From Paenibacillus sp. MMS20-IR301 (GTDB taxonomy: Bacteria; Bacillota; Bacilli; Paenibacillales; Paenibacillaceae): a DNA stretch of 64,000 nucleotides. The notes beneath the pieces are model-generated. The model saw only the letters and a program-made list of their open reading frames with translations, searched no databases and was not told the DNA's origin. Below, in pieces: positions 1-64,000 of this stretch. Location of the stretch: the NCBI RefSeq assembly GCF_032302195.1, contig NZ_CP135275.1:2170001-2234000 (forward strand). Reading direction: 5' to 3'. Position 1 is the stretch's first letter. Each line of letters starts with the position of its first letter. A program made the position numbers and the translations under genes.

Positions 1-40
1 AAAATATCTTTTTAAAATTGTCTGTTTCCGGAATGTCCAT
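1..40 (-). CDS. 5' end of an unidentified gene, cut by window edge
   Basis: Only the first 13 codons are inside the window. The start is ATG at 38-40 on the minus strand, preceded by a strong AAGGAGGAT ribosome binding site at 48-56. The visible peptide begins MDIPETDNFKKIF. This is too short to assign a family. I infer a real gene only because the ribosome binding site is good and the frame is open to the edge. Confidence 0.55.
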   Translation of the reverse strand, partial: MDIPETDNFKKIF

Positions 41-269
41 CCGTTAAATCCTCCTTATCCGCTGCAGCTATAAGTAAGACGAAGGCCGGCGCCAATTTGT
101 ATCATTTCCGTTCAAGAAGTTCCCTCTCTTTGTACCATAGACCCTCCGGATACGCAAAACAACCCCAAATCGTGGGGCTTTAGCGTTCTAACAGTTATAT
201 TGAGTATTCATATAAATACCATCTGCAAGGTCTGAATATCCATATTTGTGACAAAAATCAAAAAAATAA

Positions 270-286
270 CGCATGGAATCCATGCG
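270..286. promoter_or_regulatory. 17-bp perfect palindrome, candidate operator
   Basis: CGCATGGA and TCCATGCG are 8-bp arms around a single A. The one-base centre suggests a dimeric protein site rather than an RNA hairpin. It ends 6 bp before the -35 box of the Met-rich gene, a usual place for an activator or an occluding repressor. The binding protein is unknown. Confidence 0.5.
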
Positions 287-292
287 AAATAG

Positions 293-321
293 TTGAAGCT
301 GTCGGTAAAATATAGTAATTT
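293..321 (+). promoter_or_regulatory. putative sigma-A promoter of the Met-rich gene
   Basis: TTGAAG at 293-298 and TAATTT at 316-321 are separated by 17 bp. The match to consensus is moderate, and the position fits a short leader before the ATG at 363. Confidence 0.5.
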
Positions 322-362
322 ATAAAGTGTAATCTATTATAACTTGAGAGGTGGAGCTAACA

Positions 363-575
363 ATGGAAAAAATGTGTATGGAAATGATGATGAATATGTG
401 CATGGAAGACATGATGTGTAAGATGAACAACATGAAGATGTGCATGGAAATGATGACAAAGATGGGCATGATGGACATGGATATGGACATGATGATGAAG
501 AAAATGCAGGAATGCGATGAAATGATGACAATGTGCATGACCATGATGCGTGAAGGAATGCAAATGTCCAAGTAA
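363..575 (+). CDS. methionine/cysteine-rich small protein, putative metal-binding
   Basis: This gene encodes 70 residues, of which 33 are Met and 6 are Cys. Four MCM tripeptides lie at residues 4-6, 12-14, 26-28 and 57-59, with many MxM and MM pairs between them. The rest is almost only E, D, K, N, T, G and Q; there is no Leu, Ile, Val, Ala, Phe, Tyr, Trp, His or Pro. A GTG at 351 is in frame, but GAGAGGTGG at 346-354 is placed to serve the ATG at 363. A promoter lies upstream and a terminator at 655-689. Thioether and thiol clusters are known Cu(I) and Ag(I) ligands in CopA/PcoA-, CusF- and Ctr1-type Met motifs, so soft-metal binding is a reasonable inference. With no signal peptide it should be cytosolic. 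I recognise no family. Confidence 0.8.
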   Translation: MEKMCMEMMMNMCMEDMMCKMNNMKMCMEMMTKMGMMDMDMDMMMKKMQECDEMMTMCMTMMREGMQMSK

Positions 576-592
576 GCAGCAAGCAAGCTGGT

Positions 593-617
593 AAAGTGAA
601 TCCGCTAAATTCACTTT
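593..617 (+). terminator. stem-loop after the Met-rich gene
   Basis: AAAGTGAAT at 593-601 pairs with ATTCACTTT at 609-617 around a 7-nt loop. It lacks a strong U tract, so it may be a 3' stabiliser rather than the main terminator. Confidence 0.4.
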
Positions 618-654
618 AATTCTTAATCAGGCAAAGTATTCGTAAGCCGCAAGT

Positions 655-689
655 CATGGCAGAGCAGACTAACTGCATGCCATTTTTTT
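655..689 (+). terminator. Rho-independent terminator of the Met-rich gene
   Basis: ATGGCA at 656-661 pairs with TGCCAT at 678-683, an inner CAG/CTG extends the stem, and seven T follow. The orientation is plus. Confidence 0.65.
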
Positions 690-754
690 GTATGATAGAC
701 CTTATTATATCTCCGTAATACTCTTCTCTGTTTCTCTTAACTGACAACTTCACA

Positions 755-1069
755 TTATCTGATCTTAATGTACCGGTCCTGAATCTGCTTCGCGATGGTA
801 ATCCGCTCCATCTTCAGCTCCCAGATCTGTTCTTTCCACTGTTCACTCTCTCCGCCCGCCTCATGATCCCGCAGCTTATCAAATAACTGAAGCAGCCTAT
901 AATTAATCTGATCGAACCGTGACCACAGTTCTCTCACAGAGTCCGTATTTCTTTGCTCTTCGGCAAGCTTCGAATAATTCTTCAGACGGTCAAGGAGATC
1001 AGCCTGCCACTGTTCATCGTTAATTGCTGTGGCATAATTTAGCAGATCCAGATAATCATCGATTGACAT
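755..1069 (-). CDS. small conserved-looking protein, function unknown
   Basis: The protein has 104 residues starting MSIDDYLDLL. The frame is open from an ATG at 1087, but an AAGGGG ribosome binding site 9 nt before the ATG at 1069 points to the shorter start. The sequence is charged and mostly helical, with Glu, Lys, Gln and Trp spread along it, no membrane segment and no signal peptide. I do not recognise the family. It lies downstream of the PTS operon terminator, so it is probably transcribed alone. Confidence 0.7.
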   Translation of the reverse strand: MSIDDYLDLLNYATAINDEQWQADLLDRLKNYSKLAEEQRNTDSVRELWSRFDQINYRLLQLFDKLRDHEAGGESEQWKEQIWELKMERITIAKQIQDRYIKIR

Positions 1070-1141
1070 GTGTACCGACCCCTTCATTTGCTTATACCAA
1101 GTATTATACTCGGTATTATAGATATTTCAAGCCCCGGATGC

Positions 1142-1176
1142 AAAAAAAGTGCAGACATCAGGGATGCCTGCACTTT
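1142..1176 (-). terminator. terminator of the PTS operon
   Basis: AAAGTGCAG and CTGCACTTT form the stem, and on the minus strand it is followed by seven T. Confidence 0.8.
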
Positions 1177-1214
1177 GCAGAGGATTATAGGGGTAGGCCA
1201 GCTGTTACTGCGGA

Positions 1215-2666
1215 CTACATCAGCTTTTTGATATCATCCTTAATTTGCTCGGATTGCGGTCCGAATACGATTTGCACCGCACCCTGTCCGAGTCTCATTA
1301 CACCGGATGCCCCAAGCTGCTTCAGCGCAGCATCCTTTACTGCCTTCTCGTCATTGACGTTAAGGCGCAGACGGGTAATGCAGGCATCGATGCTGCGGAT
1401 ATTTGCCGGGCCGCCAATGTTTTCGAGAATTTTGGCTGCTCTGGAAGAGGCGGATACTTTTCCTCCGTCTTTAGCGAGATCTATAGTTTCATCATCTGTG
1501 TCATCTTCACGGCCCGGTGTTTTGAGCTTGAATTTGACGATGATGAAGCGGAACAGCACATAGTAGAGAACGAAGAATCCAAGACCTACAGGAATAAGCA
1601 CCCACGCATTCGTGGACAGCTTCATATTCAGCAGGTAGTCAATCAGACCGGCAGAGAAGCCAAAGCCCAGCTTCACATCCAGGATATACATCAGGAAGCC
1701 GGCGAAACCGGTAAGCAATGCATGAACCAGGTACAGCGCAGGTGCAAGGAACATGAAGGAGAATTCAAGCGGTTCAGTAATCCCTGTCAGGAACGAGGCA
1801 ATTGCAGAGCCGATGAAGATCGAAGCAACCATTTTCCGTTTTTCAGGCTTGGCAGTATGAATGAAGGCAAGGGCCGCACCCGGCAGGGCGAACATCATAA
1901 TCGGGAAGAACCCTGTCATAAACATTCCGGCAGATTTATCTCCGGCGAAGAAGCGCCACAGATCGCCGTGAACCACTTCTCCGGCTGTATTAGTGAAGTC
2001 ACCAAGCTGGAACCAGGCAATGGCGTTAATAACATGATGCAGACCAAATGGAATCAGCAGGCGGTTGGCCGTACCGAAGATGAAAGCGCCTACAGCTCCA
2101 AGGCCGACAACCCAGGTACCGAAGTCACTGATCACATCTTGAATCGGGCTCCAGACCATACCTACCAGTACTGCCAGAACCATTGTTGTTACGGCTGTAA
2201 TAATAGGGACAAAGCGTTTACCTGCGAAGAAGCCGAGCCAGTCGGGCATCTTGATATTATGATATTTCTTGTACAGGAACGCTGCCCATGCTCCGGCGAA
2301 GATCCCTCCCAGTACACCCATGTTAAGCTTCACATCGTCGCCGATAAAGGGCATTTGTGCCGGAATCACCTTGAGGATGCTGTCAAGAATCTGATAAGCG
2401 ATAAGTGCCGACAGGGCAGCTACTGCGTCCCCGGCAAAGCCGATCGCTACCCCGATAGCGAAGATCAGGGCAAGATTGCCGAAGATTGCTCCGGCGCCTG
2501 CATTCAGGAACGGTGCGACATACTGATTCAGGAATCTGCCGGCCGCCCCCATATGGAAGTCCTTCTCGTAATTGATCAATGCGAATCCTTGCAGAATTGC
2601 TGCTGCCGGCAATGTGGCTACCGGAAGCATTAGAGACTTACCTAGTTTCTGTAAAAAAGCTAACAT
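1215..2666 (-). CDS. nagE: N-acetylglucosamine-type PTS EIICB permease
   Basis: The 483-residue protein should import and phosphorylate an amino sugar at the membrane, taking phosphate from the EIIA encoded upstream. The N-terminal 380 residues are a hydrophobic EIIC domain with segments close to those of NagE as I recall it: LALIFAIGVA, FGLHHVINAIAWFQLGDFTN, FFPIMMFALPGAAL and FLTGITEPLEF. A linker with LKTPGRED leads to the EIIB domain, where the phospho-accepting Cys sits in DACITRLRL. No EIIA domain is fused, unlike the E. coli protein. Glucose cannot be excluded as a substrate from sequence alone. It is the last gene of the operon and is followed by a terminator. Confidence 0.88.
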   Translation of the reverse strand: MLAFLQKLGKSLMLPVATLPAAAILQGFALINYEKDFHMGAAGRFLNQYVAPFLNAGAGAIFGNLALIFAIGVAIGFAGDAVAALSALIAYQILDSILKVIPAQMPFIGDDVKLNMGVLGGIFAGAWAAFLYKKYHNIKMPDWLGFFAGKRFVPIITAVTTMVLAVLVGMVWSPIQDVISDFGTWVVGLGAVGAFIFGTANRLLIPFGLHHVINAIAWFQLGDFTNTAGEVVHGDLWRFFAGDKSAGMFMTGFFPIMMFALPGAALAFIHTAKPEKRKMVASIFIGSAIASFLTGITEPLEFSFMFLAPALYLVHALLTGFAGFLMYILDVKLGFGFSAGLIDYLLNMKLSTNAWVLIPVGLGFFVLYYVLFRFIIVKFKLKTPGREDDTDDETIDLAKDGGKVSASSRAAKILENIGGPANIRSIDACITRLRLNVNDEKAVKDAALKQLGASGVMRLGQGAVQIVFGPQSEQIKDDIKKLM

Positions 2667-2711
2667 AATGAAATCATCCCCTCGGTTTCATAATAGGTAT
2701 GCTATATGATT

Positions 2712-3221
2712 TTATTGCTGTGAAACCACTGTAAGTATGCTGTTTACCCCTGCAGCGACAGAGCCGTAATGGCCATGAACTGCCGGAACCGGGTCCCCGT
2801 TACTGGTGACTATAACCGGTGTAATTGTCCGGTAGCCGGCTGCCCGGATGGCCTCCAGATCGAATTCAATCAGCGTCTGGCCGGCTTCGACTGTATCCCC
2901 GTTAGCAATATGGCTGGTGAAGCCGCTTCCTTTCAAGCTGACTGTGTCAATGCCAATATGCATCAGCAGCTGCAGTCCGGATGGATGCTCAAGGATGACT
3001 GCGTGGCTGCTCTTCACAACATGGGCAATAGTTCCGCTAAAGGGGGCAATCAGCCGGCCCTCTGCCGGCTCGATTGCAATACCCTGACCCATATGTCCTC
3101 CGGCAAACGTCTCATCCGGTACCTCGGATAGCTCAACTGCCTGCCCGCTGACCGGAGCGAATATTTCAATGCTGGTCACAGCATGTTTCTCTTCTTTTTT
3201 GGATTTCCATCTGGAAAACAT
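2712..3221 (-). CDS. PTS EIIA, glucose family
   Basis: This 169-residue protein is a free-standing Crr-type EIIA that carries phosphate from HPr to EIIB. The active-site His lies in LLMHIGIDTV, and IFAPVSGQAVELSEVPDETF near the N terminus is typical of the fold. The start is set at ATG 3221, 8 nt after AGGAG; an upstream in-frame GTG at 3230 has no usable site. It lies 45 bp before nagE and 21 bp after the antiterminator gene, so the three form one operon and together make a complete sugar-specific PTS. Confidence 0.88.
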   Translation of the reverse strand: MFSRWKSKKEEKHAVTSIEIFAPVSGQAVELSEVPDETFAGGHMGQGIAIEPAEGRLIAPFSGTIAHVVKSSHAVILEHPSGLQLLMHIGIDTVSLKGSGFTSHIANGDTVEAGQTLIEFDLEAIRAAGYRTITPVIVTSNGDPVPAVHGHYGSVAAGVNSILTVVSQQ

Positions 3222-3242
3222 ATCATTCACTCCTATCCGCTG

Positions 3243-4109
3243 CTATTTGTTTTTCTCTATGGTCTGGAATAACCGGCGCAGATGCATTGCGAGGAAGCAC
3301 ATTTCTTCTTCCGGCACCTCTACACCGAGTTTGCCCTGCATGATCGTCCCCATCTTCCGGGCTAGCTTGTATTCATCCTTATATTCCTTCTTGATATGCT
3401 TCACGAAGGGGTTATCAATAAGCGAACCCTGCAGAATCCGCTCGATTGAGAATCTCAGATGAATCATCAGCCGGACATGATTCATGCTGCCCTGTTCAAA
3501 ATTAATATTGCGTTCACTGCGGATCATATCCATCAGCTCGCTTACAATATTGGAGGCTTTGACGAGTTGGCCGACCGGTACGTTGCTGACCGCAGAGTAT
3601 ACGTGGTAAGTAAGAAAACCCACCTCATCCTCCGGGATTTGCAGTCCGAATTCAGCACTGATTTTCTCCGCCGCCTTGTAAGCGATCTCAAATTCCTTAG
3701 GAAATGTCATTCGGGTTTCCTCAAGAAACGGATTGACAATGTCCATCCCGCCCCGCAAACGGAAGATGGTAAACTGGATATGGCTGGGGAGCGCCAAATA
3801 GATTTTGTCGTTTAACTTGCCGGGAAACTCACGGGCGATATCTGCAATGATGTCATCTGTTATCTTCATTACTTTGGGATCAATGTCTTCCAGCAAAATC
3901 TGATATTGGCTCCATTCTTCCCGGTCCTCCAGCCGAAACAGCTTCTCGATCCGGCTGTCATTTCCGTCAATCACCCCTGAGTCTTTGACCGCAAATCCGA
4001 TCCCCTTGCCAATGATTACGTACTCCTTGCTTTTCTTGCCTCCCTGAACCATTACGACGTTGTTCCCAATCACCCGCAGAACCTGAAATTGTTCATTTTC
4101 CCTCGCCAA
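3243..4109 (-). CDS. glcT: GlcT/LicT-type PRD antiterminator
   Basis: The 288-residue protein binds RNA and prevents termination when its sugar is present. The N-terminal about 60 residues are a CAT RNA-binding domain (VLRVIGNNVVMV, then VIIGKGIGF). Two PRD domains follow, with candidate regulatory histidines in LPSHIQF, LTYHVYSAV, MIHLRFSIER and LAMHLRRLF. I chose TTG at 4107-4109 because AAGGAGG lies 7 nt before it; the longer ATG frame starts inside the leader terminator. It is first in the operon. The RAT and terminator upstream mean it should act on its own message. The name follows B. subtilis GlcT, though the linked permease looks GlcNAc-specific. Confidence 0.88.
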   Translation of the reverse strand: MARENEQFQVLRVIGNNVVMVQGGKKSKEYVIIGKGIGFAVKDSGVIDGNDSRIEKLFRLEDREEWSQYQILLEDIDPKVMKITDDIIADIAREFPGKLNDKIYLALPSHIQFTIFRLRGGMDIVNPFLEETRMTFPKEFEIAYKAAEKISAEFGLQIPEDEVGFLTYHVYSAVSNVPVGQLVKASNIVSELMDMIRSERNINFEQGSMNHVRLMIHLRFSIERILQGSLIDNPFVKHIKKEYKDEYKLARKMGTIMQGKLGVEVPEEEMCFLAMHLRRLFQTIEKNK

Positions 4110-4148
4110 GTTCTCCCTCCTTTCCATCCATTGCCCTAATTTTCGCAC

Positions 4149-4196
4149 AAAAAAGAGCCAAGACTGACTCAAATGAATGAGATCAGATCTTGGCTC
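4149..4196 (-). terminator. leader terminator (attenuator) of the PTS operon
   Basis: On the minus strand, GAGCCAAGA pairs with TCTTGGCTC, an inner stem extends it, and six T follow. It lies between promoter and glcT, so it should cut off the whole operon by default. Confidence 0.85.
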
Positions 4197-4218
4197 ATGC
4201 CCTGTAAAGGTAACACGC
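4192..4218 (-). promoter_or_regulatory. ribonucleic antiterminator (RAT) for the GlcT-like protein
   Basis: The minus strand reads GTGTTACC, a short loop, then GGCATGAG. This matches the GTTAC...GGCA(T)GA pattern of RAT elements in ptsG, sacB and licS leaders. Its 3' part shares GAGCC with the 5' arm of the leader terminator, which makes the two structures mutually exclusive. Confidence 0.75.
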
Positions 4219-4249
4219 CACTTGCATATAAATGATCATTTATGATCTC

Positions 4250-4278
4250 ATCATAAATCATACCTTGTATTCCGTCAA
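4250..4278 (-). promoter_or_regulatory. sigma-A promoter of the PTS operon
   Basis: TTGACG (4273-4278) and TATGAT (4250-4255) are separated by 17 bp on the minus strand. The RAT begins about 30 nt downstream. Confidence 0.8.
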
Positions 4279-4388
4279 TGGATTTTTACAAAAGTCAAGT
4301 TTTGCTCCCGGAGGCCTTGAATTAAGGCATCACCGCCATAGTCTGCACCATGAACCAGTCTTTATGCACTCTTCTATATACAAATCAC

Positions 4389-4434
4389 AAAAAAGAGCGG
4401 GGCAGCACTCCTTGTTGAGTTCTGCCCCGCTCTT
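4389..4434 (-). terminator. terminator of the hybrid histidine kinase gene
   Basis: GAGCGGGGCAG pairs with CTGCCCCGCTC, followed by six T on the minus strand. Confidence 0.85.
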
Positions 4435-4446
4435 TAGTTATACCGC

Positions 4447-7209
4447 CTAACCCTTGTCCCGTATCCACCGGTACATCCGCGAAACGACATTTTGCAGATT
4501 CACCGGCTTGCTCATGAAATCGGTCGCCCCGGCAGCAAAACAGCGCTCCCGGTCATCCTTCATCGTCTTCGCTGAAATCGCAATAATCGGCAGATCCGGG
4601 AGCAGCAGCTCCTCACGGATAATGGACAGAGTATCGTAGCCATCCAGATTCGGCATCATGATATCCAGCAAAACGATGTCCAGATCAGGCTGCTCTCTGA
4701 CGATCTGCAGACATTCGTAGCCTGTCTGGGCGGTTAATATATTCATCCCGTAAGGCTCCAGCCCCTGCTCCAGAGCAAAGATATTACGTGAATCATCATC
4801 CACAATCAGTACAGTTCTGCCATGCAGCTTCGCATATTCCTTCTCAAACTGCAGCGCTCCGCGTTCCACTGCCTGGTCCTCAGCAGCCGGATTCTCCAGC
4901 TCCACAGAAGCGGCCGCCTGCACCTGGCCAAGCTGCGTCAGGCCGGACAGCGGCAAGGATATCGGCTCAAGCTCGAAGTCCTCTTCACGCAGCGGAAGGT
5001 AGAGGGTAAACGTACTGCCTGCGCCTTCTTCACTAACCAGGCCAATATGCCCGCCGAGCAGCTTGGCCAGCTGAAGCGAGATGGATAGCCCTAATCCGGT
5101 TCCCCCGAATTTACGGGCCGTTGTTCCGTCAGCCTGACGGAATGCTTCGAAGATGAGCTCACGGTTCTCCGCAGATATGCCGATACCGGTATCAGTGACC
5201 GCAAAGGCCAGCACAGGTTCATTGATCAGGTAATACGGATCTGAATAGGCATCGAGCTTCCGGATATCTACAGTAACAGAGCCCTGATGGGTGAATTTGA
5301 AGGCATTAGACAACAGATTGCGCAGAATCTGATGCAGCCGCATTTCATCCGTAAAGAACAGGTCAGGAACCTCCTCACCAAGCGCCACTGTAAAATCCAG
5401 ACTTTGTCCCTCCGCCTGCTTGCCGAAATAACCCTGCAGCAGAGACGGCAGCTCTGTGAGATTAACTGCATCCATTTCCACCAGCATTTTGCCGGCCTCA
5501 ACCTTCGACAGATCAAGGATATCATTAATCATTCCAAGCAGATCACTGCCGGAATTGTAGATAACCGAAGCATAACCCTGTTCTTCTTCCGACAATGTAT
5601 GATTGCGGTTCTCTGTCAGCAGCTGGGAAAGAATCAGCATACTGTTAAGCGGAGTGCGCAGTTCATGCGACATATTCGCCAGAAATTCGGACTTGTAACG
5701 TGAGCTGAGCTCCAGCTGTTCATTATACCGTTCCAGCTCGACAGCCGCGTTCTCGGCCACTGACTTCTGATCCTCCAGCTCTTTGTTGACCGTCAGCAGT
5801 TCACTCGTCTGGTTCTGCAGCTCCTCCGTCTGTACCTGCAGCTCTTCAGACTGTACCTGCAGCTCTTCAGACTGCACCTGGAGCTCTTCATTCATGACCT
5901 GTGATTCATGCAGAAGCCTTTGAATTTCCATCCGGGTCATTACGGAATTCACAGTAACGCCCATAAGCTGCAGCAATTCATTCAACAGGGCAAAATGATA
6001 AGGAGCCCACCGTGTAAGTGCAGCTACTTCAAGAACGGCTACCGTCTTGCTCTCAAAAATAATAGGAGCAATCACCGCAAACCGCGGAGCGGTTCTACCC
6101 AGTCCGGACGCGATCTGGATGTAATGATCCGGCAGCTGCTCAACTATGTTCAGCCGCTGATCCAGGGCACACTGGCCAACCAGCCCCTCACCCAGATGGA
6201 TGATATCCGTTCCCGGGCGGGCTTCCTTGTTCTCGGCACCTGCATAGGTATACATACGCTCATACAGCTTGTCCTGATTGAGGACAAATAGGGCGGCATA
6301 CTGCATTTCCACCATGACCGATAAGCGGCTGACAAAGATTTGGCAGAGGGAGGACATGTCCGTCGTCTCCTGGAGTGCCATGGACATTGAAGCAAGCTGC
6401 TCGCTTGTCCACTGATCCCGCTGCACCGTATCCAGCAGGCCGTTGGTCGCTTCACCCAGCTCATAAATCTCATCAAAAGTCTTCACCGTAATACGATCCG
6501 ACCTGTTTCCGCCATTCGCAATACTGTTGATTGCCTGAATCACATTGTGCAGCGGATTTACGATACTTGCCGAGAGCAAATATGTAATCAGTAAGGCCAG
6601 CCCGGCGACGAAGCCCCAGAGAATGTACATCGTAGTCAGCAGCTTCTGGTTGCTGTCTTTAAGATTGCTTATCCGCTCGTTCGTCAGGCTCCGTTCAACG
6701 TCACGGAAGTAATCGGACTGTGTGCGGATGGCATCGATTACAATTTTTCCGGTATCATTACGAAAAAAAGCATTCACTTCCGCATTCCGGCCATTCTTCT
6801 TCAGGTCTACTACATATTGCCCGGCTTCATTGACCCACTTCTCGATATTGCCTTTGATATTCTCCAGATTACGGATCTGGTCCGGATTGTCCACAATCAG
6901 CCCGCTCAGCTTGGCAACATTAATCCGCCACTCTACAAGTCCGCTATTATACGGGGCCAGATAAGAGCCGTCTCCCGTTAGGGCGAATCCCCGTTGGCCG
7001 GTCTCCATATCCAGTACATTTTTCTCAATCTGATATGTAAGCTCGTGAACCTCGATATCATGGTCGCTCAGGAAGACCGTTTCCTGCTCCAGATCCGATA
7101 TCCGATTGGAGACTATAACCAGAAACAGACCCAGCATTAATAAAATAATGACATATCCTAGCGCAATTTTGCTGCGGATCTTCAAGCTCCACGCATGCTT
7201 CTCCGGCAA
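4447..7209 (-). CDS. hybrid sensor histidine kinase with receiver domain
   Basis: The protein has about 920 residues. Numbered from the TTG start, the order is: cytosolic tail and first membrane helix (about 10-35), a CHASE3-like extracellular region containing ETGQRGFALTG, a second helix near 195-210, HAMP, GAF, a coiled coil with repeats of EELQVQS, HisKA with the phospho-accepting His in FLANMSHELRTPLNS, an HATPase domain (FGGTGLGLSIS), and a C-terminal REC domain with the Asp in VLLDIMMPN. No Hpt domain follows, so phosphate may stay on the receiver or pass to a partner encoded elsewhere. An in-frame ATG at 7248 lacks a binding site; AGGGGAG lies 8 nt before the TTG at 7209. The ligand is unknown. 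The gene is monocistronic. Confidence 0.88.
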   Translation of the reverse strand: MPEKHAWSLKIRSKIALGYVIILLMLGLFLVIVSNRISDLEQETVFLSDHDIEVHELTYQIEKNVLDMETGQRGFALTGDGSYLAPYNSGLVEWRINVAKLSGLIVDNPDQIRNLENIKGNIEKWVNEAGQYVVDLKKNGRNAEVNAFFRNDTGKIVIDAIRTQSDYFRDVERSLTNERISNLKDSNQKLLTTMYILWGFVAGLALLITYLLSASIVNPLHNVIQAINSIANGGNRSDRITVKTFDEIYELGEATNGLLDTVQRDQWTSEQLASMSMALQETTDMSSLCQIFVSRLSVMVEMQYAALFVLNQDKLYERMYTYAGAENKEARPGTDIIHLGEGLVGQCALDQRLNIVEQLPDHYIQIASGLGRTAPRFAVIAPIIFESKTVAVLEVAALTRWAPYHFALLNELLQLMGVTVNSVMTRMEIQRLLHESQVMNEELQVQSEELQVQSEELQVQTEELQNQTSELLTVNKELEDQKSVAENAAVELERYNEQLELSSRYKSEFLANMSHELRTPLNSMLILSQLLTENRNHTLSEEEQGYASVIYNSGSDLLGMINDILDLSKVEAGKMLVEMDAVNLTELPSLLQGYFGKQAEGQSLDFTVALGEEVPDLFFTDEMRLHQILRNLLSNAFKFTHQGSVTVDIRKLDAYSDPYYLINEPVLAFAVTDTGIGISAENRELIFEAFRQADGTTARKFGGTGLGLSISLQLAKLLGGHIGLVSEEGAGSTFTLYLPLREEDFELEPISLPLSGLTQLGQVQAAASVELENPAAEDQAVERGALQFEKEYAKLHGRTVLIVDDDSRNIFALEQGLEPYGMNILTAQTGYECLQIVREQPDLDIVLLDIMMPNLDGYDTLSIIREELLLPDLPIIAISAKTMKDDRERCFAAGATDFMSKPVNLQNVVSRMYRWIRDKG

Positions 7210-7360
7210 TGGTCTATCTCCCCTATCGTGACTTATTGTAAACAGCATTCCCTATAATTGTAATTGCTGGAGAATGGCTTAACAAGTAGCCTGATTTCCT
7301 AGTACTCTTCTTATAGAGCACTTCGAGCAATCCAGCTATAACGGAATTTGCCATGCCGTT

Positions 7361-7747
7361 CTACAAATATCCTTCGCTGCGCGGAATGCGGTCCTTAAGC
7401 TGCCGTACATTCGTCTCCAGCCGGAGTACAATTTCCTCCAGATCCTTTGGATCAATACCCTTCATTAGGGTAACCGGTGCTGCTGCAGCCTGTTTGACTT
7501 CGGCTTTCATATCACGCAGCTCTTCCTGCTGTTCCTGCCATTTATCCATCAGATCGGCAATGGTGGCATAGAAGCGTTCATAGTCCTTTATTACGCTGTC
7601 CAGAAAAGTATCCACTTCCTCGGCATCATAACCGCGGAGCTTCATACTGAACTCTTTCTCGTGAATGGTAAGCGCATCAAGATTGATGCCAAGCTGGCTG
7701 AACAGCTTCCTTTGCTTGTCCAACCTGCGTTTCATATGTTCATCCAT
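7361..7747 (-). CDS. DivIVA/GpsB-family protein
   Basis: The 128-residue protein has the DivIVA N-terminal membrane-curvature and coiled-coil region: IHEKEFSMKLRGYDAEEVDTFL is the family signature, followed by a coiled coil to about residue 82 and a short C-terminal helix (residues 90-120). Its length and layout fit GpsB, which couples cell-wall synthesis to division; a diverged DivIVA paralogue is the alternative. The start has AGGAGG 9 nt upstream. It is divergent from the DksA-like gene and 151 bp upstream of the kinase gene. Confidence 0.75.
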   Translation of the reverse strand: MDEHMKRRLDKQRKLFSQLGINLDALTIHEKEFSMKLRGYDAEEVDTFLDSVIKDYERFYATIADLMDKWQEQQEELRDMKAEVKQAAAAPVTLMKGIDPKDLEEIVLRLETNVRQLKDRIPRSEGYL

Positions 7748-7937
7748 TTCATATAACCTCCTATGTTATCCTGCATTCATCCGGCAGTAACCATTATAAC
7801 AGGGTCAACAGCATGTGAAAATATCACTAAAGTTGCAGATCGGTACATATTTCCCGTGCTGATTGCCTCTCCGCACAATAGGGTAAGGAATGACTACTGC
7901 AGTATTACTACTCCGCAAAAGAAAGGAAGATGACCAC

Positions 7938-8486
7938 ATGAGCCACTTATCCGACTCCCAATTGTCCAAGCTTAAACAATCCCTTGAGGAGCGCCGTACA
8001 GAGCTGGAACAGCATTTCGCCGATGAACACACCGGAAACAGCCTGCTTGGTGATTCACTCAAGCTCTCTACCGGCGAGCTCTCTTCAGCGGATAATCATC
8101 CTGCCGATACGGGAACCGAAACCTTCGAACGCAGCCGTGACCTGTCGATCAACACCTCCCTCTCGGAAGAACTGCATGAAATCGAAGCCGCCCTGCAGCG
8201 GATCGGGGATGGAACGTACGGTATCTGTGAGATCAGCAAGGAGGAAATTCCCTTCGAACGGCTTGAAGCACTCCCCTACACCCGTTATACAGTAGAGCAT
8301 GCACCGGATAGGCCAGGGCAGGGAGAACGTCCCGTGGAAGAGCAAGTGATGACTCCGCCGCCTTCCGGCAGCGGCCAGGACGGTCAATTCGACGATGCGG
8401 GTGCATGGGAAGCCGCCGAAGAATACGGCAGTGCCAGTTCACCGGTTACACCTCCCGGCCGGGATACTGTTGAAGAGGACGCCTAA
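7938..8486 (+). CDS. DksA/TraR-fold protein, YteA-like
   Basis: The 182-residue protein starts at ATG 7938, just after AAAGGAAG; the longer in-frame ATG at 7890 lacks a site. A coiled-coil first half (LSDSQLSKLKQSLEERRTEL) leads to GTYGICEISKEEIPFERLEA, the C-terminal motif of the TraR/DksA family. Only one of the four zinc-binding Cys remains, as in the Bacillus YteA group. The extended acidic, Pro/Gly-rich tail from about residue 125 is not part of the fold. The role is unknown; RNA polymerase binding is inferred from family membership only. Confidence 0.78.
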   Translation: MSHLSDSQLSKLKQSLEERRTELEQHFADEHTGNSLLGDSLKLSTGELSSADNHPADTGTETFERSRDLSINTSLSEELHEIEAALQRIGDGTYGICEISKEEIPFERLEALPYTRYTVEHAPDRPGQGERPVEEQVMTPPPSGSGQDGQFDDAGAWEAAEEYGSASSPVTPPGRDTVEEDA

Positions 8487-8637
8487 TTAAGATTGAAACT
8501 AAATGATAGCTGAGCTAGTCATTCACCAGCCAGGTATCCGCGCTTCATTTCACCATAGACCGGCAGAACCGGAGCCCCGGGTGGAATGAGCAGCGGAATT
8601 CCGGCTGGACCCGGTACATATAATTTTGCAGCGGATA

Positions 8638-8997
8638 TTAAAAGTTGTCGGCAACAGCCTTATTGAGAATCCCCAGACAACGGTCCAGGTCCGTTTTTAC
8701 CTGTTTCTTATACAGCTTCGCCTTCTCTTCCCCGTCCGTTGTGAAATGGTACAGAACAATTTCCTGAAAATCCACCTTGGGATCACTGCCCTTCAGCTGC
8801 TTGGTGCGGTATAGTATTCCCTGCTGAACCAGTTCATGCAGAGCGCGGTATATTTCACTTTGGGGCGGAGAGTAACCATGTGCCTTGAATTCCTTCCGCA
8901 GATCCTCCAGCATCTGATAACCGTACCCCTTATGCTGTTCAACCATGGTAATCAGATATACTTTTATAAATGCCCGCTGAGCGATCATAAAAGCCAT
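8638..8997 (-). CDS. RTP-like (replication terminator protein family) winged-helix protein
   Basis: The 119-residue protein resembles B. subtilis RTP as I recall it across most of its length: QRAFIKVYLITM, then EIYRALHELVQQGIL in the recognition region, and KLYKKQVKTDLDRC with ADNF in the C-terminal dimerisation helix. RTP arrests replication forks at Ter sites; the fold is related to PadR-type regulators, so a transcriptional role is the alternative. ATG 8997 has GGGAGG upstream; the frame continues to 9045 without a better site. Inverted TTGTAC sites lie about 500-640 bp upstream. It is convergent with the DksA-like gene. Confidence 0.72.
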   Translation of the reverse strand: MAFMIAQRAFIKVYLITMVEQHKGYGYQMLEDLRKEFKAHGYSPPQSEIYRALHELVQQGILYRTKQLKGSDPKVDFQEIVLYHFTTDGEEKAKLYKKQVKTDLDRCLGILNKAVADNF

Positions 8998-9497
8998 AAG
9001 ACACCTCCCTGTGTATATAACTCTAGTATAATCTCTATTTCCCAAATTTCACAACTTGTTCTTTCGGATTAATCAGGTGATTAAGGACGGGATTTTTAAA
9101 TTTTGAGTGAATTTATTGATGGTAAAACAGCCGGTTACACAACTTAATGTTTTAGATGTTAATTGTGACAAAAATTTGCATAAATATCGCTGTAGGAATA
9201 TCTGCAGGAGTATACTGCACCTTATTCGCGGTTTGAAGGTAATAAGTACGGTCACTGTTTGTTATTGCAGGCAGGTTGCAGGTAAATTGGGGTTAGGTTT
9301 TATTGATTTCTATTATGAATTTTTCATATGATGAAAGTGCAACATTAAGGCCAGCTTTAGTAGAGGTGCGTTGGAAATAAGTTGGAGATGCAGCTGGCTG
9401 TGTTTTCCTCCTCGTGTGCTTGCGATAACAGAATGCACATTATAATGAAGCAATTGTATTTTATACACTAGTTTCCTTGTTAAACGGCCGAAAAAAC

Positions 9498-9636
9498 CAT
9501 TCTATTGTATTGCGTACAATGCTTTCCAGAGAAATGAGCCTAAATGGCTAATACGACTGTACATAATACAATAGATTTCATTATCAGCCACATTTAACCG
9601 TGATCTGTTGTACAAAGTACAATAGAATGACTTCTT
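9498..9636. repeat. three TTGTAC-type inverted sites
   Basis: Three related 22-25 bp sites are present. One on the minus strand reads TTGTACGCAATACAATAGAAT (near 9498-9522). Two on the plus strand read TGTACATAATACAATAGA (near 9558-9577) and TTGTACAAAGTACAATAGAA (near 9612-9632). The last contains a perfect TTGTAC-N3-GTACAA palindrome. They could be protein sites or remnants of a mobile repeat. Confidence 0.55.
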
Positions 9637-10100
9637 TACTCCCTAACTATCCTAAAACCCAAAATCACAGGTTCAATTAATACAGGCGGTAGAATCAACT
9701 GTTGAAGGGTTGTGTATAAGCATTTCAGGTGGTCGACAGGCAGAAAGCAAGATTGTATGGTAAATGCTGATTGGTTTGTATGAATAGGGAACAGCTAAAG
9801 AGTGGCGGAAAGAGAATAGGAGCGTTTCAGAGTGTTTGAAAACGTTTCAAAGCGCTTCAGAAGGTTTGGGGGCCGCTGGAAGACCCTCAGGAGCAGTTGG
9901 GGTGTGTTTGTAGTGCTTTATTTGGGTAATCTATTCTGAATTTTTCATATGATGAAATTCGGTTATTTATCCGGTCTTTTTTCCTCAGCCTACACAAATT
10001 CCTACTTCCCTTTAACGGTTGCTGCTCAAGGGCACCCATGCCCCTGATTTCAGCTATCCGTGTCAAACTTAAACACCCTCTGGCTGACACTTTGGGTACA

Positions 10101-10283
10101 ACGGACACCACGGCCCTTATGCACTCATTTTCGGCCCAATTAGCGGGCTTGTGGACATGAGAGCCCTTATTCGCTACATTTCTCCTGATATCTCCACTTT
10201 TCTGGCGAAATAAAGGCGCTGGTGTCCGTAGTGACCAGCACTCAGGCGCTTCTTCACAACTTAACGTCTCCCCTGTCCGTAAC
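10101..10283. repeat. four-unit dispersed repeat, copy 1
   Basis: Four about 24-bp units of the form ACGGACAnnAnnGCCCTTATTCGC are present: two direct (10101-10124, 10151-10175), then two inverted (10205-10230, 10261-10282). A second copy with the same order and spacing is at 55911-56093. Confidence 0.7.
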
Positions 10284-10540
10284 GTTAGCAAATCCCCTGA
10301 GAAACATGACATGGATTTCTGCTTTCTTATCAGAGCTCTGCTTCCGCCCCTCAATTTGTTGATTCCGTCCAATTTCACTGAATTCAAAAGCACTTCTCTC
10401 GCTTGAATTGCTCCACTTTGTACCATTCCCCACAATATCATGTTGAGCCGAATACATAAAACTCGTAAAATGCTGCTTTGACCAAGTGAACCTGCTTCTT
10501 AAGTTATGACGATGTACCTGCTACTCTTACAAGGCACGCC

Positions 10541-10576
10541 AAAAAGACTGCTTTAGGTAAAATTCACCTAAAGCAG
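10541..10576 (-). terminator. terminator of the general stress gene
   Basis: CTGCTTTAGGT pairs with ACCTAAAGCAG, followed on the minus strand by TCTTTTT. Confidence 0.85.
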
Positions 10577-10615
10577 CCGTTGGGGCAGGTGCAAGCTGGA
10601 AGCTGTCCTGATATT

Positions 10616-11272
10616 TTAAAATTTATCGCGGTTGTACAGGTCAGGATCACGGTCTGCGTTCATTGCGCCTCTGTTGCCGAGTGTGTTACCGACTCTGGTA
10701 TCCTCAGGAAGGATATCCGGATTAGTTGCTCCGCGGTCAATAGGCGTGCTGTCTGCCGGAACATCTGTATACCGGCTGTCATAGCGGCTGGAATTCAGGG
10801 AACGGTTGCCCTGGAAAACATGGTGGATATCTCGGCCCCGGCCGTTGTCATCAACCAGCACCAGGATTTTGCCGCTGTCCACATAGCCCTCGTAATCCCT
10901 AGCTTCATCTTCCGGAATGCCGAGTCCGATTAATCCTCCGACCAGTCCGCCTGCTCCCGCGCCGAGCGCCGCACCGGTCAAGGTCGCAACAATCGGACCT
11001 GCTGCCAATATGGGACCGATCCCCGGTATGGCAAGTGCGCCGATGCCGGCAAGCAGTCCGGTAATCCCGCCGACCACACCTCCTGTTGCCGCTCCTGTAG
11101 CTACACCTTCAGGTGCCATCGTTCCTGTATCCGCGGAAATATTTTTGAGATCATCACGGTCACGTGTAATTACAGAAATATCGTCATTGCTGAATCCTTG
11201 ACGCTGCAGATCTTCAATTGCTCTGGTCGCTTCTTGTTCCGTATCAAATACGCCTACGATTTTGTCAGTCAC
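10616..11272 (-). CDS. YflT/17M-type general stress protein with glycine-zipper region
   Basis: The 218-residue protein opens with the heat- and stress-induced YflT-type domain (VGVFDTEQEATRAIEDLQRQ, then DDISVITRD). Residues about 55-120 are rich in Gly and Ala with GxxxG spacing, typical of glycine-zipper segments that associate with membranes. The tail is hydrophilic and rich in Asp, Arg and Asn. A sigma-B-like promoter lies 40 bp upstream, consistent with general stress control. The biochemical function of the family is not established. It is monocistronic with its own terminator. Confidence 0.8.
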   Translation of the reverse strand: MTDKIVGVFDTEQEATRAIEDLQRQGFSNDDISVITRDRDDLKNISADTGTMAPEGVATGAATGGVVGGITGLLAGIGALAIPGIGPILAAGPIVATLTGAALGAGAGGLVGGLIGLGIPEDEARDYEGYVDSGKILVLVDDNGRGRDIHHVFQGNRSLNSSRYDSRYTDVPADSTPIDRGATNPDILPEDTRVGNTLGNRGAMNADRDPDLYNRDKF

Positions 11273-11311
11273 TTGAAGCCCTCCTTCGAAATTGTCGTTC
11301 GCTATTGTATT

Positions 11312-11336
11312 ACCCGATCAGCGGGAAGCCAAACAG
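11312..11336 (-). promoter_or_regulatory. sigma-B-like promoter
   Basis: GTTTGG (11331-11336) and GGGTAA (11312-11317) are separated by 13 bp on the minus strand, close to the sigma-B consensus GTTTAA-N12-14-GGGTAT. The transcript would start just before the stress protein gene. Confidence 0.6.
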
Positions 11337-11383
11337 CGCGGGCGGCACTTCAAATGACCTGAGCAGATGATCCGGAATAGACG

Positions 11384-13876
11384 TTATTTGGTCGGCCGGG
11401 TACGGTTAGTCGGGATCGCCTCCAGCGGGTCATCCGGCCAGTAATGCTTGGGATAGCGGCCTTTCAGATCCTTTTTGACTTCAAAATAAGTGCCGCGCCA
11501 GAAGCTGGCGAGGTCAGAAGTTACCTGCATCGGCCTTCTGGCCGGTGAGAGCAAATGCAGCAGCACCGGCACCTTGCCTCCACCTATCCGCGGCGTGTCG
11601 GTCTGGCCGAACATTTCCTGCAGCCTTACTGCCAGTACGGGAGCCCCCGGATTGCTGTAATCCAGCGGAATGCGGGAGCCGCTCGGGACCGTTATATGTG
11701 TCGGCGCTTCCTTGTTCAGCGTCTGGCGGCTGTTCCAGTCCAGCATCCCCTCCAGCGCCTGTGCCAGATTCACGCGCTGCAGATCGCGCAGATTACGCAT
11801 TCCGTGGATGTAAGGCGCAAGCCATTCACTGAGTGTACCAGCAAGCGCTGAATCTGACATATCCGGCCAGTCCGCCCGCAGGGCATGCATGAATCCCATC
11901 CGCTGGCGGAGCTGGACCGTTCCTTTGTCCCAAGGCAGCCGTTCCAGCCCTTCTGCAGCAATGACCTGCAGCAGAACGCCTTCTGTCTCTTCAGCCGTTG
12001 CCCGTTCGTGCGTCGTCTGCTTCAGCACCAGCGCACCCAGCATCGTTACTCCGCGTGCTTTGACGCTGCCGCTGTCACTGTCCCAGACTACCTCACGCTT
12101 ATCCGTGATGGCATCCGCATGATGCTTCAGCAGCTCAGGCTCGGAGAGCTCTGCGGCAAGCATAATCCGGCTCTGTCCGGCACGGTCATCCACGCCGGGG
12201 GCCACAATATAGGGCGAGCGCGCCAGCACCTGGCCCGCCTGCATCGCCGCCCCCCGCCCGCCCGAGAGCAGAAACGCGCCTTCGCCGCGTTTTTGCCCGA
12301 TGCGGTCGGGGTAGGCGAACGACAACAGCAGCCCGCTGCGGCTGATGTTGTCTACGGCTCCGCCCGGCGCGGCCTGCAGCTGCGCCAGGAAGTTCCGGCT
12401 CTCGCGCGAGGCTGCGCGCAGAGCCGCCGGGTCCGCTCCGCCGCTCTCGCCGGAGCGTTCGTACGCCAGCAGCGCCTCCACGCGGAGCGTGATGTCGCTG
12501 TCTTGCGCCGCGGGACCCTTGAAGAGGTCCCGCTCCTGCAGCAGCGCCGCGAGCCTGGCCGCGAGCGGCGCCGCTGCAAGGTCTGCCGCGCGCAGCAGCA
12601 TGTGCGCGATGCGCGGGTGCGCGCCGAGCGCGGCCATGCTGCGGCCGTGCAGCGTGATGGCGCCGCCGTCGTCCAGTGCGCCGAGCTGGCGCAGCAGCTC
12701 GGCGGCCTGCGCGTAAGGCGCGGCCGGCGGCGTATCAAGCCAGGCCAGCGCGCCAGGCTCGCGCACGCCCCACAGCGCCAGCTCCAGAGCCAGCTGCGCC
12801 AGGTCGGTCTCCATAATCTCCGGTACGTTATCGTCCGGGAGACGTTCATGCTCTTCCCGGCTCCACAACCGGTAGCAGACCCCCGGCGCCGTACGGCCTG
12901 CGCGGCCGCGCCGCTGGTCGGCGGACGCTTTGGAGACAGGCACCGTAGTCAGCCGCGGCATCCCTGTGCGCGGAGAGAATACCTGCGTCCGCCTCAGGCC
13001 GGTATCAATGACCGTCCGCACGCCTTCAATGGTTAAGCTCGTCTCGGCTATAGACGTTGCCAGTACTACCTTGCGCTGACCTGCAACGGCTGCCGCCACT
13101 GCCGCATCCTGCTGCTGCTGCGGCAGCTGGCCGTATAGCGGGCGCAGCACCGTTCCCGGCGGCAGACTGCCGCCGGCCAGCTCCTGCTCCGTCCGGCGGA
13201 TCTCCCGCTCGCCCGGCAGAAACACTAGCACATCTCCCGGCTGCTCGGATAGCGCCTGGCGGACAGCCGCCGCGGCTCTCTTCTCCGGGTACTCCTTACC
13301 CGGATCCGGCACATAGACCGTCTCCACCGGGAACGTCCGTCCCGGACAATTCAGGACCGGAGCTCCACCAAGCAGCGCAGAGACCCGGTCTCCGTCCAGA
13401 GTAGCCGACATGACCAGGATACGCAGATCCTCCCGCAGCACACTTTGCGCTTCCAGCGCCAGCGCCAGCCCAAGATCCGCATGCAGGCTGCGCTCATGAT
13501 ATTCATCAAAGATCACCAGTCCCACACCGGCAAGAGAAGGATCACTTTGCAGCATTCTGGTCAGAACGCCTTCGGTAACTACAACAATGCGTGTATGTCT
13601 GCTGACCTTGGTATCCATGCGCATCCGGTAGCCGACTGTCTGTCCTACTGCTTCGCCCAGACACGAAGCCATATAGACTGCGGCTGAACGCGCAGCCAGG
13701 CGCCGCGGCTCCAGCATCAGAATCGTTTGGCCTGCCAGCCAAGGCTCGTCCAGCAATGCCTGCGGGACAGCCGTCGTCTTCCCCGCTCCGGGCTCCGCGA
13801 TCAGGATCGCGGCTGTAGAATCAGCCAATTTTCTTTTCAAATCAGGAAGCACCTGCACAATCGGAAGCTGTTTCAT
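11384..13876 (-). CDS. hrpB: DEAH-box ATP-dependent helicase HrpB
   Basis: The protein has 830 residues, the usual HrpB length. Motif I is EPGAGKTTAVPQ (near residues 28-39), Ia is MLEPRRLAARS, motif II is DEYH, motif III is MSATL, and motif VI is QRRGRAGRTAPG; an HrpB C-terminal domain follows (WKGTYFEVKKDLKGRYPKHY-like end, here FWRGTYFEVKKD). It is a putative RNA helicase whose cellular target is not established. The region about 12200-12800 is much more GC-rich than its surroundings and produces long false frames on the other strand. Transcribed alone on the minus strand. Confidence 0.92.
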   Translation of the reverse strand: MKQLPIVQVLPDLKRKLADSTAAILIAEPGAGKTTAVPQALLDEPWLAGQTILMLEPRRLAARSAAVYMASCLGEAVGQTVGYRMRMDTKVSRHTRIVVVTEGVLTRMLQSDPSLAGVGLVIFDEYHERSLHADLGLALALEAQSVLREDLRILVMSATLDGDRVSALLGGAPVLNCPGRTFPVETVYVPDPGKEYPEKRAAAAVRQALSEQPGDVLVFLPGEREIRRTEQELAGGSLPPGTVLRPLYGQLPQQQQDAAVAAAVAGQRKVVLATSIAETSLTIEGVRTVIDTGLRRTQVFSPRTGMPRLTTVPVSKASADQRRGRAGRTAPGVCYRLWSREEHERLPDDNVPEIMETDLAQLALELALWGVREPGALAWLDTPPAAPYAQAAELLRQLGALDDGGAITLHGRSMAALGAHPRIAHMLLRAADLAAAPLAARLAALLQERDLFKGPAAQDSDITLRVEALLAYERSGESGGADPAALRAASRESRNFLAQLQAAPGGAVDNISRSGLLLSFAYPDRIGQKRGEGAFLLSGGRGAAMQAGQVLARSPYIVAPGVDDRAGQSRIMLAAELSEPELLKHHADAITDKREVVWDSDSGSVKARGVTMLGALVLKQTTHERATAEETEGVLLQVIAAEGLERLPWDKGTVQLRQRMGFMHALRADWPDMSDSALAGTLSEWLAPYIHGMRNLRDLQRVNLAQALEGMLDWNSRQTLNKEAPTHITVPSGSRIPLDYSNPGAPVLAVRLQEMFGQTDTPRIGGGKVPVLLHLLSPARRPMQVTSDLASFWRGTYFEVKKDLKGRYPKHYWPDDPLEAIPTNRTRPTK

Positions 13877-14067
13877 ATCATCTCTCCATAATCCGCTAAA
13901 TGTTAGGTATAATTGGTAGTAGTACTCGAGTTATTTTAGGAATCCATTTCATTATCATGGGCGAAACCTGTCCCAAGTTCAAGGTTTTTTGGCCAACAGC
14001 TCAAAATGAACAGTCCCTGCTTCAGGAGATCCGGCCGCAGCCGTTATTAGCAAGCAGTACTCCGGCC

Positions 14068-14099
14068 GAAAAAGCCTCCAGTTCAACGAACCGGAGGCT
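14068..14099 (-). terminator. terminator of the DUF1992 gene
   Basis: AGCCTCC pairs with GGAGGCT, followed by TTTTTC on the minus strand. Confidence 0.75.
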
Positions 14100-14150
14100 G
14101 CTTCTCTTCAATTTATTTACCCTTACATTTCAACCGATGCATCAATTATC

Positions 14151-14543
14151 TTAGTCTTCCGTCAAGCGCTCATGGAGCTTGCTGCCGTAATCGCCGTAAG
14201 CAGCGCTGCCCGTAAGCCCCCGCTCCTGTACAAGCATCTGCAGCCGCAGCCGTTTCAGCGACAGCTTCCGTTCCAGCTCCCTGCTGTCCGCACTGCTGCT
14301 GTTACCGCTCGTATGGCAAGCCGCCAGCAGCTGTTCCAGTGACACACACTCTGCGCGCAGTGACACTTCCTCCGGCAGCAGGCCGGCGTTCTTCATTATT
14401 TTGTAAGACATCCGCAGCTCTTCAGGCACTCCGGAGAGATCCTCCAGCTCAAGCGGCTTGCCGTGTCCCGGCAGGTTCGCGAACTCCCCGCTGCGCATAG
14501 CCTCCTGAATCCGCTGTTCTGCCAGCCAGGATAGAATAGCCAT
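14151..14543 (-). CDS. DUF1992 (DnaJ-homologue C-terminal-like) protein
   Basis: The 130-residue protein starts at ATG 14543, directly after AGGAGAGG; the open frame extends further to 14594 without a site. LAEQRIQEAMRSGEFANLPG and GKPLELEDLSGVPEELRMSY are the DUF1992 signature. The second half is helical, with a Ser-rich stretch near residue 85. The function is not established; related domains occur in DnaJ-like proteins. It is likely monocistronic. Confidence 0.8.
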   Translation of the reverse strand: MAILSWLAEQRIQEAMRSGEFANLPGHGKPLELEDLSGVPEELRMSYKIMKNAGLLPEEVSLRAECVSLEQLLAACHTSGNSSSADSRELERKLSLKRLRLQMLVQERGLTGSAAYGDYGSKLHERLTED

Positions 14544-14657
14544 TCCTACCTCTCCTTTTTCACCAGCCAGCCCATCATCACAGTCTCTATACATGGGCAG
14601 CCTTTACAATTGCCCTTATCTTATCACAGACACTGGTGAAAATCATTGCTGCAGCCA

Positions 14658-15035
14658 TTACTTCTGCTTGTGATACCCGCGCTCTCCATAAGGAGACAGC
14701 TGCTCCAGCCATTTGTTCTCCAGATCCGGCAGCAGCTTGCGGTACTTCTTCAGCTCTTGTACGTCAGCTACGAAATCCTCCTCCGGCTTAATCTGCTCCA
14801 GGATCTCAAACCGGAATTGCTCCTCCCCGGCCTGGTTCCAGTCGGCCTGCAGTTGTTTATTATCGTGGCTGTTGATGTCGAGCATGAATTTATGCTTGTT
14901 CCACACGCCTTCGAGATTCAGGCTGCTTCCTACATAAGCTTTGCCGCTCTCCGTATTAATAATTCTGTACACCCCCATCGGCCTGTGGGAATGTGCGTAA
15001 TTATACCCCAGCTCTTTGCGTCTAGATTTATCCAT
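14658..15035 (-). CDS. GIY-YIG-type nuclease domain protein
   Basis: The 125-residue protein contains MGVYRIINTESGKAYVGSSLN, the GIY...KAYVGS core of the GIY-YIG fold, followed by a conserved-looking WNKHKFML region. There is no fused DNA-binding domain, and nothing around it suggests an intron or a repair operon. It lies 58 bp after the DUF2087 gene on the same strand, so the two may be cotranscribed. The substrate is unknown. Confidence 0.78.
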   Translation of the reverse strand: MDKSRRKELGYNYAHSHRPMGVYRIINTESGKAYVGSSLNLEGVWNKHKFMLDINSHDNKQLQADWNQAGEEQFRFEILEQIKPEEDFVADVQELKKYRKLLPDLENKWLEQLSPYGERGYHKQK

Positions 15036-15093
15036 GATCCATTTCGCTCCTTCTCGTTCTGCTTATACTTGATCTTCACATTATCGCGGGCGG

Positions 15094-15873
15094 TTAAATC
15101 TTCACCCAATAGCTGCTTCCGTCATCCTCGCGGTCCAGCAGCCCGTAATCGATCAGGTAACGCCGGAGCGTCACATAATCGGGATAAGCCAGCTTAAGCA
15201 CCGCATTAATCTCTTGCTCACTATATTTGCGCCCCGTCTCGAACCGCTGGATCAAATGACGGAGAATCGCCGCTTTGCGTTTCTGTTTCTTAGGGAATTC
15301 TGACAACGCTCCGTCCGGGCCCTGTTTGAAATAGGCCTGGATGATCCCGGCATTCTCCTCCTCCGTAATGGCGAACCGTTCATCAACCATCACGGCGGTA
15401 CGCGGTATGCTGACAAAAGGAGAAGCCGCCCCCGGCTTCTCCTCGGCCAGCTCCATTACAGCCAGAAACAGCTTCGCCTGCTTCACCTTCTCCCGGAGTG
15501 TAAACCGGTGGTTTCGGACCGTAGAAGTGCTGCCGATTCCCAGCTCTTTCGCAGCCTCAGCATCGCTCAGACTTTGGCGGAAGGCCTCCAGCAGACCCTT
15601 TTGCAGCTCCGTTAATCCGGTCAGCTTCTTGTCGAGCGTCAGCAGCCAGGCGAACATCCCTCCGTGGACAGTCTCCACATGCAGCGCTGCGAACTTCTCT
15701 GCTTCGTAGTAGCGCTCACCGTCTTTATATATTATCCCCTTCTCGAACTGCGCTCCGCAGACCAGACAGCTGAACACGGCAGCTTGGCCGTCACCCTCCG
15801 AATGATACCCCTGCTTCAGCTCAGGTATGGAGGCATTCCAGAATCTTTCCGAGATTTTAACAGCTTCATTCAT
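15094..15873 (-). CDS. DUF2087 protein with zinc-finger-like and helix-turn-helix regions
   Basis: The protein has about 259 residues. Near residue 35 a CLVCGAQF motif is followed about 30 residues later by HVETVH, giving a C2-H2 pattern. The middle has a LuxR-like helix-turn-helix (LTELQKGLLEAF, LSDAEAAKELGIGSTSTVRNH). The C terminus matches DUF2087: KRKAAILRHLIQRFETGRKY, LKLAYPDYVTLRRYLIDYGL. This layout suggests a DNA-binding regulator. The start is uncertain: an in-frame GTG at 15894 is possible, but GGTGATT favours ATG 15873. Confidence 0.75.
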   Translation of the reverse strand: MNEAVKISERFWNASIPELKQGYHSEGDGQAAVFSCLVCGAQFEKGIIYKDGERYYEAEKFAALHVETVHGGMFAWLLTLDKKLTGLTELQKGLLEAFRQSLSDAEAAKELGIGSTSTVRNHRFTLREKVKQAKLFLAVMELAEEKPGAASPFVSIPRTAVMVDERFAITEEENAGIIQAYFKQGPDGALSEFPKKQKRKAAILRHLIQRFETGRKYSEQEINAVLKLAYPDYVTLRRYLIDYGLLDREDDGSSYWVKI

Positions 15874-16050
15874 TTCGGACAACCCAATCACCACACTGTT
15901 TGTTTATTTAATATGTAGACATAATATCATTTTGTTTGTTATTTTACAAGTATCTAATTAGATAAATAATGAATGGTGCAAAAAAATAAGAGCTGAGGCT
16001 CAAACGAAAAAGGGTTCCTCCCCTCTCCCGCTCGTGCCCAGCTCTTAAAT

Positions 16051-16842
16051 TTAGTAGATTGTCGGGACCATTCCTCCGTCCATCCGGATCGGTGACCCCT
16101 TAAACGGAGCAGCATAAGGACTGCATACAAAGGTTGTAAGCCTGCCAATCTCGTCCGGTCTAATAAAGCGCTGCAGCTCGGATTGCGGAAGATTGCCGGC
16201 CATAAATATTTTTTCTTTCTCCTCAAAGCTCATGCCCTCATCCGTAATGACACTCTCAATAATCTGTTTTACATTCTCTGATAGTGTTGGTCCCGGCATT
16301 ATCGTATTCACGGTTACTTCCGTGCCTGCTGTCAATTTGGACAGGCTCTTCGCCAGGGACAGCAGCATGGATTTGGTAACCGCATATTGCGGCATCTGAC
16401 CAGGCATCACCGCTTCTTCGCTTGCAATAAAGATTACCCGGCCAAAGCCGTTATTCAGCATGGCAGGTAAATAAAATCTGGTCAGTGCGTTTGCAGAGAG
16501 CACGTTAGTCTGAATGTATTGCTCCCACACGGCATCGTTTATATCATAATAGTTCATAATTTCGTATATCCTGGTATTGTTTACCAAAATATCAATCTGC
16601 GGGAACTTTGCAAACAACATCTCCCGATCAGCAGCATTTACGATATCAGCAGCCGCATTTTTCGGGGATGTCTCCGGATATGCAGACTTAATCTCACGGA
16701 CTACGCGTTCTGCCTCGTCCCTCTTTCGTCCGTTAATCAGTACGTTGACTCCTTCTTTAGCCAGCTCGACTGCAATCGCTTTACCGATGCCTCTCGTAGA
16801 ACCAGTTACCAGCGCTGTTTTATTGTTTAGCCCCATATCCAT
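16051..16842 (-). CDS. short-chain dehydrogenase/reductase
   Basis: The 263-residue protein has the NAD(P) motif TGSTRGIGKA and the catalytic pair YAVTK; a Ser lies in IASEEAVMP, where the SDR catalytic Ser is expected. The usual NNAG is changed to NNTR. GGGAGA lies 8 nt before ATG 16842; the frame runs on into the AraC gene without a site. The end (SPIRMDGGMVPTIY) is typical of the family. It lies 44 bp after the AraC-type gene and is probably its regulatory target. The substrate is unknown. Confidence 0.82.
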   Translation of the reverse strand: MDMGLNNKTALVTGSTRGIGKAIAVELAKEGVNVLINGRKRDEAERVVREIKSAYPETSPKNAAADIVNAADREMLFAKFPQIDILVNNTRIYEIMNYYDINDAVWEQYIQTNVLSANALTRFYLPAMLNNGFGRVIFIASEEAVMPGQMPQYAVTKSMLLSLAKSLSKLTAGTEVTVNTIMPGPTLSENVKQIIESVITDEGMSFEEKEKIFMAGNLPQSELQRFIRPDEIGRLTTFVCSPYAAPFKGSPIRMDGGMVPTIY

Positions 16843-16886
16843 AATATATTCTCCCATTTCTGTACCAGTTGATCTGTTCTGGTTAA

Positions 16887-17939
16887 TTAGTGAATATTCA
16901 GTCTGTCCTGATCCGTGTCTTCTAAGCCTGCATAGCCTTCTGCATGTGCGCTGCGCCAATTGGCAGGCGTATCTCCTTCCCAGGCACGGAACGCGCGGTA
17001 AAAGGAATTCTGGTCTTCGTATCCGATCAGGAAGGCCACGTCCTTGATGTCGAGCGATAAATCTGCCAGATACATCCGCGCTTGTTCATGTCTTGCTTGT
17101 GTGAGCAGATGAATGAAGCTTGTATTCTCTTCGCTAAGCCGGCGCTGCAAAGTGCGGTCGCTCATGCCCAATTCTTTGGCAACACTCTGCACATCGGGTC
17201 GGCCGGCGCTGAAGCTGCATTTCATGATCCATTTAACCATACCGGAAACGGAACGATTTCCCTGGTGATGATTTAGCGTGCGTTCCAGTGCTGGAGACAG
17301 GATCTCAAGCAGCTCTTCATTATAAGTTAGAAAAGGAAGATCTAAATCTTTCCGGTCCAGCGTCAGGCAATTACGGCCGGAATCGGTCCGGACCCGGCAT
17401 CCAAAGTAAGCTTCAAGAGCCTGTACATCTCCCATCGGCTGCGCAAATTCTACCAGACTTGCCTTCAGATGCCGCCCTGTTCCCCGCCGTCCCAATTCAA
17501 GCAGGAAGGCCAGGGTGATACCTACCAGCAATGGCGGACAAGCCTGATCAGCTGCCAGCCATTTCAACTCGATCATGCATGCCCCGCCATCTTCATTGAT
17601 TGTCATATTCTCAGGAGGGCAGAGCTGTTTGTACCGGGCCATCCTGTGCAGAGCATCGCGGTAATCGCGGGCGTGATAGGTGGCTAATACCGTCGGCGGA
17701 TATTGTGTGGCTTCATAAGTAGTGGCAAGTCTGATCATTCCGCGGGCAACATCACCTGAGAGTTCGGAATACGCCTGCCAGATTGCATAATATTGAGCGG
17801 TATTTACAGTTGGCTCCGATATCACAGTGAGCGGCAATCCCGCCTTCCGGGCTATATCGTGCGGGGCAAGCCCTAACTGGTGCAGCCCTTCCCAAAAGCC
17901 CTGCGGTATTTTTATACGATCCATGGAGTAAGTTGACAT
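16887..17939 (-). CDS. AraC-family regulator with arabinose-binding-type N-terminal domain
   Basis: The 350-residue protein has an N-terminal sensor (LGLAPHDIARKAGLPL, ALLxEL-like helices) of the type found in ArgR/OruR-like AraC proteins. The C-terminal pair of helix-turn-helix motifs includes VAKELGMSDRTLQRRLSEE and DVAFLIGYEDQNSFYRAFR. It should bind DNA and control nearby genes in response to a small molecule. The SDR gene immediately downstream on the same strand is the best candidate target. No operator was identified. Confidence 0.88.
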   Translation of the reverse strand: MSTYSMDRIKIPQGFWEGLHQLGLAPHDIARKAGLPLTVISEPTVNTAQYYAIWQAYSELSGDVARGMIRLATTYEATQYPPTVLATYHARDYRDALHRMARYKQLCPPENMTINEDGGACMIELKWLAADQACPPLLVGITLAFLLELGRRGTGRHLKASLVEFAQPMGDVQALEAYFGCRVRTDSGRNCLTLDRKDLDLPFLTYNEELLEILSPALERTLNHHQGNRSVSGMVKWIMKCSFSAGRPDVQSVAKELGMSDRTLQRRLSEENTSFIHLLTQARHEQARMYLADLSLDIKDVAFLIGYEDQNSFYRAFRAWEGDTPANWRSAHAEGYAGLEDTDQDRLNIH

Positions 17940-18123
17940 CTATTGGTTTGCACCTCCTTTTGCTGATAGACGGTAACTTACGGATATTATGATACCTTCA
18001 ACGTTCTGATATGTAACTAGCACAGCACGTCAACCCGCTAGCAGATTGCGCCGCTCTTTATCCGTTTACAGAAACTCCCGCCAGTCTTCCTTCTTATCAC
18101 GGTTATATCTTTCAGCTCCGCAC

Positions 18124-18154
18124 AAAAGACACTGCCGCGGCCGGCAGTGTCTTT
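18124..18154 (-). terminator. terminator of the DUF1801 gene
   Basis: AAAGACACTGCCG pairs with CGGCAGTGTCTTT, and the minus strand continues with TTTTG. Confidence 0.8.
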
Positions 18155-18188
18155 GAAGCCCGTTTCCTTTTTTATAAAAATCCAGCTG

Positions 18189-18533
18189 TTACATTGCCGC
18201 AGAAGCCTGCTTCAGCAAAGAAGCGAGCAGTGTATAGTCTACCGGTTTGCCCTCCAAGAGCTTGACGGTTAAACGATCACCGCTGCCTGCTTCAAACAAT
18301 CCTTCCGGCACTTCCAGGCCTGCAGCATTAAAGATAGAGAAGCTTACCCAGCCCTTGGCTGTGGAGATAACTGCGGCATACTTGCCGTTTTTGAGAAAAT
18401 GCGGTTTACCGTACTGAATCCGTTCGGCAATCTCCGGAACGGAATCGTGAACCACCTCACGCAGCCTGGTACATATCTCCGCCTGCCACGGCAGGTTAAT
18501 TCCGGCGATGAAATCTGTAACCTCTTGATTCAT
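18189..18533 (-). CDS. DUF1801 (YdhG-like) protein
   Basis: The 114-residue protein contains LREVVHDSVPEIAERIQYGKPHF, the signature of the DUF1801 family, whose members have a frataxin-like fold in some cases. The rest (VSFSIFNAAGLE, then RLTVKLLEGKPVDYTLL) fits. No metal ligand cluster is obvious. It lies 50 bp downstream of an SDR gene and ends in a good terminator. The function is unknown. Confidence 0.78.
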   Translation of the reverse strand: MNQEVTDFIAGINLPWQAEICTRLREVVHDSVPEIAERIQYGKPHFLKNGKYAAVISTAKGWVSFSIFNAAGLEVPEGLFEAGSGDRLTVKLLEGKPVDYTLLASLLKQASAAM

Positions 18534-18583
18534 GGAATCACCATTTTCTGTAGAATATTATGCAGAGCCTTTCGGTTGTGACA

Positions 18584-19393
18584 TCAGCTTAACAAGGACT
18601 CTGCCCCGTCAATGACGATCTGCGCACCGGTAATATGGATCGATTCATCCGAAGCAAGGAAAGAGACCAGCTCCGCTACATTCTCCGGTTTGCCCGGCCC
18701 GTCAGCGAGCGGCTGCGCCCCCTCAGGAAATTCGATCGGAATTACAATGGTTTCGACATCCTCATTAAACTCCGTACTTTCATCAATATTGGTGGAGATG
18801 GCTCCCGGACAAATGACATTGACGCGGATTTTGAACTTGGCCAGCTCCAGCGCAGCCATTTTGGCAAAAGCTACCTGTCCTGCCTTGGTCGTACTGTATG
18901 GTGACCAGCCGAAGCTGGCGAATCTGCTGTTCCCGTTAATCGAGCTGGTGATGATGATGCTGCCTTTACCCCTGTCCTTCAGATGCGGAATCGTGTATTT
19001 GAAGGTCAGGAACGTCCCGGTCAAATTGACGGAAATCGTCTTCTCCCATTCACTGAGGCTCAGCTCTTCGATCGGACCGACCGCACCGTTAATCCCCGCA
19101 TTGGCAAACACAATATCCAGACCCCCGAAATGCTCCACCGTCCTGCGAACCGCTTCCTCCATCCGGGCGGCATCCGAAGTATCCACATCGATTGCGAGCG
19201 CGCAGTCCTTGCGCAGCTTATTCAGCTTCTGTTCCAGCACCAGAGTACGTTCATTCACCAGATCAAACAATGCCACATTAGCGCCTTCACGCGCCATCTG
19301 GATCGCGGTTGCTCTGCCGATACCCGAGCCCGCACCTGTAATTATGGCTGTTTTGCCAAGAAAACGCTGTTTTTTTGCTATATTTGGGCTCAT
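18584..19393 (-). CDS. short-chain dehydrogenase/reductase
   Basis: The 269-residue protein starts at ATG 19393 after AAGGAGAG. It has TGAGSGIGRA for cofactor binding, FANAGINGA, SSINGNSRF with the catalytic Ser region, and YSTTKAG with the catalytic Tyr and Lys. The acidic residue after the second strand (FDLVNE) favours NAD over NADP. The C terminus has HITGAQIVIDGAES. The substrate is unknown. It may be cotranscribed with the DUF1801 gene. Confidence 0.85.
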   Translation of the reverse strand: MSPNIAKKQRFLGKTAIITGAGSGIGRATAIQMAREGANVALFDLVNERTLVLEQKLNKLRKDCALAIDVDTSDAARMEEAVRRTVEHFGGLDIVFANAGINGAVGPIEELSLSEWEKTISVNLTGTFLTFKYTIPHLKDRGKGSIIITSSINGNSRFASFGWSPYSTTKAGQVAFAKMAALELAKFKIRVNVICPGAISTNIDESTEFNEDVETIVIPIEFPEGAQPLADGPGKPENVAELVSFLASDESIHITGAQIVIDGAESLLS

Positions 19394-19489
19394 ATGTACG
19401 CTCTCCTTCCGTTTCGGCCTTCTGCTGAAGAATGGCTCTGTTTCAAGATTACCCAAATGGCATCCGATTATAATCATGTACCCGGAAAA

Positions 19490-19520
19490 AACAAAAATAA
19501 GAGCCCCACAGTTGTGAGGC
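19490..19520 (-). terminator. terminator of the ATP-grasp/transglutaminase operon
   Basis: On the minus strand GCCTCACA pairs with TGTGGGGC, followed by TCTTATTTTTG. Confidence 0.6.
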
Positions 19521-19526
19521 CCGGCA

Positions 19527-20393
19527 CTAATTATCCAGCCGCCGTACATCCACCTTTACGGTCAGCGTTCCAGCACCACCGCGGTAAACGCCTTTGACCG
19601 GTACGATATCCTTATAATCCCGCCCGTGCCCGAGCTTAATATACCGCCAGCTGACCTCTACATTGTTCGTCGGATCGAATCCGAGCCAGCCTGTGCCCGG
19701 AATATGCGTCTCCACCCAGGCATGCGAGGCCTGCTCGAAATTGGCATTCCCGCCCTGCAGATCCCCAACGAAATGATATCCGCTCACATAACGTGAAGGC
19801 AGCCCGACACTGCGGCAGACGGCAATCATCAGATGGGCATAATCCTGGCAGACGCCGCGTTTAAGCTTCAGCGCTTTTTTAACTGTTGTGTTGACACTGG
19901 TTGCTTCCGGATCATAGGTGAACTGCCCATAGATGGTAGAGGACAGCTTCCTGGTCCATTCATACATATCTTCGGCTTCGTCAAAAGGATGCTGTGACGC
20001 AAACTCGACCAGCTCCGGCGTCACCTCGGTATACCGTGTCGGCAAAATAAATTCAATATAACGGTTCTGGAACTTCTCGTCATTCAGCAGCTTCACCTGC
20101 TCCTCCAGCGGAATATGCGGCAGGTCGGCGCCTTGAGCTTTGTCCAGTGTCACTACCGTAGCCTTGGTGTGGATAACCATCTCCGTATGCGGCTTATTCA
20201 CGGAATAAGCATGGACCCGGTTGCCGAAGAAATCCTCGTAAGTCAGCAGATTGGCCGGGGGATGCACCTCCACCTCATGATGATAACAGGACTGGCGGTA
20301 ATTCGTGCGCGGGGTCAGCCTGATCTCATTGACACTGTCCGTCACCGGCTCGGAATAGGTATAGGTGGTTGTATGGTTGATTTGAATCTTCAT
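19527..20393 (-). CDS. transglutaminase-like cysteine peptidase-fold protein
   Basis: The 288-residue protein has the N-terminal beta-sandwich found before bacterial transglutaminase domains (TTYTYSEPVTDSVNEIRLTP) and then the catalytic triad: Cys in KRGVCQDYAH, His in QASHAWVE, Asp in GFDPTNN. It could form or cleave isopeptide or amide bonds. It overlaps the alpha-E gene by 4 bp (ATGA), which suggests translational coupling. There is no signal peptide, so it acts in the cytosol. The substrate is unknown; the neighbours suggest a peptide or amide-linked product. Confidence 0.88.
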   Translation of the reverse strand: MKIQINHTTTYTYSEPVTDSVNEIRLTPRTNYRQSCYHHEVEVHPPANLLTYEDFFGNRVHAYSVNKPHTEMVIHTKATVVTLDKAQGADLPHIPLEEQVKLLNDEKFQNRYIEFILPTRYTEVTPELVEFASQHPFDEAEDMYEWTRKLSSTIYGQFTYDPEATSVNTTVKKALKLKRGVCQDYAHLMIAVCRSVGLPSRYVSGYHFVGDLQGGNANFEQASHAWVETHIPGTGWLGFDPTNNVEVSWRYIKLGHGRDYKDIVPVKGVYRGGAGTLTVKVDVRRLDN

Positions 20394-21343
20394 ACTGAAA
20401 CTCCTTCGCGGCGAAAAAAGGCGCCCTCCATCGTTTTGCCGAGCCGTTGGCAGGAAAGCATCAGTGACTGGAGCACCTCCTCGGCCAGATCACCGGACAT
20501 CTCTTCCTTTTCCATATAGTCGAGGTCCGCTTTGATCTTTCCGGCTTGGCGGATCACCTTCTCATGGCCTGACCCCTTCTCCGATTTGTCCAGCTCCAGC
20601 TTCGCCAGGTGCTCTTCGAGCTTATGGAAAGAGAAGCGGATGGAACGCGGGAAGGCGGCATTCACGATCAGGAATTCCAAAATGCATTCCGGGGACATAT
20701 CATCGGCGTAATACCGGCGGAACGCCTGATAGCCGCTGACTGATTTCAGCACAGCCTGAAGCTGCGTATAGATTGAACCAATTTCCTTAGACTTGCAAGA
20801 TACAGTAACTGCCTGGAGAATACGCGTTGTATTCTCGGCCCGTTCCAGAAAACGCCCGCTCTCAATAAAGCGCCACTCGTTGCCGCGCAGCATCACTGAC
20901 TGTTCGGCACCGAGGAACATTGCTGCCCGCTCTTTGACCTGCTGGTAGAACTGGTGGGGACTGCTCATAATATCCGCGACAGACTGCTCTCCCAGCCACA
21001 GATTGAAGCTGTTGGCAATATCCCACAGCTCGCTCGGCAGATGCTGGCGCAGGGTACGCAGATTATTCCGCGCCTGATGCACGCAGGAGAACAAGGAATT
21101 CGCGTTGCCGAGATCGAGGGTGATGAAGGACAGCACATCCTGTTCAGCAAAGCTCTCAAACTGCTGCATATATTCATTTCTGACGCCGAGCGCATCAATC
21201 AGCCTTGCCCATTTGTGGCCCTCTGCCTGAAAGTCTTCCTCCTGTTGAATATGATAATGCACATCGATCAGCCGCGCATGATTCTCAGCCCGTTCAATAT
21301 ACCGGCCGATCCAGAATAAAGCCTCCGCATTGCGATTCAGCAT
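20390..21343 (-). CDS. alpha-E (DUF403) domain protein
   Basis: The 317-residue, all-helical protein begins MLNRNAEALFWIGRYIERAENHARL, typical of the alpha-E family. WRFIESGRFLERAENTTRIL in the middle repeats the same RxxERAEN pattern, which looks like an internal duplication. ATG 21343 follows AGGGGTGG; an in-frame ATG at 21364 is weaker. It is always reported beside the ATP-grasp partner in this type of cluster and is thought to act with it. The activity is not established. Confidence 0.87.
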   Translation of the reverse strand: MLNRNAEALFWIGRYIERAENHARLIDVHYHIQQEEDFQAEGHKWARLIDALGVRNEYMQQFESFAEQDVLSFITLDLGNANSLFSCVHQARNNLRTLRQHLPSELWDIANSFNLWLGEQSVADIMSSPHQFYQQVKERAAMFLGAEQSVMLRGNEWRFIESGRFLERAENTTRILQAVTVSCKSKEIGSIYTQLQAVLKSVSGYQAFRRYYADDMSPECILEFLIVNAAFPRSIRFSFHKLEEHLAKLELDKSEKGSGHEKVIRQAGKIKADLDYMEKEEMSGDLAEEVLQSLMLSCQRLGKTMEGAFFRREGVSV

Positions 21344-21412
21344 CGTCGCCACCCCTTCGCCCATACTTAATGATGCTGCAACTTATGAACCATATGATAT
21401 TAAGCTTGTAGC

Positions 21413-22876
21413 TCAAGCCATAACCCAGGTATCCTTCACTCCGCCCCCTTGGGAGGAGTTCACTACCAGTGAGCCTTCGCGCATCGCCACCCGGGTCAGA
21501 CCTCCGGGAATGACATGCGGCTTACGGTCGGCGCCCATCAGCACAAATGCTCTGAGGTCAATATGCCGCGGCGTCATACCGCCTCCGGATAATACCGGTG
21601 CACGGGAGAGCGACATGATCGGCTGGGCGATGTAACGCTCGGGTTCTGCGAGAATCTTCAGCCGGAAATCTATTAATTCCTCTTTGGTAGCCTCGCTTCC
21701 GATCAGCATGCCGTATCCGCCGGAAAGTGAGGTTTCCTTCACCACCATCTCCTGCAGATTATCCAGTACATACTGGCGCTCCTGCGGCCGGGCCAGCAGG
21801 TAGGTCGGCACATTGCTTAAGATCGGCTCTTCATTAAGATAATAGCGGATCATATCCGGGACATACACATACATGGCCTTGTCGTCAGCAACTCCTGTGC
21901 CTGGTGCGTTGGCAATGGCTATGTTGCCGGCCCGGTAGGCATTCATTAAACCGGCAACCCCGAGCAGCGAATTCGGCTGAAAGGCGAGCGGATCAATGAA
22001 ATCATCATCCAGACGGCGGTACAGCACATCCACCCGGCGCAGCCTGTTCATTTCTTTGAGGTAGATTTTGTGGTCCTGGGCAACCAGATCACGCCCTTCT
22101 ACCAGATGGATACCCATTTGCTGGGCCAGAAAAGCATGCTCGTAATACGCTGAGTTATATTCGCCCGGCGTCAGGAGAGCAATTACCGGGTCCTTCGTCC
22201 GCGAAGGGGACAGGCTGCGCAGCACCGACAGGAAACGGTTCAGGCTGTGATCTACATCGCGGATAGAGCTGGCGAAGGATAATTCAGGGAAAAGCTGGTT
22301 CATCAGCGATCTGCCTTTGAATAAATACGAGAAGCCGGAAGGCGTGCGCAGATTATCCTCCAGCACATAATACTCCCCGTCATGATGACGGATCAGATCA
22401 ATCCCCGAGGTGGTGACATAGGCCCCGCCCGGCACGCGCAGTCCGGACATTTCCGGCCGGAAGTAACAGTTCGAGATAATCATCCGCCGCGGGACGATGC
22501 CGTCCTTCACAATGTACTGCTCATGGTAAATGTCATGAATGAACAGATTAAGTGCAGTGATCCGCTGTACAATCCCGGCCTCCAGCCGCTCCCATTCTCC
22601 CTTAGGGATGATCCGCGGAATCATATCAAAGGGAATCGTCCGCTCCATCGGCTGATCCTGAGCCGGGTTGTATAGTGTAAAGGTAATGCCTTCTTCCATC
22701 ATCCGACGCTGCATCAGCTTCTGCTTGCCTTGCAGCTCTTCGGGGCTCATCCCGGAAAACATGCGGTTCACATGCTTGTAATGAGGCCGGATACTCCGTT
22801 CATCCGCATACATTTCATCATAAAAATGCTGCAACGGATACGGAGACAAACCGGGCAAAGGATCTAGTTTGGACAT
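21413..22876 (-). CDS. circularly permuted type-2 ATP-grasp protein
   Basis: The 487-residue protein starts at ATG 22876, 8 nt after AAAGGAG; the upstream ATG at 22924 has no site. Conserved stretches include DIYHEQYIVKDGIVPR, YYVLEDNLRTPSG, NAPGTGVADDKAMY and GGYGMLIG, then HIDLRAFVLMG at the C terminus. ATP-grasp enzymes join a carboxylate to an amine through an acyl phosphate. With the alpha-E and transglutaminase genes downstream it forms a recurrent operon predicted to make or process an amide-linked peptide. No peptide substrate gene was seen nearby. Confidence 0.87.
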   Translation of the reverse strand: MSKLDPLPGLSPYPLQHFYDEMYADERSIRPHYKHVNRMFSGMSPEELQGKQKLMQRRMMEEGITFTLYNPAQDQPMERTIPFDMIPRIIPKGEWERLEAGIVQRITALNLFIHDIYHEQYIVKDGIVPRRMIISNCYFRPEMSGLRVPGGAYVTTSGIDLIRHHDGEYYVLEDNLRTPSGFSYLFKGRSLMNQLFPELSFASSIRDVDHSLNRFLSVLRSLSPSRTKDPVIALLTPGEYNSAYYEHAFLAQQMGIHLVEGRDLVAQDHKIYLKEMNRLRRVDVLYRRLDDDFIDPLAFQPNSLLGVAGLMNAYRAGNIAIANAPGTGVADDKAMYVYVPDMIRYYLNEEPILSNVPTYLLARPQERQYVLDNLQEMVVKETSLSGGYGMLIGSEATKEELIDFRLKILAEPERYIAQPIMSLSRAPVLSGGGMTPRHIDLRAFVLMGADRKPHVIPGGLTRVAMREGSLVVNSSQGGGVKDTWVMA

Positions 22877-24219
22877 GAGCCCGACTCCTTTCGGATCACT
22901 GTAATGTGTCATGTTTATTGACAAATGAGTTCAAATTTTAAAGATTCATCACGAAAATCTTAAATACTACCTTCATAATACGTAAATGCTATTGTCGATG
23001 TCAATATATATAACAGCAAAATGGAGTTTACGGACCATCTCGCATCGTTGGAATCGCTTCCTTTCTCTGTGAGGTGCTTTGGGGTAGGATTGGGACTTGC
23101 TTAGGAGCGTTTAGAACCGCATAGGCCGCGCTTGAATTGTGATTAGTACTCAAGCACGTATCAAGCACGAACACTGCATGGAGTGTGTTTAGTACTTGCA
23201 GTGTTAGAGCTCGATACCTGCCAGGTACCTGATTGAAACTGCTAGCTGCTTGCATGAATTGTGCTTAGAGTAAATTGGATACATTATGGTTCGTGTATAG
23301 AGTGTGCTTATTACTTGGAGTGGTTACGTTTGTTATGAGCTAGGTAGATGATTGAAACTATTTGGTTCGCGTAGTGCTTGGTTCGTGCTTAGAACTGTTT
23401 GATGCATGCCTGGTTTGTGTTTAGGGTTAATCGGCAAGTGTACGAGACCCGTTATGACTTGCTTAAAACATATCTAGTCGTATATAGGACGGGCTGTAGT
23501 GATTCGTACATCAAATTGTATGCAGGAGCGTTGACAAGCAGTACTATTACTTTTATGAATTTTTCATATATTGACATTTTAATATAATGACACTTTAATC
23601 GCTCTTTCACTCCAAAGTAGAATCATTCCAGTATCGTTTAATGTCATTATCCGTATGCTCTCCAAGTCTGCATTCACCCTTTGCCTGCGATCGAGCGATA
23701 TTAAGAGCACCCAAACCCACTCCTGCTCCTGCTTTCCTCATTCCACCCACTTTTGGCTGGAACAGGGGCACTTCTGCCCCTATTTTCCTCATTCCACCCA
23801 CTTTTTACTGGAACAGGGGCACTTTTGCCCCTATTTTCTTCATTCCACCCACTTTTTCCTGGAACAGGGGTACTTTTGCCCCTATTTCCTCATTCCATCC
23901 ACTTTTTCCTGGAACAGGGGCACTTTTGCCCCTATTTTCCTCATTCCACTCACTTTTTCCTGTAACAGGGGTACTTTTTCCCCTATTTTCCTCATTCCAC
24001 CCACTTTTTACTGGAACAGGGGCACTTCTGCCCCTATTTTCTCCACTCCTCCCACTTCCCGCGGAATCAGGGGCACTTGCGCCCCTACTCCCTCTGCTTT
24101 CCGGCACATTTAATGGGGTTTTTCCCTTTAGCTCACTCATTTCAGCTGCTTCTGGTGCAATTAAGGGGACTTTTCCCTTTAATGCCATCTTTTCAGTATG
24201 TGAACGTTCCGCTGCACAT
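22877..24219. other. 1.3 kb gene-free region
   Basis: No gene was recognised between the ATP-grasp start and the ftsY terminator. It contains a degenerate 119-bp direct repeat (for example GAGTGTGTTTAGTACTTG at 23181 and GAGTGTGCTTATTACTTG at 23300) and the 51-bp tandem array at 23734-24089. Confidence 0.6.
23734..24089. repeat. seven-copy 51-bp tandem repeat, each with a hairpin
   Basis: Seven successive units of about 51 bp run from 23734 to 24089. Each carries GGGGCA-N4-TGCCCC or a variant, separated by TATTTTCCTCATTCCACCCA. One unit is 50 bp. Some copies have compensating changes in the arms (GGGGTA copies are less regular). Two more distant hairpins, TTTAATGGGG...CCCTTTAG and ATTAAGGGG...CCCTTTAAT, follow to about 24182. 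Frames remain open on both strands, but the 50-bp unit shifts any frame. Confidence 0.85.
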
Positions 24220-24255
24220 AAAAACACCCCGGGAACCTAACCGGTCCCGGGGTGT
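24220..24255 (-). terminator. terminator of ftsY
   Basis: ACACCCCGGGA pairs with TCCCGGGGTGT, followed on the minus strand by TTTTTATG. Confidence 0.88.
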
Positions 24256-24271
24256 CAGCAAGCTCAGCTTT

Positions 24272-25267
24272 CTATTCTTCGTTACTGTCTTCTTCTTCGG
24301 AGATCATGCCGGCGAACAGGGCGTGCACGAACTGGTCAGAGTCGAACGGCTGGAGATCCTCCATCTTCTCGCCCAGGCCGACCAGCTTCACAGGCAGGTT
24401 CATTTCCTGCCGGATCGCTACGACGATACCGCCCTTGGCAGTGCCGTCGAGCTTGGTCAGCACGAGACCAGTCACACCGCTTTTTTCACCAAACAGCTTG
24501 GCCTGACTAAGGGCATTCTGCCCGGTCGTCGCATCCAGTACCATCAGCACCTCATGCGGAGCACTTGGAATTTCGCGCTGAATGACCCGGAAGATCTTGT
24601 TCAGCTCTTCCATCAGATTGCTCTTGTTCTGCAGCCGGCCCGCGGTATCACAGATCAGCACATCCACCTTCCGCTGTTTGGCTGCCTGAACCGCATCGAA
24701 CATGACGGCCGCCGGATCAGAACCTGCCTGCTGCTTAATTACATCTACGCCGGCGCGCTTGCCCCAGACCTCCAGCTGTTCTATAGCCCCAGCACGGAAG
24801 GTATCCCCTGCCGCAAGCAGCACCTTTTTCCCTTCCTGCTTGTACCGGTGCGCCAGCTTGCCAATCGTAGTCGTCTTGCCGACTCCGTTAACGCCGACGA
24901 ACAGAATGACTGTAATCCCGTCCGGGTTCTCCTTCAGGCTGTTGTCATCATCTCCGCGCAGCAGCTCCATCAGCTTACGGGAGAGAATAGGCTGCAGCTC
25001 TGCAGCATCCTCGATCCGCTTCTGCTTGACTTCTGCCCGCAGCTCTTCAACGAGATTCATTACCGTGTTTACGCCTACGTCTGCACCAATCAGAATTTCT
25101 TCCAGCTCTTCATAGAATTCTTCATCTATTTTTTTGCGGCGGATAATCAGGTCCGAGACCTTCTCCACGAAGCCCTTACGGGTCTTCTCCAGACCGTCGC
25201 GGAACTGTTTCGTTACGCTTTCCGTTTTACCGGAAATACTGTCTTTCAATTTCTTAAAGAAACTCAT
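24272..25267 (-). CDS. ftsY: signal recognition particle receptor FtsY
   Basis: The 331-residue protein is the SRP receptor GTPase that delivers ribosome-nascent chains to the membrane. It has an N-terminal helical NF region (MSFFKKLKDSISGKT), the P loop GVNGVGKTTTIGKLA, DTAGR, the DARQ-equivalent region AGDTFRAGAIEQL, and TKLDGTAKGG. No long acidic A domain is present, as in other Firmicutes. AGGAGG lies before ATG 25267; the frame extends to 25303 without a site. It is 87 bp after smc, which is the usual order. Confidence 0.96.
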   Translation of the reverse strand: MSFFKKLKDSISGKTESVTKQFRDGLEKTRKGFVEKVSDLIIRRKKIDEEFYEELEEILIGADVGVNTVMNLVEELRAEVKQKRIEDAAELQPILSRKLMELLRGDDDNSLKENPDGITVILFVGVNGVGKTTTIGKLAHRYKQEGKKVLLAAGDTFRAGAIEQLEVWGKRAGVDVIKQQAGSDPAAVMFDAVQAAKQRKVDVLICDTAGRLQNKSNLMEELNKIFRVIQREIPSAPHEVLMVLDATTGQNALSQAKLFGEKSGVTGLVLTKLDGTAKGGIVVAIRQEMNLPVKLVGLGEKMEDLQPFDSDQFVHALFAGMISEEEDSNEE

Positions 25268-25354
25268 ATTGTTCCTCCTAAATTTTTGTAAGGTCCGCTC
25301 CATTTATTCGCTTCATACAATTTAGTGAGCATTATTTGAATAGAGCACTACCCG

Positions 25355-28300
25355 TCAGGCAATTTCAGCCTCTTCATCCTCCAGCTTCACGGACACGAGC
25401 TTGGATACGCCGCCCTCCTCCATGGTCACGCCATAGAGAACATCCGCTTCCTCCATCGTTCCTTTGCGGTGGGTGACTACAATAAACTGCGTCTGCTCCG
25501 AGAACTCACGCAGGTATTGGGCGAAGCGGACCACATTCGCTTCATCCAGGGCAGCTTCAACCTCATCCAGCACGCAGAACGGCACCGGCTTGACCTGAAG
25601 AATAGCGAACAGCAGAGCCATTGCGGTCAATGCGCGTTCTCCGCCTGACAGAAGCTGCAGGTTCTGCAGCTTCTTGCCCGGAGGCTGAGCAACAATATCT
25701 ATCCCCGTATCCAGCATATGCTCCGGGTCCAGCAGCTGCAGGTCTGCCCGTCCGCCGCCGAACAGCTTCGAGAATACCGTACCAAATTCACGGCGGATGG
25801 CATCAAAGGTCATCTTAAAGCGCTTGGACATTTCCTCTTCCATCTCGTGGATAACGTGATACAACGTAGTTTTAGCTTCAACCAGGTCATCCTTTTGTCC
25901 GCTGAGGAAGGTATAGCGCTCATGAACCCGCTGATACTCTTCAATCGCGCCAAGATTAACCTCCCCGAGCCCTGAGATACTGCGCTTCAGGCGCTGCACC
26001 TCGAGCTGTGCCGCCGGCACATCCTCCGGTACAGGGTAACGCTGCTTCGCCAGCTCATAGCTGAGTTCGTAGTCCTCGCTCAGCTTGCGCAGGATATTAT
26101 CGAGCTCCACATCCAGCCGGCCTACGGCAACCTCTGTAGAACGGAGCTTGTCCTCTACGACTCTCAGCGCCTGGCGCTGATCCTTGGTTTCCCCCTCGGC
26201 CACTTCCAGCTTACGCGAAATAGCTGCGCGGTCAGCCCGGGCCAGATCCAGCTTCGCAGAGGTATCTTCTTTCTTCAGCCGGAAGCTGTTCAGATCCTCC
26301 CGCTGCTTCACGGCTTCGCGGGCATTCTCTTCCAGATCCTGCTCGATTGTCATCAGCAGACTGCGGCTCTGGCGCAGCTCCTTCTCCTGGGAGCCGGCAT
26401 CCTGGCGCATGCGCCGCAGCTGCTCCTCCAGCGAGAAGATCTCCTGATCCAGCTTGCCTTCCGTCACCTTCATGCCGGTCAGCTTACTCTGCAGCTCTTC
26501 CTTGGCGGTTTCACTCGCCTTGCGGTCGGTTTCAGCCGCCCGGATCGCCGCATGGGCTTCCTGCTCCTCCTGCTCCAGCCGGGCCAGCTCAGCTTCAGCC
26601 GTCTTGCGCGCTTCCTCAAGTCCGCGGACCTCATGCTCGAAGCCGCTGCGCTCTACCCCTGCGCCTTCGACCTGCTCCGTGACATGCCGCAGCTCCTGCT
26701 CCAGCTGTTTCAGATCACCGGATATCCGCTGCTCCTCCAGCCGTTTCTCATCCCCGTCATGCCGCAGCTCTTCCAGCTTCTCGGAGGCCTTGTTCTGCTC
26801 CTCCCGCAGACGGCTGATGCCCTGTCTCAGCTTGGCAATCTGCTGCTCCGTTTCGGCAATCTCGCCGGACAGCTGATCCAGCTGCCGTTTGCGGCTAAGC
26901 AGACTGTTATTTTTCTTATGCTGGCTGCCCCCGGTCATCGAGCCGCCGGCATTCACTACATCACCTTCAAGCGTAACTACACGGTAGCGGTATTGGCATT
27001 TGGCCGCAATCCGGTTAGCCTGCTCCAGATTCTCGGCAATAACCACGTTCCCGAGCAGGCTGCCGATAATATTAGCATACTTCTCTTCGTAACCGACCAG
27101 TTCAGACCCGATCCCGACATAGCCTTCAGCACCTTCCACCATGCTGCGGTCACTGCCGGTGATCTGGCGGGTCCGGATGACATCCAGCGGCAGGAACGTC
27201 GCCCGGCCAAGCTGGCGCTGCTTCAGAAAAGCAATCGCCTGCCGGGATACAGCTTCGTTATCCATAACCACATGCTGAAGTGAGGCGCCCATCGCTGTTT
27301 CAACAGCCATTTCCAGCCGCTCCGGAACAGAAATCAGCTCGGCAACTGCCCCGTGGACACCATGAAGCTGGCCCTTACGCGAGCCTTTCAGCACCTCTTT
27401 AACCCCAAGCATGAATCCGTCAAAATCATCCTGCATTTCCTTCATCGTCTCATGCCGTGAAACCTGGGCCTCGCGTTTCTGCTCCAGCTTGCGCAGGCCG
27501 CTCTGAGTTTCCTCCAGCAGCTTCTGCCGCTTGCCGGTCTGCTCACTCTCCGCTATATATGCGCTGCGGAGCATGCCAATTTCCTTGCCCAGCCCGGCAA
27601 TTGCCGACTTAAGCCCGTCCCTTGCATTCGTCAGTTCCGTAAGCTTGGCCTGCCATTTGCCGCTCTCTTCCTGGCTGCGGCTCATCCGCTTCTCCAGGCT
27701 CTCCTTCTGCTGATCCGCATAGCGGATTTCATTCCTCGCCTGGGCCATCAGGTTCATCAGCTCAAGCAGCGCACTCTTCAGCTTCTCTTCCTTACTCTGG
27801 CTGATGCCGCCGGCAACGCCCTGGAGCCTCGATTCCTCATCCGCCAGCTGCGCCCGCAGCTCTTCAAGCGCCACCCTTGCCTGCTGAAGCTTAAGCTCCA
27901 GCTCAGCCAGCTCGCGCTGCCGTCCTTCGGACCGCTCGCCTACGGAACCCAGCGTCTGCAGCAGCTGCTCACGGTTGTTCTCCAGATTCCGGCGGCGCTC
28001 CTTAAGCAGCTCTCCAAGACCTTCGCTCTTCTCGTTCGCTTCACTGAAGTGCAGGAGCTGCCCCTGCAGCTGCTCCACTTCCTGCTCCAGCCTCCGCAGC
28101 TCGGTCCGGCCGCTCTCCAGCTTGGCATCATGAGCCGACACTACCGTCGAGAGCTCCAACTGCTCATTCTTAAGGATATCCAGGCGGGCATTGCCCTCCT
28201 GCCAGGCCGTATGTATGCCTTCAATCTGATGCACGTACACGGAGATTTCCAGTTCCTTCAGCTGCCCGCGCAATTCCTTGAACCGGACCGCCTTTTCCGA

Positions 28301-28924
28301 CTGTTCCTTCAGCGGTCCGACCTGATCCTCCAGCTCACTGATCAGATCATGAATCCGCAGCAGATTCTGCTCCGTTTCATCCAGCTTGCGGCCGGCGTCT
28401 TTTTTGCGGGATTTATATTTAACAATGCCTGAGGCCTCTTCAAAGATCCCTCTCCGGTCTTCCGAACGGGTACTCAGTATCTCTTCTATCCGGCCTTGTC
28501 CAATAATCGAATAAGCCTCGCGGCCGATTCCGGTATCCATAAACAGCTCTGTGATATCCTTCAGCCGGCAGGCTTGCTTATTGATTAAATATTCACTTTC
28601 ACCGCTGCGGTGGACACGGCGGGTCACGGTAACTTCGCTGAAATCCAGCGGCAGCACATGATCCTCATTATCCAGCGTAAGGGAGACTTCACCGTAATTG
28701 ACCGCTTTGCGCGCATCGCTGCCGGCAAAAATAATATCTTCCATCTTGCCGCCGCGCAGCGATTTGGCACTCTGTTCGCCGAGCACCCAGCGTATGCCGT
28801 CGGAAATATTACTTTTGCCGCTGCCGTTCGGGCCGACTACAGCCGTAATTCCGCGTACAAATTCCATTTCCGTCTTATCGGCAAATGATTTAAAGCCAGC
28901 TAATTCGATCCGCTTCAGAAACAT
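25355..28924 (-). CDS. smc: chromosome condensation protein SMC
   Basis: The 1189-residue protein has the normal SMC length and plan: Walker A GPNGSGKSN at residues 31-39, a first coiled coil, a hinge near 500-650 (LHGVHGAVAELI, GGSMTGGS), a second coiled coil, the ABC signature LSGGERALTAMALLFA, and Walker B VLDEVEAALDEAN. It dimerises at the hinge and with ScpAB organises and segregates the chromosome. It is transcribed after the rnc terminator and a dispersed repeat, so it may have its own promoter, with ftsY downstream. Confidence 0.97.
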   Translation of the reverse strand: MFLKRIELAGFKSFADKTEMEFVRGITAVVGPNGSGKSNISDGIRWVLGEQSAKSLRGGKMEDIIFAGSDARKAVNYGEVSLTLDNEDHVLPLDFSEVTVTRRVHRSGESEYLINKQACRLKDITELFMDTGIGREAYSIIGQGRIEEILSTRSEDRRGIFEEASGIVKYKSRKKDAGRKLDETEQNLLRIHDLISELEDQVGPLKEQSEKAVRFKELRGQLKELEISVYVHQIEGIHTAWQEGNARLDILKNEQLELSTVVSAHDAKLESGRTELRRLEQEVEQLQGQLLHFSEANEKSEGLGELLKERRRNLENNREQLLQTLGSVGERSEGRQRELAELELKLQQARVALEELRAQLADEESRLQGVAGGISQSKEEKLKSALLELMNLMAQARNEIRYADQQKESLEKRMSRSQEESGKWQAKLTELTNARDGLKSAIAGLGKEIGMLRSAYIAESEQTGKRQKLLEETQSGLRKLEQKREAQVSRHETMKEMQDDFDGFMLGVKEVLKGSRKGQLHGVHGAVAELISVPERLEMAVETAMGASLQHVVMDNEAVSRQAIAFLKQRQLGRATFLPLDVIRTRQITGSDRSMVEGAEGYVGIGSELVGYEEKYANIIGSLLGNVVIAENLEQANRIAAKCQYRYRVVTLEGDVVNAGGSMTGGSQHKKNNSLLSRKRQLDQLSGEIAETEQQIAKLRQGISRLREEQNKASEKLEELRHDGDEKRLEEQRISGDLKQLEQELRHVTEQVEGAGVERSGFEHEVRGLEEARKTAEAELARLEQEEQEAHAAIRAAETDRKASETAKEELQSKLTGMKVTEGKLDQEIFSLEEQLRRMRQDAGSQEKELRQSRSLLMTIEQDLEENAREAVKQREDLNSFRLKKEDTSAKLDLARADRAAISRKLEVAEGETKDQRQALRVVEDKLRSTEVAVGRLDVELDNILRKLSEDYELSYELAKQRYPVPEDVPAAQLEVQRLKRSISGLGEVNLGAIEEYQRVHERYTFLSGQKDDLVEAKTTLYHVIHEMEEEMSKRFKMTFDAIRREFGTVFSKLFGGGRADLQLLDPEHMLDTGIDIVAQPPGKKLQNLQLLSGGERALTAMALLFAILQVKPVPFCVLDEVEAALDEANVVRFAQYLREFSEQTQFIVVTHRKGTMEEADVLYGVTMEEGGVSKLVSVKLEDEEAEIA

Positions 28925-28973
28925 AACTCGCCTATCACCTCTAACCCATTATACCATAGCGTTTCCTTGCCTA

Positions 28974-29049
28974 AACAACCCCACAAAGTGGTGCACCCGC
29001 TTCGATGTTTACTCAAGTACTTCGCGGGGGCCCCAAAACATATAATTTC
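28974..29049. repeat. about 75-bp dispersed GC-rich element, copy A
   Basis: It shares blocks with copy B at 36305-36382 in the same orientation: ACCCCACAAAGTGG, GCTTCGA, a TACTTC(G/A)CGGGGGCCCC block, then AAACATATAA. The CCCCAC/GTGGGG hairpin is damaged in this copy (GTGGTG). It lies between the rnc terminator and the smc start. Confidence 0.75.
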
Positions 29050-29058
29050 TGCTATTTC

Positions 29059-29119
29059 GAAAAGAGCAGCAAAAGTCTGACTTCCGCCTAAACGCCGGCA
29101 TTCAGACTATTGCTGCTCT
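29059..29119 (-). terminator. terminator of rnc
   Basis: AGAGCAGCAA plus AGTCTGA pair with TCAGACT plus TTGCTGCTCT around a 21-nt loop, and the minus strand ends in TTTTC. Confidence 0.8.
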
Positions 29120-29154
29120 ACTCCGCTTGCACCGCTATGCTGCTCTAGGCGCAC

Positions 29155-29859
29155 TCAGGCACCGTCTTCCTTCAGACGCAGAAGTGCTGCCGCTGCAGCC
29201 TGCTGCTCCGCTTCCTTCTTGGAACGGCCGCTGCCGCTGCCCAGTGAACGGCTGGCCATATACACTTCAGAAACGAATTCGCGCTCGTGCGCCGGTCCGC
29301 GTTCTTCAATAATCCGATATTCCAGCGTACCCATACCATGATGCTGTATCAGTTCCTGAAGCTCTGTTTTGAAATCGCTCATTTGCATTTGCAGCTTACC
29401 GTCGGTTTCGACCAGCGGAAATACATGATCATCGAGGAATTTCCGGGCTGTTTCCAGACCCTGATCGAGATAGAGCGCTCCTACGAAGGCTTCGAACACA
29501 TCGGCCAGCAGAGCCGGGCGGGTACGTCCGCCCGTAAGTTCTTCTCCTTTACCCAGCAGTACAAACCGTCCAAAACCGAGCGTCTCGGCGAAACGGACAA
29601 GTGACGGCTCACATACAATTGCGGCACGCAGCTTAGTCAGTTCACCTTCCGGCCGGTCCGGGAGCAGATTGTACAGATATTCGGACACCGTCAGCTCCAG
29701 CACCGCATCACCCAGAAATTCCAGGCGCTCATTATCCTGATGCTGATTGAACCGGTGTTCGTTCACATATGAAGCATGGGTAAAAGCCTGCTTTAGAAGT
29801 ACAGAATCGTGAAATTGGATTTGAAGTTGGCTTTGTAACTGCTTCAGGTCTCCTTTCAC
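29155..29859 (-). CDS. rnc: ribonuclease III
   Basis: The 234-residue enzyme cleaves double-stranded RNA such as rRNA precursors. The catalytic signature [14 protein letters not shown] is near residues 43-56, a second acidic site lies in [14 protein letters not shown], and a C-terminal dsRNA-binding domain is marked by [13 protein letters not shown] and [18 protein letters not shown]. It starts 12 bp after fabF, so it belongs to the fatty-acid transcript, and has a terminator before smc. Confidence 0.96.
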
Positions 29860-29871
29860 TGCACTGTCCCC

Positions 29872-31110
29872 TTACTTGTTGTATTTTTTGAGAATAACGG
29901 TAGCGTTATGCCCTCCGAATCCAAATGAATTGGACATTACGATTTTCAGATCTGCCTTGCGCGGTACGTTTGGCACATAGTCCAAATCACATTCCGGGTC
30001 CTGGTTGTCCAAATTGATCGTAGGGGCAATTATGCCGTTCTGCAGGGAAAGTCCGCAGATAATCGCTTCCACACCGCCGGCAGCGCCAAGCAAGTGGCCT
30101 GTCATCGATTTGGTCGAGCTGATGGCTACCTTGTATGCGTGCTCACCCAGCGCTTTTTTGACAGCGGCTGTTTCGGACTTGTCACCGACTGGCGTAGATG
30201 TACCATGCGCATTGATGTAGTCGATCTCTTCAGGTTTGATTCCGGCATCGCGGATCGCCATCTTCATGCAGCGCGCTGCACCGTCAGGGTCCGGCTCTGT
30301 CATATGGTGGGCATCAGCACTCAGGCCGTAACCGATTACTTCAGCGTAGATCTTGGCTCCGCGTTTCTCGGCGTGCTCAAGGGACTCCAGGATCAGAATT
30401 CCGGCACCTTCGCCCATTACGAAACCGTCACGGTCCGTATCAAACGGACGGCTGGCCTTCTCCGGCTCATCATTACGGGTTGACATCGCTCTCATCGCGC
30501 AAAAGCCTGCCATTCCGGTTGGACGGATAGTCGCTTCAGCACCGCCGCAGATCATCGCATCGGCATCACCGCGCTGAATCAGACGGAAGGATTCTCCGAT
30601 GGAGTGGCTTCCGGTTGCACAAGCAGTTACTGTCGTTGTATTCGGTCCTTTGGCACCCAGATTAATCGACAGCTGGCCTGAGCCCATGTTGGCGATCATC
30701 ATTGGAATGAAGAACGGGCTAACCCGTTTCGGACCTTTTTCGAGCAGCAGATTGTGATTGTCTTCCCATGTACCCAGACCGCCGATACCGGAGCCGACCG
30801 ATACGCCGATCCGTTCAGCATCAATATCTTCGCCGATCTTAAGTCCGCTGTCCCGCAAAGCATCTTCGCCGGCAGCTACCGCAAATTGTACGAAACGGTC
30901 CATCTTACGGGCTTCCTTGCGGCCAAAACGCTCTTCCGCATCGAAATCCTTAACTGAAGCTGCGATCCGTGTTGTATAATCACTGACATCGAAAGCTTCA
31001 ACCAGAGAAACTCCGGATTTACCGCTCATCAGGCTGTCCCAGAATGTTCCCAGGTCCTTGCCCAGCGATGTTATTACACCCATACCCGTTACAACCACTC
31101 TATGACTCAA
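29872..31110 (-). CDS. fabF: beta-ketoacyl-ACP synthase II
   Basis: The protein has about 412 residues and elongates acyl-ACP with malonyl-ACP. The active Cys is in TACATGSHS, the two His in NAHGTSTPVGD and STKSMTGHLLGAAG, and the C terminus has SNSFGFGGHNA. I prefer the TTG at 31110 because GGGGTG lies 7 nt upstream; the ATG at 31116 sits almost on that site, so the start is uncertain by two codons. It is downstream of acpP and coupled to rnc. Confidence 0.94.
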   Translation of the reverse strand: MSHRVVVTGMGVITSLGKDLGTFWDSLMSGKSGVSLVEAFDVSDYTTRIAASVKDFDAEERFGRKEARKMDRFVQFAVAAGEDALRDSGLKIGEDIDAERIGVSVGSGIGGLGTWEDNHNLLLEKGPKRVSPFFIPMMIANMGSGQLSINLGAKGPNTTTVTACATGSHSIGESFRLIQRGDADAMICGGAEATIRPTGMAGFCAMRAMSTRNDEPEKASRPFDTDRDGFVMGEGAGILILESLEHAEKRGAKIYAEVIGYGLSADAHHMTEPDPDGAARCMKMAIRDAGIKPEEIDYINAHGTSTPVGDKSETAAVKKALGEHAYKVAISSTKSMTGHLLGAAGGVEAIICGLSLQNGIIAPTINLDNQDPECDLDYVPNVPRKADLKIVMSNSFGFGGHNATVILKKYNK

Positions 31111-31317
31111 ACACATTCACCCCATCTGTAGGCTGTATACTTCTACAACTTTGTAAAAATGTACTCACGCCCAAAGTCTATATAAACTGCAGTCGCCGCA
31201 AGATTATTCAATCTGCGGTTCTGTTATATTCTCCCTATAGATGCCATAGCATCAAAAACACTGCATAAAGAGGAGAAGTCCCGCCCTGGCAGGAACGGGA
31301 CCCTCAATCATATGACT

Positions 31318-31551
31318 CTAGGTATGAGATTGTATGTACTTCACAACTTCACCCACGGTCGTAATACTCTCTGCATCTTCATCAGAGATTTCCATATCGA
31401 ATTCATCTTCCAATTCCATAACCAATTCTACAACATCAAGAGAATCAGCACCTAAATCATCTTTGAAAGACGCTTCTAATGTTACCTCAGCTTCATCGGC
31501 ACCTAAGCGGTCGATGACAATGCGTTTTACACGCTCCAATACATCGGACAT
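31318..31551 (-). CDS. acpP: acyl carrier protein
   Basis: The 77-residue acidic protein carries acyl chains on a phosphopantetheine arm at Ser37 in [12 protein letters not shown] 31551 follows GAGGAGGTG; the frame extends upstream to 31611 without a site. It sits between fabG and fabF in the conserved order. The short hairpin GTCCCG/CGGGAC at 31278-31301 just downstream may tune the ratio of acpP to fabF message. Confidence 0.96.
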
Positions 31552-31675
31552 CCGGTTCACCTCCTCTTTTGGTATTATACGAGATATGAAGTCAAAATAC
31601 CATATGAGCAAAAAAATCGCTTACCTGGCGTCTTCTGCTCTCTTCCCCCGTAATGTTCAAACGCCTTGCGCAGCC

Positions 31676-32425
31676 TTACATGTACATGCCGCCATCCACA
31701 TGAAGTGTCTGGCCTGTCATGTAAGCAGCCCCTTCAGAGGCCAGGAATACCACCGTGTTAGCAATGTCCTCCGCCCGCCCGAGCTTTGCCAGGGGAATCC
31801 CCTTAACCAGCTCGCTGCGGACTTCATCGGACAGCTCACGGGTCATGTCGGTATCAATGAACCCCGGCGCAATGCAGTTCACGGTAATTCCCCGTGACGA
31901 CAGCTCGCGTGCCGCAGTTTTCGTCATTCCGATTACTCCCGCTTTGGCTGCAGTGTAATTAATCTGGCCCGGATTGCCGGTAACGCCGACAACAGAGGAG
32001 ATATTGATGATCCGGCCATAACGCTGCTTCATCATCGGGCGCGTAGCCGCCTTCAGGCAGTTGAACACACCTTTCAGATTCGTTTCGATAACCTGATCGA
32101 ATTCTTCCTCTTTCATGCGCATAATCAGATTATCCCGGGTAATACCGGCATTATTGATCAGAATGTCGATTTTCCCCCAGGCTCCTATAACCTCTTTCAC
32201 AAGGCTTTCCGCCTGTTCGCTATTGCCGACATTCCCCTGCAAAGCAAGCCCTTCCGAGCCAAGCTCCTGAATCCGGGCCACAGTCTCTTCTGCTGCCTGG
32301 ACGCTGCCGGAGTAGTTCACGGCTACCTTAACGCCATGCTCTGCCAGTGCCAGGGCAATAGCGCGGCCGATCCCGCGGGAACCGCCGGTAACAAGGGCCG
32401 TCTGGCCTTTGAGTGCTGCAAACAT
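31676..32425 (-). CDS. fabG: 3-oxoacyl-ACP reductase
   Basis: The 249-residue SDR-fold enzyme reduces 3-oxoacyl-ACP with NADPH. It has [20 protein letters not shown], the catalytic Ser in NISSVVG, YTAAKAG, and the family end [18 protein letters not shown] 32425 has AGGGGG upstream; the frame extends nine codons further without a better site. Position between fabD and acpP confirms the assignment over other SDRs. Confidence 0.96.
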
Positions 32426-32476
32426 TTCGTAATGTCCCCCTTCAATAATCATGCCTCGGCCGTTCTGCCAAGCCGC

Positions 32477-33400
32477 TTACCAGCCTGCCGTTGCGCTCTC
32501 AAGACTGTTGATATTGACAAGCTTGACATTCTTGTCAATCTTGCGGATCAGGCCGGTCAGCACGCTGCCGGAACCAATCTCTACAAAAGTATCCACTCCG
32601 GCGGCGATAAGCCATTCCACGCTGTCCTGCCAGAGTACAGGTGAGAATACCTGGGCTACAAGCAGTTCTCGGAGCTGCTGCGGATCAGTAACCGGGGCGG
32701 CTGTGACATTGACAACCACCGGCACGGACGGGGCATTAAAGGTAACCTTCTGCAGTTCTGCAGCCAGGCGTTCAGCTGCTTCTTTCATTAAAGAAGAATG
32801 GAACGGACCGCTGACTTCAAGCGGAATCGCCCGCTTGCCGCCGGCTTCCTTAATCCGCGCCACTACCTCGTTCACACCGGCCACCGAGCCGGAAACTACA
32901 ATCTGCCCGGGGCAGTTGATGTTAGCCAGCTCAACCGGACTCCCGGCTTCAGTAATGCTGCGGCATAATTCTGCAAGAGCTGTGCGGTCTGCTCCAAGCG
33001 TGGCAGCCATAGCCCCCTGCCCGCCAGGCACGGCAGCCTCCATAAATTGTCCGCGCAGACGGACCAGCGACACAGCATCCTCATAAGAGAGCACTCCTGC
33101 AGCTACAAGCGCACTGTATTCCCCAAGGCTGTGGCCTGCTACATAATCAGGACTGATGCCAAGGCTGCCCAGTGCTTCCAGATAAGCCACACTGGCTGTA
33201 ACCAGTGCCGGCTGGGTATTGACAGTCTGCTTAAGCTCGCTGTCCGGACCTTCAAATACAAGCCGGGTCAGCGGAAATCCAAGTACCTCGTCGCCCTTCT
33301 CAAAGACTGCACGGCTCTTAGGCAGGGCTTCATATACATCCTTACCCATCCCGACTGCCTGTGCACCTTGACCGGGAAAGACAAATGCGATTTTACCCAT
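32477..33400 (-). CDS. fabD: malonyl-CoA:ACP transacylase
   Basis: The 307-residue enzyme moves malonyl from CoA to ACP. FVFPGQGAQAVGMG is the N-terminal signature, the nucleophile Ser is in VAGHSLGEYSAL, and the second catalytic His is in SGPFHSSLM. AAGGAG precedes the ATG. There is a 102-bp gap after fabH without an obvious terminator, so one transcript is likely. Confidence 0.95.
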   Translation of the reverse strand: MGKIAFVFPGQGAQAVGMGKDVYEALPKSRAVFEKGDEVLGFPLTRLVFEGPDSELKQTVNTQPALVTASVAYLEALGSLGISPDYVAGHSLGEYSALVAAGVLSYEDAVSLVRLRGQFMEAAVPGGQGAMAATLGADRTALAELCRSITEAGSPVELANINCPGQIVVSGSVAGVNEVVARIKEAGGKRAIPLEVSGPFHSSLMKEAAERLAAELQKVTFNAPSVPVVVNVTAAPVTDPQQLRELLVAQVFSPVLWQDSVEWLIAAGVDTFVEIGSGSVLTGLIRKIDKNVKLVNINSLESATAGW

Positions 33401-33502
33401 AAGGCTGCAGCTCCTTCTCGTTAACAGCAGCTCCCGGCGGACAATTTGCCCGGCAGCAGGAGCCGCTTAAGTTCTATTCTTGGCGCGGTAACGCCTTACC
33501 TC

Positions 33503-34492
33503 TTACCAGATCAGTACAGATGCGCCCCAAGTCAGACCGCCGCCGAAGCCGACCATCAGAACGGTGTCGCCTTCCTTCATCCGGCCTTCTTCAGCTGCTT
33601 CTACCAGGGCAAGCGGAATCGATGCAGCCGATGTATTAGCATACCGGTCGACATTGATTACGCATTTCTCAGGCGGCAGATCGAGACGCTGCATTGCGGA
33701 TTGAATAATCCGGATATTGGCCTGATGCGGTACGAACAGGTCGATATTCTCCTTGGTTATTCCCGCTTTGGTCAATACACGCTCTGTAGCCGTACCCATC
33801 ACGCGCACCGCAAATTTAAATACTTCGCGGCCGTTCATATAGATGAAGTGCTTCTTGTCCTCCACAGTCTGATGGGAAGCCGGAAGGCGTGATCCGCCTG
33901 CTTCCTGGTTGAGCAGGCTGCCGCCGGAGCCTTCCGCTCCAAGATCGAAGGACTGGAAGCCCCGGCCTTCCGGAACCTCGCCCACGATTACTGCGCCGGC
34001 ACCGTCTCCGAACAGTACACAGGTGTTACGGTCCGTGTAATCTGTAATGCGCGACAAGGTGTCCGCACCAATAATCAGCGCATTGTTATACATTCCGTTC
34101 TGGATGAATCCGGTTGCTGTAGCCAGGCTATAGACGAACCCGGAGCAGGCTGCCGACAGGTCAAAGGCTGCTGCCCCTTTAGCTCCCAGCTTGTCCTGCA
34201 GAATGCAGGCAGTGGAAGGAAACGCACTGTCAGGTGTAACCGTAGCAACAATAATAAGATCGAGGTCTTCTGCCTTCATCCCCGCGGAATCCAGCGCTTT
34301 CAGTGCAGCTTCATAAGCAAGATCGGAGGTCGCCTGTTCCGGGGCTGCGATATGCCGTTCCCGGATTCCTGTCCGGCTGACAATCCATTCATCGTTTGTT
34401 TCGACGATCTTCTCCAGATCACTGTTGGTCAATATTCTCTCTGGTACGTATTTACCTGTACCGATAATCCCTACCGGACGTAATTGTTTCAT
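33503..34492 (-). CDS. fabH: beta-ketoacyl-ACP synthase III
   Basis: The 329-residue enzyme starts fatty-acid synthesis from acyl-CoA and malonyl-ACP; in this group branched acyl-CoA is the usual primer. The Cys is in AACSGFVYSL, His in VPHQANIRII, Asn in NVDRYANTSAAS. An in-frame GTG at 34504 would overlap the plsX stop by four bases; I prefer the ATG at 34492, which begins at the normal family N terminus, but both are possible. Confidence 0.94.
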   Translation of the reverse strand: MKQLRPVGIIGTGKYVPERILTNSDLEKIVETNDEWIVSRTGIRERHIAAPEQATSDLAYEAALKALDSAGMKAEDLDLIIVATVTPDSAFPSTACILQDKLGAKGAAAFDLSAACSGFVYSLATATGFIQNGMYNNALIIGADTLSRITDYTDRNTCVLFGDGAGAVIVGEVPEGRGFQSFDLGAEGSGGSLLNQEAGGSRLPASHQTVEDKKHFIYMNGREVFKFAVRVMGTATERVLTKAGITKENIDLFVPHQANIRIIQSAMQRLDLPPEKCVINVDRYANTSAASIPLALVEAAEEGRMKEGDTVLMVGFGGGLTWGASVLIW

Positions 34493-34500
34493 GTCGTCAC

Positions 34501-35490
34501 TCACTTCCCGCTAATTTCCTTGGATATACTGGATACCAGATCAGCCTGCAGCGCAATCCGGGCCTGCCTTACCGCATTCTTCACCGCATTGCCGTCAGAG
34601 GAGCCATGCCCCTTCACTACCAGACCGCTAAGACCGAGCAGCGGCGCCCCGCCATGCTCCTTATAATCCATCTTGCCCTTAAGACCTCTAAGCTCCGGCA
34701 TCAGAATGGCTGCACCCAGCTTCGTCTTCAGCGACTTGCTGAACTGCTCCTTCAGCAGAGCGAACATGGCGCCTGCCGTTCCTTCCAGTGTCTTCAGAAG
34801 TATATTACCGGCAAAGCCGTCACAGACCAGCACATCACAGGCACCGGTAAGAACATCCCGCGCTTCCACATTGCCGACAAAATGAATTCCCTGCTGTGCC
34901 TCCAGCAGCGGATAGGCTTCCTTGGTCAGCTCATTTCCTTTGCCCGGCTCGGTTCCGACATTCAGCAGGCCTACACGCGGCTTAGCGATTCCATGCACCT
35001 TGCTGCGGTAAATACTGCCCATTAATGCATATTGTGCCAGATGCTGCGGCTTCGCATCCATATTGGCGCCAAGATCCAGAGCCAGTACACCGACATCATC
35101 CAGTGTAGGAATCATTGGTGCCAGTGCGGGGCGTTCTATACCCTGCATTCTTCCCACAACCAGCAGCCCCGTAGTCATCAAGGCCCCTGTATTGCCCGAC
35201 GAGATCATGGCATCCGCTTCACCTTCGCGGACCATCCGTCCGGCTACCACCATGGATGAGTCCTTCTTGCGGCGGACTGCCTTCACCGGCTCCTCATCTG
35301 AACCGATCACATCACCCGCATGACGCACCGTTACATTGGACGGCTTGTTCTTCAGCAGCGGTGCAAGCCTGGCTTCATCCCCGACCAGCACAATCTGCGT
35401 GTCGCTCCATTCTGCGGCTGCAGCAAGCGCACCTTCCACATTACATTCAGGAGCATTATCCCCGCCCATGGCATCAATGGCGATCAGCAC
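34501..35490 (-). CDS. plsX: phosphate acyltransferase PlsX
   Basis: The 329-residue enzyme converts acyl-ACP to acyl-phosphate for phospholipid synthesis. IAIDAMGGDNAP at the N terminus and SGNTGALMTTG are family signatures, with DVLVCDGFAGNILLKTLEG later. It starts with GTG after GAAGGGGG and overlaps the fapR 3' end by 17 bp, which implies coupling of the lipid regulator and this enzyme. Confidence 0.95.
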   Translation of the reverse strand: MLIAIDAMGGDNAPECNVEGALAAAAEWSDTQIVLVGDEARLAPLLKNKPSNVTVRHAGDVIGSDEEPVKAVRRKKDSSMVVAGRMVREGEADAMISSGNTGALMTTGLLVVGRMQGIERPALAPMIPTLDDVGVLALDLGANMDAKPQHLAQYALMGSIYRSKVHGIAKPRVGLLNVGTEPGKGNELTKEAYPLLEAQQGIHFVGNVEARDVLTGACDVLVCDGFAGNILLKTLEGTAGAMFALLKEQFSKSLKTKLGAAILMPELRGLKGKMDYKEHGGAPLLGLSGLVVKGHGSSDGNAVKNAVRQARIALQADLVSSISKEISGK

Positions 35491-36070
35491 TCCGGTTACC
35501 CCCTTCGCTGTACTCTTCTATTGCAGAACGGTACACGACAAAATGGCCTTGAAATACCAGTTCTTCCCCGACATATGTAAATACGTTCACTTCAGCCTTG
35601 CCGCCGCGGCCCGCAAGCGAGATAACCTGCGCTTTGGCAATGCATTTCTCGCCCAGCCGGACCATTCGCACAAACCGGATATCGGCTGAAGCCGTCAAAG
35701 CAATCTCGTCGTTAATGATGGCAACAGCGAGTGAATTCGCCTGGCCGAACACATAGTGGCCGCGGGCGATCCCGTTCCTGGAGAACACATGCTCTTCACG
35801 GATTTCAAAGATCGAGATCCCGCTCCGGTCCAGCTGCAGATCCACAATATCACCAACCACTTCATCGGCAGGCAGCGAGCGGACCTGATCATAGGAGTGC
35901 TCCGCCATTTGCTTCATCCGCTCACGCAGCTCCGGAATCCCCAGCTCCATCCGGTCCAGCCGGATCGTCTGGATGCTCACCTTCAGCTGGCGGGTTAATT
36001 CCCGGTCCGTCACAAACGGATTACCTTCAATTATAGAGAGCAGCTGCTGCTGCCGTTCTTTCTTGGACAT
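35474..36070 (-). CDS. fapR: fatty-acid and phospholipid regulator FapR
   Basis: The 198-residue repressor has an N-terminal helix-turn-helix (VTDRELTRQLKVSIQTIRLDRMEL) and a C-terminal hot-dog domain that senses malonyl-CoA (FGQANSLAVAIIN, YVGEELVFQGHFVVY). An AGGAGG site precedes the ATG by an unusually long 14-15 nt. A near-perfect FapR operator lies 101 bp upstream, so the gene is probably autoregulated together with the rest of the operon. Confidence 0.95.
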   Translation of the reverse strand: MSKKERQQQLLSIIEGNPFVTDRELTRQLKVSIQTIRLDRMELGIPELRERMKQMAEHSYDQVRSLPADEVVGDIVDLQLDRSGISIFEIREEHVFSRNGIARGHYVFGQANSLAVAIINDEIALTASADIRFVRMVRLGEKCIAKAQVISLAGRGGKAEVNVFTYVGEELVFQGHFVVYRSAIEEYSEGGNRSADRH

Positions 36071-36170
36071 CCGCTCGATGGCGACTCACCTCCTGGCACA
36101 TGCCTGATCCGAAGCATCCGGCCGCAAGAGTGGCCGCTGTCATCACCTAACTCTGTTCTTAATTAGCCAA

Positions 36171-36187
36171 TTAGAACCAGGTACTAA
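36171..36187. promoter_or_regulatory. FapR operator
   Basis: The minus strand reads TTAGTACCTGGTTCTAA, one base from the palindrome TTAGTACCTGGTACTAA that FapR binds in Bacillus. It lies just downstream of a TATACT -10-like box, so binding would block the start of transcription of fapR-plsX-fab. Confidence 0.88.
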
Positions 36188-36304
36188 TATGTAGTATAAA
36201 GCATGCCGCCGCAAAAATAAAGCATTGACATGAAAACCGGCGTAAAACTGCGGATTTAAAAGGATATTTTATCGTGCAGGGCATATAGCTGCTTAAACTT
36301 ACAA

Positions 36305-36382
36305 AATAACCCCACAAAGTGGGGCTTTGGCTTCGAGGCGGATTCCAGGTACTTCACGGGGGCCCCGAAACATATAAATTCT
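36305..36382. repeat. about 75-bp dispersed GC-rich element, copy B
   Basis: This is the better preserved copy, with an intact CCCCAC-AAA-GTGGGG hairpin and a CGGGGGCCCCG palindrome. It sits directly after the rpmF terminator, as copy A sits after the rnc terminator. On the minus strand its end, CCCCACTTTGTGGGGTTATTTT, looks like a terminator. Confidence 0.75.
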
Positions 36383-36390
36383 TATCTTAC

Positions 36391-36425
36391 AAAAAAATAG
36401 CACTTCACCGGCAGATGAAGTGCTA
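36391..36425 (-). terminator. terminator of yceD-rpmF
   Basis: TAGCACTTCA pairs with TGAAGTGCTA, followed on the minus strand by seven T. Confidence 0.88.
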
Positions 36426-36439
36426 CTCTTCTATTCAAA

Positions 36440-36613
36440 CTAGTTTTTGATGATCTCTCTAGCTTTGTAAGTTCCGCAAACTTTGCATACGTGGTGAGCC
36501 AGTTTCAGCTCTCCGCATTGTTCACATTTCACCATACCTGGAACTACCAGTTTGAAGTGAGTGCGACGTTTGTCGCGGCGAGTCTTGGACGTTCTGCGTT
36601 GTGGTACTGCCAT
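36440..36613 (-). CDS. rpmF: 50S ribosomal protein L32
   Basis: The 57-residue protein begins [20 protein letters not shown]. It has the zinc-binding form: CEQC near residue 30 and CKVC near 43. GGAGG lies before the ATG. It follows the DUF177 gene by 54 bp and ends at its own terminator. The yceD-rpmF order is widely conserved. Confidence 0.95.
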
Positions 36614-36667
36614 GATTAATCAGCCTCCTGAGTTTGTTGTTGACCCGTTATACCACGGGAATTGTTC

Positions 36668-37189
36668 TTAGTTATCTTGCTTGGTAAAGAATCCTTTCAA
36701 CGCAGCGAGTCTTGGATCGATCACTGTGTTGTCGCAACTGCAGGTGCCTTCGTTCAAATTTTGTCCACATGTCTGACAAAGACCAAGACAGTCTGCCTTG
36801 CACAATACCGAATCCGGTAAGTGCAGTACGAAGTTTTCTTCCGCAAACGGAACAAGATCCACAATCTCGTCCTCTACGTAGATGATTTCGTCATCTTCGT
36901 CTTCGGGAAGAACCGGCTGCTTAAGCCATTTGAAAGTCTCAGCAAAAGGAATGTTCAGTTTGCTGTTCACTTCGCTGAGGCAACGTGCACATAACATGTC
37001 CACATTCCCTTCCAGTGTTCCCACCACGTTCACACTATCGGTTCCCGCGGGCAGCGCTTTAAGGTTCACTGTGAGCGGCGCAACAGCAAGTATATCCTTC
37101 CGCCCTTTGACAAGCTCGCTGACATCCAGTGTCTCCTGGAGGTGCAGAGGCTCGTCGGCATTAGCCAATTTGCGAAAGTGAATCTTCAT
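36668..37189 (-). CDS. yceD: DUF177 / YceD-family protein
   Basis: The 173-residue protein starts at ATG 37189 after TTTGGAGTG; the frame extends upstream to 37315 without a site. Features: a beta-rich N half (LHLQETLDVSELVKGR), a CARC motif near residue 64, an acidic LPEDEDDEIIYVEDE stretch, and a C-terminal CKADCLGLCQTCGQ cluster that may bind metal. The family is linked to 50S or 23S rRNA maturation in plants and bacteria. It is cotranscribed with rpmF. Confidence 0.9.
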   Translation of the reverse strand: MKIHFRKLANADEPLHLQETLDVSELVKGRKDILAVAPLTVNLKALPAGTDSVNVVGTLEGNVDMLCARCLSEVNSKLNIPFAETFKWLKQPVLPEDEDDEIIYVEDEIVDLVPFAEENFVLHLPDSVLCKADCLGLCQTCGQNLNEGTCSCDNTVIDPRLAALKGFFTKQDN

Positions 37190-37340
37190 ATTCATCACTC
37201 CAAACAAACAAAAATTATTATACCTAGAATTACCGGACTTTGTCAACCATTTTCCCTTTATATTGTTTCGGCAACCGGAACAATTTATGATATAACTATT
37301 GAAACAATATATCAATCAGGAATTTGGAGTGACGTTATCC

Positions 37341-38576
37341 GTGACTACTGTTGGCATTATTGCCGAATATAACCCTTTACATAACGGGCATGTCCATCAT
37401 TTTACCGAGGCCAAAAGAATATCAGGCGCGGACCGCTCCATCGTGATTATGAGCGGCCCGTTCACCCAGCGCGGCGAGCCGGCGGCGGTCAGCAAGCGCG
37501 CCCGCACCGAGATGGCGCTGCATATGGGCGCTGATCTAGTGATTGAGCTGCCGGTGGTCTATGCCGTCCAGCCGGCAGAATGGTTCGCCTTCGGAGCGGT
37601 CTCCTTGCTGGAAGCGACCGGCGTCGCGGACAGCCTGTGCTTCGGCTCCGAAGCCGGCACTTTGGGCGAACTGCTGCCCCTCTCTGCCTTCCTGGCTGAG
37701 GAGAGCAGCTCGCTTAAAGCCGAGATCCGCGCGCGCATGGCAAGCGGATCGGGCTTCCCCGCCGCCTACAGCGCAGCTGCGGCGGCGGCATGGACCTCTT
37801 TCATGGGAGAGGAGAAACCGTTAGAAGCCGAAATAATCTTGCGGCAGCCGAACAACAGCCTCGGCCTGCACTACCTGATCGCGCTGCGGCGGCTTGGCAG
37901 CGCGATCACGCCCTTGACCGTGCCGCGCACAGGCGCGGGCTTCCACGACCCGCTGCAGGGCGGGTCTGGCATTGCCAGTGCAACAGCAATCCGCCGGCTG
38001 CTGCAGGAGGGCGGGTCACCGGCGGCCTACATGCCGGAGTATAGCGTGTCCATCCTGGAGCGGGAGCATGCGGCCGGCCGGGGGCCGCTGCAGCTGGAGG
38101 ACTTCCGGATTCCGCTGCGCCACGTGCTGTCCACACACTCCGCAGCAGAGCTGCGCCGTGTGCAGGATATGAACGAAGGGCTGGAGAACAGGCTGCTAAG
38201 CAGCCTCTCCCGGCTGGAGAAATTCACTGTAGCCGGACTGCTCCAGGAGCTGAAGAGCAAACGTTATACCCTTACCCGGCTTCAGCGGCTGCTGGTCCAT
38301 ACCCTGCTGAACCATAGCAGGGAGGAGATGCTGCCGGCCGGGCTGGGTAAAGGTCCGGGTTACATCAGGGTGCTTGGCTTCCGGGAGAGCGGCCGCCTGC
38401 TGCTGAAGCAAATGAAGCAGCAGGCCTCACTCCCTGTGGTCACAAGCCCGGCCCGCTTCACCCATCCCATGCTGGAGCGGGATCTGCAGGCGGCAGCAGT
38501 ATTCGCCGGTGCCTATGCCGACCCGCTGCGCAGTGATCTGTACAGCGACTACCTGGAGCCGCCGGTCAGGGTGTAA
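37341..38576 (+). CDS. tmcAL: tRNA(Met) cytidine acetate ligase TmcAL
   Basis: The 411-residue enzyme makes N4-acetylcytidine at the wobble position of elongator tRNA-Met, using acetate and ATP. GIIAEYNPLHNGHVHHF contains the nucleotidyl-transferase HxGH-like motif; IMSGPFTQRGEPA and PNNSLGLHYL are also typical. The GTG at 37341 is preceded by GGAGTG at 9 nt; the frame starts earlier without a site. Much of 37440-38100 is very GC-rich. Its 3' end overlaps that of sepM by 11 bp (convergent). Confidence 0.92.
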   Translation: MTTVGIIAEYNPLHNGHVHHFTEAKRISGADRSIVIMSGPFTQRGEPAAVSKRARTEMALHMGADLVIELPVVYAVQPAEWFAFGAVSLLEATGVADSLCFGSEAGTLGELLPLSAFLAEESSSLKAEIRARMASGSGFPAAYSAAAAAAWTSFMGEEKPLEAEIILRQPNNSLGLHYLIALRRLGSAITPLTVPRTGAGFHDPLQGGSGIASATAIRRLLQEGGSPAAYMPEYSVSILEREHAAGRGPLQLEDFRIPLRHVLSTHSAAELRRVQDMNEGLENRLLSSLSRLEKFTVAGLLQELKSKRYTLTRLQRLLVHTLLNHSREEMLPAGLGKGPGYIRVLGFRESGRLLLKQMKQQASLPVVTSPARFTHPMLERDLQAAAVFAGAYADPLRSDLYSDYLEPPVRV

Positions 38577-39606
38577 CCACCGGCTGCTCTTCCATATATT
38601 TCAGCGCATCCGAAAGTGTGGACACCGGAATCAGCTTCATCCTGGTGCCGATCTGCTCCGCCTTCGCTTTAGCCTCATCATAATTCTTGACTGGCACGAA
38701 GAAGAACTCCGCATTCTTGCGGTCGGCAGCGACGATCTTGTGCTTCACACCGCCGATTGCCCCTACAGTACCTTCAGCATCTATCGTACCGGTACCTGCT
38801 ACCCGGTGGCCTTTGGTCAGATCCCCCGGGGTCAGCCGGTTATAGATCTCCATCGTGAACATCAATCCGGCAGACGGCCCGCCGACATCTGTACTTACGA
38901 AGCTGACAGCCTTGCCCGCTTCCTTCGGCTCTACCTTTTGAACGGCCCCGATAACCACTCCGAAGCCCGGCCGCCCGGCCGAGGCTTCTTTATCCTTAAC
39001 CTCCACCAGCTGTACCTGTTCGGTTATTTCCTTGCCGCTGCGCTGCAGGACAACCTCCACCTTATCGCCGACCTTATTCGCCGACAGCAGCGCAGACAAA
39101 GCAGCCGGATCAGCGGCCTTCTGTCCTTTTACAGTAATGATCTTGTCTCCCGGCTGAAACTGCCCTTTACTCGCGGCAGCCGGCACCGAAAAGACATACA
39201 GATAATCGACTACATCCGCATAAGGCACCTTAGCCGCATGATAAGCGGCCTGTACAGCATAAGACTGCGAGCTGTTCATATAGAAGACCTGCTCAGCCGC
39301 GTACTCCTGTTCCGTCTTATCCTGCAGGCGGGTCTCTTTCAGCACGACCTCCGCATTGGCATTAAAGACAGATGCAATCAGAAGCGCAACATTCGCATAC
39401 CTCGCAGAAACGGTTGTCATCATAAATGTTCCCTGCTCCTCAGGATCCGCATTCTCCACTTTGATCATCGGCGCTACCTCCGAGGCACTGCCCGGCTGGT
39501 ACACAATGTAAGGCGTATTCATAAAGACAACAACATAGAGAATAACCACGAATGAAAACAAATAAGCTGTGGCGCGGATTCCGGTCCGCCGTTTCGGCTG
39601 CCTCAA
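38566..39606 (-). CDS. SepM/YlbL-type membrane-anchored Lon-like protease
   Basis: The 346-residue protein has one N-terminal membrane helix (residues 12-29), a PDZ domain (KGQFQPGDKIITVKGQKA) and a Lon-type protease domain. The catalytic Ser is in DVGGPSAGLMF and the Lys in GGVKHKIVAAD. It should cleave peptides or small proteins outside the cell; in streptococci SepM trims a competence peptide and in Bacillus YlbL acts on a checkpoint inhibitor. The start is TTG after AAGGG. Convergent with tmcAL. Confidence 0.9.
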   Translation of the reverse strand: MRQPKRRTGIRATAYLFSFVVILYVVVFMNTPYIVYQPGSASEVAPMIKVENADPEEQGTFMMTTVSARYANVALLIASVFNANAEVVLKETRLQDKTEQEYAAEQVFYMNSSQSYAVQAAYHAAKVPYADVVDYLYVFSVPAAASKGQFQPGDKIITVKGQKAADPAALSALLSANKVGDKVEVVLQRSGKEITEQVQLVEVKDKEASAGRPGFGVVIGAVQKVEPKEAGKAVSFVSTDVGGPSAGLMFTMEIYNRLTPGDLTKGHRVAGTGTIDAEGTVGAIGGVKHKIVAADRKNAEFFFVPVKNYDEAKAKAEQIGTRMKLIPVSTLSDALKYMEEQPVVTP

Positions 39607-39767
39607 GTCTGAACCCTTCTTTCCCGCGGCTCAAAGCCGCGGCACTGGAATATGCTGCCCGGAACCGGGAGCTGCTCTTTTTGGCTAAGGCATGATGGTT
39701 GTCTCGCCCGCATAAGTTGATAACAAGTCCTGCCCATGTCCTAAGCTATGAAGAGGTGATGCTTCTA

Positions 39768-41030
39768 ATGATTAACTTTAAAATAAGACGGGGCCTCGCA
39801 GGCTCCGCCGTCTTCGTACCGGGGGCTGCCGCCATTGTGCTGGCAATCGCCATCGTCCTGGCTCCGGAAGCCTCCTTCAATGCCTCGCTTGAAGGGCTGA
39901 AGCTCTGGTGGACGATTGTCTTCCCGGCACTCCTGCCCTTCCTGATCCTGTCCGAGATGCTGAACGCTTTCGGATTTGTACACGGCGTGGGCGTGCTGCT
40001 GGAGCCGCTGATGCGGCGGCTGTTCCGCCTTCCCGGGGCGGGCGGCTGGACCCTGGTAATGGGTATTACCGCCGGCTTCCCCGGCGGAGCGGGTGCTGTC
40101 CGGCAGCTGCACAAGCAGGGCATCCTGACGGACAAGGAAGCTGGAAGCATGGCATCCATCGTGCATTATGCCAGCCCGGTTACCCTGCTCATTGTGATCG
40201 GAACGGCATTCCTGCACAGTCCCGCAGCCGGGTACGCCCTGCTGGCCATCCACTGGCTGTCAGGCCTTGCCGCAGGCAGTATTGCCGTCCGCCTTGGCGC
40301 TGCGCAGCCGGCAGCTCCCATCCCGGCGCCCGCTGCTGAAACGGCGCAAGCCAGGATACCCGGCAACAGCCTGAACGCCAAAAAGGCATCCTTGCCCGGA
40401 CGTATTCATCAGGCTGTGCTGGATGCCCGCTCAAGAGACGGACGGGGCTTCGGCAAGGTACTTGGTGAATCCGTGTCTGCCGCCGTCCAGAATCTGATGA
40501 TTGTCGGCGGTTATATGATCATGTTCGCTGTAGTCGTGAGCATTATATCCACGCTGCTCCCGCAGCTGCCGCCCCGGTTCACTGCAGGCCTGCTGGAGAT
40601 TCATCTCGGAGCCCGGGCGATGGTCCCGGAAGCAGTAAACAGCAGCTTCATCCTGGGCAGCCGCCTGGGTCCGGCCCTGTTGTCTGCAGCCTTAGCCTGG
40701 AGCGGAATCTGCGCCCAGCTTCAGGCTTTGACCTTACTTAGGCCGGCACAAGTCCGCTTCCTTCCGTTCGCAGCTGTACGGCTCCTGCACGCAGCGCTTG
40801 CCTTTGCCTTAACCGCCGTGCTCTGGCAGCCGTTAATGAATACACGGGCTGCCGTGCTTCCTGTCTTCACCGGACTGGCCTCCGCCAGCCAGCAGGGCAG
40901 CCCTTCACTGCTGCGGCTCTGGAGCTTCATTCCGCAAATGCTGGGTCTCCAGGGACTGCTGCTCCTGTTGTTTTTAGTCTTGTCTGCAGCCGTGAGGCTC
41001 TTTAGCCGGCACCGCCGGCCATCCGGCTGA
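39768..41030 (+). CDS. ylbJ: sporulation membrane protein YlbJ
   Basis: The 420-residue protein has many hydrophobic segments and two gate-like regions of the nucleoside-transporter fold: WWTIVFPALLPFLILSEML and GITAGFPGGAGAVRQLH. In B. subtilis the gene is expressed in the mother cell and is needed for a mature spore. ATG 39768 follows GAGGTG at 9 nt; the open frame begins earlier without a site. Its last 29 bp overlap the 3' end of coaD on the other strand. Confidence 0.9.
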   Translation: MINFKIRRGLAGSAVFVPGAAAIVLAIAIVLAPEASFNASLEGLKLWWTIVFPALLPFLILSEMLNAFGFVHGVGVLLEPLMRRLFRLPGAGGWTLVMGITAGFPGGAGAVRQLHKQGILTDKEAGSMASIVHYASPVTLLIVIGTAFLHSPAAGYALLAIHWLSGLAAGSIAVRLGAAQPAAPIPAPAAETAQARIPGNSLNAKKASLPGRIHQAVLDARSRDGRGFGKVLGESVSAAVQNLMIVGGYMIMFAVVVSIISTLLPQLPPRFTAGLLEIHLGARAMVPEAVNSSFILGSRLGPALLSAALAWSGICAQLQALTLLRPAQVRFLPFAAVRLLHAALAFALTAVLWQPLMNTRAAVLPVFTGLASASQQGSPSLLRLWSFIPQMLGLQGLLLLLFLVLSAAVRLFSRHRRPSG

Positions 41031-41520
41031 ACTTAAGCTTCATAGCCTGCTCAACCTCCGGGGTTACGAAATCCGAGACATTTCCGCCAAAGTGGGCGAT
41101 CTCCTTGACCACGCTGGAGCTGAGATAGGAATACTTTGGATTCGTCATCATAAAGATCGTTTCCGCATCAGGATTCAGGTTATGGTTAATAGATGCATTC
41201 TGCAGCTCATACTCGAAGTCCGTAACCGTCCGGATTCCCCGGACAATTACCTGGGCATCCTTTTGCCGGATATAGTTGACCAGCAGATCGCGGAAGCTGT
41301 CGACCTCCACATTCGGAATGTCGGCAGTTGCCTGGCGCAGGAGATCCGTGCGCTCTTCGACGGAGAACAGCGGATTCTTGCTTAGATTGTTCAGCACGGC
41401 CACAATCAGCCGGTCGAACTGCTTGGCGGCCCGGTGAATAATATCCATATGACCCAGCGTAACCGGGTCGAAGGTGCCCGGGTAAATGGCTACACGCTCT
41501 TTTCTAATTTGCAGACTCAT
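41002..41520 (-). CDS. coaD: phosphopantetheine adenylyltransferase
   Basis: The 172-residue enzyme makes dephospho-CoA from phosphopantetheine and ATP. YPGTFDPVTLGHMDII holds the T/HxGH motif, VRGIRTVTDFEYELQNA and SYLSSSVVKEIA are the other signatures. ATG 41520 is chosen because GGAGG lies 6 nt before it; an adjacent ATG is too close. It overlaps rsmD by 17 bp and converges on ylbJ. Confidence 0.95.
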   Translation of the reverse strand: MSLQIRKERVAIYPGTFDPVTLGHMDIIHRAAKQFDRLIVAVLNNLSKNPLFSVEERTDLLRQATADIPNVEVDSFRDLLVNYIRQKDAQVIVRGIRTVTDFEYELQNASINHNLNPDAETIFMMTNPKYSYLSSSVVKEIAHFGGNVSDFVTPEVEQAMKLKFSRMAGGAG

Positions 41521-42112
41521 CATTAACCTCCCCGCCGCTCCCGGAACCCTCTTGCAGAGCAGCTTCATACTGATAAATAGCTATTGTCGTCTCTCCATAT
41601 ACGGACAGCCGTGTTCTGCTGAAGCCCGGAATATGCTCCGGGTAATCGTAGCCGGATTCATGCTCCAGTACAATTACCGCATCCTGCTTCAATAAATGTT
41701 TGGCTGCCATCGTCATCATGAGCTCATCCCCATGCTTAAGACGGTAAGGGGGATCCAGAAAAACCAGATCAAAGGCTCTCCCCCGCTTCTCCAGCGCACC
41801 GAGCGCTCTTGAGGCATCATTGCGGTATACCTCTGCCTGGGCTTCCAGCTTGGCTGCTTGCAGGTTTGCACGTACCGTATCGAGCGCTTTCTGCTCCATA
41901 TCCACGAATACAGCCGTTTCCATCCCTCTGCTCAGAGCTTCAATTCCAAGGCCTCCGGTGCCTGCATACAAATCAAGCGCGGCTCCGCCTTCGAAATAAG
42001 GGCCGATCATACTGAAAATTGCTTCCTTCACCTTATCGGTTGTTGGCCGCGTGCCGTTGCCCGGAACACTCTTCAGCGGCCTGCCCTTTGCACTTCCCGA
42101 TATTACTCTCAC
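41504..42112 (-). CDS. rsmD: 16S rRNA (guanine966-N2)-methyltransferase
   Basis: The 202-residue enzyme methylates 16S rRNA at G966 (E. coli numbering). MRVISGSAKGRPL and RPTTDKVKEAIFSMIG form the N-terminal signature, LDLYAGTGGLGIEALSRG binds SAM, and FLDPPY is the catalytic loop. It is first in a two-gene unit with coaD, the common Firmicute order. Confidence 0.95.
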   Translation of the reverse strand: MRVISGSAKGRPLKSVPGNGTRPTTDKVKEAIFSMIGPYFEGGAALDLYAGTGGLGIEALSRGMETAVFVDMEQKALDTVRANLQAAKLEAQAEVYRNDASRALGALEKRGRAFDLVFLDPPYRLKHGDELMMTMAAKHLLKQDAVIVLEHESGYDYPEHIPGFSRTRLSVYGETTIAIYQYEAALQEGSGSGGEVNDESAN

Positions 42113-42380
42113 CGATCATCCACCTGCTTTTATGTCTCTAATAGTTATGCCGGTTCAGGGCATAAGTCCAAGCCTATAGTAACACAATTGTTCCATGAAA
42201 TAAAAAGATTGTCCGGTTTTGTCACAACGCGGCATTTAGAAATTATTCCGGGCAGATGTATAAAATACGGGCAGCCGGGCCATCCTGTAACTATCGACAT
42301 CGCAAAATGTCGTAGACAACCGCGGAGCAGGCTTACGTTTCCCCATAAGCTCTTCGTCCGGTTTCTCCTCTCCCATGAAA
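42113..42380. other. intergenic region upstream of rsmD
   Basis: I see no gene here. It should contain the rsmD-coaD promoter, but no box pair stands out. Confidence 0.4.
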
Positions 42381-42409
42381 GAGGCTCCCGAAAGGGAGCC
42401 TCGATTTTT
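42381..42409. terminator. bidirectional terminator
   Basis: GAGGCTCCC-GAAA-GGGAGCCTC is followed by GATTTTTTG on the plus strand and by TTTC on the minus strand, where it would end the coiled-coil gene. Confidence 0.75.
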
Positions 42410-42424
42410 TGTGTTCTATAACAA

Positions 42425-42805
42425 CTATTTAATCCGCTTAATCTGAGCTTCATGCTCAATGGAGCGTACAGAGAGCAATTCGATAATCCGGTGCTGATTC
42501 TCCAGCAGAGACTCAACATTAATGAGACGTTCGTTCGTTTCCAGTACCGCACGCTTAATCAGTCCCTGGTCTTGTTGTAAAACCTGAACATCTTGCTTTA
42601 ATTCCTGTACATCTTGCTTTAATTCGTGTACATCTTGCTTCAATTCCTGTACATCTTGCTTTAATTCGTGAACATCTTGCTTCAATTCGTGTACATCTTG
42701 TCTCTGTGCCGTCTGCTCGGCCTCTATCCGCTCCAAACGGTCATTCACAGGGACTAATTCTTCCCGGATGACAGACCGCAGCAGCTTCGCCAGATCATTA
42801 TCCAT
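42425..42805 (-). CDS. heptad-repeat coiled-coil protein, function unknown
   Basis: The 126-residue protein has six perfect or near-perfect seven-residue repeats, QDVHELK or QDVQELK, at residues 36-77. They are encoded by 21-bp tandem DNA repeats at 42575-42700. Val and Leu occupy the a and d positions, so a long parallel coiled coil is expected. The flanks (MDNDLAKLLRSVIREELVPV and a C-terminal helix) are also helical. Near-identical DNA repeats mean the length may change by slippage in whole heptads. I do not recognise a function. Confidence 0.75.
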   Translation of the reverse strand: MDNDLAKLLRSVIREELVPVNDRLERIEAEQTAQRQDVHELKQDVHELKQDVQELKQDVHELKQDVQELKQDVQVLQQDQGLIKRAVLETNERLINVESLLENQHRIIELLSVRSIEHEAQIKRIK

Positions 42806-42895
42806 GTGCTCCGCTCCTTCAATCTTAATACATAGATTGTATCAGAAGCGGAGGTGTTAATCTACCTGTAACCGCAGGAAATACGAACATACGCT

Positions 42896-44623
42896 TCACT
42901 TATTATGTTTCATAATCCACTGCCCCATGTCCTTAATCACCTGTGCATCAACCAGTCCCGGAACCTTATATTCTTCTGCTGTTCCTGAGGCCTCGCCGTC
43001 ATAGTTAACGAAGAAATGATTCAGCCCCGGATACAGCTTGAATTCTGCCGAGCTGTTCCCCTTCAGCACATCCTTCCAGAGCGGATAATCCTTGTCGGCA
43101 AAAATCTGAAAGTCATCGCTGCCCTGCAGGACAAGCACGGGCTTCGCCAGCTTGCGCCCAAGATTTGCTGCACTGTGCTGATCCATCTCCTTGAGATAAT
43201 AGGCGGAGGCACCAAATACAGATGCCGCTGCTTTAGCCTGCTCATCCGTCAGCGAAGACAGGGCCTGAGCTTTGGCCAGCTCGGCATTCACGACCGCTGC
43301 AGCTTCAGCCTTGCCCGGAGCAGTGTCAGCCAGCTTGCCCAGCAGCATCATATTCTGGTCGTAGATAATCTCCCACAGGCTGCGCGGCGAGCCGGCAAGC
43401 AGGATCAGCCCGGCGAAGCCGCCGCCTTCCGCATCAATCCGCGGACCCAGCATACCGCCAAGGCTGTGTCCGGCGAGGTAGACCTGCGCAGCATTAAGAC
43501 GCGGGTCCTGCTTCAGCAGTGCGGCCGCTGCAATTGCATCCTCAATTGTTTCCTCTTTAACCGTAACTCCTGCGGCAGCAGCTCCCGTGAACTGCTGCGG
43601 GTAGCTGTACACGCGTTTGTTGTAGCGCAGAACGGCAATCCCCTGCCCGGCAAGACCATAGGCGATGTCACGGAACGGTTTGTAGGCATAAGCTGCTTCA
43701 TTCAAATCTGAGCTGCCCGAGCCGTGTACCAGGATAACTGAAGGGAGCGGCTTCGCTGACTTGGCAGGAAGCGTCAGAATCCCTTTAAGCGGATGCGCGG
43801 TTCCTGCTCCGACGGTCACCTCTTCTTCGGTAACCCCCTCCGGCAGAGCAAGGTCCGGTGCCGCAGCTGAAGCAGCGCCCGGAGCAAACCTGAGTCCCTG
43901 GATTTTGCCGCTGCCGTCAACTGTAATCGTGGTATTCATCTCCCCTTGCTCAAAGGCTGCCGTTACAGCCAGCAGATGCTGACCCTGCTCACGGCTGCTG
44001 GTTAAAGAATGCTGGTCAACATACTTCCCATAAGCTGAAGTCATGCTCTCCCAGCCCTGCTGCAGCTTCACCACGGACAGATTTTTGCGGACCTCAGGGC
44101 TGAACCAACGCTCCGACACTGCCGCATACCGGCCCGAAGCCAGATCATTCATTACGGCTGCAGTGTAATACTGCGGAGTCCAGGCCATTGCTTCAGCAGA
44201 GTTAGCAGAGGAGTTCGTGATATAACCGATTTCATCCAGCAGGGCCAGCGGAATGTAGATCCGGTTACGCTTCAGCACTGCTGCACCTTCAATAGTCAGC
44301 GTCTCCTTGCCGTTCAGCAGAAACTGGCCGCTGCCAAGCTTCATTTCAAGCTTAATTGTGCTGCTGTGAATCTGCAGGCTGGCGTTCTCCCGTATGTACG
44401 TTGCCTCGTATCCAAGCAGTTTTCCTGTCTGGCGTACCGGCACCATGACCGCTCCACCCTCCAGATAAGGCGTTTCTCCGGCAGGAGAATTCATGACTTC
44501 ACCGTTAACTGTAAAAGTAACTTGATTCCCCTCTGCCTGCACGGTCTCCGGTACGTTAATCCCCGCAGTGAGCAGCAGCAGACAGGCAAGTCCCGTCAGT
44601 GTGAAGCGCTTCATTTTTTTCAT
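42896..44623 (-). CDS. secreted alpha/beta hydrolase with copper-amine-oxidase-like stalk domain
   Basis: The 575-residue protein has a signal peptide (residues 1-30, ending VQAEG), a stalk domain common in Paenibacillus surface proteins (VMVPVRQTGKLLGYEATY, IYIPLALLDEIGY), a DUF3887-like segment (ERWFSPEVRKNL...), and an alpha/beta hydrolase domain. The nucleophile Ser is in LAGHSLGGMLG, Asp in QGSDDFQIF and His in YPGLNHFFVN. VILVHGSGSSD supplies the oxyanion region. The substrate is unknown; esterase or peptidase activity is possible. Confidence 0.87.
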   Translation of the reverse strand: MKKMKRFTLTGLACLLLLTAGINVPETVQAEGNQVTFTVNGEVMNSPAGETPYLEGGAVMVPVRQTGKLLGYEATYIRENASLQIHSSTIKLEMKLGSGQFLLNGKETLTIEGAAVLKRNRIYIPLALLDEIGYITNSSANSAEAMAWTPQYYTAAVMNDLASGRYAAVSERWFSPEVRKNLSVVKLQQGWESMTSAYGKYVDQHSLTSSREQGQHLLAVTAAFEQGEMNTTITVDGSGKIQGLRFAPGAASAAAPDLALPEGVTEEEVTVGAGTAHPLKGILTLPAKSAKPLPSVILVHGSGSSDLNEAAYAYKPFRDIAYGLAGQGIAVLRYNKRVYSYPQQFTGAAAAGVTVKEETIEDAIAAAALLKQDPRLNAAQVYLAGHSLGGMLGPRIDAEGGGFAGLILLAGSPRSLWEIIYDQNMMLLGKLADTAPGKAEAAAVVNAELAKAQALSSLTDEQAKAAASVFGASAYYLKEMDQHSAANLGRKLAKPVLVLQGSDDFQIFADKDYPLWKDVLKGNSSAEFKLYPGLNHFFVNYDGEASGTAEEYKVPGLVDAQVIKDMGQWIMKHNK

Positions 44624-44771
44624 ATCAAACAGCTCCTTATCAAGTAATTACTTCCTTATGGCTACTACAACTAACTATACACCGTTCAATCCGCACAGCC
44701 TGTACAATTTCACACTAACGAAAAAAGCGCAGCCACAGGGTTTGCCCGGACTACGCCAGCTGTAATTAGTT

Positions 44772-44906
44772 TTAGTAGAAGCAGGCACTCAAAATAATGA
44801 CAAGCAGGATATAAAGGACCAGAATCGCCCCCGTAGAAGTCCAAGGACTTACTGGAGCTGTATTAACGCCGCCAACATTGCCGCCGTAACCGCAATCTGC
44901 ACCCAT
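44772..44906 (-). CDS. YjcZ/SscA-like tiny membrane protein
   Basis: The 44-residue protein begins MGADCGYGGNVGGV and ends in one membrane helix, AILVLYILLVIILSACFY. GGAGGTAATCTC precedes the ATG. A Gly-rich head with a VLxILLVII helix is the pattern of the YjcZ family, of which SscA has a role in spore-coat assembly. A relative is at 47923-48021. Confidence 0.8.
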   Translation of the reverse strand: MGADCGYGGNVGGVNTAPVSPWTSTGAILVLYILLVIILSACFY

Positions 44907-45025
44907 GAGATTACCTCCTCCTTAAAAATGACTACAGAACAGAATATGTGGTGGTCCCCGGAACAGATTGGGCTAAACGGTTAAAATGTAGGCTGCTTGG
45001 CCTATGCAGAACACAACTATGCACA

Positions 45026-45448
45026 TTAATCAGAGACCAGAATACCGTCAAAGCTCTCGGGACCTACACGAATTGTACCGAGCAGGTTGGAGGTGACAAA
45101 GGCGGTATACGTTAATTGCGGCGTAATGGGCGGAAGGAAATCATCCGCTGAGAATGCGATTACCTGTGGAGCCAGCAGGCTTAGGCTGAATGTAGAAGTA
45201 GCAGAATATACCAATGGATCTGTCGGCAATGTGCCTCTTACAATTGAAATCGTGATTCCTACCAGAGCAAGCGGAAGCTGCACCGAGATCGTCCCCTTCA
45301 GAATTACCCGCGGGTTGCTTCCCACGCCTGCAGTAATCAGGCCAATCTGGCCGAACAGCTGCGGAGTATTGATGACTAGGATCGGAATAGCAATAGAGTT
45401 AGCCGTACTCGCATTCTGTGATGTTCTTCCATCAACATATGTCCCCAT
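45026..45448 (-). CDS. unknown beta-rich protein beside lysis genes
   Basis: The 140-residue protein starts MGTYVDGRTSQNAS after a good AGGAGG site. Alternating hydrophobic stretches (AIPILVINTPQLFG, VQLPLALVGITISIV, STFSLSLLAPQVIAFS) suggest a beta sandwich, with no signal peptide and no membrane helix. It resembles, in general style only, C-terminal jelly-roll domains of spore-surface or phage tail proteins. I cannot name a family. It is 115 bp downstream of the holin-like gene on the same strand. Confidence 0.65.
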   Translation of the reverse strand: MGTYVDGRTSQNASTANSIAIPILVINTPQLFGQIGLITAGVGSNPRVILKGTISVQLPLALVGITISIVRGTLPTDPLVYSATSTFSLSLLAPQVIAFSADDFLPPITPQLTYTAFVTSNLLGTIRVGPESFDGILVSD

Positions 45449-45563
45449 AGTTTAGCACCTCCTTTCTTCATAACATATTCTAGTAATCATCCTCCTGAAT
45501 TGTTTGGGTGTATTACCGGTGAACCTCTACCCAAATTACAGCTCTGCACGTGATCCCCTTTGT

Positions 45564-45845
45564 CTAATCATCCTTCGTTGTACCGCTGCGTTTGTTGAAT
45601 GCAAGTTCGAACAGTCCTGTAGCAGACAATCCGGCCAGCCCGCCTGCCCATAGACGGAGAACAAGATTCATATCTGTAAAAGGATAGGCAACCGCTCCTA
45701 CCAGCAGACCTATGACCAGGCCGACCGCAGGAACCACGTTGCGGGGAAGGTTAATACTGTTCTTCACCAGCTGGACCAGAGCCATCACGAAGACTGCAAG
45801 TAATGAGGCAAAAGCAAGCACATTGTTAAGCGCATCACTGTACAT
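45564..45845 (-). CDS. holin-like small membrane protein
   Basis: The 93-residue protein has three hydrophobic segments (near 8-28, 37-57 and 63-83) and a charged tail KRSGTTKDD, the layout of phage holins that form lesions for an endolysin. AAGGGGGTG lies before the ATG. It starts 4 bp after the glucosaminidase gene, the usual lysis-cassette arrangement. No other phage genes are present. Confidence 0.75.
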   Translation of the reverse strand: MYSDALNNVLAFASLLAVFVMALVQLVKNSINLPRNVVPAVGLVIGLLVGAVAYPFTDMNLVLRLWAGGLAGLSATGLFELAFNKRSGTTKDD

Positions 45846-45849
45846 GGGG

Positions 45850-46653
45850 TTACACCCCCTTCTTCGTTACCAGCAAGCCTGCACGGTTCAGCACGGTAAG
45901 AATACGATAGAAATCATAGCTGCCGCCCGCAGGTGTATCCAGCAGACCGGCGGCTACAGCCGCCTGCACAGCGGGCTCAGCCCAGGCAGGCATATTCATG
46001 ACAGTGCGGCCCTCAATAATGACGACCCGCTCCGTTACGCCTTTGATCGCCTGTCCTTGTTCCTGAACCCCGGTTTTCAGGGTATCCCTGCTTGCGGTAA
46101 GCCCCGCCAGCAGCACCCGCAGCTCCTTCACTTCACCCTCCAGGCTATCCAGCTTTTGTTTATCTTCAGCCGACATCTCATCATCCTCCTTTATTTCATC
46201 GTATTGATATAAGTTGTAAGTATTCATTAGCTGAATCAGCTTTGACGCGTAATTCGGATCGGTAGCATACCCGGCAGCAGCAATCTCACGGGCAGCCGTT
46301 TTACCGTCCACCCCGACTACTTTGCTGTACAGATTGCGGTTCCAGGAGACACCTTGGGCAATTAGCGCCGAATGATCCGCTACGGATTCTCCCCAGTTAT
46401 TGTAAGCCCGGAAAAGTGCAGATACCTGCACAGCCTGGCCATTTCTGTATTCGGTTGTACGCATAGACAAGCTGCCTGCCGGGCCGCTGCCTTTAATCCC
46501 AAACAAATTATTCGCCTTCACCGTCAGGCCGCTGTTCCCGAAGCCGGATTCCAGTGCCGCCTGGGCAATGGTCAGGGAAGCCGCAATATGGCTGCGCTGC
46601 ATATCCTCCACTGCATAGGGAACGATTTTGGTGATAAATTCTGTTTCGGTCAT
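45850..46653 (-). CDS. glucosaminidase-family endolysin
   Basis: The 267-residue protein has an N-terminal glucosaminidase domain (about 1-155): QAALESGFGNSGLTVKANNLFGIKG holds the catalytic Glu, and AYNNWGESVADHSALI and AGYATDPNYASKLI are typical. A linker and coiled coil (DKQKLDSLEGEVKELRVLL) lead to a C-terminal SLH-like or peptidoglycan-binding helical region (AWAEPAVQAAVAAGLLD). There is no signal peptide, so release would need the holin encoded downstream. It is the first gene of the lysis pair. Confidence 0.83.
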   Translation of the reverse strand: MTETEFITKIVPYAVEDMQRSHIAASLTIAQAALESGFGNSGLTVKANNLFGIKGSGPAGSLSMRTTEYRNGQAVQVSALFRAYNNWGESVADHSALIAQGVSWNRNLYSKVVGVDGKTAAREIAAAGYATDPNYASKLIQLMNTYNLYQYDEIKEDDEMSAEDKQKLDSLEGEVKELRVLLAGLTASRDTLKTGVQEQGQAIKGVTERVVIIEGRTVMNMPAWAEPAVQAAVAAGLLDTPAGGSYDFYRILTVLNRAGLLVTKKGV

Positions 46654-46738
46654 TTCATCACATCCTTTCCTGTTATATTAAATGCTCTTCCGCTCAATCG
46701 GCCTGTGCTTATCCCTGTTTGCTCTGAAATGAATGTTT

Positions 46739-46768
46739 TTGACTATGATCATTGTCTTTTTGTATATT
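46739..46768 (+). promoter_or_regulatory. putative promoter of the XRE/DUF3169 pair
   Basis: TTGACT (46739-46744) and TATATT (46763-46768) are separated by 18 bp. A second TTGACG at 46781-46786 lies near the ribosome binding site and is less likely. Confidence 0.45.
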
Positions 46769-46822
46769 TTAATTTACATTTTGACGATAATCATATACAA
46801 TCAACATATGGAGGTGGAAAAA

Positions 46823-47047
46823 GTGAATGAACTGAATAACCGTGTCCGGGAATTCAGGGCCAGGGACAGATTGTCCCAGAGCGAGCTGGCCCAGAAGATA
46901 GGTGCTTCCCGCCAGACTATCGCTTTGATCGAGCGGGGGGATTACTCGCCCTCAGTGGTGCTCGCGCTCAAGATTGCAGAGGTATTTGCAGTAACCGTAG
47001 AATCAGTGTTCTGGATTAATCATGGGGAGGATAAACAAGATGAATAA
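46823..47047 (+). CDS. XRE-family small regulator
   Basis: The 74-residue protein is one helix-turn-helix domain: LSQSELAQKIGASRQTIALIERGDYSPSVVLALKIAEVF. The GTG at 46823 follows GGAGG at 8 nt; ATG 46808 in frame lies before that site. It overlaps the membrane protein gene by 8 bp. This short XRE type usually pairs with an integral membrane protein and probably represses its own operon. Confidence 0.85.
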   Translation: MNELNNRVREFRARDRLSQSELAQKIGASRQTIALIERGDYSPSVVLALKIAEVFAVTVESVFWINHGEDKQDE

Positions 47048-47804
47048 GACCAAACAGCGGATCAATATCCGCGGGATTATAATGCTCGCTGTAAGCATGC
47101 TCATCGGCGGAGCGGTAGGCCTTGTGTTTGCTTCAGGAATAATTACTATACCGGAGGATGTCAACCTGAAGCCTGCAGTCTTCTATGAATATGATGTGCT
47201 ATTCGGCTTTGTCGCCCTGCTCACATTGCTGCTTACGGTGCTCACTGTCATGGGGCTTGTCCGGACCCGCAGGCTGCCTGATGAAGCAAAGCAGGATAGC
47301 GAGATTGAGAACCCTAAGGAACGGGCGCTGGGCCGTGCGATGCAGATCAGCCTCTATAATATGATTGTTTCATTAATGTGGACGCTAATGAGCGTGGCCC
47401 ATGCACTGGGTCCCGGCAGCCGGGATTCCGCGGATGCTCCTTTCATGTTAACCAATATGATAGTCTCATTAGGCTTCATGCTGCTGTCAATCTTACTGCT
47501 GCACCGTGTTGTTGCCTTATATAACAAGCATTATCCTGACCGGCAGATGAATATAAGCCCGGGTAACTCCAAAAATTCGCAGCGGGAGCTGTTTGCCAAA
47601 ATGGACGAAGGTGAACGCTGGGTAGTATACCGTTCGGCCTACTCCTCCTTCACTGTAACTACAATAGCGCTCATCATCGGAATGACATTCTTTGCTGTAT
47701 ATTCACTGTTCTTCGGCTTTGCTCCGGCACCGATAATGGTCCTTGCCCTGATTCTGATTCTGCAGCAGTCTGTTTATTACCGGGAAGTCCGCAAATACAG
47801 CTAA
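47040..47804 (+). CDS. DUF3169-like membrane protein
   Basis: The 254-residue protein has about six membrane helices: IIMLAVSMLIGGAVGLVFAS, LFGFVALLTLLLTVLTVMGL, two in the middle (IVSLMWTLMSVAHAL, MIVSLGFMLLSILLLHRVVAL) and two near the C terminus. A GGAGG site precedes ATG 47040. The pairing with an XRE regulator is typical of DUF3169 genes. The function is unknown; the sensor or effector role of the pair has not been settled. Confidence 0.78.
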   Translation: MNKTKQRINIRGIIMLAVSMLIGGAVGLVFASGIITIPEDVNLKPAVFYEYDVLFGFVALLTLLLTVLTVMGLVRTRRLPDEAKQDSEIENPKERALGRAMQISLYNMIVSLMWTLMSVAHALGPGSRDSADAPFMLTNMIVSLGFMLLSILLLHRVVALYNKHYPDRQMNISPGNSKNSQRELFAKMDEGERWVVYRSAYSSFTVTTIALIIGMTFFAVYSLFFGFAPAPIMVLALILILQQSVYYREVRKYS

Positions 47805-47862
47805 ACTTCATCATGCCTGGACTTGCGCAAGCGGCTTTGCCGGTTTGGATACTATAAAAAAT

Positions 47863-47894
47863 AACAGCGCCGGAGCTGCTGCTCCGGCGCTGTT
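47863..47894. terminator. bidirectional terminator
   Basis: AACAGCGCCGGAGC pairs perfectly with GCTCCGGCGCTGTT around TGCT. The minus strand continues with ATTTTTT. It separates the convergent DUF3169 gene and the tiny gene at 47923. Confidence 0.82.
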
Positions 47895-47922
47895 TACGCT
47901 GTACCGCTTGTGTTCACTTCAG

Positions 47923-48021
47923 CTAAAATACGCTGAGGATTATAACCAGCAGAATAAACAGTACCAAAATGGTAGCTGCAGATGTTCCCATACCGCAGTA
48001 TCCTCCGACATTCTCTCCCAT
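47923..48021 (-). CDS. YjcZ-like tiny membrane protein
   Basis: The 32-residue protein starts MGENVGGYCGMG and ends in the helix ATILVLFILLVIILSVF. GGAGGAATTAC precedes the ATG. It has the same Gly/Cys head and helix as the protein at 44772-44906, so the two are paralogues of the YjcZ/SscA type. Confidence 0.78.
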   Translation of the reverse strand: MGENVGGYCGMGTSAATILVLFILLVIILSVF

Positions 48022-48200
48022 TGTAATTCCTCCCTCAGTCTGTGCCATTCCTTGTTCTTTCCATAACATCATATGCCCGCGGCGCAAAAAAAACCGGGCG
48101 AATGTCCAATATGGTAATTATAAGCAAAAAAAGTATTGTGCATTCGCCAATCCTGGCGTAAACTAGTAATAATTAACTATATTGGAGGGACGAATTTACT

Positions 48201-48326
48201 ATGCCTTCATACTACTTCAAGGAAACCTGGACCCCCCTGAGCTGGTTTGGGATCAAATTTTTCCGGGATGACGAAGGGTTTATGTGGATCAAATGGTGGT
48301 CTAAGCCACGTAAAAGATTACGTTGA
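48201..48326 (+). CDS. 41-residue aromatic, basic peptide, unknown
   Basis: The peptide starts MPSYYFKETWTPLSWFG and ends KWWSKPRKRLR. It has five Trp, five Phe and two Tyr in 41 residues and a strongly basic tail. TTGGAGGG lies before the ATG and a terminator follows at 48405-48446. No membrane helix or signal peptide is present. Amphipathic membrane binding is possible from composition alone. I recognise no family. Confidence 0.65.
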   Translation: MPSYYFKETWTPLSWFGIKFFRDDEGFMWIKWWSKPRKRLR

Positions 48327-48404
48327 ACTAGTACTATTGAACCGTATTCCTGTTACATAGATATCAATAAACGGATTGTGATCCGTCAAGAACAATAGTT
48401 AACA

Positions 48405-48446
48405 AAAAACCCTTGATCCGCTGTACTGCGCAGAACAAGGGTTTTT
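48405..48446. terminator. bidirectional terminator
   Basis: AAAAACCCTTG pairs with CAAGGGTTTTT. It serves both the aromatic peptide gene (plus) and the diguanylate cyclase gene (minus). Confidence 0.82.
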
Positions 48447-48490
48447 GCTGTCCCTGTAGGGACTTTGCTGGTGAACTTCCTGTACAGGCA

Positions 48491-50125
48491 TCAGGAAGCG
48501 GCTTCGAACGTAATCCGGTTCTTGCCGCTCCGCTTGGAGATATACAACGCTTCGTCGGCTAGCCGCAGCGTTTCAATCGTATCCCCGCCTCCATCCGGTG
48601 TCCATACAGCTGCACCGACACTGCAGCCGACATGCAGCTCCTCGCCGCGGATTAAGATCGGCAGATTAATCTTGCTGATAATTCGTGAGGCCACAATTTC
48701 CGCCTCCTGCATCGGTTTGCCTGCTGAAGTATTCAGAATGACGACAAATTCATCTCCGCCGAGGCGGGCGACAATTTCATTATCACGGGTACTCTCAACC
48801 AGCCTGAAGGCGACCTCCTGCAGCAAAGCGTCTCCGGTCGCATGACCGAAGGTATCATTTACTTTCTTGAACCCGTCCAGATCCAGATACAGGAAGCTGA
48901 GTGTTGTGCGGTTCTGCTTGGCTTTACCCACTGCATGGGCCAGAAACTCATCCAGCGCCGCCCGGTTCGGCAAGCCGGTAAGCTTATCATGCAGAGCCAT
49001 ATCGGACATATAGCTCAGCTTGCTCTCCGTCTTGGTCAGGTTACTGACCAGATTGCGCAGGGACTCAGACAAGACCGCTACATCCTTGAACCGGGTAGAT
49101 GCAGGAATCTCTACATTAGCTCCGGTGCTGAGCAAATCGGCCGTCTTCGTAATATTCTTGAGCGGCCTGCTGATCCAGCCGGCCAGCAGCCAGCCGATGA
49201 TGGCAAAGATTCCCGCAATAATGAGACCGCTGAGCAAAATGAACCGTTCAAGCTGATGTACAGAAGCAAATGCAACCTCTGCCGGCTGGCGGATAATAAC
49301 AGTCCATCCGAGACCCGGATAGTTCATATAACCGTCTCCGTAGGCATATCCGCTCAGATAGGAACGGGAAGAGCCAGCCTGCTCGACTGCCCATGAGCTG
49401 CTTCCGCTGCGGGCCTTATCCACAATTCCCCCCGGCATCTTGTTACCTACTAGCGCTGCCGGTCCCAGAAGAATCGTGTTATCCTTCCTGCTGACCACGA
49501 ATACCTCCACTTCCTTCATCCGCTCCTTGAGCGGTGTCACAATGGAAGCCTCCACCTCGCGGGACCATTCCCAGCTGAGATGCGCGGCCAGTACGCCGGT
49601 GACCCGGCCCTGCTTGTCCGGAACAGGAATACTCACATCCACGAACTGCAGCGCCTCTCCTGTTGGATTAGGTAAGAGCTTGGATAGCAGCACCGCATCA
49701 TGGACATCTCCGATATATTTGCCCTTCAAGCCTTCTTGAAATACAGGCCGCTGGCTTATATTCGTCCCCTGCAGGATATGATCTGTTGAAGAAACCACAT
49801 TACCTGAGCGGTCCAGAAACCCTACCCAGGTGAAGACCGGCAGGCTCTCCTTCAACTGGTCCAGCAGTCCGTCGACCTCGAATGTATCAACCGGCTCCTG
49901 GAAAGCGTTAAGCTTGCTGAGCACCTCTACCTCTCCGGAGCGTGACCACATGAAATGATCAAGCTTCTCGGACATCTGATAAGCCTCAGCGGCCAGCGAG
50001 CTGCCGATGCTCATCTCTACAGAGTTCGTGGACCGGTTACCGATTACATAGCAGAGCAGTGCAGTCAGCAGGATAGCTATGACCGCAAAAGCTGTTGAAA
50101 ATAACGTACGCAGATTTAATGACAT
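48491..50125 (-). CDS. membrane diguanylate cyclase with Cache sensor
   Basis: The 544-residue protein has a first membrane helix (10-30), a dCache-type extracellular sensor (about 35-285, with PVFTWVGFLDRSGNVVSSTD and GLGWTVIIRQP), a second helix (295-315), HAMP (SRPLKNITKTADLLS) and a GGDEF domain. The catalytic motif is intact: ARLGGDEFVVIL, with LTGLPNRAALDEFL and LYLDLDGFKKVNDTFGH. It should make c-di-GMP. An I-site RxxD is not obvious before the motif (ESTRDNEIVARLGGDEF contains RDNE). A PilZ protein is encoded 0.7 kb away. Confidence 0.92.
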   Translation of the reverse strand: MSLNLRTLFSTAFAVIAILLTALLCYVIGNRSTNSVEMSIGSSLAAEAYQMSEKLDHFMWSRSGEVEVLSKLNAFQEPVDTFEVDGLLDQLKESLPVFTWVGFLDRSGNVVSSTDHILQGTNISQRPVFQEGLKGKYIGDVHDAVLLSKLLPNPTGEALQFVDVSIPVPDKQGRVTGVLAAHLSWEWSREVEASIVTPLKERMKEVEVFVVSRKDNTILLGPAALVGNKMPGGIVDKARSGSSSWAVEQAGSSRSYLSGYAYGDGYMNYPGLGWTVIIRQPAEVAFASVHQLERFILLSGLIIAGIFAIIGWLLAGWISRPLKNITKTADLLSTGANVEIPASTRFKDVAVLSESLRNLVSNLTKTESKLSYMSDMALHDKLTGLPNRAALDEFLAHAVGKAKQNRTTLSFLYLDLDGFKKVNDTFGHATGDALLQEVAFRLVESTRDNEIVARLGGDEFVVILNTSAGKPMQEAEIVASRIISKINLPILIRGEELHVGCSVGAAVWTPDGGGDTIETLRLADEALYISKRSGKNRITFEAAS

Positions 50126-50391
50126 TTACATTTCTCCTCTTCAGAAGACCATTTTCATATGCCGACCACTGAAGATCCCTCAAAGTCCCGTGCCAGAAAG
50201 GGCCGATAATTATGTATCGGATAATTTAAGCAGCATTGTTATACAGCCCGCCTTCCTGCTGCCAAAATTCCTTAATTAAGCTCATCTATTGTAGCAATAT
50301 TATACTGAGTTGCCCGGATGATAGTGCTTACATTATGGCATTATAGTATAATCTGCTAAGAAATCTATGCTACCTCTAGGAGTGATTGTTT

Positions 50392-50676
50392 ATGACAGAG
50401 CAGTTCGAGATGTATGATGACCCGTTCAAGATGCTGATCCTGCTGGCTACGCTGGTATCCGAAAAGCAGGGCACCGAGCTGAAATTCGAGCATGTCCCGT
50501 CCTTTGAGAATCATGTTTTTGCACTTGAGCATCAGAGGTTTCTATACAAAAAAGACGGTACAGAGATTACCTGGTTTGAATTCCTCGGCCGGGACATTGC
50601 CTCCTCCAGTGATTTGACCCGTTCCCAGTATAACAAAATGTTCGTTGACTGTATGGCTTCACTCTACAGCCTTTAG
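50392..50676 (+). CDS. small protein of unknown function
   Basis: The 94-residue protein starts MTEQFEMYDDPFKMLILL after TAGGAGTGA. It is acidic and rich in Phe, with no signal peptide, and ends DCMASLYSL. I recognise no family. It lies between a diguanylate cyclase gene and a PilZ gene and has its own terminator, so a link to c-di-GMP is only positional. Confidence 0.68.
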   Translation: MTEQFEMYDDPFKMLILLATLVSEKQGTELKFEHVPSFENHVFALEHQRFLYKKDGTEITWFEFLGRDIASSSDLTRSQYNKMFVDCMASLYSL

Positions 50677-50724
50677 GCCGCAGTCTGCTGTTACATAACA
50701 CCGGCACATGCTGCCCGTCTCAGT

Positions 50725-50750
50725 CCGTCCCGGTTACCGGGGCGGTTTTT
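50725..50750 (+). terminator. terminator of the gene at 50392
   Basis: CCGTCCCGG pairs with CCGGGGCGG (one mismatch) around TTA, followed by five T. Confidence 0.8.
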
Positions 50751-50850
50751 CCTGTTTCAGGAGTCTTTTTCTGCAAAAAATACTACTTTAGGAGATTGTT
50801 CAGGAGAGGCCGTTCCGCTATAATAGCAAATAAACTCGCGGAGGTACATA

Positions 50851-51231
50851 ATGGATGACTCCAGCAGAAAAGAACCGTTCCGGTATGTAATGAATCAGCC
50901 GATTGATTGCTGGCTTGAAATTCCGGCCGGTAACTCCGGACCCGGAGCCGGTAAATTGACCGAAGGTATTCTATTAGATCTAAGCCGCTCCGGCTGTAAA
51001 GTCCGTACCTCGCTGAATCTGCGCTTCACTGCAGGAGACACGAAGCTGATTATGCATTTCCAGCTTGCCGGTGAGAAGCTGCAGTTTGAGGGGAGCGTCC
51101 GCTGGGGCTGGATGTTCGGGCTGGGCCAATTCCAATACGGGGTAAGGCTTGACCTGCAGGAGGAACAGGAGGAGCTGCTGCTGCGTGAACTGGAGATCTG
51201 GACCAACAGCCAAAGGGCCCAAGGATTATAG
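50851..51231 (+). CDS. PilZ-domain protein
   Basis: The 126-residue protein has a PilZ barrel: DLSRSGCKV (residues 43-51) is the D/NxSxxG motif, and VRWGWMFGLGQFQYGVRL is the usual last strands. The preceding RxxxR motif is changed to RYVMN at residues 11-15, so the second Arg that contacts c-di-GMP is missing and binding may be weak or lost. GCGGAGG precedes the ATG. It is a candidate effector for the cyclase at 48491-50125. Confidence 0.82.
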   Translation: MDDSSRKEPFRYVMNQPIDCWLEIPAGNSGPGAGKLTEGILLDLSRSGCKVRTSLNLRFTAGDTKLIMHFQLAGEKLQFEGSVRWGWMFGLGQFQYGVRLDLQEEQEELLLRELEIWTNSQRAQGL

Positions 51232-51247
51232 CCGCATAGCGCAACAA

Positions 51248-51284
51248 ACGGAAGCAGGGCTGACTGGATCAGCCCTGCTTCCGT
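51248..51284. terminator. hairpin between convergent genes
   Basis: ACGGAAGCAGGGCTGA pairs perfectly with TCAGCCCTGCTTCCGT. The minus side continues with TTTG, the plus side has no T run. Confidence 0.65.
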
Positions 51285-51311
51285 GCGGGATGTATTATGT
51301 CTGCAGCTTGA

Positions 51312-52046
51312 TCATACTTCGATTCTCCGCTTCACCAGCACTGTCATTCCATAGATCAGAAGACAGGCAATAGCAAACTCGAACAACAGCGGCCACTGGT
51401 TGGAATCAAGGTAGCGGATGGTGACTCCGCTTGCGGGCCGCAGTTTATTCTCGTAGAGCACGAATGTAAACGAATTGTCTATCCCGACGTAGTTGATGTT
51501 AAATATCAGCTTCTCCAGATTGGCTGTAACATTCTGCAGCACGGTCAGCAGGGCAACGCCTGCCCAAACTCTCCTCTTAAAGCGCAAGCTTAACGCTGCA
51601 GTGATGGAGAACATAGTCATCGTCATTAAAAAGAATACCGAGTACATGATCTGAAGCAGACATCTAAAGCTGACATATACAATGTTGTCCGGCAGAAAAT
51701 CCATAGGATACATAAGCTGATAAAGGCCCGCATGCACCAAACCTATAGCAATAACGATTAGCAGCAGCACAAAGGCAAGCAGAACGGGCGACAGGACCGT
51801 CTGCAGCGGAGTAACCGGAAGAAGCCGTCGCTGGTAGGATTTGAGATTGCGGAAATAGCTGGAAAATGTAATAAAGAGAAAGGCAACAGCCAGGCCGGCA
51901 TAACCGGACAGATTAATTGCAAGCAGCTCTTTATTCATCCCCGAGCTGCTGACCCACATAGCAATCTCAATTAACAGCGTGATGACGATACAAACAAGAA
52001 TCCGTTCCCTTTTGCGCCTGAGATCATATTTCAACAGCTTCAGCAT
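51312..52046 (-). CDS. ABC transporter permease
   Basis: The 244-residue protein has about six hydrophobic segments, including VAFLFITFSSYF, LAFVLLLIVIAIGLVHAGL and MTMTMFSITAALSL, without a nucleotide-binding motif. It overlaps the ATPase gene by 7 bp and is the last gene of the operon. With that ATPase it should form one of two ABC modules encoded here. Confidence 0.82.
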   Translation of the reverse strand: MLKLLKYDLRRKRERILVCIVITLLIEIAMWVSSSGMNKELLAINLSGYAGLAVAFLFITFSSYFRNLKSYQRRLLPVTPLQTVLSPVLLAFVLLLIVIAIGLVHAGLYQLMYPMDFLPDNIVYVSFRCLLQIMYSVFFLMTMTMFSITAALSLRFKRRVWAGVALLTVLQNVTANLEKLIFNINYVGIDNSFTFVLYENKLRPASGVTIRYLDSNQWPLLFEFAIACLLIYGMTVLVKRRIEV

Positions 52047-52741
52047 TCGGCAAACACCTCTCTGAACAGCTCATCGATACTCTTTCCATGCTCTAACCTG
52101 AGCTCTTCTACTTCCCTCTGCAGTACAATCTCCCCGTCTTTCAGAAAGATAACCTCATCAAAGATCCGCTCAATATCCGTCACCAGATGGGTGGAGATCA
52201 GAATACTGCTGTCTTCCTCATAGAATTCCATCAGCGCATTCAGAATCTTGGCCCGGGCGACTGGATCAACACCGCCGATCGGCTCATCCAGGATATACAG
52301 TTTAGCGCGGCGGGAGAGCGCCAGGGTGAGCTGCAGGCGTTCGTTCATTCCTTTGGATAACGACCGTACTTTATCCCGGCTCCGGAGATTCATGAAATCC
52401 AGCATCCGCTGGGCCTTGATAGGATCGAAGTCCTTATAGAAATCCTTCTGGAAGTTCAGTGCGTCACTAATACTCATCCACGATTCCGTAACCGGAACAT
52501 CCGGCATGAATGATACCTGCTTCTTACTCTCGATTCCCACGGGAATACCTTGAACCGAAATACTGCCCGAGTCAAGATGTGCTATACCGGCAATCAGCTT
52601 CATGAGAGTGGTTTTGCCGCTGCCGTTGCTGCCGAGCAGACCGGTAATCCTGCCCGCCCCCAGTGCAAAGGAGACATTGTTCAGCGCAACCTTTGAGCCG
52701 AATTTCCGGGTCACTTTCTGTACTTGAAGTAACTCATCCAC
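52040..52741 (-). CDS. ABC transporter ATP-binding protein
   Basis: The 233-residue ATPase has Walker A GLLGSNGSGKTTLMKL, the signature SLSKGMNERLQLTLAL and Walker B LYILDEPIGGVDP. GTG 52741 follows AGGGGGAAG at a good distance; the frame runs on through the GntR gene without a site. It overlaps the GntR stop by 8 bp. It resembles the YtrB/BcrA group. The substrate is unknown. Confidence 0.88.
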   Translation of the reverse strand: MDELLQVQKVTRKFGSKVALNNVSFALGAGRITGLLGSNGSGKTTLMKLIAGIAHLDSGSISVQGIPVGIESKKQVSFMPDVPVTESWMSISDALNFQKDFYKDFDPIKAQRMLDFMNLRSRDKVRSLSKGMNERLQLTLALSRRAKLYILDEPIGGVDPVARAKILNALMEFYEEDSSILISTHLVTDIERIFDEVIFLKDGEIVLQREVEELRLEHGKSIDELFREVFAEC

Positions 52742-53129
52742 GCTTGTCTTCCCCCTGTTCTTTGCCCTGCTGATGAATATTCTCCGCAACTGCCGCCAGA
52801 ATATCATCGCCCCGGAAGCCAAGCTCCTGCATCCCGCGGATGAAGCGGTCAAGGACATCCTGCGCCATTTCCTTTTTAATAGCCAGAATCGTCTCTTCTC
52901 TTCCGGTCACATATCTGCCCATGCCTCGGCGGGTCTCCACGATCGTCTCACGCTCCAGTTCCTGAAAGGTTCTTTGTACAGTATTCGGATTAATCTGCAG
53001 CTCAGCGGCCAATTCACGCACAGAAGGAATCTTGTCGCCCGGCTTCAGCTTGCCTGTAACGATCTCACCCTTAAGGTAGTTCATGATCTGGAGGTAAATC
53101 GGCTGATTGTTATCAAATTCGATAACCAT
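52734..53129 (-). CDS. GntR-family regulator, YtrA subgroup
   Basis: The 131-residue protein has a winged helix (QPIYLQIMNYLKGEIVTGKLKPGDKIPSVRELA...LQINPNTVQRTFQELERETIVETRRGMGRYV) and a short helical C-terminal region, as in YtrA regulators. Its ATG shares bases with the TGA of the upstream permease gene (TGATG). It lies inside an ABC transporter operon and the candidate operator at 54970-54993 covers the -10 box. Confidence 0.88.
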   Translation of the reverse strand: MVIEFDNNQPIYLQIMNYLKGEIVTGKLKPGDKIPSVRELAAELQINPNTVQRTFQELERETIVETRRGMGRYVTGREETILAIKKEMAQDVLDRFIRGMQELGFRGDDILAAVAENIHQQGKEQGEDKRG

Positions 53130-53875
53130 CAAGCAACATCCCGGCGTCTAAAGACAGTGAAGCCTGAAATCAGGAAGAGTAACATGTATATGCCCAGCAC
53201 TACAATCGAGAAGCCCAGGGTCATTCCCGGCATAGGTGCACCACCATCCTTATAGGCTGCAAGGTTGAGGTTCGGGAAAAGAAAATATTTGAAAAACTCG
53301 CGGGAAATCATCATTTTGTCAATCGTCGTTAAAAAAATCGCCGCCCCGATCGACACACCTGTTGATTTCGTCAAAATCCCGAGCATAAAGCCGATCGTTG
53401 CATACACCGTACAATATACAGTTCCATACACGAGAGATATCAGAATATCACTGATGCCTGTATCTCCCCCGCTGACCCCAAAGAAGATTATACCGAAGAC
53501 AAACAACGCTACCGCACTAGTCAAAATCATACTCAGCATGTAGAGCAGCACAGTTACATATTTGGAGGCCAGGATAGCCGTGCGGCTGCGGGCGCGAATC
53601 AGCAGGAACTTAATCGTTCCCTGGCTGTATTCTCGCGATACAATTCCCGCCGTCATAACGATAACAAGGATAGCCAGTATTTGGCCAATGCCCGTAGACT
53701 GGAGCATATCCGCTGTATACTCTGCTGCTGAGGTGTACGTAACCGATTCGAGAGTGTCCGCAATATAGGTTATCACTAAGACAAGCAGTGCCAAGAGCAC
53801 ATACGGGACGATAAAGCTGCGTTTCTTTGCTATTTTGAGCCATTCATTCTGCACGAGCTGATTAAATTTACGCAA
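53129..53875 (-). CDS. ABC-2-type permease
   Basis: The 248-residue protein has six membrane segments, for example FIVPYVLLALLVLVITYIAD, ILAILVIVMTAGIVSREYSQ and GFSIVVLGIYMLLFLISGF. SREYSQGTIKFLLIRARSR is the typical ABC-2 intracellular loop. It overlaps the ATPase gene by 8 bp. It should pair with the ATPase at 53868-54839. Confidence 0.87.
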   Translation of the reverse strand: MRKFNQLVQNEWLKIAKKRSFIVPYVLLALLVLVITYIADTLESVTYTSAAEYTADMLQSTGIGQILAILVIVMTAGIVSREYSQGTIKFLLIRARSRTAILASKYVTVLLYMLSMILTSAVALFVFGIIFFGVSGGDTGISDILISLVYGTVYCTVYATIGFMLGILTKSTGVSIGAAIFLTTIDKMMISREFFKYFLFPNLNLAAYKDGGAPMPGMTLGFSIVVLGIYMLLFLISGFTVFRRRDVA

Positions 53876-54839
53876 TGCGGTTGCCCCCTGTCCATTTCAG
53901 GAAATCTTCTTCAAGACTCTGTTTGTTCTCCGTGATCCGGTAGACCCCAACCTTGCTTGCACTGAATGCCGCCACAAGCTCCGGCACCTTCTGGTCGGGC
54001 AGGCTTACATGAAGCTCGGAATGCGCCTCATCTGTTCCGGTCACCTGCACACCTTGCAGCTCCCCGGCTACCTTCTGCGCCATCCCGGCATTGTCTACCC
54101 GGATAACAAGCGTTACTTCGCTGCGGTCTTCCGGCGCTTCGGTAATCTGTGTAACAGTTACCAGCTTGCCGTTCTGGATGACTACCGCCCGGTGGCAAAT
54201 CTGCTCGATCTCGGACAGCATATGGCTGGAGATCAGAATGGCAATCCCCTCTACCTCGGCAATCCTGCGCATATAATCGCGCATCTCGCGGATTCCGGCA
54301 GGGTCAAGGCCATTGGTCGGCTCATCCAGAATCAGCAGCTTCGGCGAATGGAGCAGTGCCTGGGCAATTCCCAGACGCTGGCGCATACCAAGCGAATAGG
54401 CCTTGACCTTCTTGTTCATCGCTTCCTGCAATCCGACGAGCTGTACTACTTTATCAATCCGTTCTTCCTCCGCACCATCGCTCATCCGCAGATATTGCTT
54501 CAGATTGTCATAACCGGTCATATGCGGATAAAATTCCGGATTCTCGATAATCGCACCAATCTGCGCAATCGCCTGCTTGAATTCCTTCCGGATACTGTGG
54601 CCCTGGATCAGAACATCCCCGCTGCTCATGCCGATCAGCCCGGTCATCATACGGATGGTGGTCGTCTTGCCCGCACCATTGGGTCCCAGCAGTCCGATAA
54701 TCTCTCCCCGGCGGATATCGAAGCTTAGATTATCCACGATGGCTTTTCCTTTAATGACTTTGCTGACGTTCTGCATTTCAAGCACATGTTCGTCTTTCGC
54801 AGGCCCGGATAGCCCATTATTGTGTGTAGAGTGATTCAT
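53868..54839 (-). CDS. ABC transporter ATP-binding protein, BcrA type
   Basis: The 323-residue ATPase has Walker A GLLGPNGAGKTTTIRMM, the signature YSLGMRQRLGIAQALL, Walker B LLILDEPTNGLDPAG, and the longer C-terminal domain seen in BcrA/YtrB-like exporters. It is the first gene of five. Bacitracin-type and lantibiotic-immunity exporters have this organisation, but no antibiotic can be named from the sequence. Confidence 0.9.
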   Translation of the reverse strand: MNHSTHNNGLSGPAKDEHVLEMQNVSKVIKGKAIVDNLSFDIRRGEIIGLLGPNGAGKTTTIRMMTGLIGMSSGDVLIQGHSIRKEFKQAIAQIGAIIENPEFYPHMTGYDNLKQYLRMSDGAEEERIDKVVQLVGLQEAMNKKVKAYSLGMRQRLGIAQALLHSPKLLILDEPTNGLDPAGIREMRDYMRRIAEVEGIAILISSHMLSEIEQICHRAVVIQNGKLVTVTQITEAPEDRSEVTLVIRVDNAGMAQKVAGELQGVQVTGTDEAHSELHVSLPDQKVPELVAAFSASKVGVYRITENKQSLEEDFLKWTGGNRIA

Positions 54840-54969
54840 GACAGCCTCCCCTGAATAATTGAATTGGATAACTGAACTGCATTATAAAATGCATTTAAGA
54901 GCTGAACCTTAAGCCTTAGTTATGGCTACAGTGACCATTTGGAATTTAGCCGCTGCCAGGCGTTGTATC

Positions 54970-54993
54970 AGTGTGTTAGTTACATAGTACACT
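54970..54993. promoter_or_regulatory. candidate operator for the YtrA-type regulator
   Basis: AGTGTGTTAGTTACATAGTACACT is a 24-bp imperfect inverted repeat with outer arms AGTGT and ACACT. YtrA-family sites have similar AGTGTA...TACACT ends. It overlaps the -10 box at 54984-54989. Confidence 0.65.
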
Positions 54994-55012
54994 AGTAGTT
55001 ATATTCTGTAAA
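54984..55012 (-). promoter_or_regulatory. promoter of the ABC operon
   Basis: TTTACA (55007-55012) and TACTAT (54984-54989) are separated by 17 bp on the minus strand. The inverted repeat covers the -10. Confidence 0.65.
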
Positions 55013-55167
55013 GTCTATTTGTGAAAAAATTCCTTAACCTGTCTGCAAACAGGCTATCCTGCCGGGAGCTCTAACCATACCATTCCTTCAGAGCAGTCAT
55101 AGAATAGTATTGCAGCTGCCAGTCCGCACTGGCACTGCCAACTCATCAACACCAGGGAGGAATACAC

Positions 55168-55539
55168 ATGGATAAAGAGGTGCATATCTCGCAGACCTAT
55201 CCGCGGCTGACCGTGTACAGCGAGGAGAACTACCGGGGAAGAAGCCGGATATACCGGGGTAATCTGGGTATCCGTAATACTGACAACATTCTGGACGGAA
55301 TCGAAAGCCTGCGCTTTTTCTCCACCAGCAGCAACGCTACACTTGTTCTGTTCAGCAGAACCAGGTTCAGAGGCAGCTTCCGCGTGCTTCGCGGCAATCA
55401 CAGCATCCGTGATCTGGACGATTACATTTCCGGTAATGATGTGGAATCTATTATTTCCACTAATCAGAGACTGACTCTCGCTCAGATCCGTAATATCCGC
55501 AATACAGGAGAACTGCCTTCCGGCTACAGGGTGATCTGA
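55168..55539 (+). CDS. beta/gamma-crystallin-like protein
   Basis: The 123-residue protein consists of two similar halves: LTVYSEENYRGRSRIYRGN, and LVLFSRTRFRGSFRVLRGN. This Y/F-x-G-x3 layout, followed by IESLRFF and VESIIST, fits the two Greek-key motifs of a beta/gamma crystallin. Such domains bind calcium, though the usual N/D-N/D-x-x-S/T-S sites are not clear here. AGGGAGGAAT precedes the ATG. No signal peptide is present. The role is unknown. A long open frame on the other strand is a shadow. Confidence 0.72.
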   Translation: MDKEVHISQTYPRLTVYSEENYRGRSRIYRGNLGIRNTDNILDGIESLRFFSTSSNATLVLFSRTRFRGSFRVLRGNHSIRDLDDYISGNDVESIISTNQRLTLAQIRNIRNTGELPSGYRVI

Positions 55540-55616
55540 TCCTTTGAAGCTGAACTGCAGCATATTAACAGCAGGAGATGGATAAAAAAACCGCTCCGGT
55601 ATCCAATCCAACAAGA

Positions 55617-55647
55617 AAAAAGCCAGCCGATGATTGGCTGGCTTTTC
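55617..55647. terminator. bidirectional terminator
   Basis: AGCCAGCC pairs with GGCTGGCT, with A and T runs on either side. Confidence 0.8.
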
Positions 55648-55649
55648 TC

Positions 55650-56325
55650 CTGTTGGTTCAAAAGTTCAAATCCAACTTTTTCATTATAAAATTCAACTAT
55701 ATAGCTTGAACTGGAAAGCTATATGTTGAATTAGAATTGCTGAACGGCCGAAATTCATTCTAATGCATTCACCGCCTATCCGCGCAACAGCTTATTGTAC
55801 ACGATGGTTGGCGTTCACTCCAACTAAAGAAGATAAACGCGGGGGGTGGTGCTGGTTATAGAGGGCTAATGCCATCTGTCTGGTTCAAATACAATCCCAA
55901 GCTGAGCCATACGGACACCACAGCCTTTATTCGCTCAAAAAAAGTCATTTGGGCGGGCTTACGGACATGACGGCCCTTATCGGCCGCTTTTCATGGGCAA
56001 AATCCACTTTTCCGGTGAAATAACGGCGCTCATGTCCCTAAGACTGACACTCCGGTACCTTTCCGCAGGCTTAACGCCTCTCATGTCCGTAAGCTAAGCT
56101 ATTACCTTGAACAACCGTTGCGTGGCTGGCTGCTTTTCTTAATGGAGGGCACATTCAACCCATTTACCTGCGCGCGCCAGCTCATTGTACATGATTTTAC
56201 ACTTAAAGATGAGTTTTGGACCTCCGGCCGCTGTTGTTTCCTATAAAGTTTTATAGTTCAATCTATATAATGCTTTTGGGCTTACAGAAGAAATATTAAC
56301 GCACTGATACTTAGTGATCACAGCT
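55650..56325. other. gene-free region with dispersed repeats
   Basis: No gene was recognised. GCGCAACAGCTTATTGTACACGAT (near 55781-55804) and GCGCCAGCTCATTGTACATGAT (near 56173-56195) form a direct repeat that flanks the array at 55911-56093. GAACGGCCGAAATTCATTCTA near 55741 resembles sequence at 9483. Confidence 0.6.
55911..56093. repeat. four-unit dispersed repeat, copy 2
   Basis: Units ACGGACACCACAGCCTTTAT (55911-55930) and ACGGACATGACGGCCCTTAT (55961-55980) are direct; TAACGGCGCTCATGTCCCTA (56031-56040 end) and TTAACGCCTCTCATGTCCGT (56071-56090) are inverted. Order and spacing match copy 1 at 10101-10283. Confidence 0.7.
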
Positions 56326-56670
56326 TCACCTTCCAAATCCTAATTCATTTCCGTCCAAGTCCTTGATTGTAAATTTTTTTGTGCCCCAGGGTGTATCAAA
56401 TAAGGGCTCAATAATCTCAACTTTGTCCTTTAGTTTTTCCCAAAGCTCCTCTACTTCATTAACAGTAAAATTAAGTCTCCCATGAGATTTTTCACTCTTT
56501 ACTTCCATTATCGCAAAGGTTGCACCTTCTTCTGATTTAAAATCATAATAAGCAGGATTTTCAGGCGGCCAGCCGCTATCAGATTTAAAACCTATAACTT
56601 CTTCATACCATTTTAAAGCTAAATTAATATCGGATACATTAACTCTTATATGATTAAGCCTCGTTTTCAT
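56326..56670 (-). CDS. VOC-family (glyoxalase/bleomycin-resistance fold) protein
   Basis: The 114-residue protein starts LNHIRVNVSDINLALKWYEEVIGF and ends TIKDLDGNELGFGR, the two ends of a VOC half-domain pair. Candidate metal ligands are the His in LNHIRV and the Glu in GNELGF. The gene is clearly more AT-rich than its neighbours and lies beside dispersed repeats, so recent transfer is possible. The substrate is unknown. Confidence 0.83.
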   Translation of the reverse strand: MKTRLNHIRVNVSDINLALKWYEEVIGFKSDSGWPPENPAYYDFKSEEGATFAIMEVKSEKSHGRLNFTVNEVEELWEKLKDKVEIIEPLFDTPWGTKKFTIKDLDGNELGFGR

Positions 56671-56798
56671 ATATGTCCTCCCTTAAAATAATTTTTTATG
56701 TACGATATAAATAATAGCATATTATGCATTATTTTGAAGCGGGATTTTCGTTATTACAGGCATCAAAGCTGACGCCAATTCAAGTGTTGCAAAAGGAA

Positions 56799-56837
56799 AA
56801 ATGACATGCACAGCTGTTGTCAGTTTGCATGTCATTT
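56799..56837 (-). terminator. terminator of the phosphotransferase gene
   Basis: AAATGACATGCA pairs with TGCATGTCATTT, followed by TTCC and TTTT on the minus strand. Confidence 0.75.
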
Positions 56838-56864
56838 GCTATGCCAATTTTATGTTCGGCACCT

Positions 56865-57857
56865 CTACCGTAACACCCCGCCTTGCCTTTCCCCTCCGGC
56901 TTCACCGGACATCTGAACAATATCTGCTGCAAGCAGGACTATCTGCTCCTGCAGCACATTTACTTCATCCGTGCCTTCGAGGTAACGGGTAAGGAAATGG
57001 AGGAATACATCGACCTTCCGCAGTAGAATCAGCACGGGGATTGCTGCGATTTCCTCAGTAGAGAGTGTGATGGTCCGGCTGTATCCCCGCCAGAAATCAC
57101 GGATGATCCGCTCCTCTTCCGCATGACAGAGCATCCCGGACAGGATCACTGCGGCCTCCATCGCCCGCACATCCCGGGTACAGAATTCGAAATCCAGCAG
57201 TGCAGTAACCTTCGCTCCATCCTGCGCACTCACGAGCAGATTGGAAGCATTCAGATCACCATGCACCAGCTGATGCGGCAGTCTCTCCAGCTGTTCCAGT
57301 GATCCCGCAATTCCCTCATACGCCTCAACGAGTACCTTAAGCTCCGGCAACAAGCCTTCAAGACCTTCCGGCGGATTCGAATAAAGTCCTGCAACCGCCT
57401 CACGGCTGCATAACGGGTAATTGGTTGACAGTTCATAATACGGGCGGTATACCGCTGGCAGACCGGGATCAACATCAGCCAGCGCCGCTGTTAGGCTCCC
57501 AGCTGCATCTCCGAATGACTCATAGAAGCCCGGGTCCTGCTCCGCAGGCGAATCCCCCGCAATATAGCGGAACATACAGGCGAATTTCCCCTCCCGCTCC
57601 TCCAGCCGGACTAATGTATCTCCCGTAACCACTGGAACCGGCACCGGAATCATAAACGGAAGATCCTGCAGCGCAAGCTGCTGCAGCACCGCATGCTCAA
57701 ACCTGATTTTCTCCTGATCCTTATGTGTATCATAGATTCGCAGAACCGCACGGCGGTCATCTTGTTCCACGAAGTAAGTGGTGTTATTCCAGCCTCCGCT
57801 CCGTTTGGTCAATGTTCCGTTCCACTCCGGCCAGAACCGGCTTACAATAGTATTCAT
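56865..57857 (-). CDS. APH-family phosphotransferase (kinase-like fold)
   Basis: The 330-residue protein has a kinase-like fold: RSGGWNNTTYFVEQDD at the N terminus, the catalytic loop LVHGDLNASNLLV, and metal-binding LLDFEFCTRD. The family includes aminoglycoside phosphotransferases, homoserine kinase II and fructosamine kinases; the C-terminal helices (VLILLRKVDVFLHFLTRY) are closer to the homoserine-kinase-like branch. The substrate is unknown. It is divergent from the ECF sigma gene. Confidence 0.85.
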   Translation of the reverse strand: MNTIVSRFWPEWNGTLTKRSGGWNNTTYFVEQDDRRAVLRIYDTHKDQEKIRFEHAVLQQLALQDLPFMIPVPVPVVTGDTLVRLEEREGKFACMFRYIAGDSPAEQDPGFYESFGDAAGSLTAALADVDPGLPAVYRPYYELSTNYPLCSREAVAGLYSNPPEGLEGLLPELKVLVEAYEGIAGSLEQLERLPHQLVHGDLNASNLLVSAQDGAKVTALLDFEFCTRDVRAMEAAVILSGMLCHAEEERIIRDFWRGYSRTITLSTEEIAAIPVLILLRKVDVFLHFLTRYLEGTDEVNVLQEQIVLLAADIVQMSGEAGGERQGGVLR

Positions 57858-57896
57858 AGGTTAATGTCCCTTTCTCATTATAATTGGCGCAAATTA

Positions 57897-57925
57897 TGTA
57901 ACGAAGTTCCCGCAGCCGGGTCTTA
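57897..57925 (+). promoter_or_regulatory. putative ECF-type promoter (autoregulation)
   Basis: TGTAAC (57897-57902) and GTCTTA (57920-57925) are separated by 17 bp. An AAC -35 and a GTC -10 are typical of ECF promoters, and the position upstream of the sigma gene fits autoregulation. Confidence 0.5.
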
Positions 57926-57946
57926 TCTATGTAAGGTGGTGAACAT

Positions 57947-58438
57947 GTGGCCGAGGTAGAGCAAATCTACGAGCAATATTTTCAGGATGTGTATTTATTT
58001 GCGTTGTCCCTAAGCAGAAACACACAGATTGCCGAGGAAATCACGCAGGAAACGTTTGTCAAAGCAGTGAAGAGTATTAACCAGTTCAAAGGCAATTGTA
58101 AAATCAGTGTCTGGCTCTGTCAAATCGCGAAAAACAGCTACTTCACTTATATGGATAAGCAAAGACGCCGGGAACCCGGTGAACCGCAAGACTATCCGCA
58201 GGCAGGCAGCCTCATGCTCGAGCAAAAGCTAATCGACAAGACGGAGGCCTTGCGGATTCATAAACTGCTGCACAGTCTGAAGGAGCCCTACAAGGAAGTC
58301 TTCACGCTGAGGGTATTCGGAGAACTGTCCTTTGCCCATATCAGCGAGGTGTTTGGCAGAACGGAGAGCTGGGCCAGGGTTACCTATCACCGCGCAAGAA
58401 ACAGCATACAAGACTTATTAATGGAGGAAGGCCAATGA
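57947..58438 (+). CDS. ECF sigma factor
   Basis: The 163-residue protein has sigma region 2 (QDVYLFALSLSRNTQIAEEITQETF) and region 4 (LKEPYKEVFTLRVFGELSFAHISEVFGRTESWARVTYHRAR). GTG 57947 is chosen because AAGGTGG lies 7 nt upstream. It overlaps the anti-sigma gene by 4 bp (ATGA). It should direct RNA polymerase to stress genes when released from its partner. The regulon is unknown. Confidence 0.92.
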   Translation: MAEVEQIYEQYFQDVYLFALSLSRNTQIAEEITQETFVKAVKSINQFKGNCKISVWLCQIAKNSYFTYMDKQRRREPGEPQDYPQAGSLMLEQKLIDKTEALRIHKLLHSLKEPYKEVFTLRVFGELSFAHISEVFGRTESWARVTYHRARNSIQDLLMEEGQ

Positions 58439-59136
58439 ACAAACTGTCCTGTGAGGTTGTTGAGGATCTACTGCCGTTATATCATGATGAGGTGTGCAGT
58501 GCAGCGACTAAGGAAGCCGTCGGGGCCCATTTAGCCACCTGCAGCCGTTGCTCCTCCGCACTGCGGAAGCTGCAGCAGAGCAGCAGCCTACCTTTTGAGA
58601 GGATTGCCAGAAATAAAGAGGAAGTTGCGGGTCTCTCCAGCTTTCAGGGCTACTTTCACCGCTCCAGAGTGCTTTCCTTCGTCAAAGGCCTGCTCCTGGC
58701 TACAGCCGTATGTGCGGTTCTTATTCTCGGCTACGCCGGTCTGTTCCGCTGGAATATTACCGAAGTCCCCTCCAGCGCAATCGATATTACCGAAGTAAGC
58801 CTGCTCCAGAACGGGAAGATTGCTTATCATGTAAAAGTAACCGACGGCTACGAGGTGAATCAAATCAACGGAAAAATGGAAAACGACGGAATCTTCTATA
58901 TTACTCCTGTACGGCCAGTGTTTAAATCACGGAAATTCGCGGAGCTCGGGCTCGGCAACCGGTATGACACCATCGATCTTGAGATTTTAAATGCTAACCG
59001 GACGGACCCTTCTACCCGGATTAAAGCCGTCTACTATGGGCCTAAGGATGATAACCCCATCCTGATCTGGAAGCAGGGTATGGCCCTGCCGCCAGCAACT
59101 CCAACCGTTGAAGCCCAGTTCACTGAGCAGCATTAG
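58435..59136 (+). CDS. membrane anti-sigma factor with zinc-finger domain
   Basis: The 233-residue protein has an N-terminal ZAS domain (CEVVEDLLPLYHDEVCS, HLATCSRCSSAL, giving H-x3-C-x2-C), one membrane helix (LLLATAVCAVLILGYAGLF, about residues 83-101) and an extracellular domain of about 130 residues rich in beta structure. It should hold the sigma factor at the membrane until the outer domain senses envelope stress. It is translationally coupled to the sigma gene. Confidence 0.9.
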   Translation: MNKLSCEVVEDLLPLYHDEVCSAATKEAVGAHLATCSRCSSALRKLQQSSSLPFERIARNKEEVAGLSSFQGYFHRSRVLSFVKGLLLATAVCAVLILGYAGLFRWNITEVPSSAIDITEVSLLQNGKIAYHVKVTDGYEVNQINGKMENDGIFYITPVRPVFKSRKFAELGLGNRYDTIDLEILNANRTDPSTRIKAVYYGPKDDNPILIWKQGMALPPATPTVEAQFTEQH

Positions 59137-59220
59137 CTTGAATAGATGCCTATTCTGCGGAGCAGTGATTTTTCCGCTATAATGAATTTCATAATGAATG
59201 ATATAAAGGATGGGATACTT

Positions 59221-60111
59221 ATGGACACGACCGTTTCCAAACGCTGGCTGCTGGCCAGACTCTATGAATCGGAGCAGACGATAGTAGACTGCCGGTTTAC
59301 ACTCGGCAAACCGGAGGCCGGCCGGGAGAGCTATAAGCATGAACATATTCCCGGAGCGGTCTATCTGGATCTGGAGCTGGATCTGTCCTCACCGGTAGGT
59401 GAACATGGCGGACGCCATCCCCTCCCTGACCCAGAGGTACTTGCGGCCCGCCTCTCCAAGCTGGGGATCAGCAACGATACACGCATTGTTGCCTATGACG
59501 ACGAGAGCGGCATGAACGCGGCCCGGCTGTGGTGGCTGCTGCGCTACCTCGGGCATGAGCAGGTTTTCATTCTGGAAGACAGCTTCAGCACCTGGAAAGC
59601 AGAGAAATATCCGGTGACGGATCACCAGCCGATACGGGTACCGAGCACCTTCACTGCAAATGTACGGCCGCAGATGCTGGCGGGGGTTGATGAGGTTCAG
59701 GCGGTGTCGGAAAAGACCGTTGCGACTAAGGCTGAAATGGTTAACAGTGACTCCACTGCTTCCCTCTCCGCCCTGCCTGTCCTGATCGACTCGCGCGCCA
59801 ACGACCGCTACCACGGCCAGAACGAGACGGTGGACAAGAAAGCCGGCCATATCCCCGGCGCGCTTAACTACTTCTGGAAAGGTACGCAAAATGCAGACGG
59901 CAGCTACAAGAGCGCCGAAGAACTACAGGAGCATTTTGCCGGACTCGATAAAGACCGCGAGGTCATCGTTTACTGCGGCTCTGGCGTAACCGCCTGCCCG
60001 AATGTGCTGGCGCTGGAGAAGGCCGGATTCAAGAAAGTGCGGCTGTATGCGGGGAGCTGGAGCGACTGGATTTCGTATGAAGAGAATTTGGTGGCTACAG
60101 GGGAAGAGTAA
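59221..60111 (+). CDS. thiosulfate/3-mercaptopyruvate sulfurtransferase
   Basis: The 296-residue protein has two rhodanese domains. The C-terminal active Cys252 is in VYCGSGVTACPN, the CGSGVTA loop of thiosulfate/3-mercaptopyruvate sulfurtransferases. In the N-terminal domain the equivalent loop is YDDESGMNAARLW with no Cys, so that half is structural. ATG 59221 follows AAAGGATGGG; an earlier ATG in frame lacks a site. A decayed relative of its 3' end is at 61290-61412. Confidence 0.88.
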   Translation: MDTTVSKRWLLARLYESEQTIVDCRFTLGKPEAGRESYKHEHIPGAVYLDLELDLSSPVGEHGGRHPLPDPEVLAARLSKLGISNDTRIVAYDDESGMNAARLWWLLRYLGHEQVFILEDSFSTWKAEKYPVTDHQPIRVPSTFTANVRPQMLAGVDEVQAVSEKTVATKAEMVNSDSTASLSALPVLIDSRANDRYHGQNETVDKKAGHIPGALNYFWKGTQNADGSYKSAEELQEHFAGLDKDREVIVYCGSGVTACPNVLALEKAGFKKVRLYAGSWSDWISYEENLVATGEE

Positions 60112-60117
60112 CTACGG

Positions 60118-60144
60118 AGAGCCCGCGCTGAACGCGGGCTCTTT
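60118..60144 (+). terminator. terminator of the sulfurtransferase gene
   Basis: AGAGCCCGCG pairs with CGCGGGCTCT, followed by TTTG. Confidence 0.72.
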
Positions 60145-60251
60145 GAGCTGGAGTTAAGCCCATGCAGAATTTTTCGGAGAGCCAAACCTCCTCCTCCAGG
60201 TTCCGCCCCCATTCGTCAGTCCCGGCTAAAGGCCACTCCGGCTACCTTCCG

Positions 60252-61166
60252 CTACAGCTTGGTCAGCACATGAGCGCTCACAAAGTAATCCCTGTCTTCG
60301 TATTCATCATGGACGAACTCCCACAGCAGCGAAAATCTTAATTCAACTTTATAGAGCCGCATAATTTGCGGATGAACGTGGACAAATGCCCCCGGCAAGC
60401 ACAAGCCTTGTTGCGCCATCTCCGGCAGATGCCCGTATATCAGGTCCAAGTTTTCCCGGAGATTTCCTCCCGTCAGCTCCAGAGTCTTAACAGCAGCCGG
60501 GCTGGTGTAGCCGGTTGCTGATATGCGCTGCAGCAGCAGAGTATCGGTTAAATGGACAATCACCCCGTCCGGTGCCAGGAGGCCCTGCAAAGATTGAAAG
60601 ATGTTGATATGAATCCGTTCAAGCAGCCGATCCAGCTGAGCGCTGAATTCCGGTGTATGGGCAACCTTGTTTTTCTTCCGGTAAAAAAAGGCGGAGATGA
60701 GCTGCGTCGTGAAGCATAAATTCATGACCACGTCAAAAGGAGGCTGCAGCGGCGAGAAATCCACGTTTGGCCGCAATTCGTCAACCTTTGCTTTCAAGTC
60801 ATCCGGTGAAGACACTTCCGTTCCTACTCCGGTCAGATCAACGATTGCCCGTTCGTATTTCTCCGGGTGTGCCGACTTGGCCAGAAAGCGGTCCAGCGCT
60901 TTTTCATCGATATCGACGATCGTAATCCGTTCAAATATAGACTCGATATACGAAATGGGCACATCGTTTCCGTTCCCGGCTCCGAGCAGTAAAATATGCC
61001 CGCGCCCGCAGCGGTTATGTTCCAGCGTTTGCTCCAGAACCTGCTGAATCTGATCCCGGTAGCCCGCCCAGTGCTGCCAATCATGCTGGGTCGAGTCATT
61101 TCTGAGGGTGTTGGCTTTGCGGAATTTGACGTAAGGAACATTGACTTTTCTCATAAATGGATTCAT
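60252..61166 (-). CDS. SAM-binding methyltransferase-like protein
   Basis: The protein has about 304 residues. HILLLGAGNGNDVP is the SAM-binding loop of a Rossmann methyltransferase and TIVDIDEKALDRFL the following acidic strand; CFTTQLISAFFYRKKN and the C-terminal region are not assigned. ATG 61166 follows AAAGGTG. The target is unknown. It sits between the sulfurtransferase gene and its 3' remnant. Confidence 0.72.
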   Translation of the reverse strand: MNPFMRKVNVPYVKFRKANTLRNDSTQHDWQHWAGYRDQIQQVLEQTLEHNRCGRGHILLLGAGNGNDVPISYIESIFERITIVDIDEKALDRFLAKSAHPEKYERAIVDLTGVGTEVSSPDDLKAKVDELRPNVDFSPLQPPFDVVMNLCFTTQLISAFFYRKKNKVAHTPEFSAQLDRLLERIHINIFQSLQGLLAPDGVIVHLTDTLLLQRISATGYTSPAAVKTLELTGGNLRENLDLIYGHLPEMAQQGLCLPGAFVHVHPQIMRLYKVELRFSLLWEFVHDEYEDRDYFVSAHVLTKL

Positions 61167-61289
61167 AGCGTGATTCACCTTTTCTATCTGGAATGGAGCA
61201 TTAACGAAATTATATCTTTTTTGGGGCAGGCGGTAAAAGAATACTTCACAACATATTCAACTCACTGAAATTGCAGATGGATTAGGCTG

Positions 61290-61412
61290 AGCTCCGGCGT
61301 AAGCGCTCGCCTGAATGTGCTGGTGCTTACGATGGCCGGATTCAGAAATGTGAAGCTCTATGCGGGAAGCTGGAGTGACTGGATCAGCTATGAAGGGAAT
61401 GCGGTAGCTACC
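61290..61412 (+). pseudogene. 3' remnant of a second sulfurtransferase gene
   Basis: Translated in one frame, it reads SSGVSARLNVLVLTMAGF then YAGSWSDWISYEGNAVAT, the same as the last 43 residues of the sulfurtransferase at 59221-60111 with scattered changes. The active-site Cys is not present and there is no start. The frame runs on into a hairpin at 61425-61453. It is a diverged relative, not a recent copy. Confidence 0.8.
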
Positions 61413-61424
61413 AATCACCTGGAA

Positions 61425-61453
61425 CAGGGCCCCCCATATATCCAGGGGCCCTG
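61425..61453. terminator. GC-rich hairpin, weak terminator
   Basis: CAGGGCCCC pairs with GGGGCCCTG, with no T run on either side. It lies between the sulfurtransferase remnant and the end of the GH43 gene. Confidence 0.45.
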
Positions 61454-61468
61454 CTCTGATTACCCGCA

Positions 61469-63286
61469 TCAAGGATTCAGCGATACTATGATGCGGGATA
61501 CATTCGCCCCGCCATTACCGCCGCTTAGTTTAATTACGTTATTCGTGCCTGGATTCAAGCGGATCGACTGGCTGGCACGTCCCGTATAATTGGTCCAGCC
61601 GCCTGTCCCGGGCAGGGTAAGTGAATACCCGCTCCCGGTAGTGTCGCCGCTGCTGTTCAATCTAAAGGTTGCCTGGCTGTCCGCAGAAGCGTAAATTACG
61701 GTAATTGTCGCCTGGCCGCCTGCACCGCCGTTAATGCCAGTCAGCTCGGTGTAGGCGCCTGGTATATGCAGGTTCTCAACGATTCCGCCCGACCGTGTGG
61801 CCCCGCCCCCCACAGAAACGTTGCTGCCGCTCATCGGATATTCCGTATCCTGGAGCGCTTCAGGGATCCGCGATATAATGATGCCGGATATATTAGCCCC
61901 TCCCATGCCGCCGTTCAGCTTAATGCTGTTGCCCGCACCAGGATTCAAATCGATCAGCCGGCTGGTCCGGCCGCTGTAATTGCCCCAGCCGCCTGTGCCG
62001 GGCAAAGAAAGATAATAACCGTCCCCTGACGGATCTCCGCTGGCATCCACCTTAAAGGCCGCCCCGCTCTCAGCGGAAGCGTAGAGCACGGTCAGAAGCG
62101 CCTTACCGCCCGCACCTCCATTGATGTTATTCAACTGGGTATAGGAGCCTTGGGTATGCATATTCTCAATAATTCCGCCTGCGCGGCTTGCCCCTCCACC
62201 GAAGGATACATTATTGTCATTCATCGTATATTGCGATTGCTGAGTGTATTTATCATAATTCTCATTGATCAAATCGTAGTACTTGATCTCTGTAGCAGGG
62301 GAACGCGGCCCCACCGCAGGAACGCCTTCCGTGGTTTGAATGACCTTCTGAACCGTTCCATCCGGATTGAAATTCAGCTTATCCACACAGACCGAGCGCA
62401 GTGTCCCGTTAGCGGAGATTGCGGCGTTATGATACAACATATACCAGTTCCCCTTATATTCTACGACCGATCCGTGCGACGTTTCACTGCTGTTCACCGG
62501 GTCCAGGATGACGCCGCGGTTGGTCCAGGGCCCAAGCGGACTGCTGCTGGTTGCATACCGCAGCTGATTGCCGCCCGAATGATTATCCGAATACATCAGG
62601 TAATACAGGCCGTTACGCTTGAACACCCATGAGGCCTCATGGAAATCCTGCAGCTCCGTGAACTGCTTAACCTGCCCGGTTACCGACATCATGTCACTGC
62701 CCAGCTTGACGCCATAGCTGGTTCCGCCGCCGCCGGCATACAGATAATAACTTCCATCATCGTCGCGGAAAACGGCCGGATCGATGAGATTGCTGCCGGG
62801 CAGTCCTGTTATATAGCCTTGAACGGTAAAATCCGCGTCAGGTTTATTGCTTGTGGCCACCCCGATTTTCCAGGAATTGTTCCAATTGGATTCACTGGGA
62901 TGAGGGAAATAGAAATAATATGTTCCATCCTTGTAAGCAGCATCAGGTGCCCACATGAAACCTCCCTCCGGACGTCCCCATGACACATCGTCAGCGCTCA
63001 GAATCTCTCCTTCATCCACCCAATCGACCATATTATCCGACGAGAAGACATGATATTTATCCATTAAATCACTGCCTCTGGAAGGGAAAATATCATGTGA
63101 CGGATACACATAAATGCGTCCGTCCGCCCACACATGCGCAGAAGGATCAGCGGTAAACATACTGGTGAATATAGGGTTTCCAGATTTGATATCGGAAGCT
63201 TCGGCTGAAGCTGCAGGCGTGAGGCCGGTACTGGCGGACAGCAGCATTGCCCCTGCCAGCGTAAGGCGCATAAGTCCTTTTTTCAT
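61469..63286 (-). CDS. secreted GH43-type glycosidase with two carbohydrate-binding modules
   Basis: The 605-residue protein has a signal peptide (residues 1-28, cut near ASA), a five-bladed GH43 domain (about 35-325) and two tandem CBM6/35-like domains of about 125 residues each. Candidate catalytic residues are D47 (TADPSAHV), D169 (LIDPAVF) and E217 (FHEASWV). The two binding modules share GGIIENMH/GGIVENLH, NGGAGG, LPGTGGW and NGGMGGANIS, showing a duplication. Likely substrates are arabinan or xylan side chains. It acts outside the cell. Confidence 0.88.
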   Translation of the reverse strand: MKKGLMRLTLAGAMLLSASTGLTPAASAEASDIKSGNPIFTSMFTADPSAHVWADGRIYVYPSHDIFPSRGSDLMDKYHVFSSDNMVDWVDEGEILSADDVSWGRPEGGFMWAPDAAYKDGTYYFYFPHPSESNWNNSWKIGVATSNKPDADFTVQGYITGLPGSNLIDPAVFRDDDGSYYLYAGGGGTSYGVKLGSDMMSVTGQVKQFTELQDFHEASWVFKRNGLYYLMYSDNHSGGNQLRYATSSSPLGPWTNRGVILDPVNSSETSHGSVVEYKGNWYMLYHNAAISANGTLRSVCVDKLNFNPDGTVQKVIQTTEGVPAVGPRSPATEIKYYDLINENYDKYTQQSQYTMNDNNVSFGGGASRAGGIIENMHTQGSYTQLNNINGGAGGKALLTVLYASAESGAAFKVDASGDPSGDGYYLSLPGTGGWGNYSGRTSRLIDLNPGAGNSIKLNGGMGGANISGIIISRIPEALQDTEYPMSGSNVSVGGGATRSGGIVENLHIPGAYTELTGINGGAGGQATITVIYASADSQATFRLNSSGDTTGSGYSLTLPGTGGWTNYTGRASQSIRLNPGTNNVIKLSGGNGGANVSRIIVSLNP

Positions 63287-63554
63287 AAAATATTACCTCC
63301 TCTGTTCCATATAGAATTCGCGATGCGTTCCCGGCATGCAAACAAGGTGTATCCAACTGCCTGTCCGGACCAGCCGGGCTGTAATGAATTCCAATCGCCT
63401 CCCCAGGATTCGATATGGTATTTATGTAAATATATGGTCTGTTTATATTTTACTTTAAATGTAATGCTTTTATAGTAAGACATTCTTAACTTATCAAAGC
63501 CATTCTTGGCTTCTGCCTATAGCATACGGCTTTACAATTAGTCTCTGAACATAC
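63287..63554. other. intergenic region upstream of the GH43 gene
   Basis: I see no gene. The GH43 promoter should lie here, but no clear box pair or cre-like site was recognised. Confidence 0.4.
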
Positions 63555-63596
63555 AAAACCCCGTCTCCTTCCTAGTGGAAGTGAAGACGGGGTTTT
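63555..63596. terminator. bidirectional terminator
   Basis: AAAACCCCGTCT pairs with AGACGGGGTTTT. It ends the minus-strand gene at 63633 before the GH43 unit. Confidence 0.85.
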
Positions 63597-63632
63597 CTTT
63601 GCCGCTTTTGCTTGTCCCTGTATTTAGTGATG

Positions 63633-64000
63633 CTATTTCAGCAAGTATTTGCTTATGGTTTTAGGAGCGTAGCCCCTCGTAAGGTAAAGCTCGCCGTTTC
63701 CGGCATAAATGTAATTATGCCCTGCCTCATAGTCGAGCCATAAGGTGGAGAGATGATGTTTAATCTGCAGATTCCCCGGATCCAGCACATAGAAATCCTC
63801 CCTGGCCCGATCCCCTTCAAAAGTCTCCGGATCGATATCAGCCGGACGCTCCTGCCATTGATACTGATTCTCTACAGTGATCTCACCCGAAGGTGTTATC
63901 CGGAAATTCCAGTCATTGTCGCCGGTTTCACCAATCTGCTGCTTGCCGAGCAACTGATTATCCTTGCTGTACAGACGGTACACATTGTCATTCCGTACCA
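63633..64000 (-). CDS. 3' part of an unidentified gene, cut by window edge
   Basis: The frame is open to the window edge on the minus strand and no start with a ribosome binding site is seen, so the gene continues outside. The visible about 122 residues are hydrophilic and rich in Tyr, Asp and Gln, with beta-type alternation (NLQIKHHLSTLWLDYEAGH, YIYAGNGELYLTRGYAP). No family was recognised. Confidence 0.65.
   Translation of the reverse strand, partial: VRNDNVYRLYSKDNQLLGKQQIGETGDNDWNFRITPSGEITVENQYQWQERPADIDPETFEGDRAREDFYVLDPGNLQIKHHLSTLWLDYEAGHNYIYAGNGELYLTRGYAPKTISKYLLK

What the first reader, a model, noticed from the sequence alone, without database searches (positions are those of the whole stretch)
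363..575. A 70-residue protein made almost only of Met, Cys and charged residues
33 of 70 residues are Met and 6 are Cys, with four MCM motifs and no aliphatic or aromatic residue. The gene has a good ribosome binding site, a promoter and a terminator, so it is not an artefact of ATG-rich DNA. Such a protein cannot have a normal hydrophobic core; it may wrap around soft metal ions such as Cu(I) or Ag(I), or act as an oxidation sink through Met sulfoxide. I know of no described family like it.
Basis: partly seen in the sequence, partly recalled or inferred. Interest (0 to 1): 0.88.

Follow-up and report, generated by a model that had tools for sequence, protein, structure and literature searches.

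The report
Hidden methionine-core hairpin protein family
A tiny bacterial protein that is almost half methionine turns out to be a real, long-conserved and mostly unannotated gene family with its own promoter, RNA hairpins and a constant neighbour gene, perhaps holding copper-like metals with sulfur atoms.

Summary
The 70-residue ORF at 363-575 (+) is real: 33 Met, 6 Cys, four MCM, no aliphatic or aromatic residue. It is under strong purifying selection (pooled dN/dS 0.037). Its family occurs in 111 of 392 genomes of the order and in four genomes of the class sample outside it, and is almost never annotated. No Pfam, NCBIfam, PDB or Rfam family fits. AlphaFold2 predicts a helical hairpin (pLDDT 85). 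At Met columns Leu/Ile/Val replacements are rare (34 of 305 cells; control genes 66 of 80) while Cys takes 88: sulfur itself seems selected. Three things travel with the gene: a sigma-A-like promoter with a TRTAG box; a covarying RNA hairpin with a fixed GA/A internal loop (81 of 95 loci); and a convergent uncharacterised helical protein (90 of 95). Best mechanism: a cytosolic thioether/thiol ligand protein for Cu(I)-like ions, working like the copper store Csp3. Intact copies and Csp3 seldom share a genome (2 of 33 against 31 of 67), but species are not independent and the cut-off was tight. Reality is near certain; mechanism is not.

The parts
363..575 (+). Met/Cys-rich helical hairpin protein, 70 aa, with stop codon; predicted helices 2-33 and 41-69
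   Evidence: dN/dS 0.037; AlphaFold2 pLDDT 85; family in 111 of 392 genomes of the order
346..356 (+). ribosome binding site GAGAGGTGGAG, 6 nt before the ATG
   Evidence: G-rich stretch at the same place in orthologs printed
293..321 (+). promoter: TTGAAG (293-298), 17-nt spacer, TAATTT (316-321), with the box TATAG (311-315) directly before it
   Evidence: T[AG]TAGTA upstream in 66 of 95 loci (200 shuffles: mean 5.7, maximum 13), TTGAA-like at a fixed 13-nt gap in 51 of those 66; ATATAGTAATTT occurs twice in the genome, the other copy inside a gene
592..618 (+). first 3' hairpin (GTGAAT-CCGCTAA-ATTCAC)
   Evidence: fold of 573-700, z -1.97, 6 of 200 shuffles fold as well; similar hairpins seen by eye in many 3' regions printed, not quantified
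656..689 (+). conserved RNA hairpin with fixed GA/A internal loop (GGCA-GA-GCAG-ACTAA-CTGC-A-TGCC), here followed by T7, so also a terminator
   Evidence: (only strong hit in the genome)
755..1087 (-). convergent partner gene, 104-110 aa helical protein (motif DDYLDLLNYA..I.D..WQ); start at 1069 likely, as many relatives begin there
   Evidence: beside the Met gene in 91 of 95 loci, convergent in 90; AlphaFold2 pLDDT 88; no Pfam family above cut-off

Best explanation
Shown: a conserved, strongly selected, mostly unannotated protein family, predicted to be a helical hairpin whose non-polar positions are Met and Cys, with a private promoter, a conserved 3' mRNA hairpin and a constant neighbour gene. 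Inferred: it is a cytosolic sulfur-ligand protein. Two amphipathic helices, probably doubled into a four-helix bundle by self-association or by the partner, line a channel with thioethers and a few thiolates that bind Cu(I)-like soft ions and buffer or store them, in the way Csp3 does with thiolates. It is made from a short mRNA with a sigma-A-like promoter; the 3' hairpins would set the mRNA's stability or be read by an RNA-binding protein, perhaps the partner.
For: Selection on the protein. Sulfur-specific replacement pattern: at 33 Met columns Cys takes 88 of 305 replacement cells although ATG to TGY needs three base changes, and I/L/V take 34, against I/L/V 66 and Cys 1 of 80 in 13 neighbouring gene clusters; in the smaller set Cys 42 and I/L/V 23 of 187. 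Cys51 in 73 of 73 and Cys13 in 70 of 73 dereplicated members. Predicted helical hairpin; helix 2 periodic. Intact Met genes and DUF326/Csp3 co-occur in 2 of 33 genomes, against 31 of 67 without an intact Met gene (Fisher p 3e-5). Of four genomes with remnant Met genes, two (G075, G093) have Csp3. The one DUF326 gene compared with the PDB matches BsCsp3 5fig at 8e-31, and the six read carry 13-19 Cys.
Against: The only neighbour at a fixed place is the partner, not a metal gene (the other neighbours were mostly not annotated). The Csp3 test is weak. All 33 hits lay at 8e-7 to 9e-6 under a cut-off of 1e-5, so weaker Csp3 copies may have been missed. Species are not independent: on a tree of 44 partner proteins the Csp label needs 5 changes and is not more clustered than shuffles. 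G092 and G025 have both genes, 36 of the 67 genomes without an intact Met gene lack Csp3 too, and so do the remnant carriers G050 and G061. Thioethers bind Cu(I) more weakly than thiolates (recalled). Helix 1 shows no periodicity. Oligomer state and metal binding are unknown. Foldseek found no similar solved fold.
Confidence: 0.38

Rival explanations
1. Oxidant sink: the Met residues are oxidised to sulfoxide by peroxide or hypochlorite and reduced again by Msr enzymes, protecting other cytosolic proteins.
For: 44% Met and few aliphatic substitutes across 97 members. A periplasmic Met-rich peptide with such a role is in print (title seen in a reference list).
Against: A sink should tolerate changes in residue order, but single positions, C13, C51 and QxCDE are nearly fixed and dN/dS is 0.037. 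The one neighbour at a fixed place is not a known Msr; other neighbours were mostly not annotated.
Confidence: 0.15
2. Client binder: a Met-lined, flexible hydrophobic face holds hydrophobic helices, like the M domain of SRP54 (recalled), with the partner as client or co-chaperone.
For: Periodic helix 2, helical hairpin model and a constant helical partner next door in 91 of 95 loci.
Against: Met faces that only need to be hydrophobic should drift to Leu, Ile and Val; here these are 34 of 305 replacement cells. Conserved Cys is not expected.
Confidence: 0.2
3. The RNA is the main product: a dual-function or regulatory RNA whose 3' hairpins act, the Met ORF being optional.
For: Hairpins covary; 39 of 102 lack a T-run. 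Among 40 partner loci read, H2-type hairpins persist without a full Met ORF: by the strict finder in L131, L135, L141-L144 and L148, and by eye in L129, L136, L138 and L140. In L148 they still stand behind a TATAGTAT box.
Against: The protein is strongly selected. The element was not found at 14 of 95 loci that keep the ORF.
Confidence: 0.15
4. Toxin-antitoxin-like pair of the Met protein and its convergent partner.
For: Two small linked genes in variable surroundings.
Against: A full Met ORF is absent at 32 of 40 loci that keep a strong partner (one of the 40, L159, is a second partner copy of G039). In the own genome the pair is chromosomal, between ordinary genes.
Confidence: 0.03

Closest known systems
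Csp3, cytosolic copper storage protein (Cys-lined four-helix bundle; PMC5171941, abstract and passages seen)
   Same: Small cytosolic all-helical protein whose interior is sulfur ligands (proposed here, solved there); found in Bacilli; seldom in the same genome here
   Different: No sequence relation found; thioether Met rather than Cys; 70-aa hairpin rather than a 108-133 aa bundle (lengths); no shown metal binding
Bacterial metallothioneins (passages of PMC7558416 seen; SmtA and MymT recalled)
   Same: Small, extreme in sulfur residues, probably cytosolic
   Different: Met not Cys; predicted to fold as helices without metal
PcoE / SilE metal sponges (passages of PMC7558416 seen)
   Same: Small, many soft-metal ligands
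   Different: Those are periplasmic and use His (His recalled); here there is no His and, by eye, no export signal
Periplasmic Met-rich peptide with a Met-sulfoxide reductase (title only; name MrpX and the rest recalled)
   Same: Very Met-rich small protein
   Different: By eye no secretion signal, no msr gene as the fixed neighbour, position-specific conservation
SRP54 M domain (recalled)
   Same: Met-rich amphipathic helices
   Different: No aliphatic residues in the window protein, conserved Cys, no GTPase domain, no profile hit

Membership tests
Csp / DUF326 copper storage proteins | sequence homology to Csp3/DUF326 | tested here: not met
   No DUF326 match in the Pfam scan at E up to 10; no PDB relative by profile at E up to 10
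Csp / DUF326 copper storage proteins | four-helix bundle lined with Cys | tested here: not met
   Two-helix hairpin predicted; 5-7 Cys and 28-33 Met in 30 loci; oligomer state not testable here
Csp / DUF326 copper storage proteins | binds many Cu(I) | not testable with these tools
   needs protein
Metallothioneins | Cys-rich metal-thiolate clusters, family profile | tested here: not met
   No profile hit; Cys 6.4% against Met 44.4%
SilE/PcoE | periplasmic export signal and His ligands | tested here: not met
   No His and, by eye, no hydrophobic N-terminal stretch in the sequence; no signal-peptide program was run
MrpX-type oxidant sink | linked Met-sulfoxide reductase | tested here: inconclusive
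   Only one neighbour keeps a fixed place across genera and it is not a known Msr; most other neighbours were not annotated
MrpX-type oxidant sink | cyclic oxidation of its Met | not testable with these tools
   needs protein
Ordinary intrinsic terminator | G+C hairpin with T-run | tested here: inconclusive
   Met in the window (658-689), but 39 of 102 hairpins lack the T-run and the internal loop is nearly fixed
Known Rfam RNA families | match above gathering score | tested here: not met
   window locus: two hits far below gathering score; five loci: none

The most novel reading that the evidence does not exclude
A new class of cytosolic metal store in which a folded helical bundle uses a core of thioethers (Met) instead of thiolates. 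It would be interchangeable with Csp3 in evolution, controlled by a new family of mRNA 3' hairpins with a GA/A internal loop, and served by a dedicated helical partner. The unit would be spread over Paenibacillales and other Bacilli and overlooked because gene callers skip it.
Probability: 0.22. Interest if true: 0.92.

Novelty: categorically new. Interest (0 to 1): 0.8.

Why it matters
A protein predicted to fold as helices without one aliphatic or aromatic residue would be a natural test of how far thioethers alone can make a protein core. The sulfur-specific constraint makes a cytosolic Met-based metal store, or another sulfur-specific role, directly testable. It also exposes a gene family and an RNA element that standard annotation misses: the database searches returned 7 and 23 proteins, and those with a source name are all 'hypothetical protein', although 111 of 392 genomes of the order match the profile.

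Tried and rejected
Antisense His-rich protein (ATG read backwards is CAT = His): rejected, frame interrupted in 5 of 15 loci and selection acts on the + frame.

ATG-repeat artefact: rejected.

A regulon sharing the promoter box or the hairpin: not supported. The exact box occurs twice in the genome, once inside a gene. The hairpin model has one strong hit there (9e-8, next 0.04). In 16 other genomes the 13 hits below E 1e-3 all lie at Met or partner loci fetched.

Metal operon context: no neighbour but the partner keeps a fixed place. One out-of-order locus, L207, has a PepSY_TM gene and a YtkA-like gene below Pfam's cut-off, too weak to use; the rest of its contig and of L204's gave nothing.

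Partner function: no Pfam or NCBIfam family above cut-off for the window's partner, no PDB relative (best E 0.09), Foldseek E 0.8 at best. One database member is labelled FliT, not followed. A weak NCBIfam hint (CdsZ, E 0.0086, one of 16 members) led to no useful paper (listing only).

Fold search of the Met model: nothing. Paper searches for a described family found none in their listings; in PMC12131726 the term stands only in the title of a cited paper on PcoC.

Rows dropped before counts: the 95-locus set leaves out duplicates (L032-L034, L076-L095 except L085), L074 and L075, and the eight extra Met loci. One search leaves out the truncated L252, L070 and L073, and identical proteins. One search counts hits below E 0.01 only. 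The hairpins of A4 were chosen by pairing, so one search is biased; A7 was found by the model in loci not used to build it, but is fitted to the model's structure, and one of its five measures (further pair types) is not above shuffles (110 of 500 as high).

Full report
WHAT IS THERE. Positions 363-575 (+) encode 70 residues: 33 Met, 6 Cys, four MCM, no A, V, L, I, F, W, Y, P or H. Before it lie TTGAAG (293-298), a 17-nt spacer and TAATTT (316-321), preceded by TATAG, and an AGGTGG ribosome site. Behind it lie two hairpins (592-618 and 656-683) and seven T (683-689). A 110-codon gene runs towards it on the other strand (755-1087).

IS IT A GENE. In 100 genomes of the genus, own included, the single-sequence query matched 39 at E <= 1. 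Of these, 33 genomes have matches at E <= 9e-13 over the whole length; six more are partial or chance-level. In the family it matched 92 of 394 (11 of 19 genera). The profile matched 111 of 392 genomes of the order (23 of 49 genera; a few of these are partial matches). It also matched 21 of 398 sampled from the class, of which one is another family of the order and four lie outside the order. Pooled over 123 close pairs, which share genomes and are not independent, dN/dS is 0.037. The antisense His-rich frame is broken in 5 of 15 loci. Public protein sets hold few of these: 7 hits and 23, and those with a source name are all 'hypothetical protein' (among them Saccharibacillus sacchari, Paenibacillus campi, a Cohnella, Aneurinibacillus tyrosinisolvens and Priestia megaterium).

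WHAT THE PROTEIN LOOKS LIKE. 97 distinct members are 44.4% Met and 6.4% Cys; V, I and L together are 1.3%. Cys51 is kept in 73 of 73 and Cys13 in 70 of 73 of an earlier set; two other columns are split between Cys and Met (36 C to 35 M, and 35 C to 38 M). AlphaFold2 on 44 sequences gives helices 2-33 and 41-69 with mean pLDDT 85 and pTM 0.54. Helix 2 shows helical periodicity of Met/Cys (p 0.0004), helix 1 does not (p 0.30). In some genomes only helix 2 or less remains: L252 with 34 aa, L208 with 30 aa, G093 with 37 aa and L135 with 18 aa. G093 and L135 keep promoter and hairpin.

IS SULFUR SELECTED. At 33 columns with a Met majority, 305 cells hold another residue: Cys 88, Thr 38, Lys 33, Gly 32, Ser 25, and Ile+Leu+Val 34. 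In 13 neighbouring gene clusters from the same loci, the partner among them, used as control, 92 Met-majority columns give 80 replacement cells: Ile+Leu+Val 66, Cys 1. Cells count sequences, not events, and loop columns align poorly. Seven of the 33 columns show Cys at least once; in the smaller set Cys replaced Met in only 2 columns. The lack of aliphatic replacements is the stronger half of this result.

THE RNA HAIRPIN. Behind the stop codon sits a hairpin with a nearly fixed 5'-GA / A-3' internal loop between two stems that change together: 8 of 9 pairs have two-sided changes in 34 hairpins chosen by pairing. The same holds in 33 distinct hairpins found by the model in loci of other families that were not used to build it, though there the number of pair types is not above shuffles. 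The model finds it downstream of the Met ORF in 81 of 95 loci (63 single, 15 double, 3 triple); one further hit lies upstream in L244. 39 of 102 hairpins lack a T-run (from the E < 0.01 rows). The 14 loci without it include all five with the Saccharibacillus-type protein and all four outside the order. In the own genome it has one strong hit (E 9e-8, next 0.04). Rfam has nothing. It outlives the ORF in several loci. I read 40 strong partner loci: 39 from genomes without a Met hit, and L159, a second partner copy of G039. Eight hold a diverged Met ORF and 2 hold remnants (L129, L135). Nine more keep H2-type hairpins, six by the strict finder and three by eye, L148 together with the promoter box; the rest show neither. 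The hairpin is therefore probably more than a terminator, and no function is shown.

THE PARTNER. Among all neighbours only one recurs at a fixed place across genera (50 of 60 loci by ORF clustering). A profile finds it convergent in 90 of 95 loci and on the same strand, upstream, in L203. The four without it are L085 (a second copy), L204 (contig end), L205 and L207. It is a predicted four-helix protein (pLDDT 88) with invariant L, D, A, W and R positions, no known family above cut-off and no PDB relative. A short part of it, DYLDLL.LA..IGD..W...I, recurs in two other ORFs of the own genome. Partner relatives, short-motif hits included, are found in 386 of 394 family genomes, far more than the Met gene, so the partner has a life of its own.

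PROMOTER. T[AG]TAGTA lies upstream in 66 of 95 loci (200 shuffles: mean 5.7, maximum 13). The pattern was chosen after looking, and ten loci with extended frames were searched over a longer stretch. The TTGAA-like box at exactly 13 nt in 51 of those 66 was not built in (two others at 8 and 14 nt, 13 without). It reads as a sigma-A type promoter with an unusually strict extended -10. The exact box was not seen before another gene of this genome.

MECHANISM. The best reading is a cytosolic sulfur-ligand protein for Cu(I)-like ions, by analogy with Csp3 (abstract and passages of PMC5171941 seen; passages of PMC7558416 seen; that DUF326 is the Csp family is recalled and borne out). DUF326/Csp3 was found in 33 of 100 genus genomes. 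Intact Met genes have it in 2 of 33, the rest in 31 of 67 (Fisher p 3e-5). One such gene matches BsCsp3 5fig at 8e-31, and the six read have 13-19 Cys. Against this: the cut-off (1e-5) lies right at the hits (8e-7 to 9e-6), so weaker copies may be missed. Species are related, and the partner tree of 44 genomes gives no clustering signal (it has some long, unsure branches). There G093 (truncated Met gene, Csp3) sits beside G006 and G040 (intact, no Csp3), but G075's sister G037 lacks both. Of four remnant carriers two have Csp3 and two (G050, G061) do not. This is a lead, not proof. Rivals are given with their tests.

VERDICT. Gene, family, hairpin and partner linkage are established by sequence. 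The sulfur constraint is likely. The metal role is a hypothesis at about 0.38. I rate it categorically new because neither the protein, nor its all-sulfur core, nor the RNA element, nor the partner matches a described family in the libraries searched. That rating rests on those searches and on the paper searches (listings), not on an exhaustive review.

Noticed in passing
L141-L144, left of the partner gene: Arrays of two to three GA/A hairpins behind a TATAAT-like box without any Met ORF; looks like a small RNA gene left over or independent.
   Followed up: partly
window 592-618: A first 3' hairpin of the type GAAT-loop-ATTC recurs by eye in many relatives; not modelled.
   Followed up: no
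own genome C1:5411412-5411516 (L217) and 4155788-4155922 (L220): A 47-aa ORF and a 135-aa Cys-pair protein carry the partner's N-terminal motif DYLDLL.LA..IGD..W; a recurrent small helical module of unknown role.
   Followed up: partly
L001 1-1178 (-), upstream of the window: Divergent genes that read like an ECF sigma factor and its anti-sigma protein (recalled resemblance, not scanned).
   Followed up: no
window 1215-4172 (-): PTS EIICB, EIIA and a PRD/CAT antiterminator, an ordinary sugar operon beside the pair.
   Followed up: partly
L252, L208, L075 (G093), L135 (G075): Shortened Met genes of 18-37 aa; L075 and L135 keep promoter and hairpins, L252 and L208 keep helix 2; repeat slippage may remove helix 1.
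   Followed up: partly
L244 2942-2966: A GA/A hairpin lies upstream, before the conserved part of the Met ORF, as well as behind it.
   Followed up: no
G074 C26 and C1 (L015, L085): Two Met genes in one genome; the second has the hairpin but no partner beside it.
   Followed up: partly
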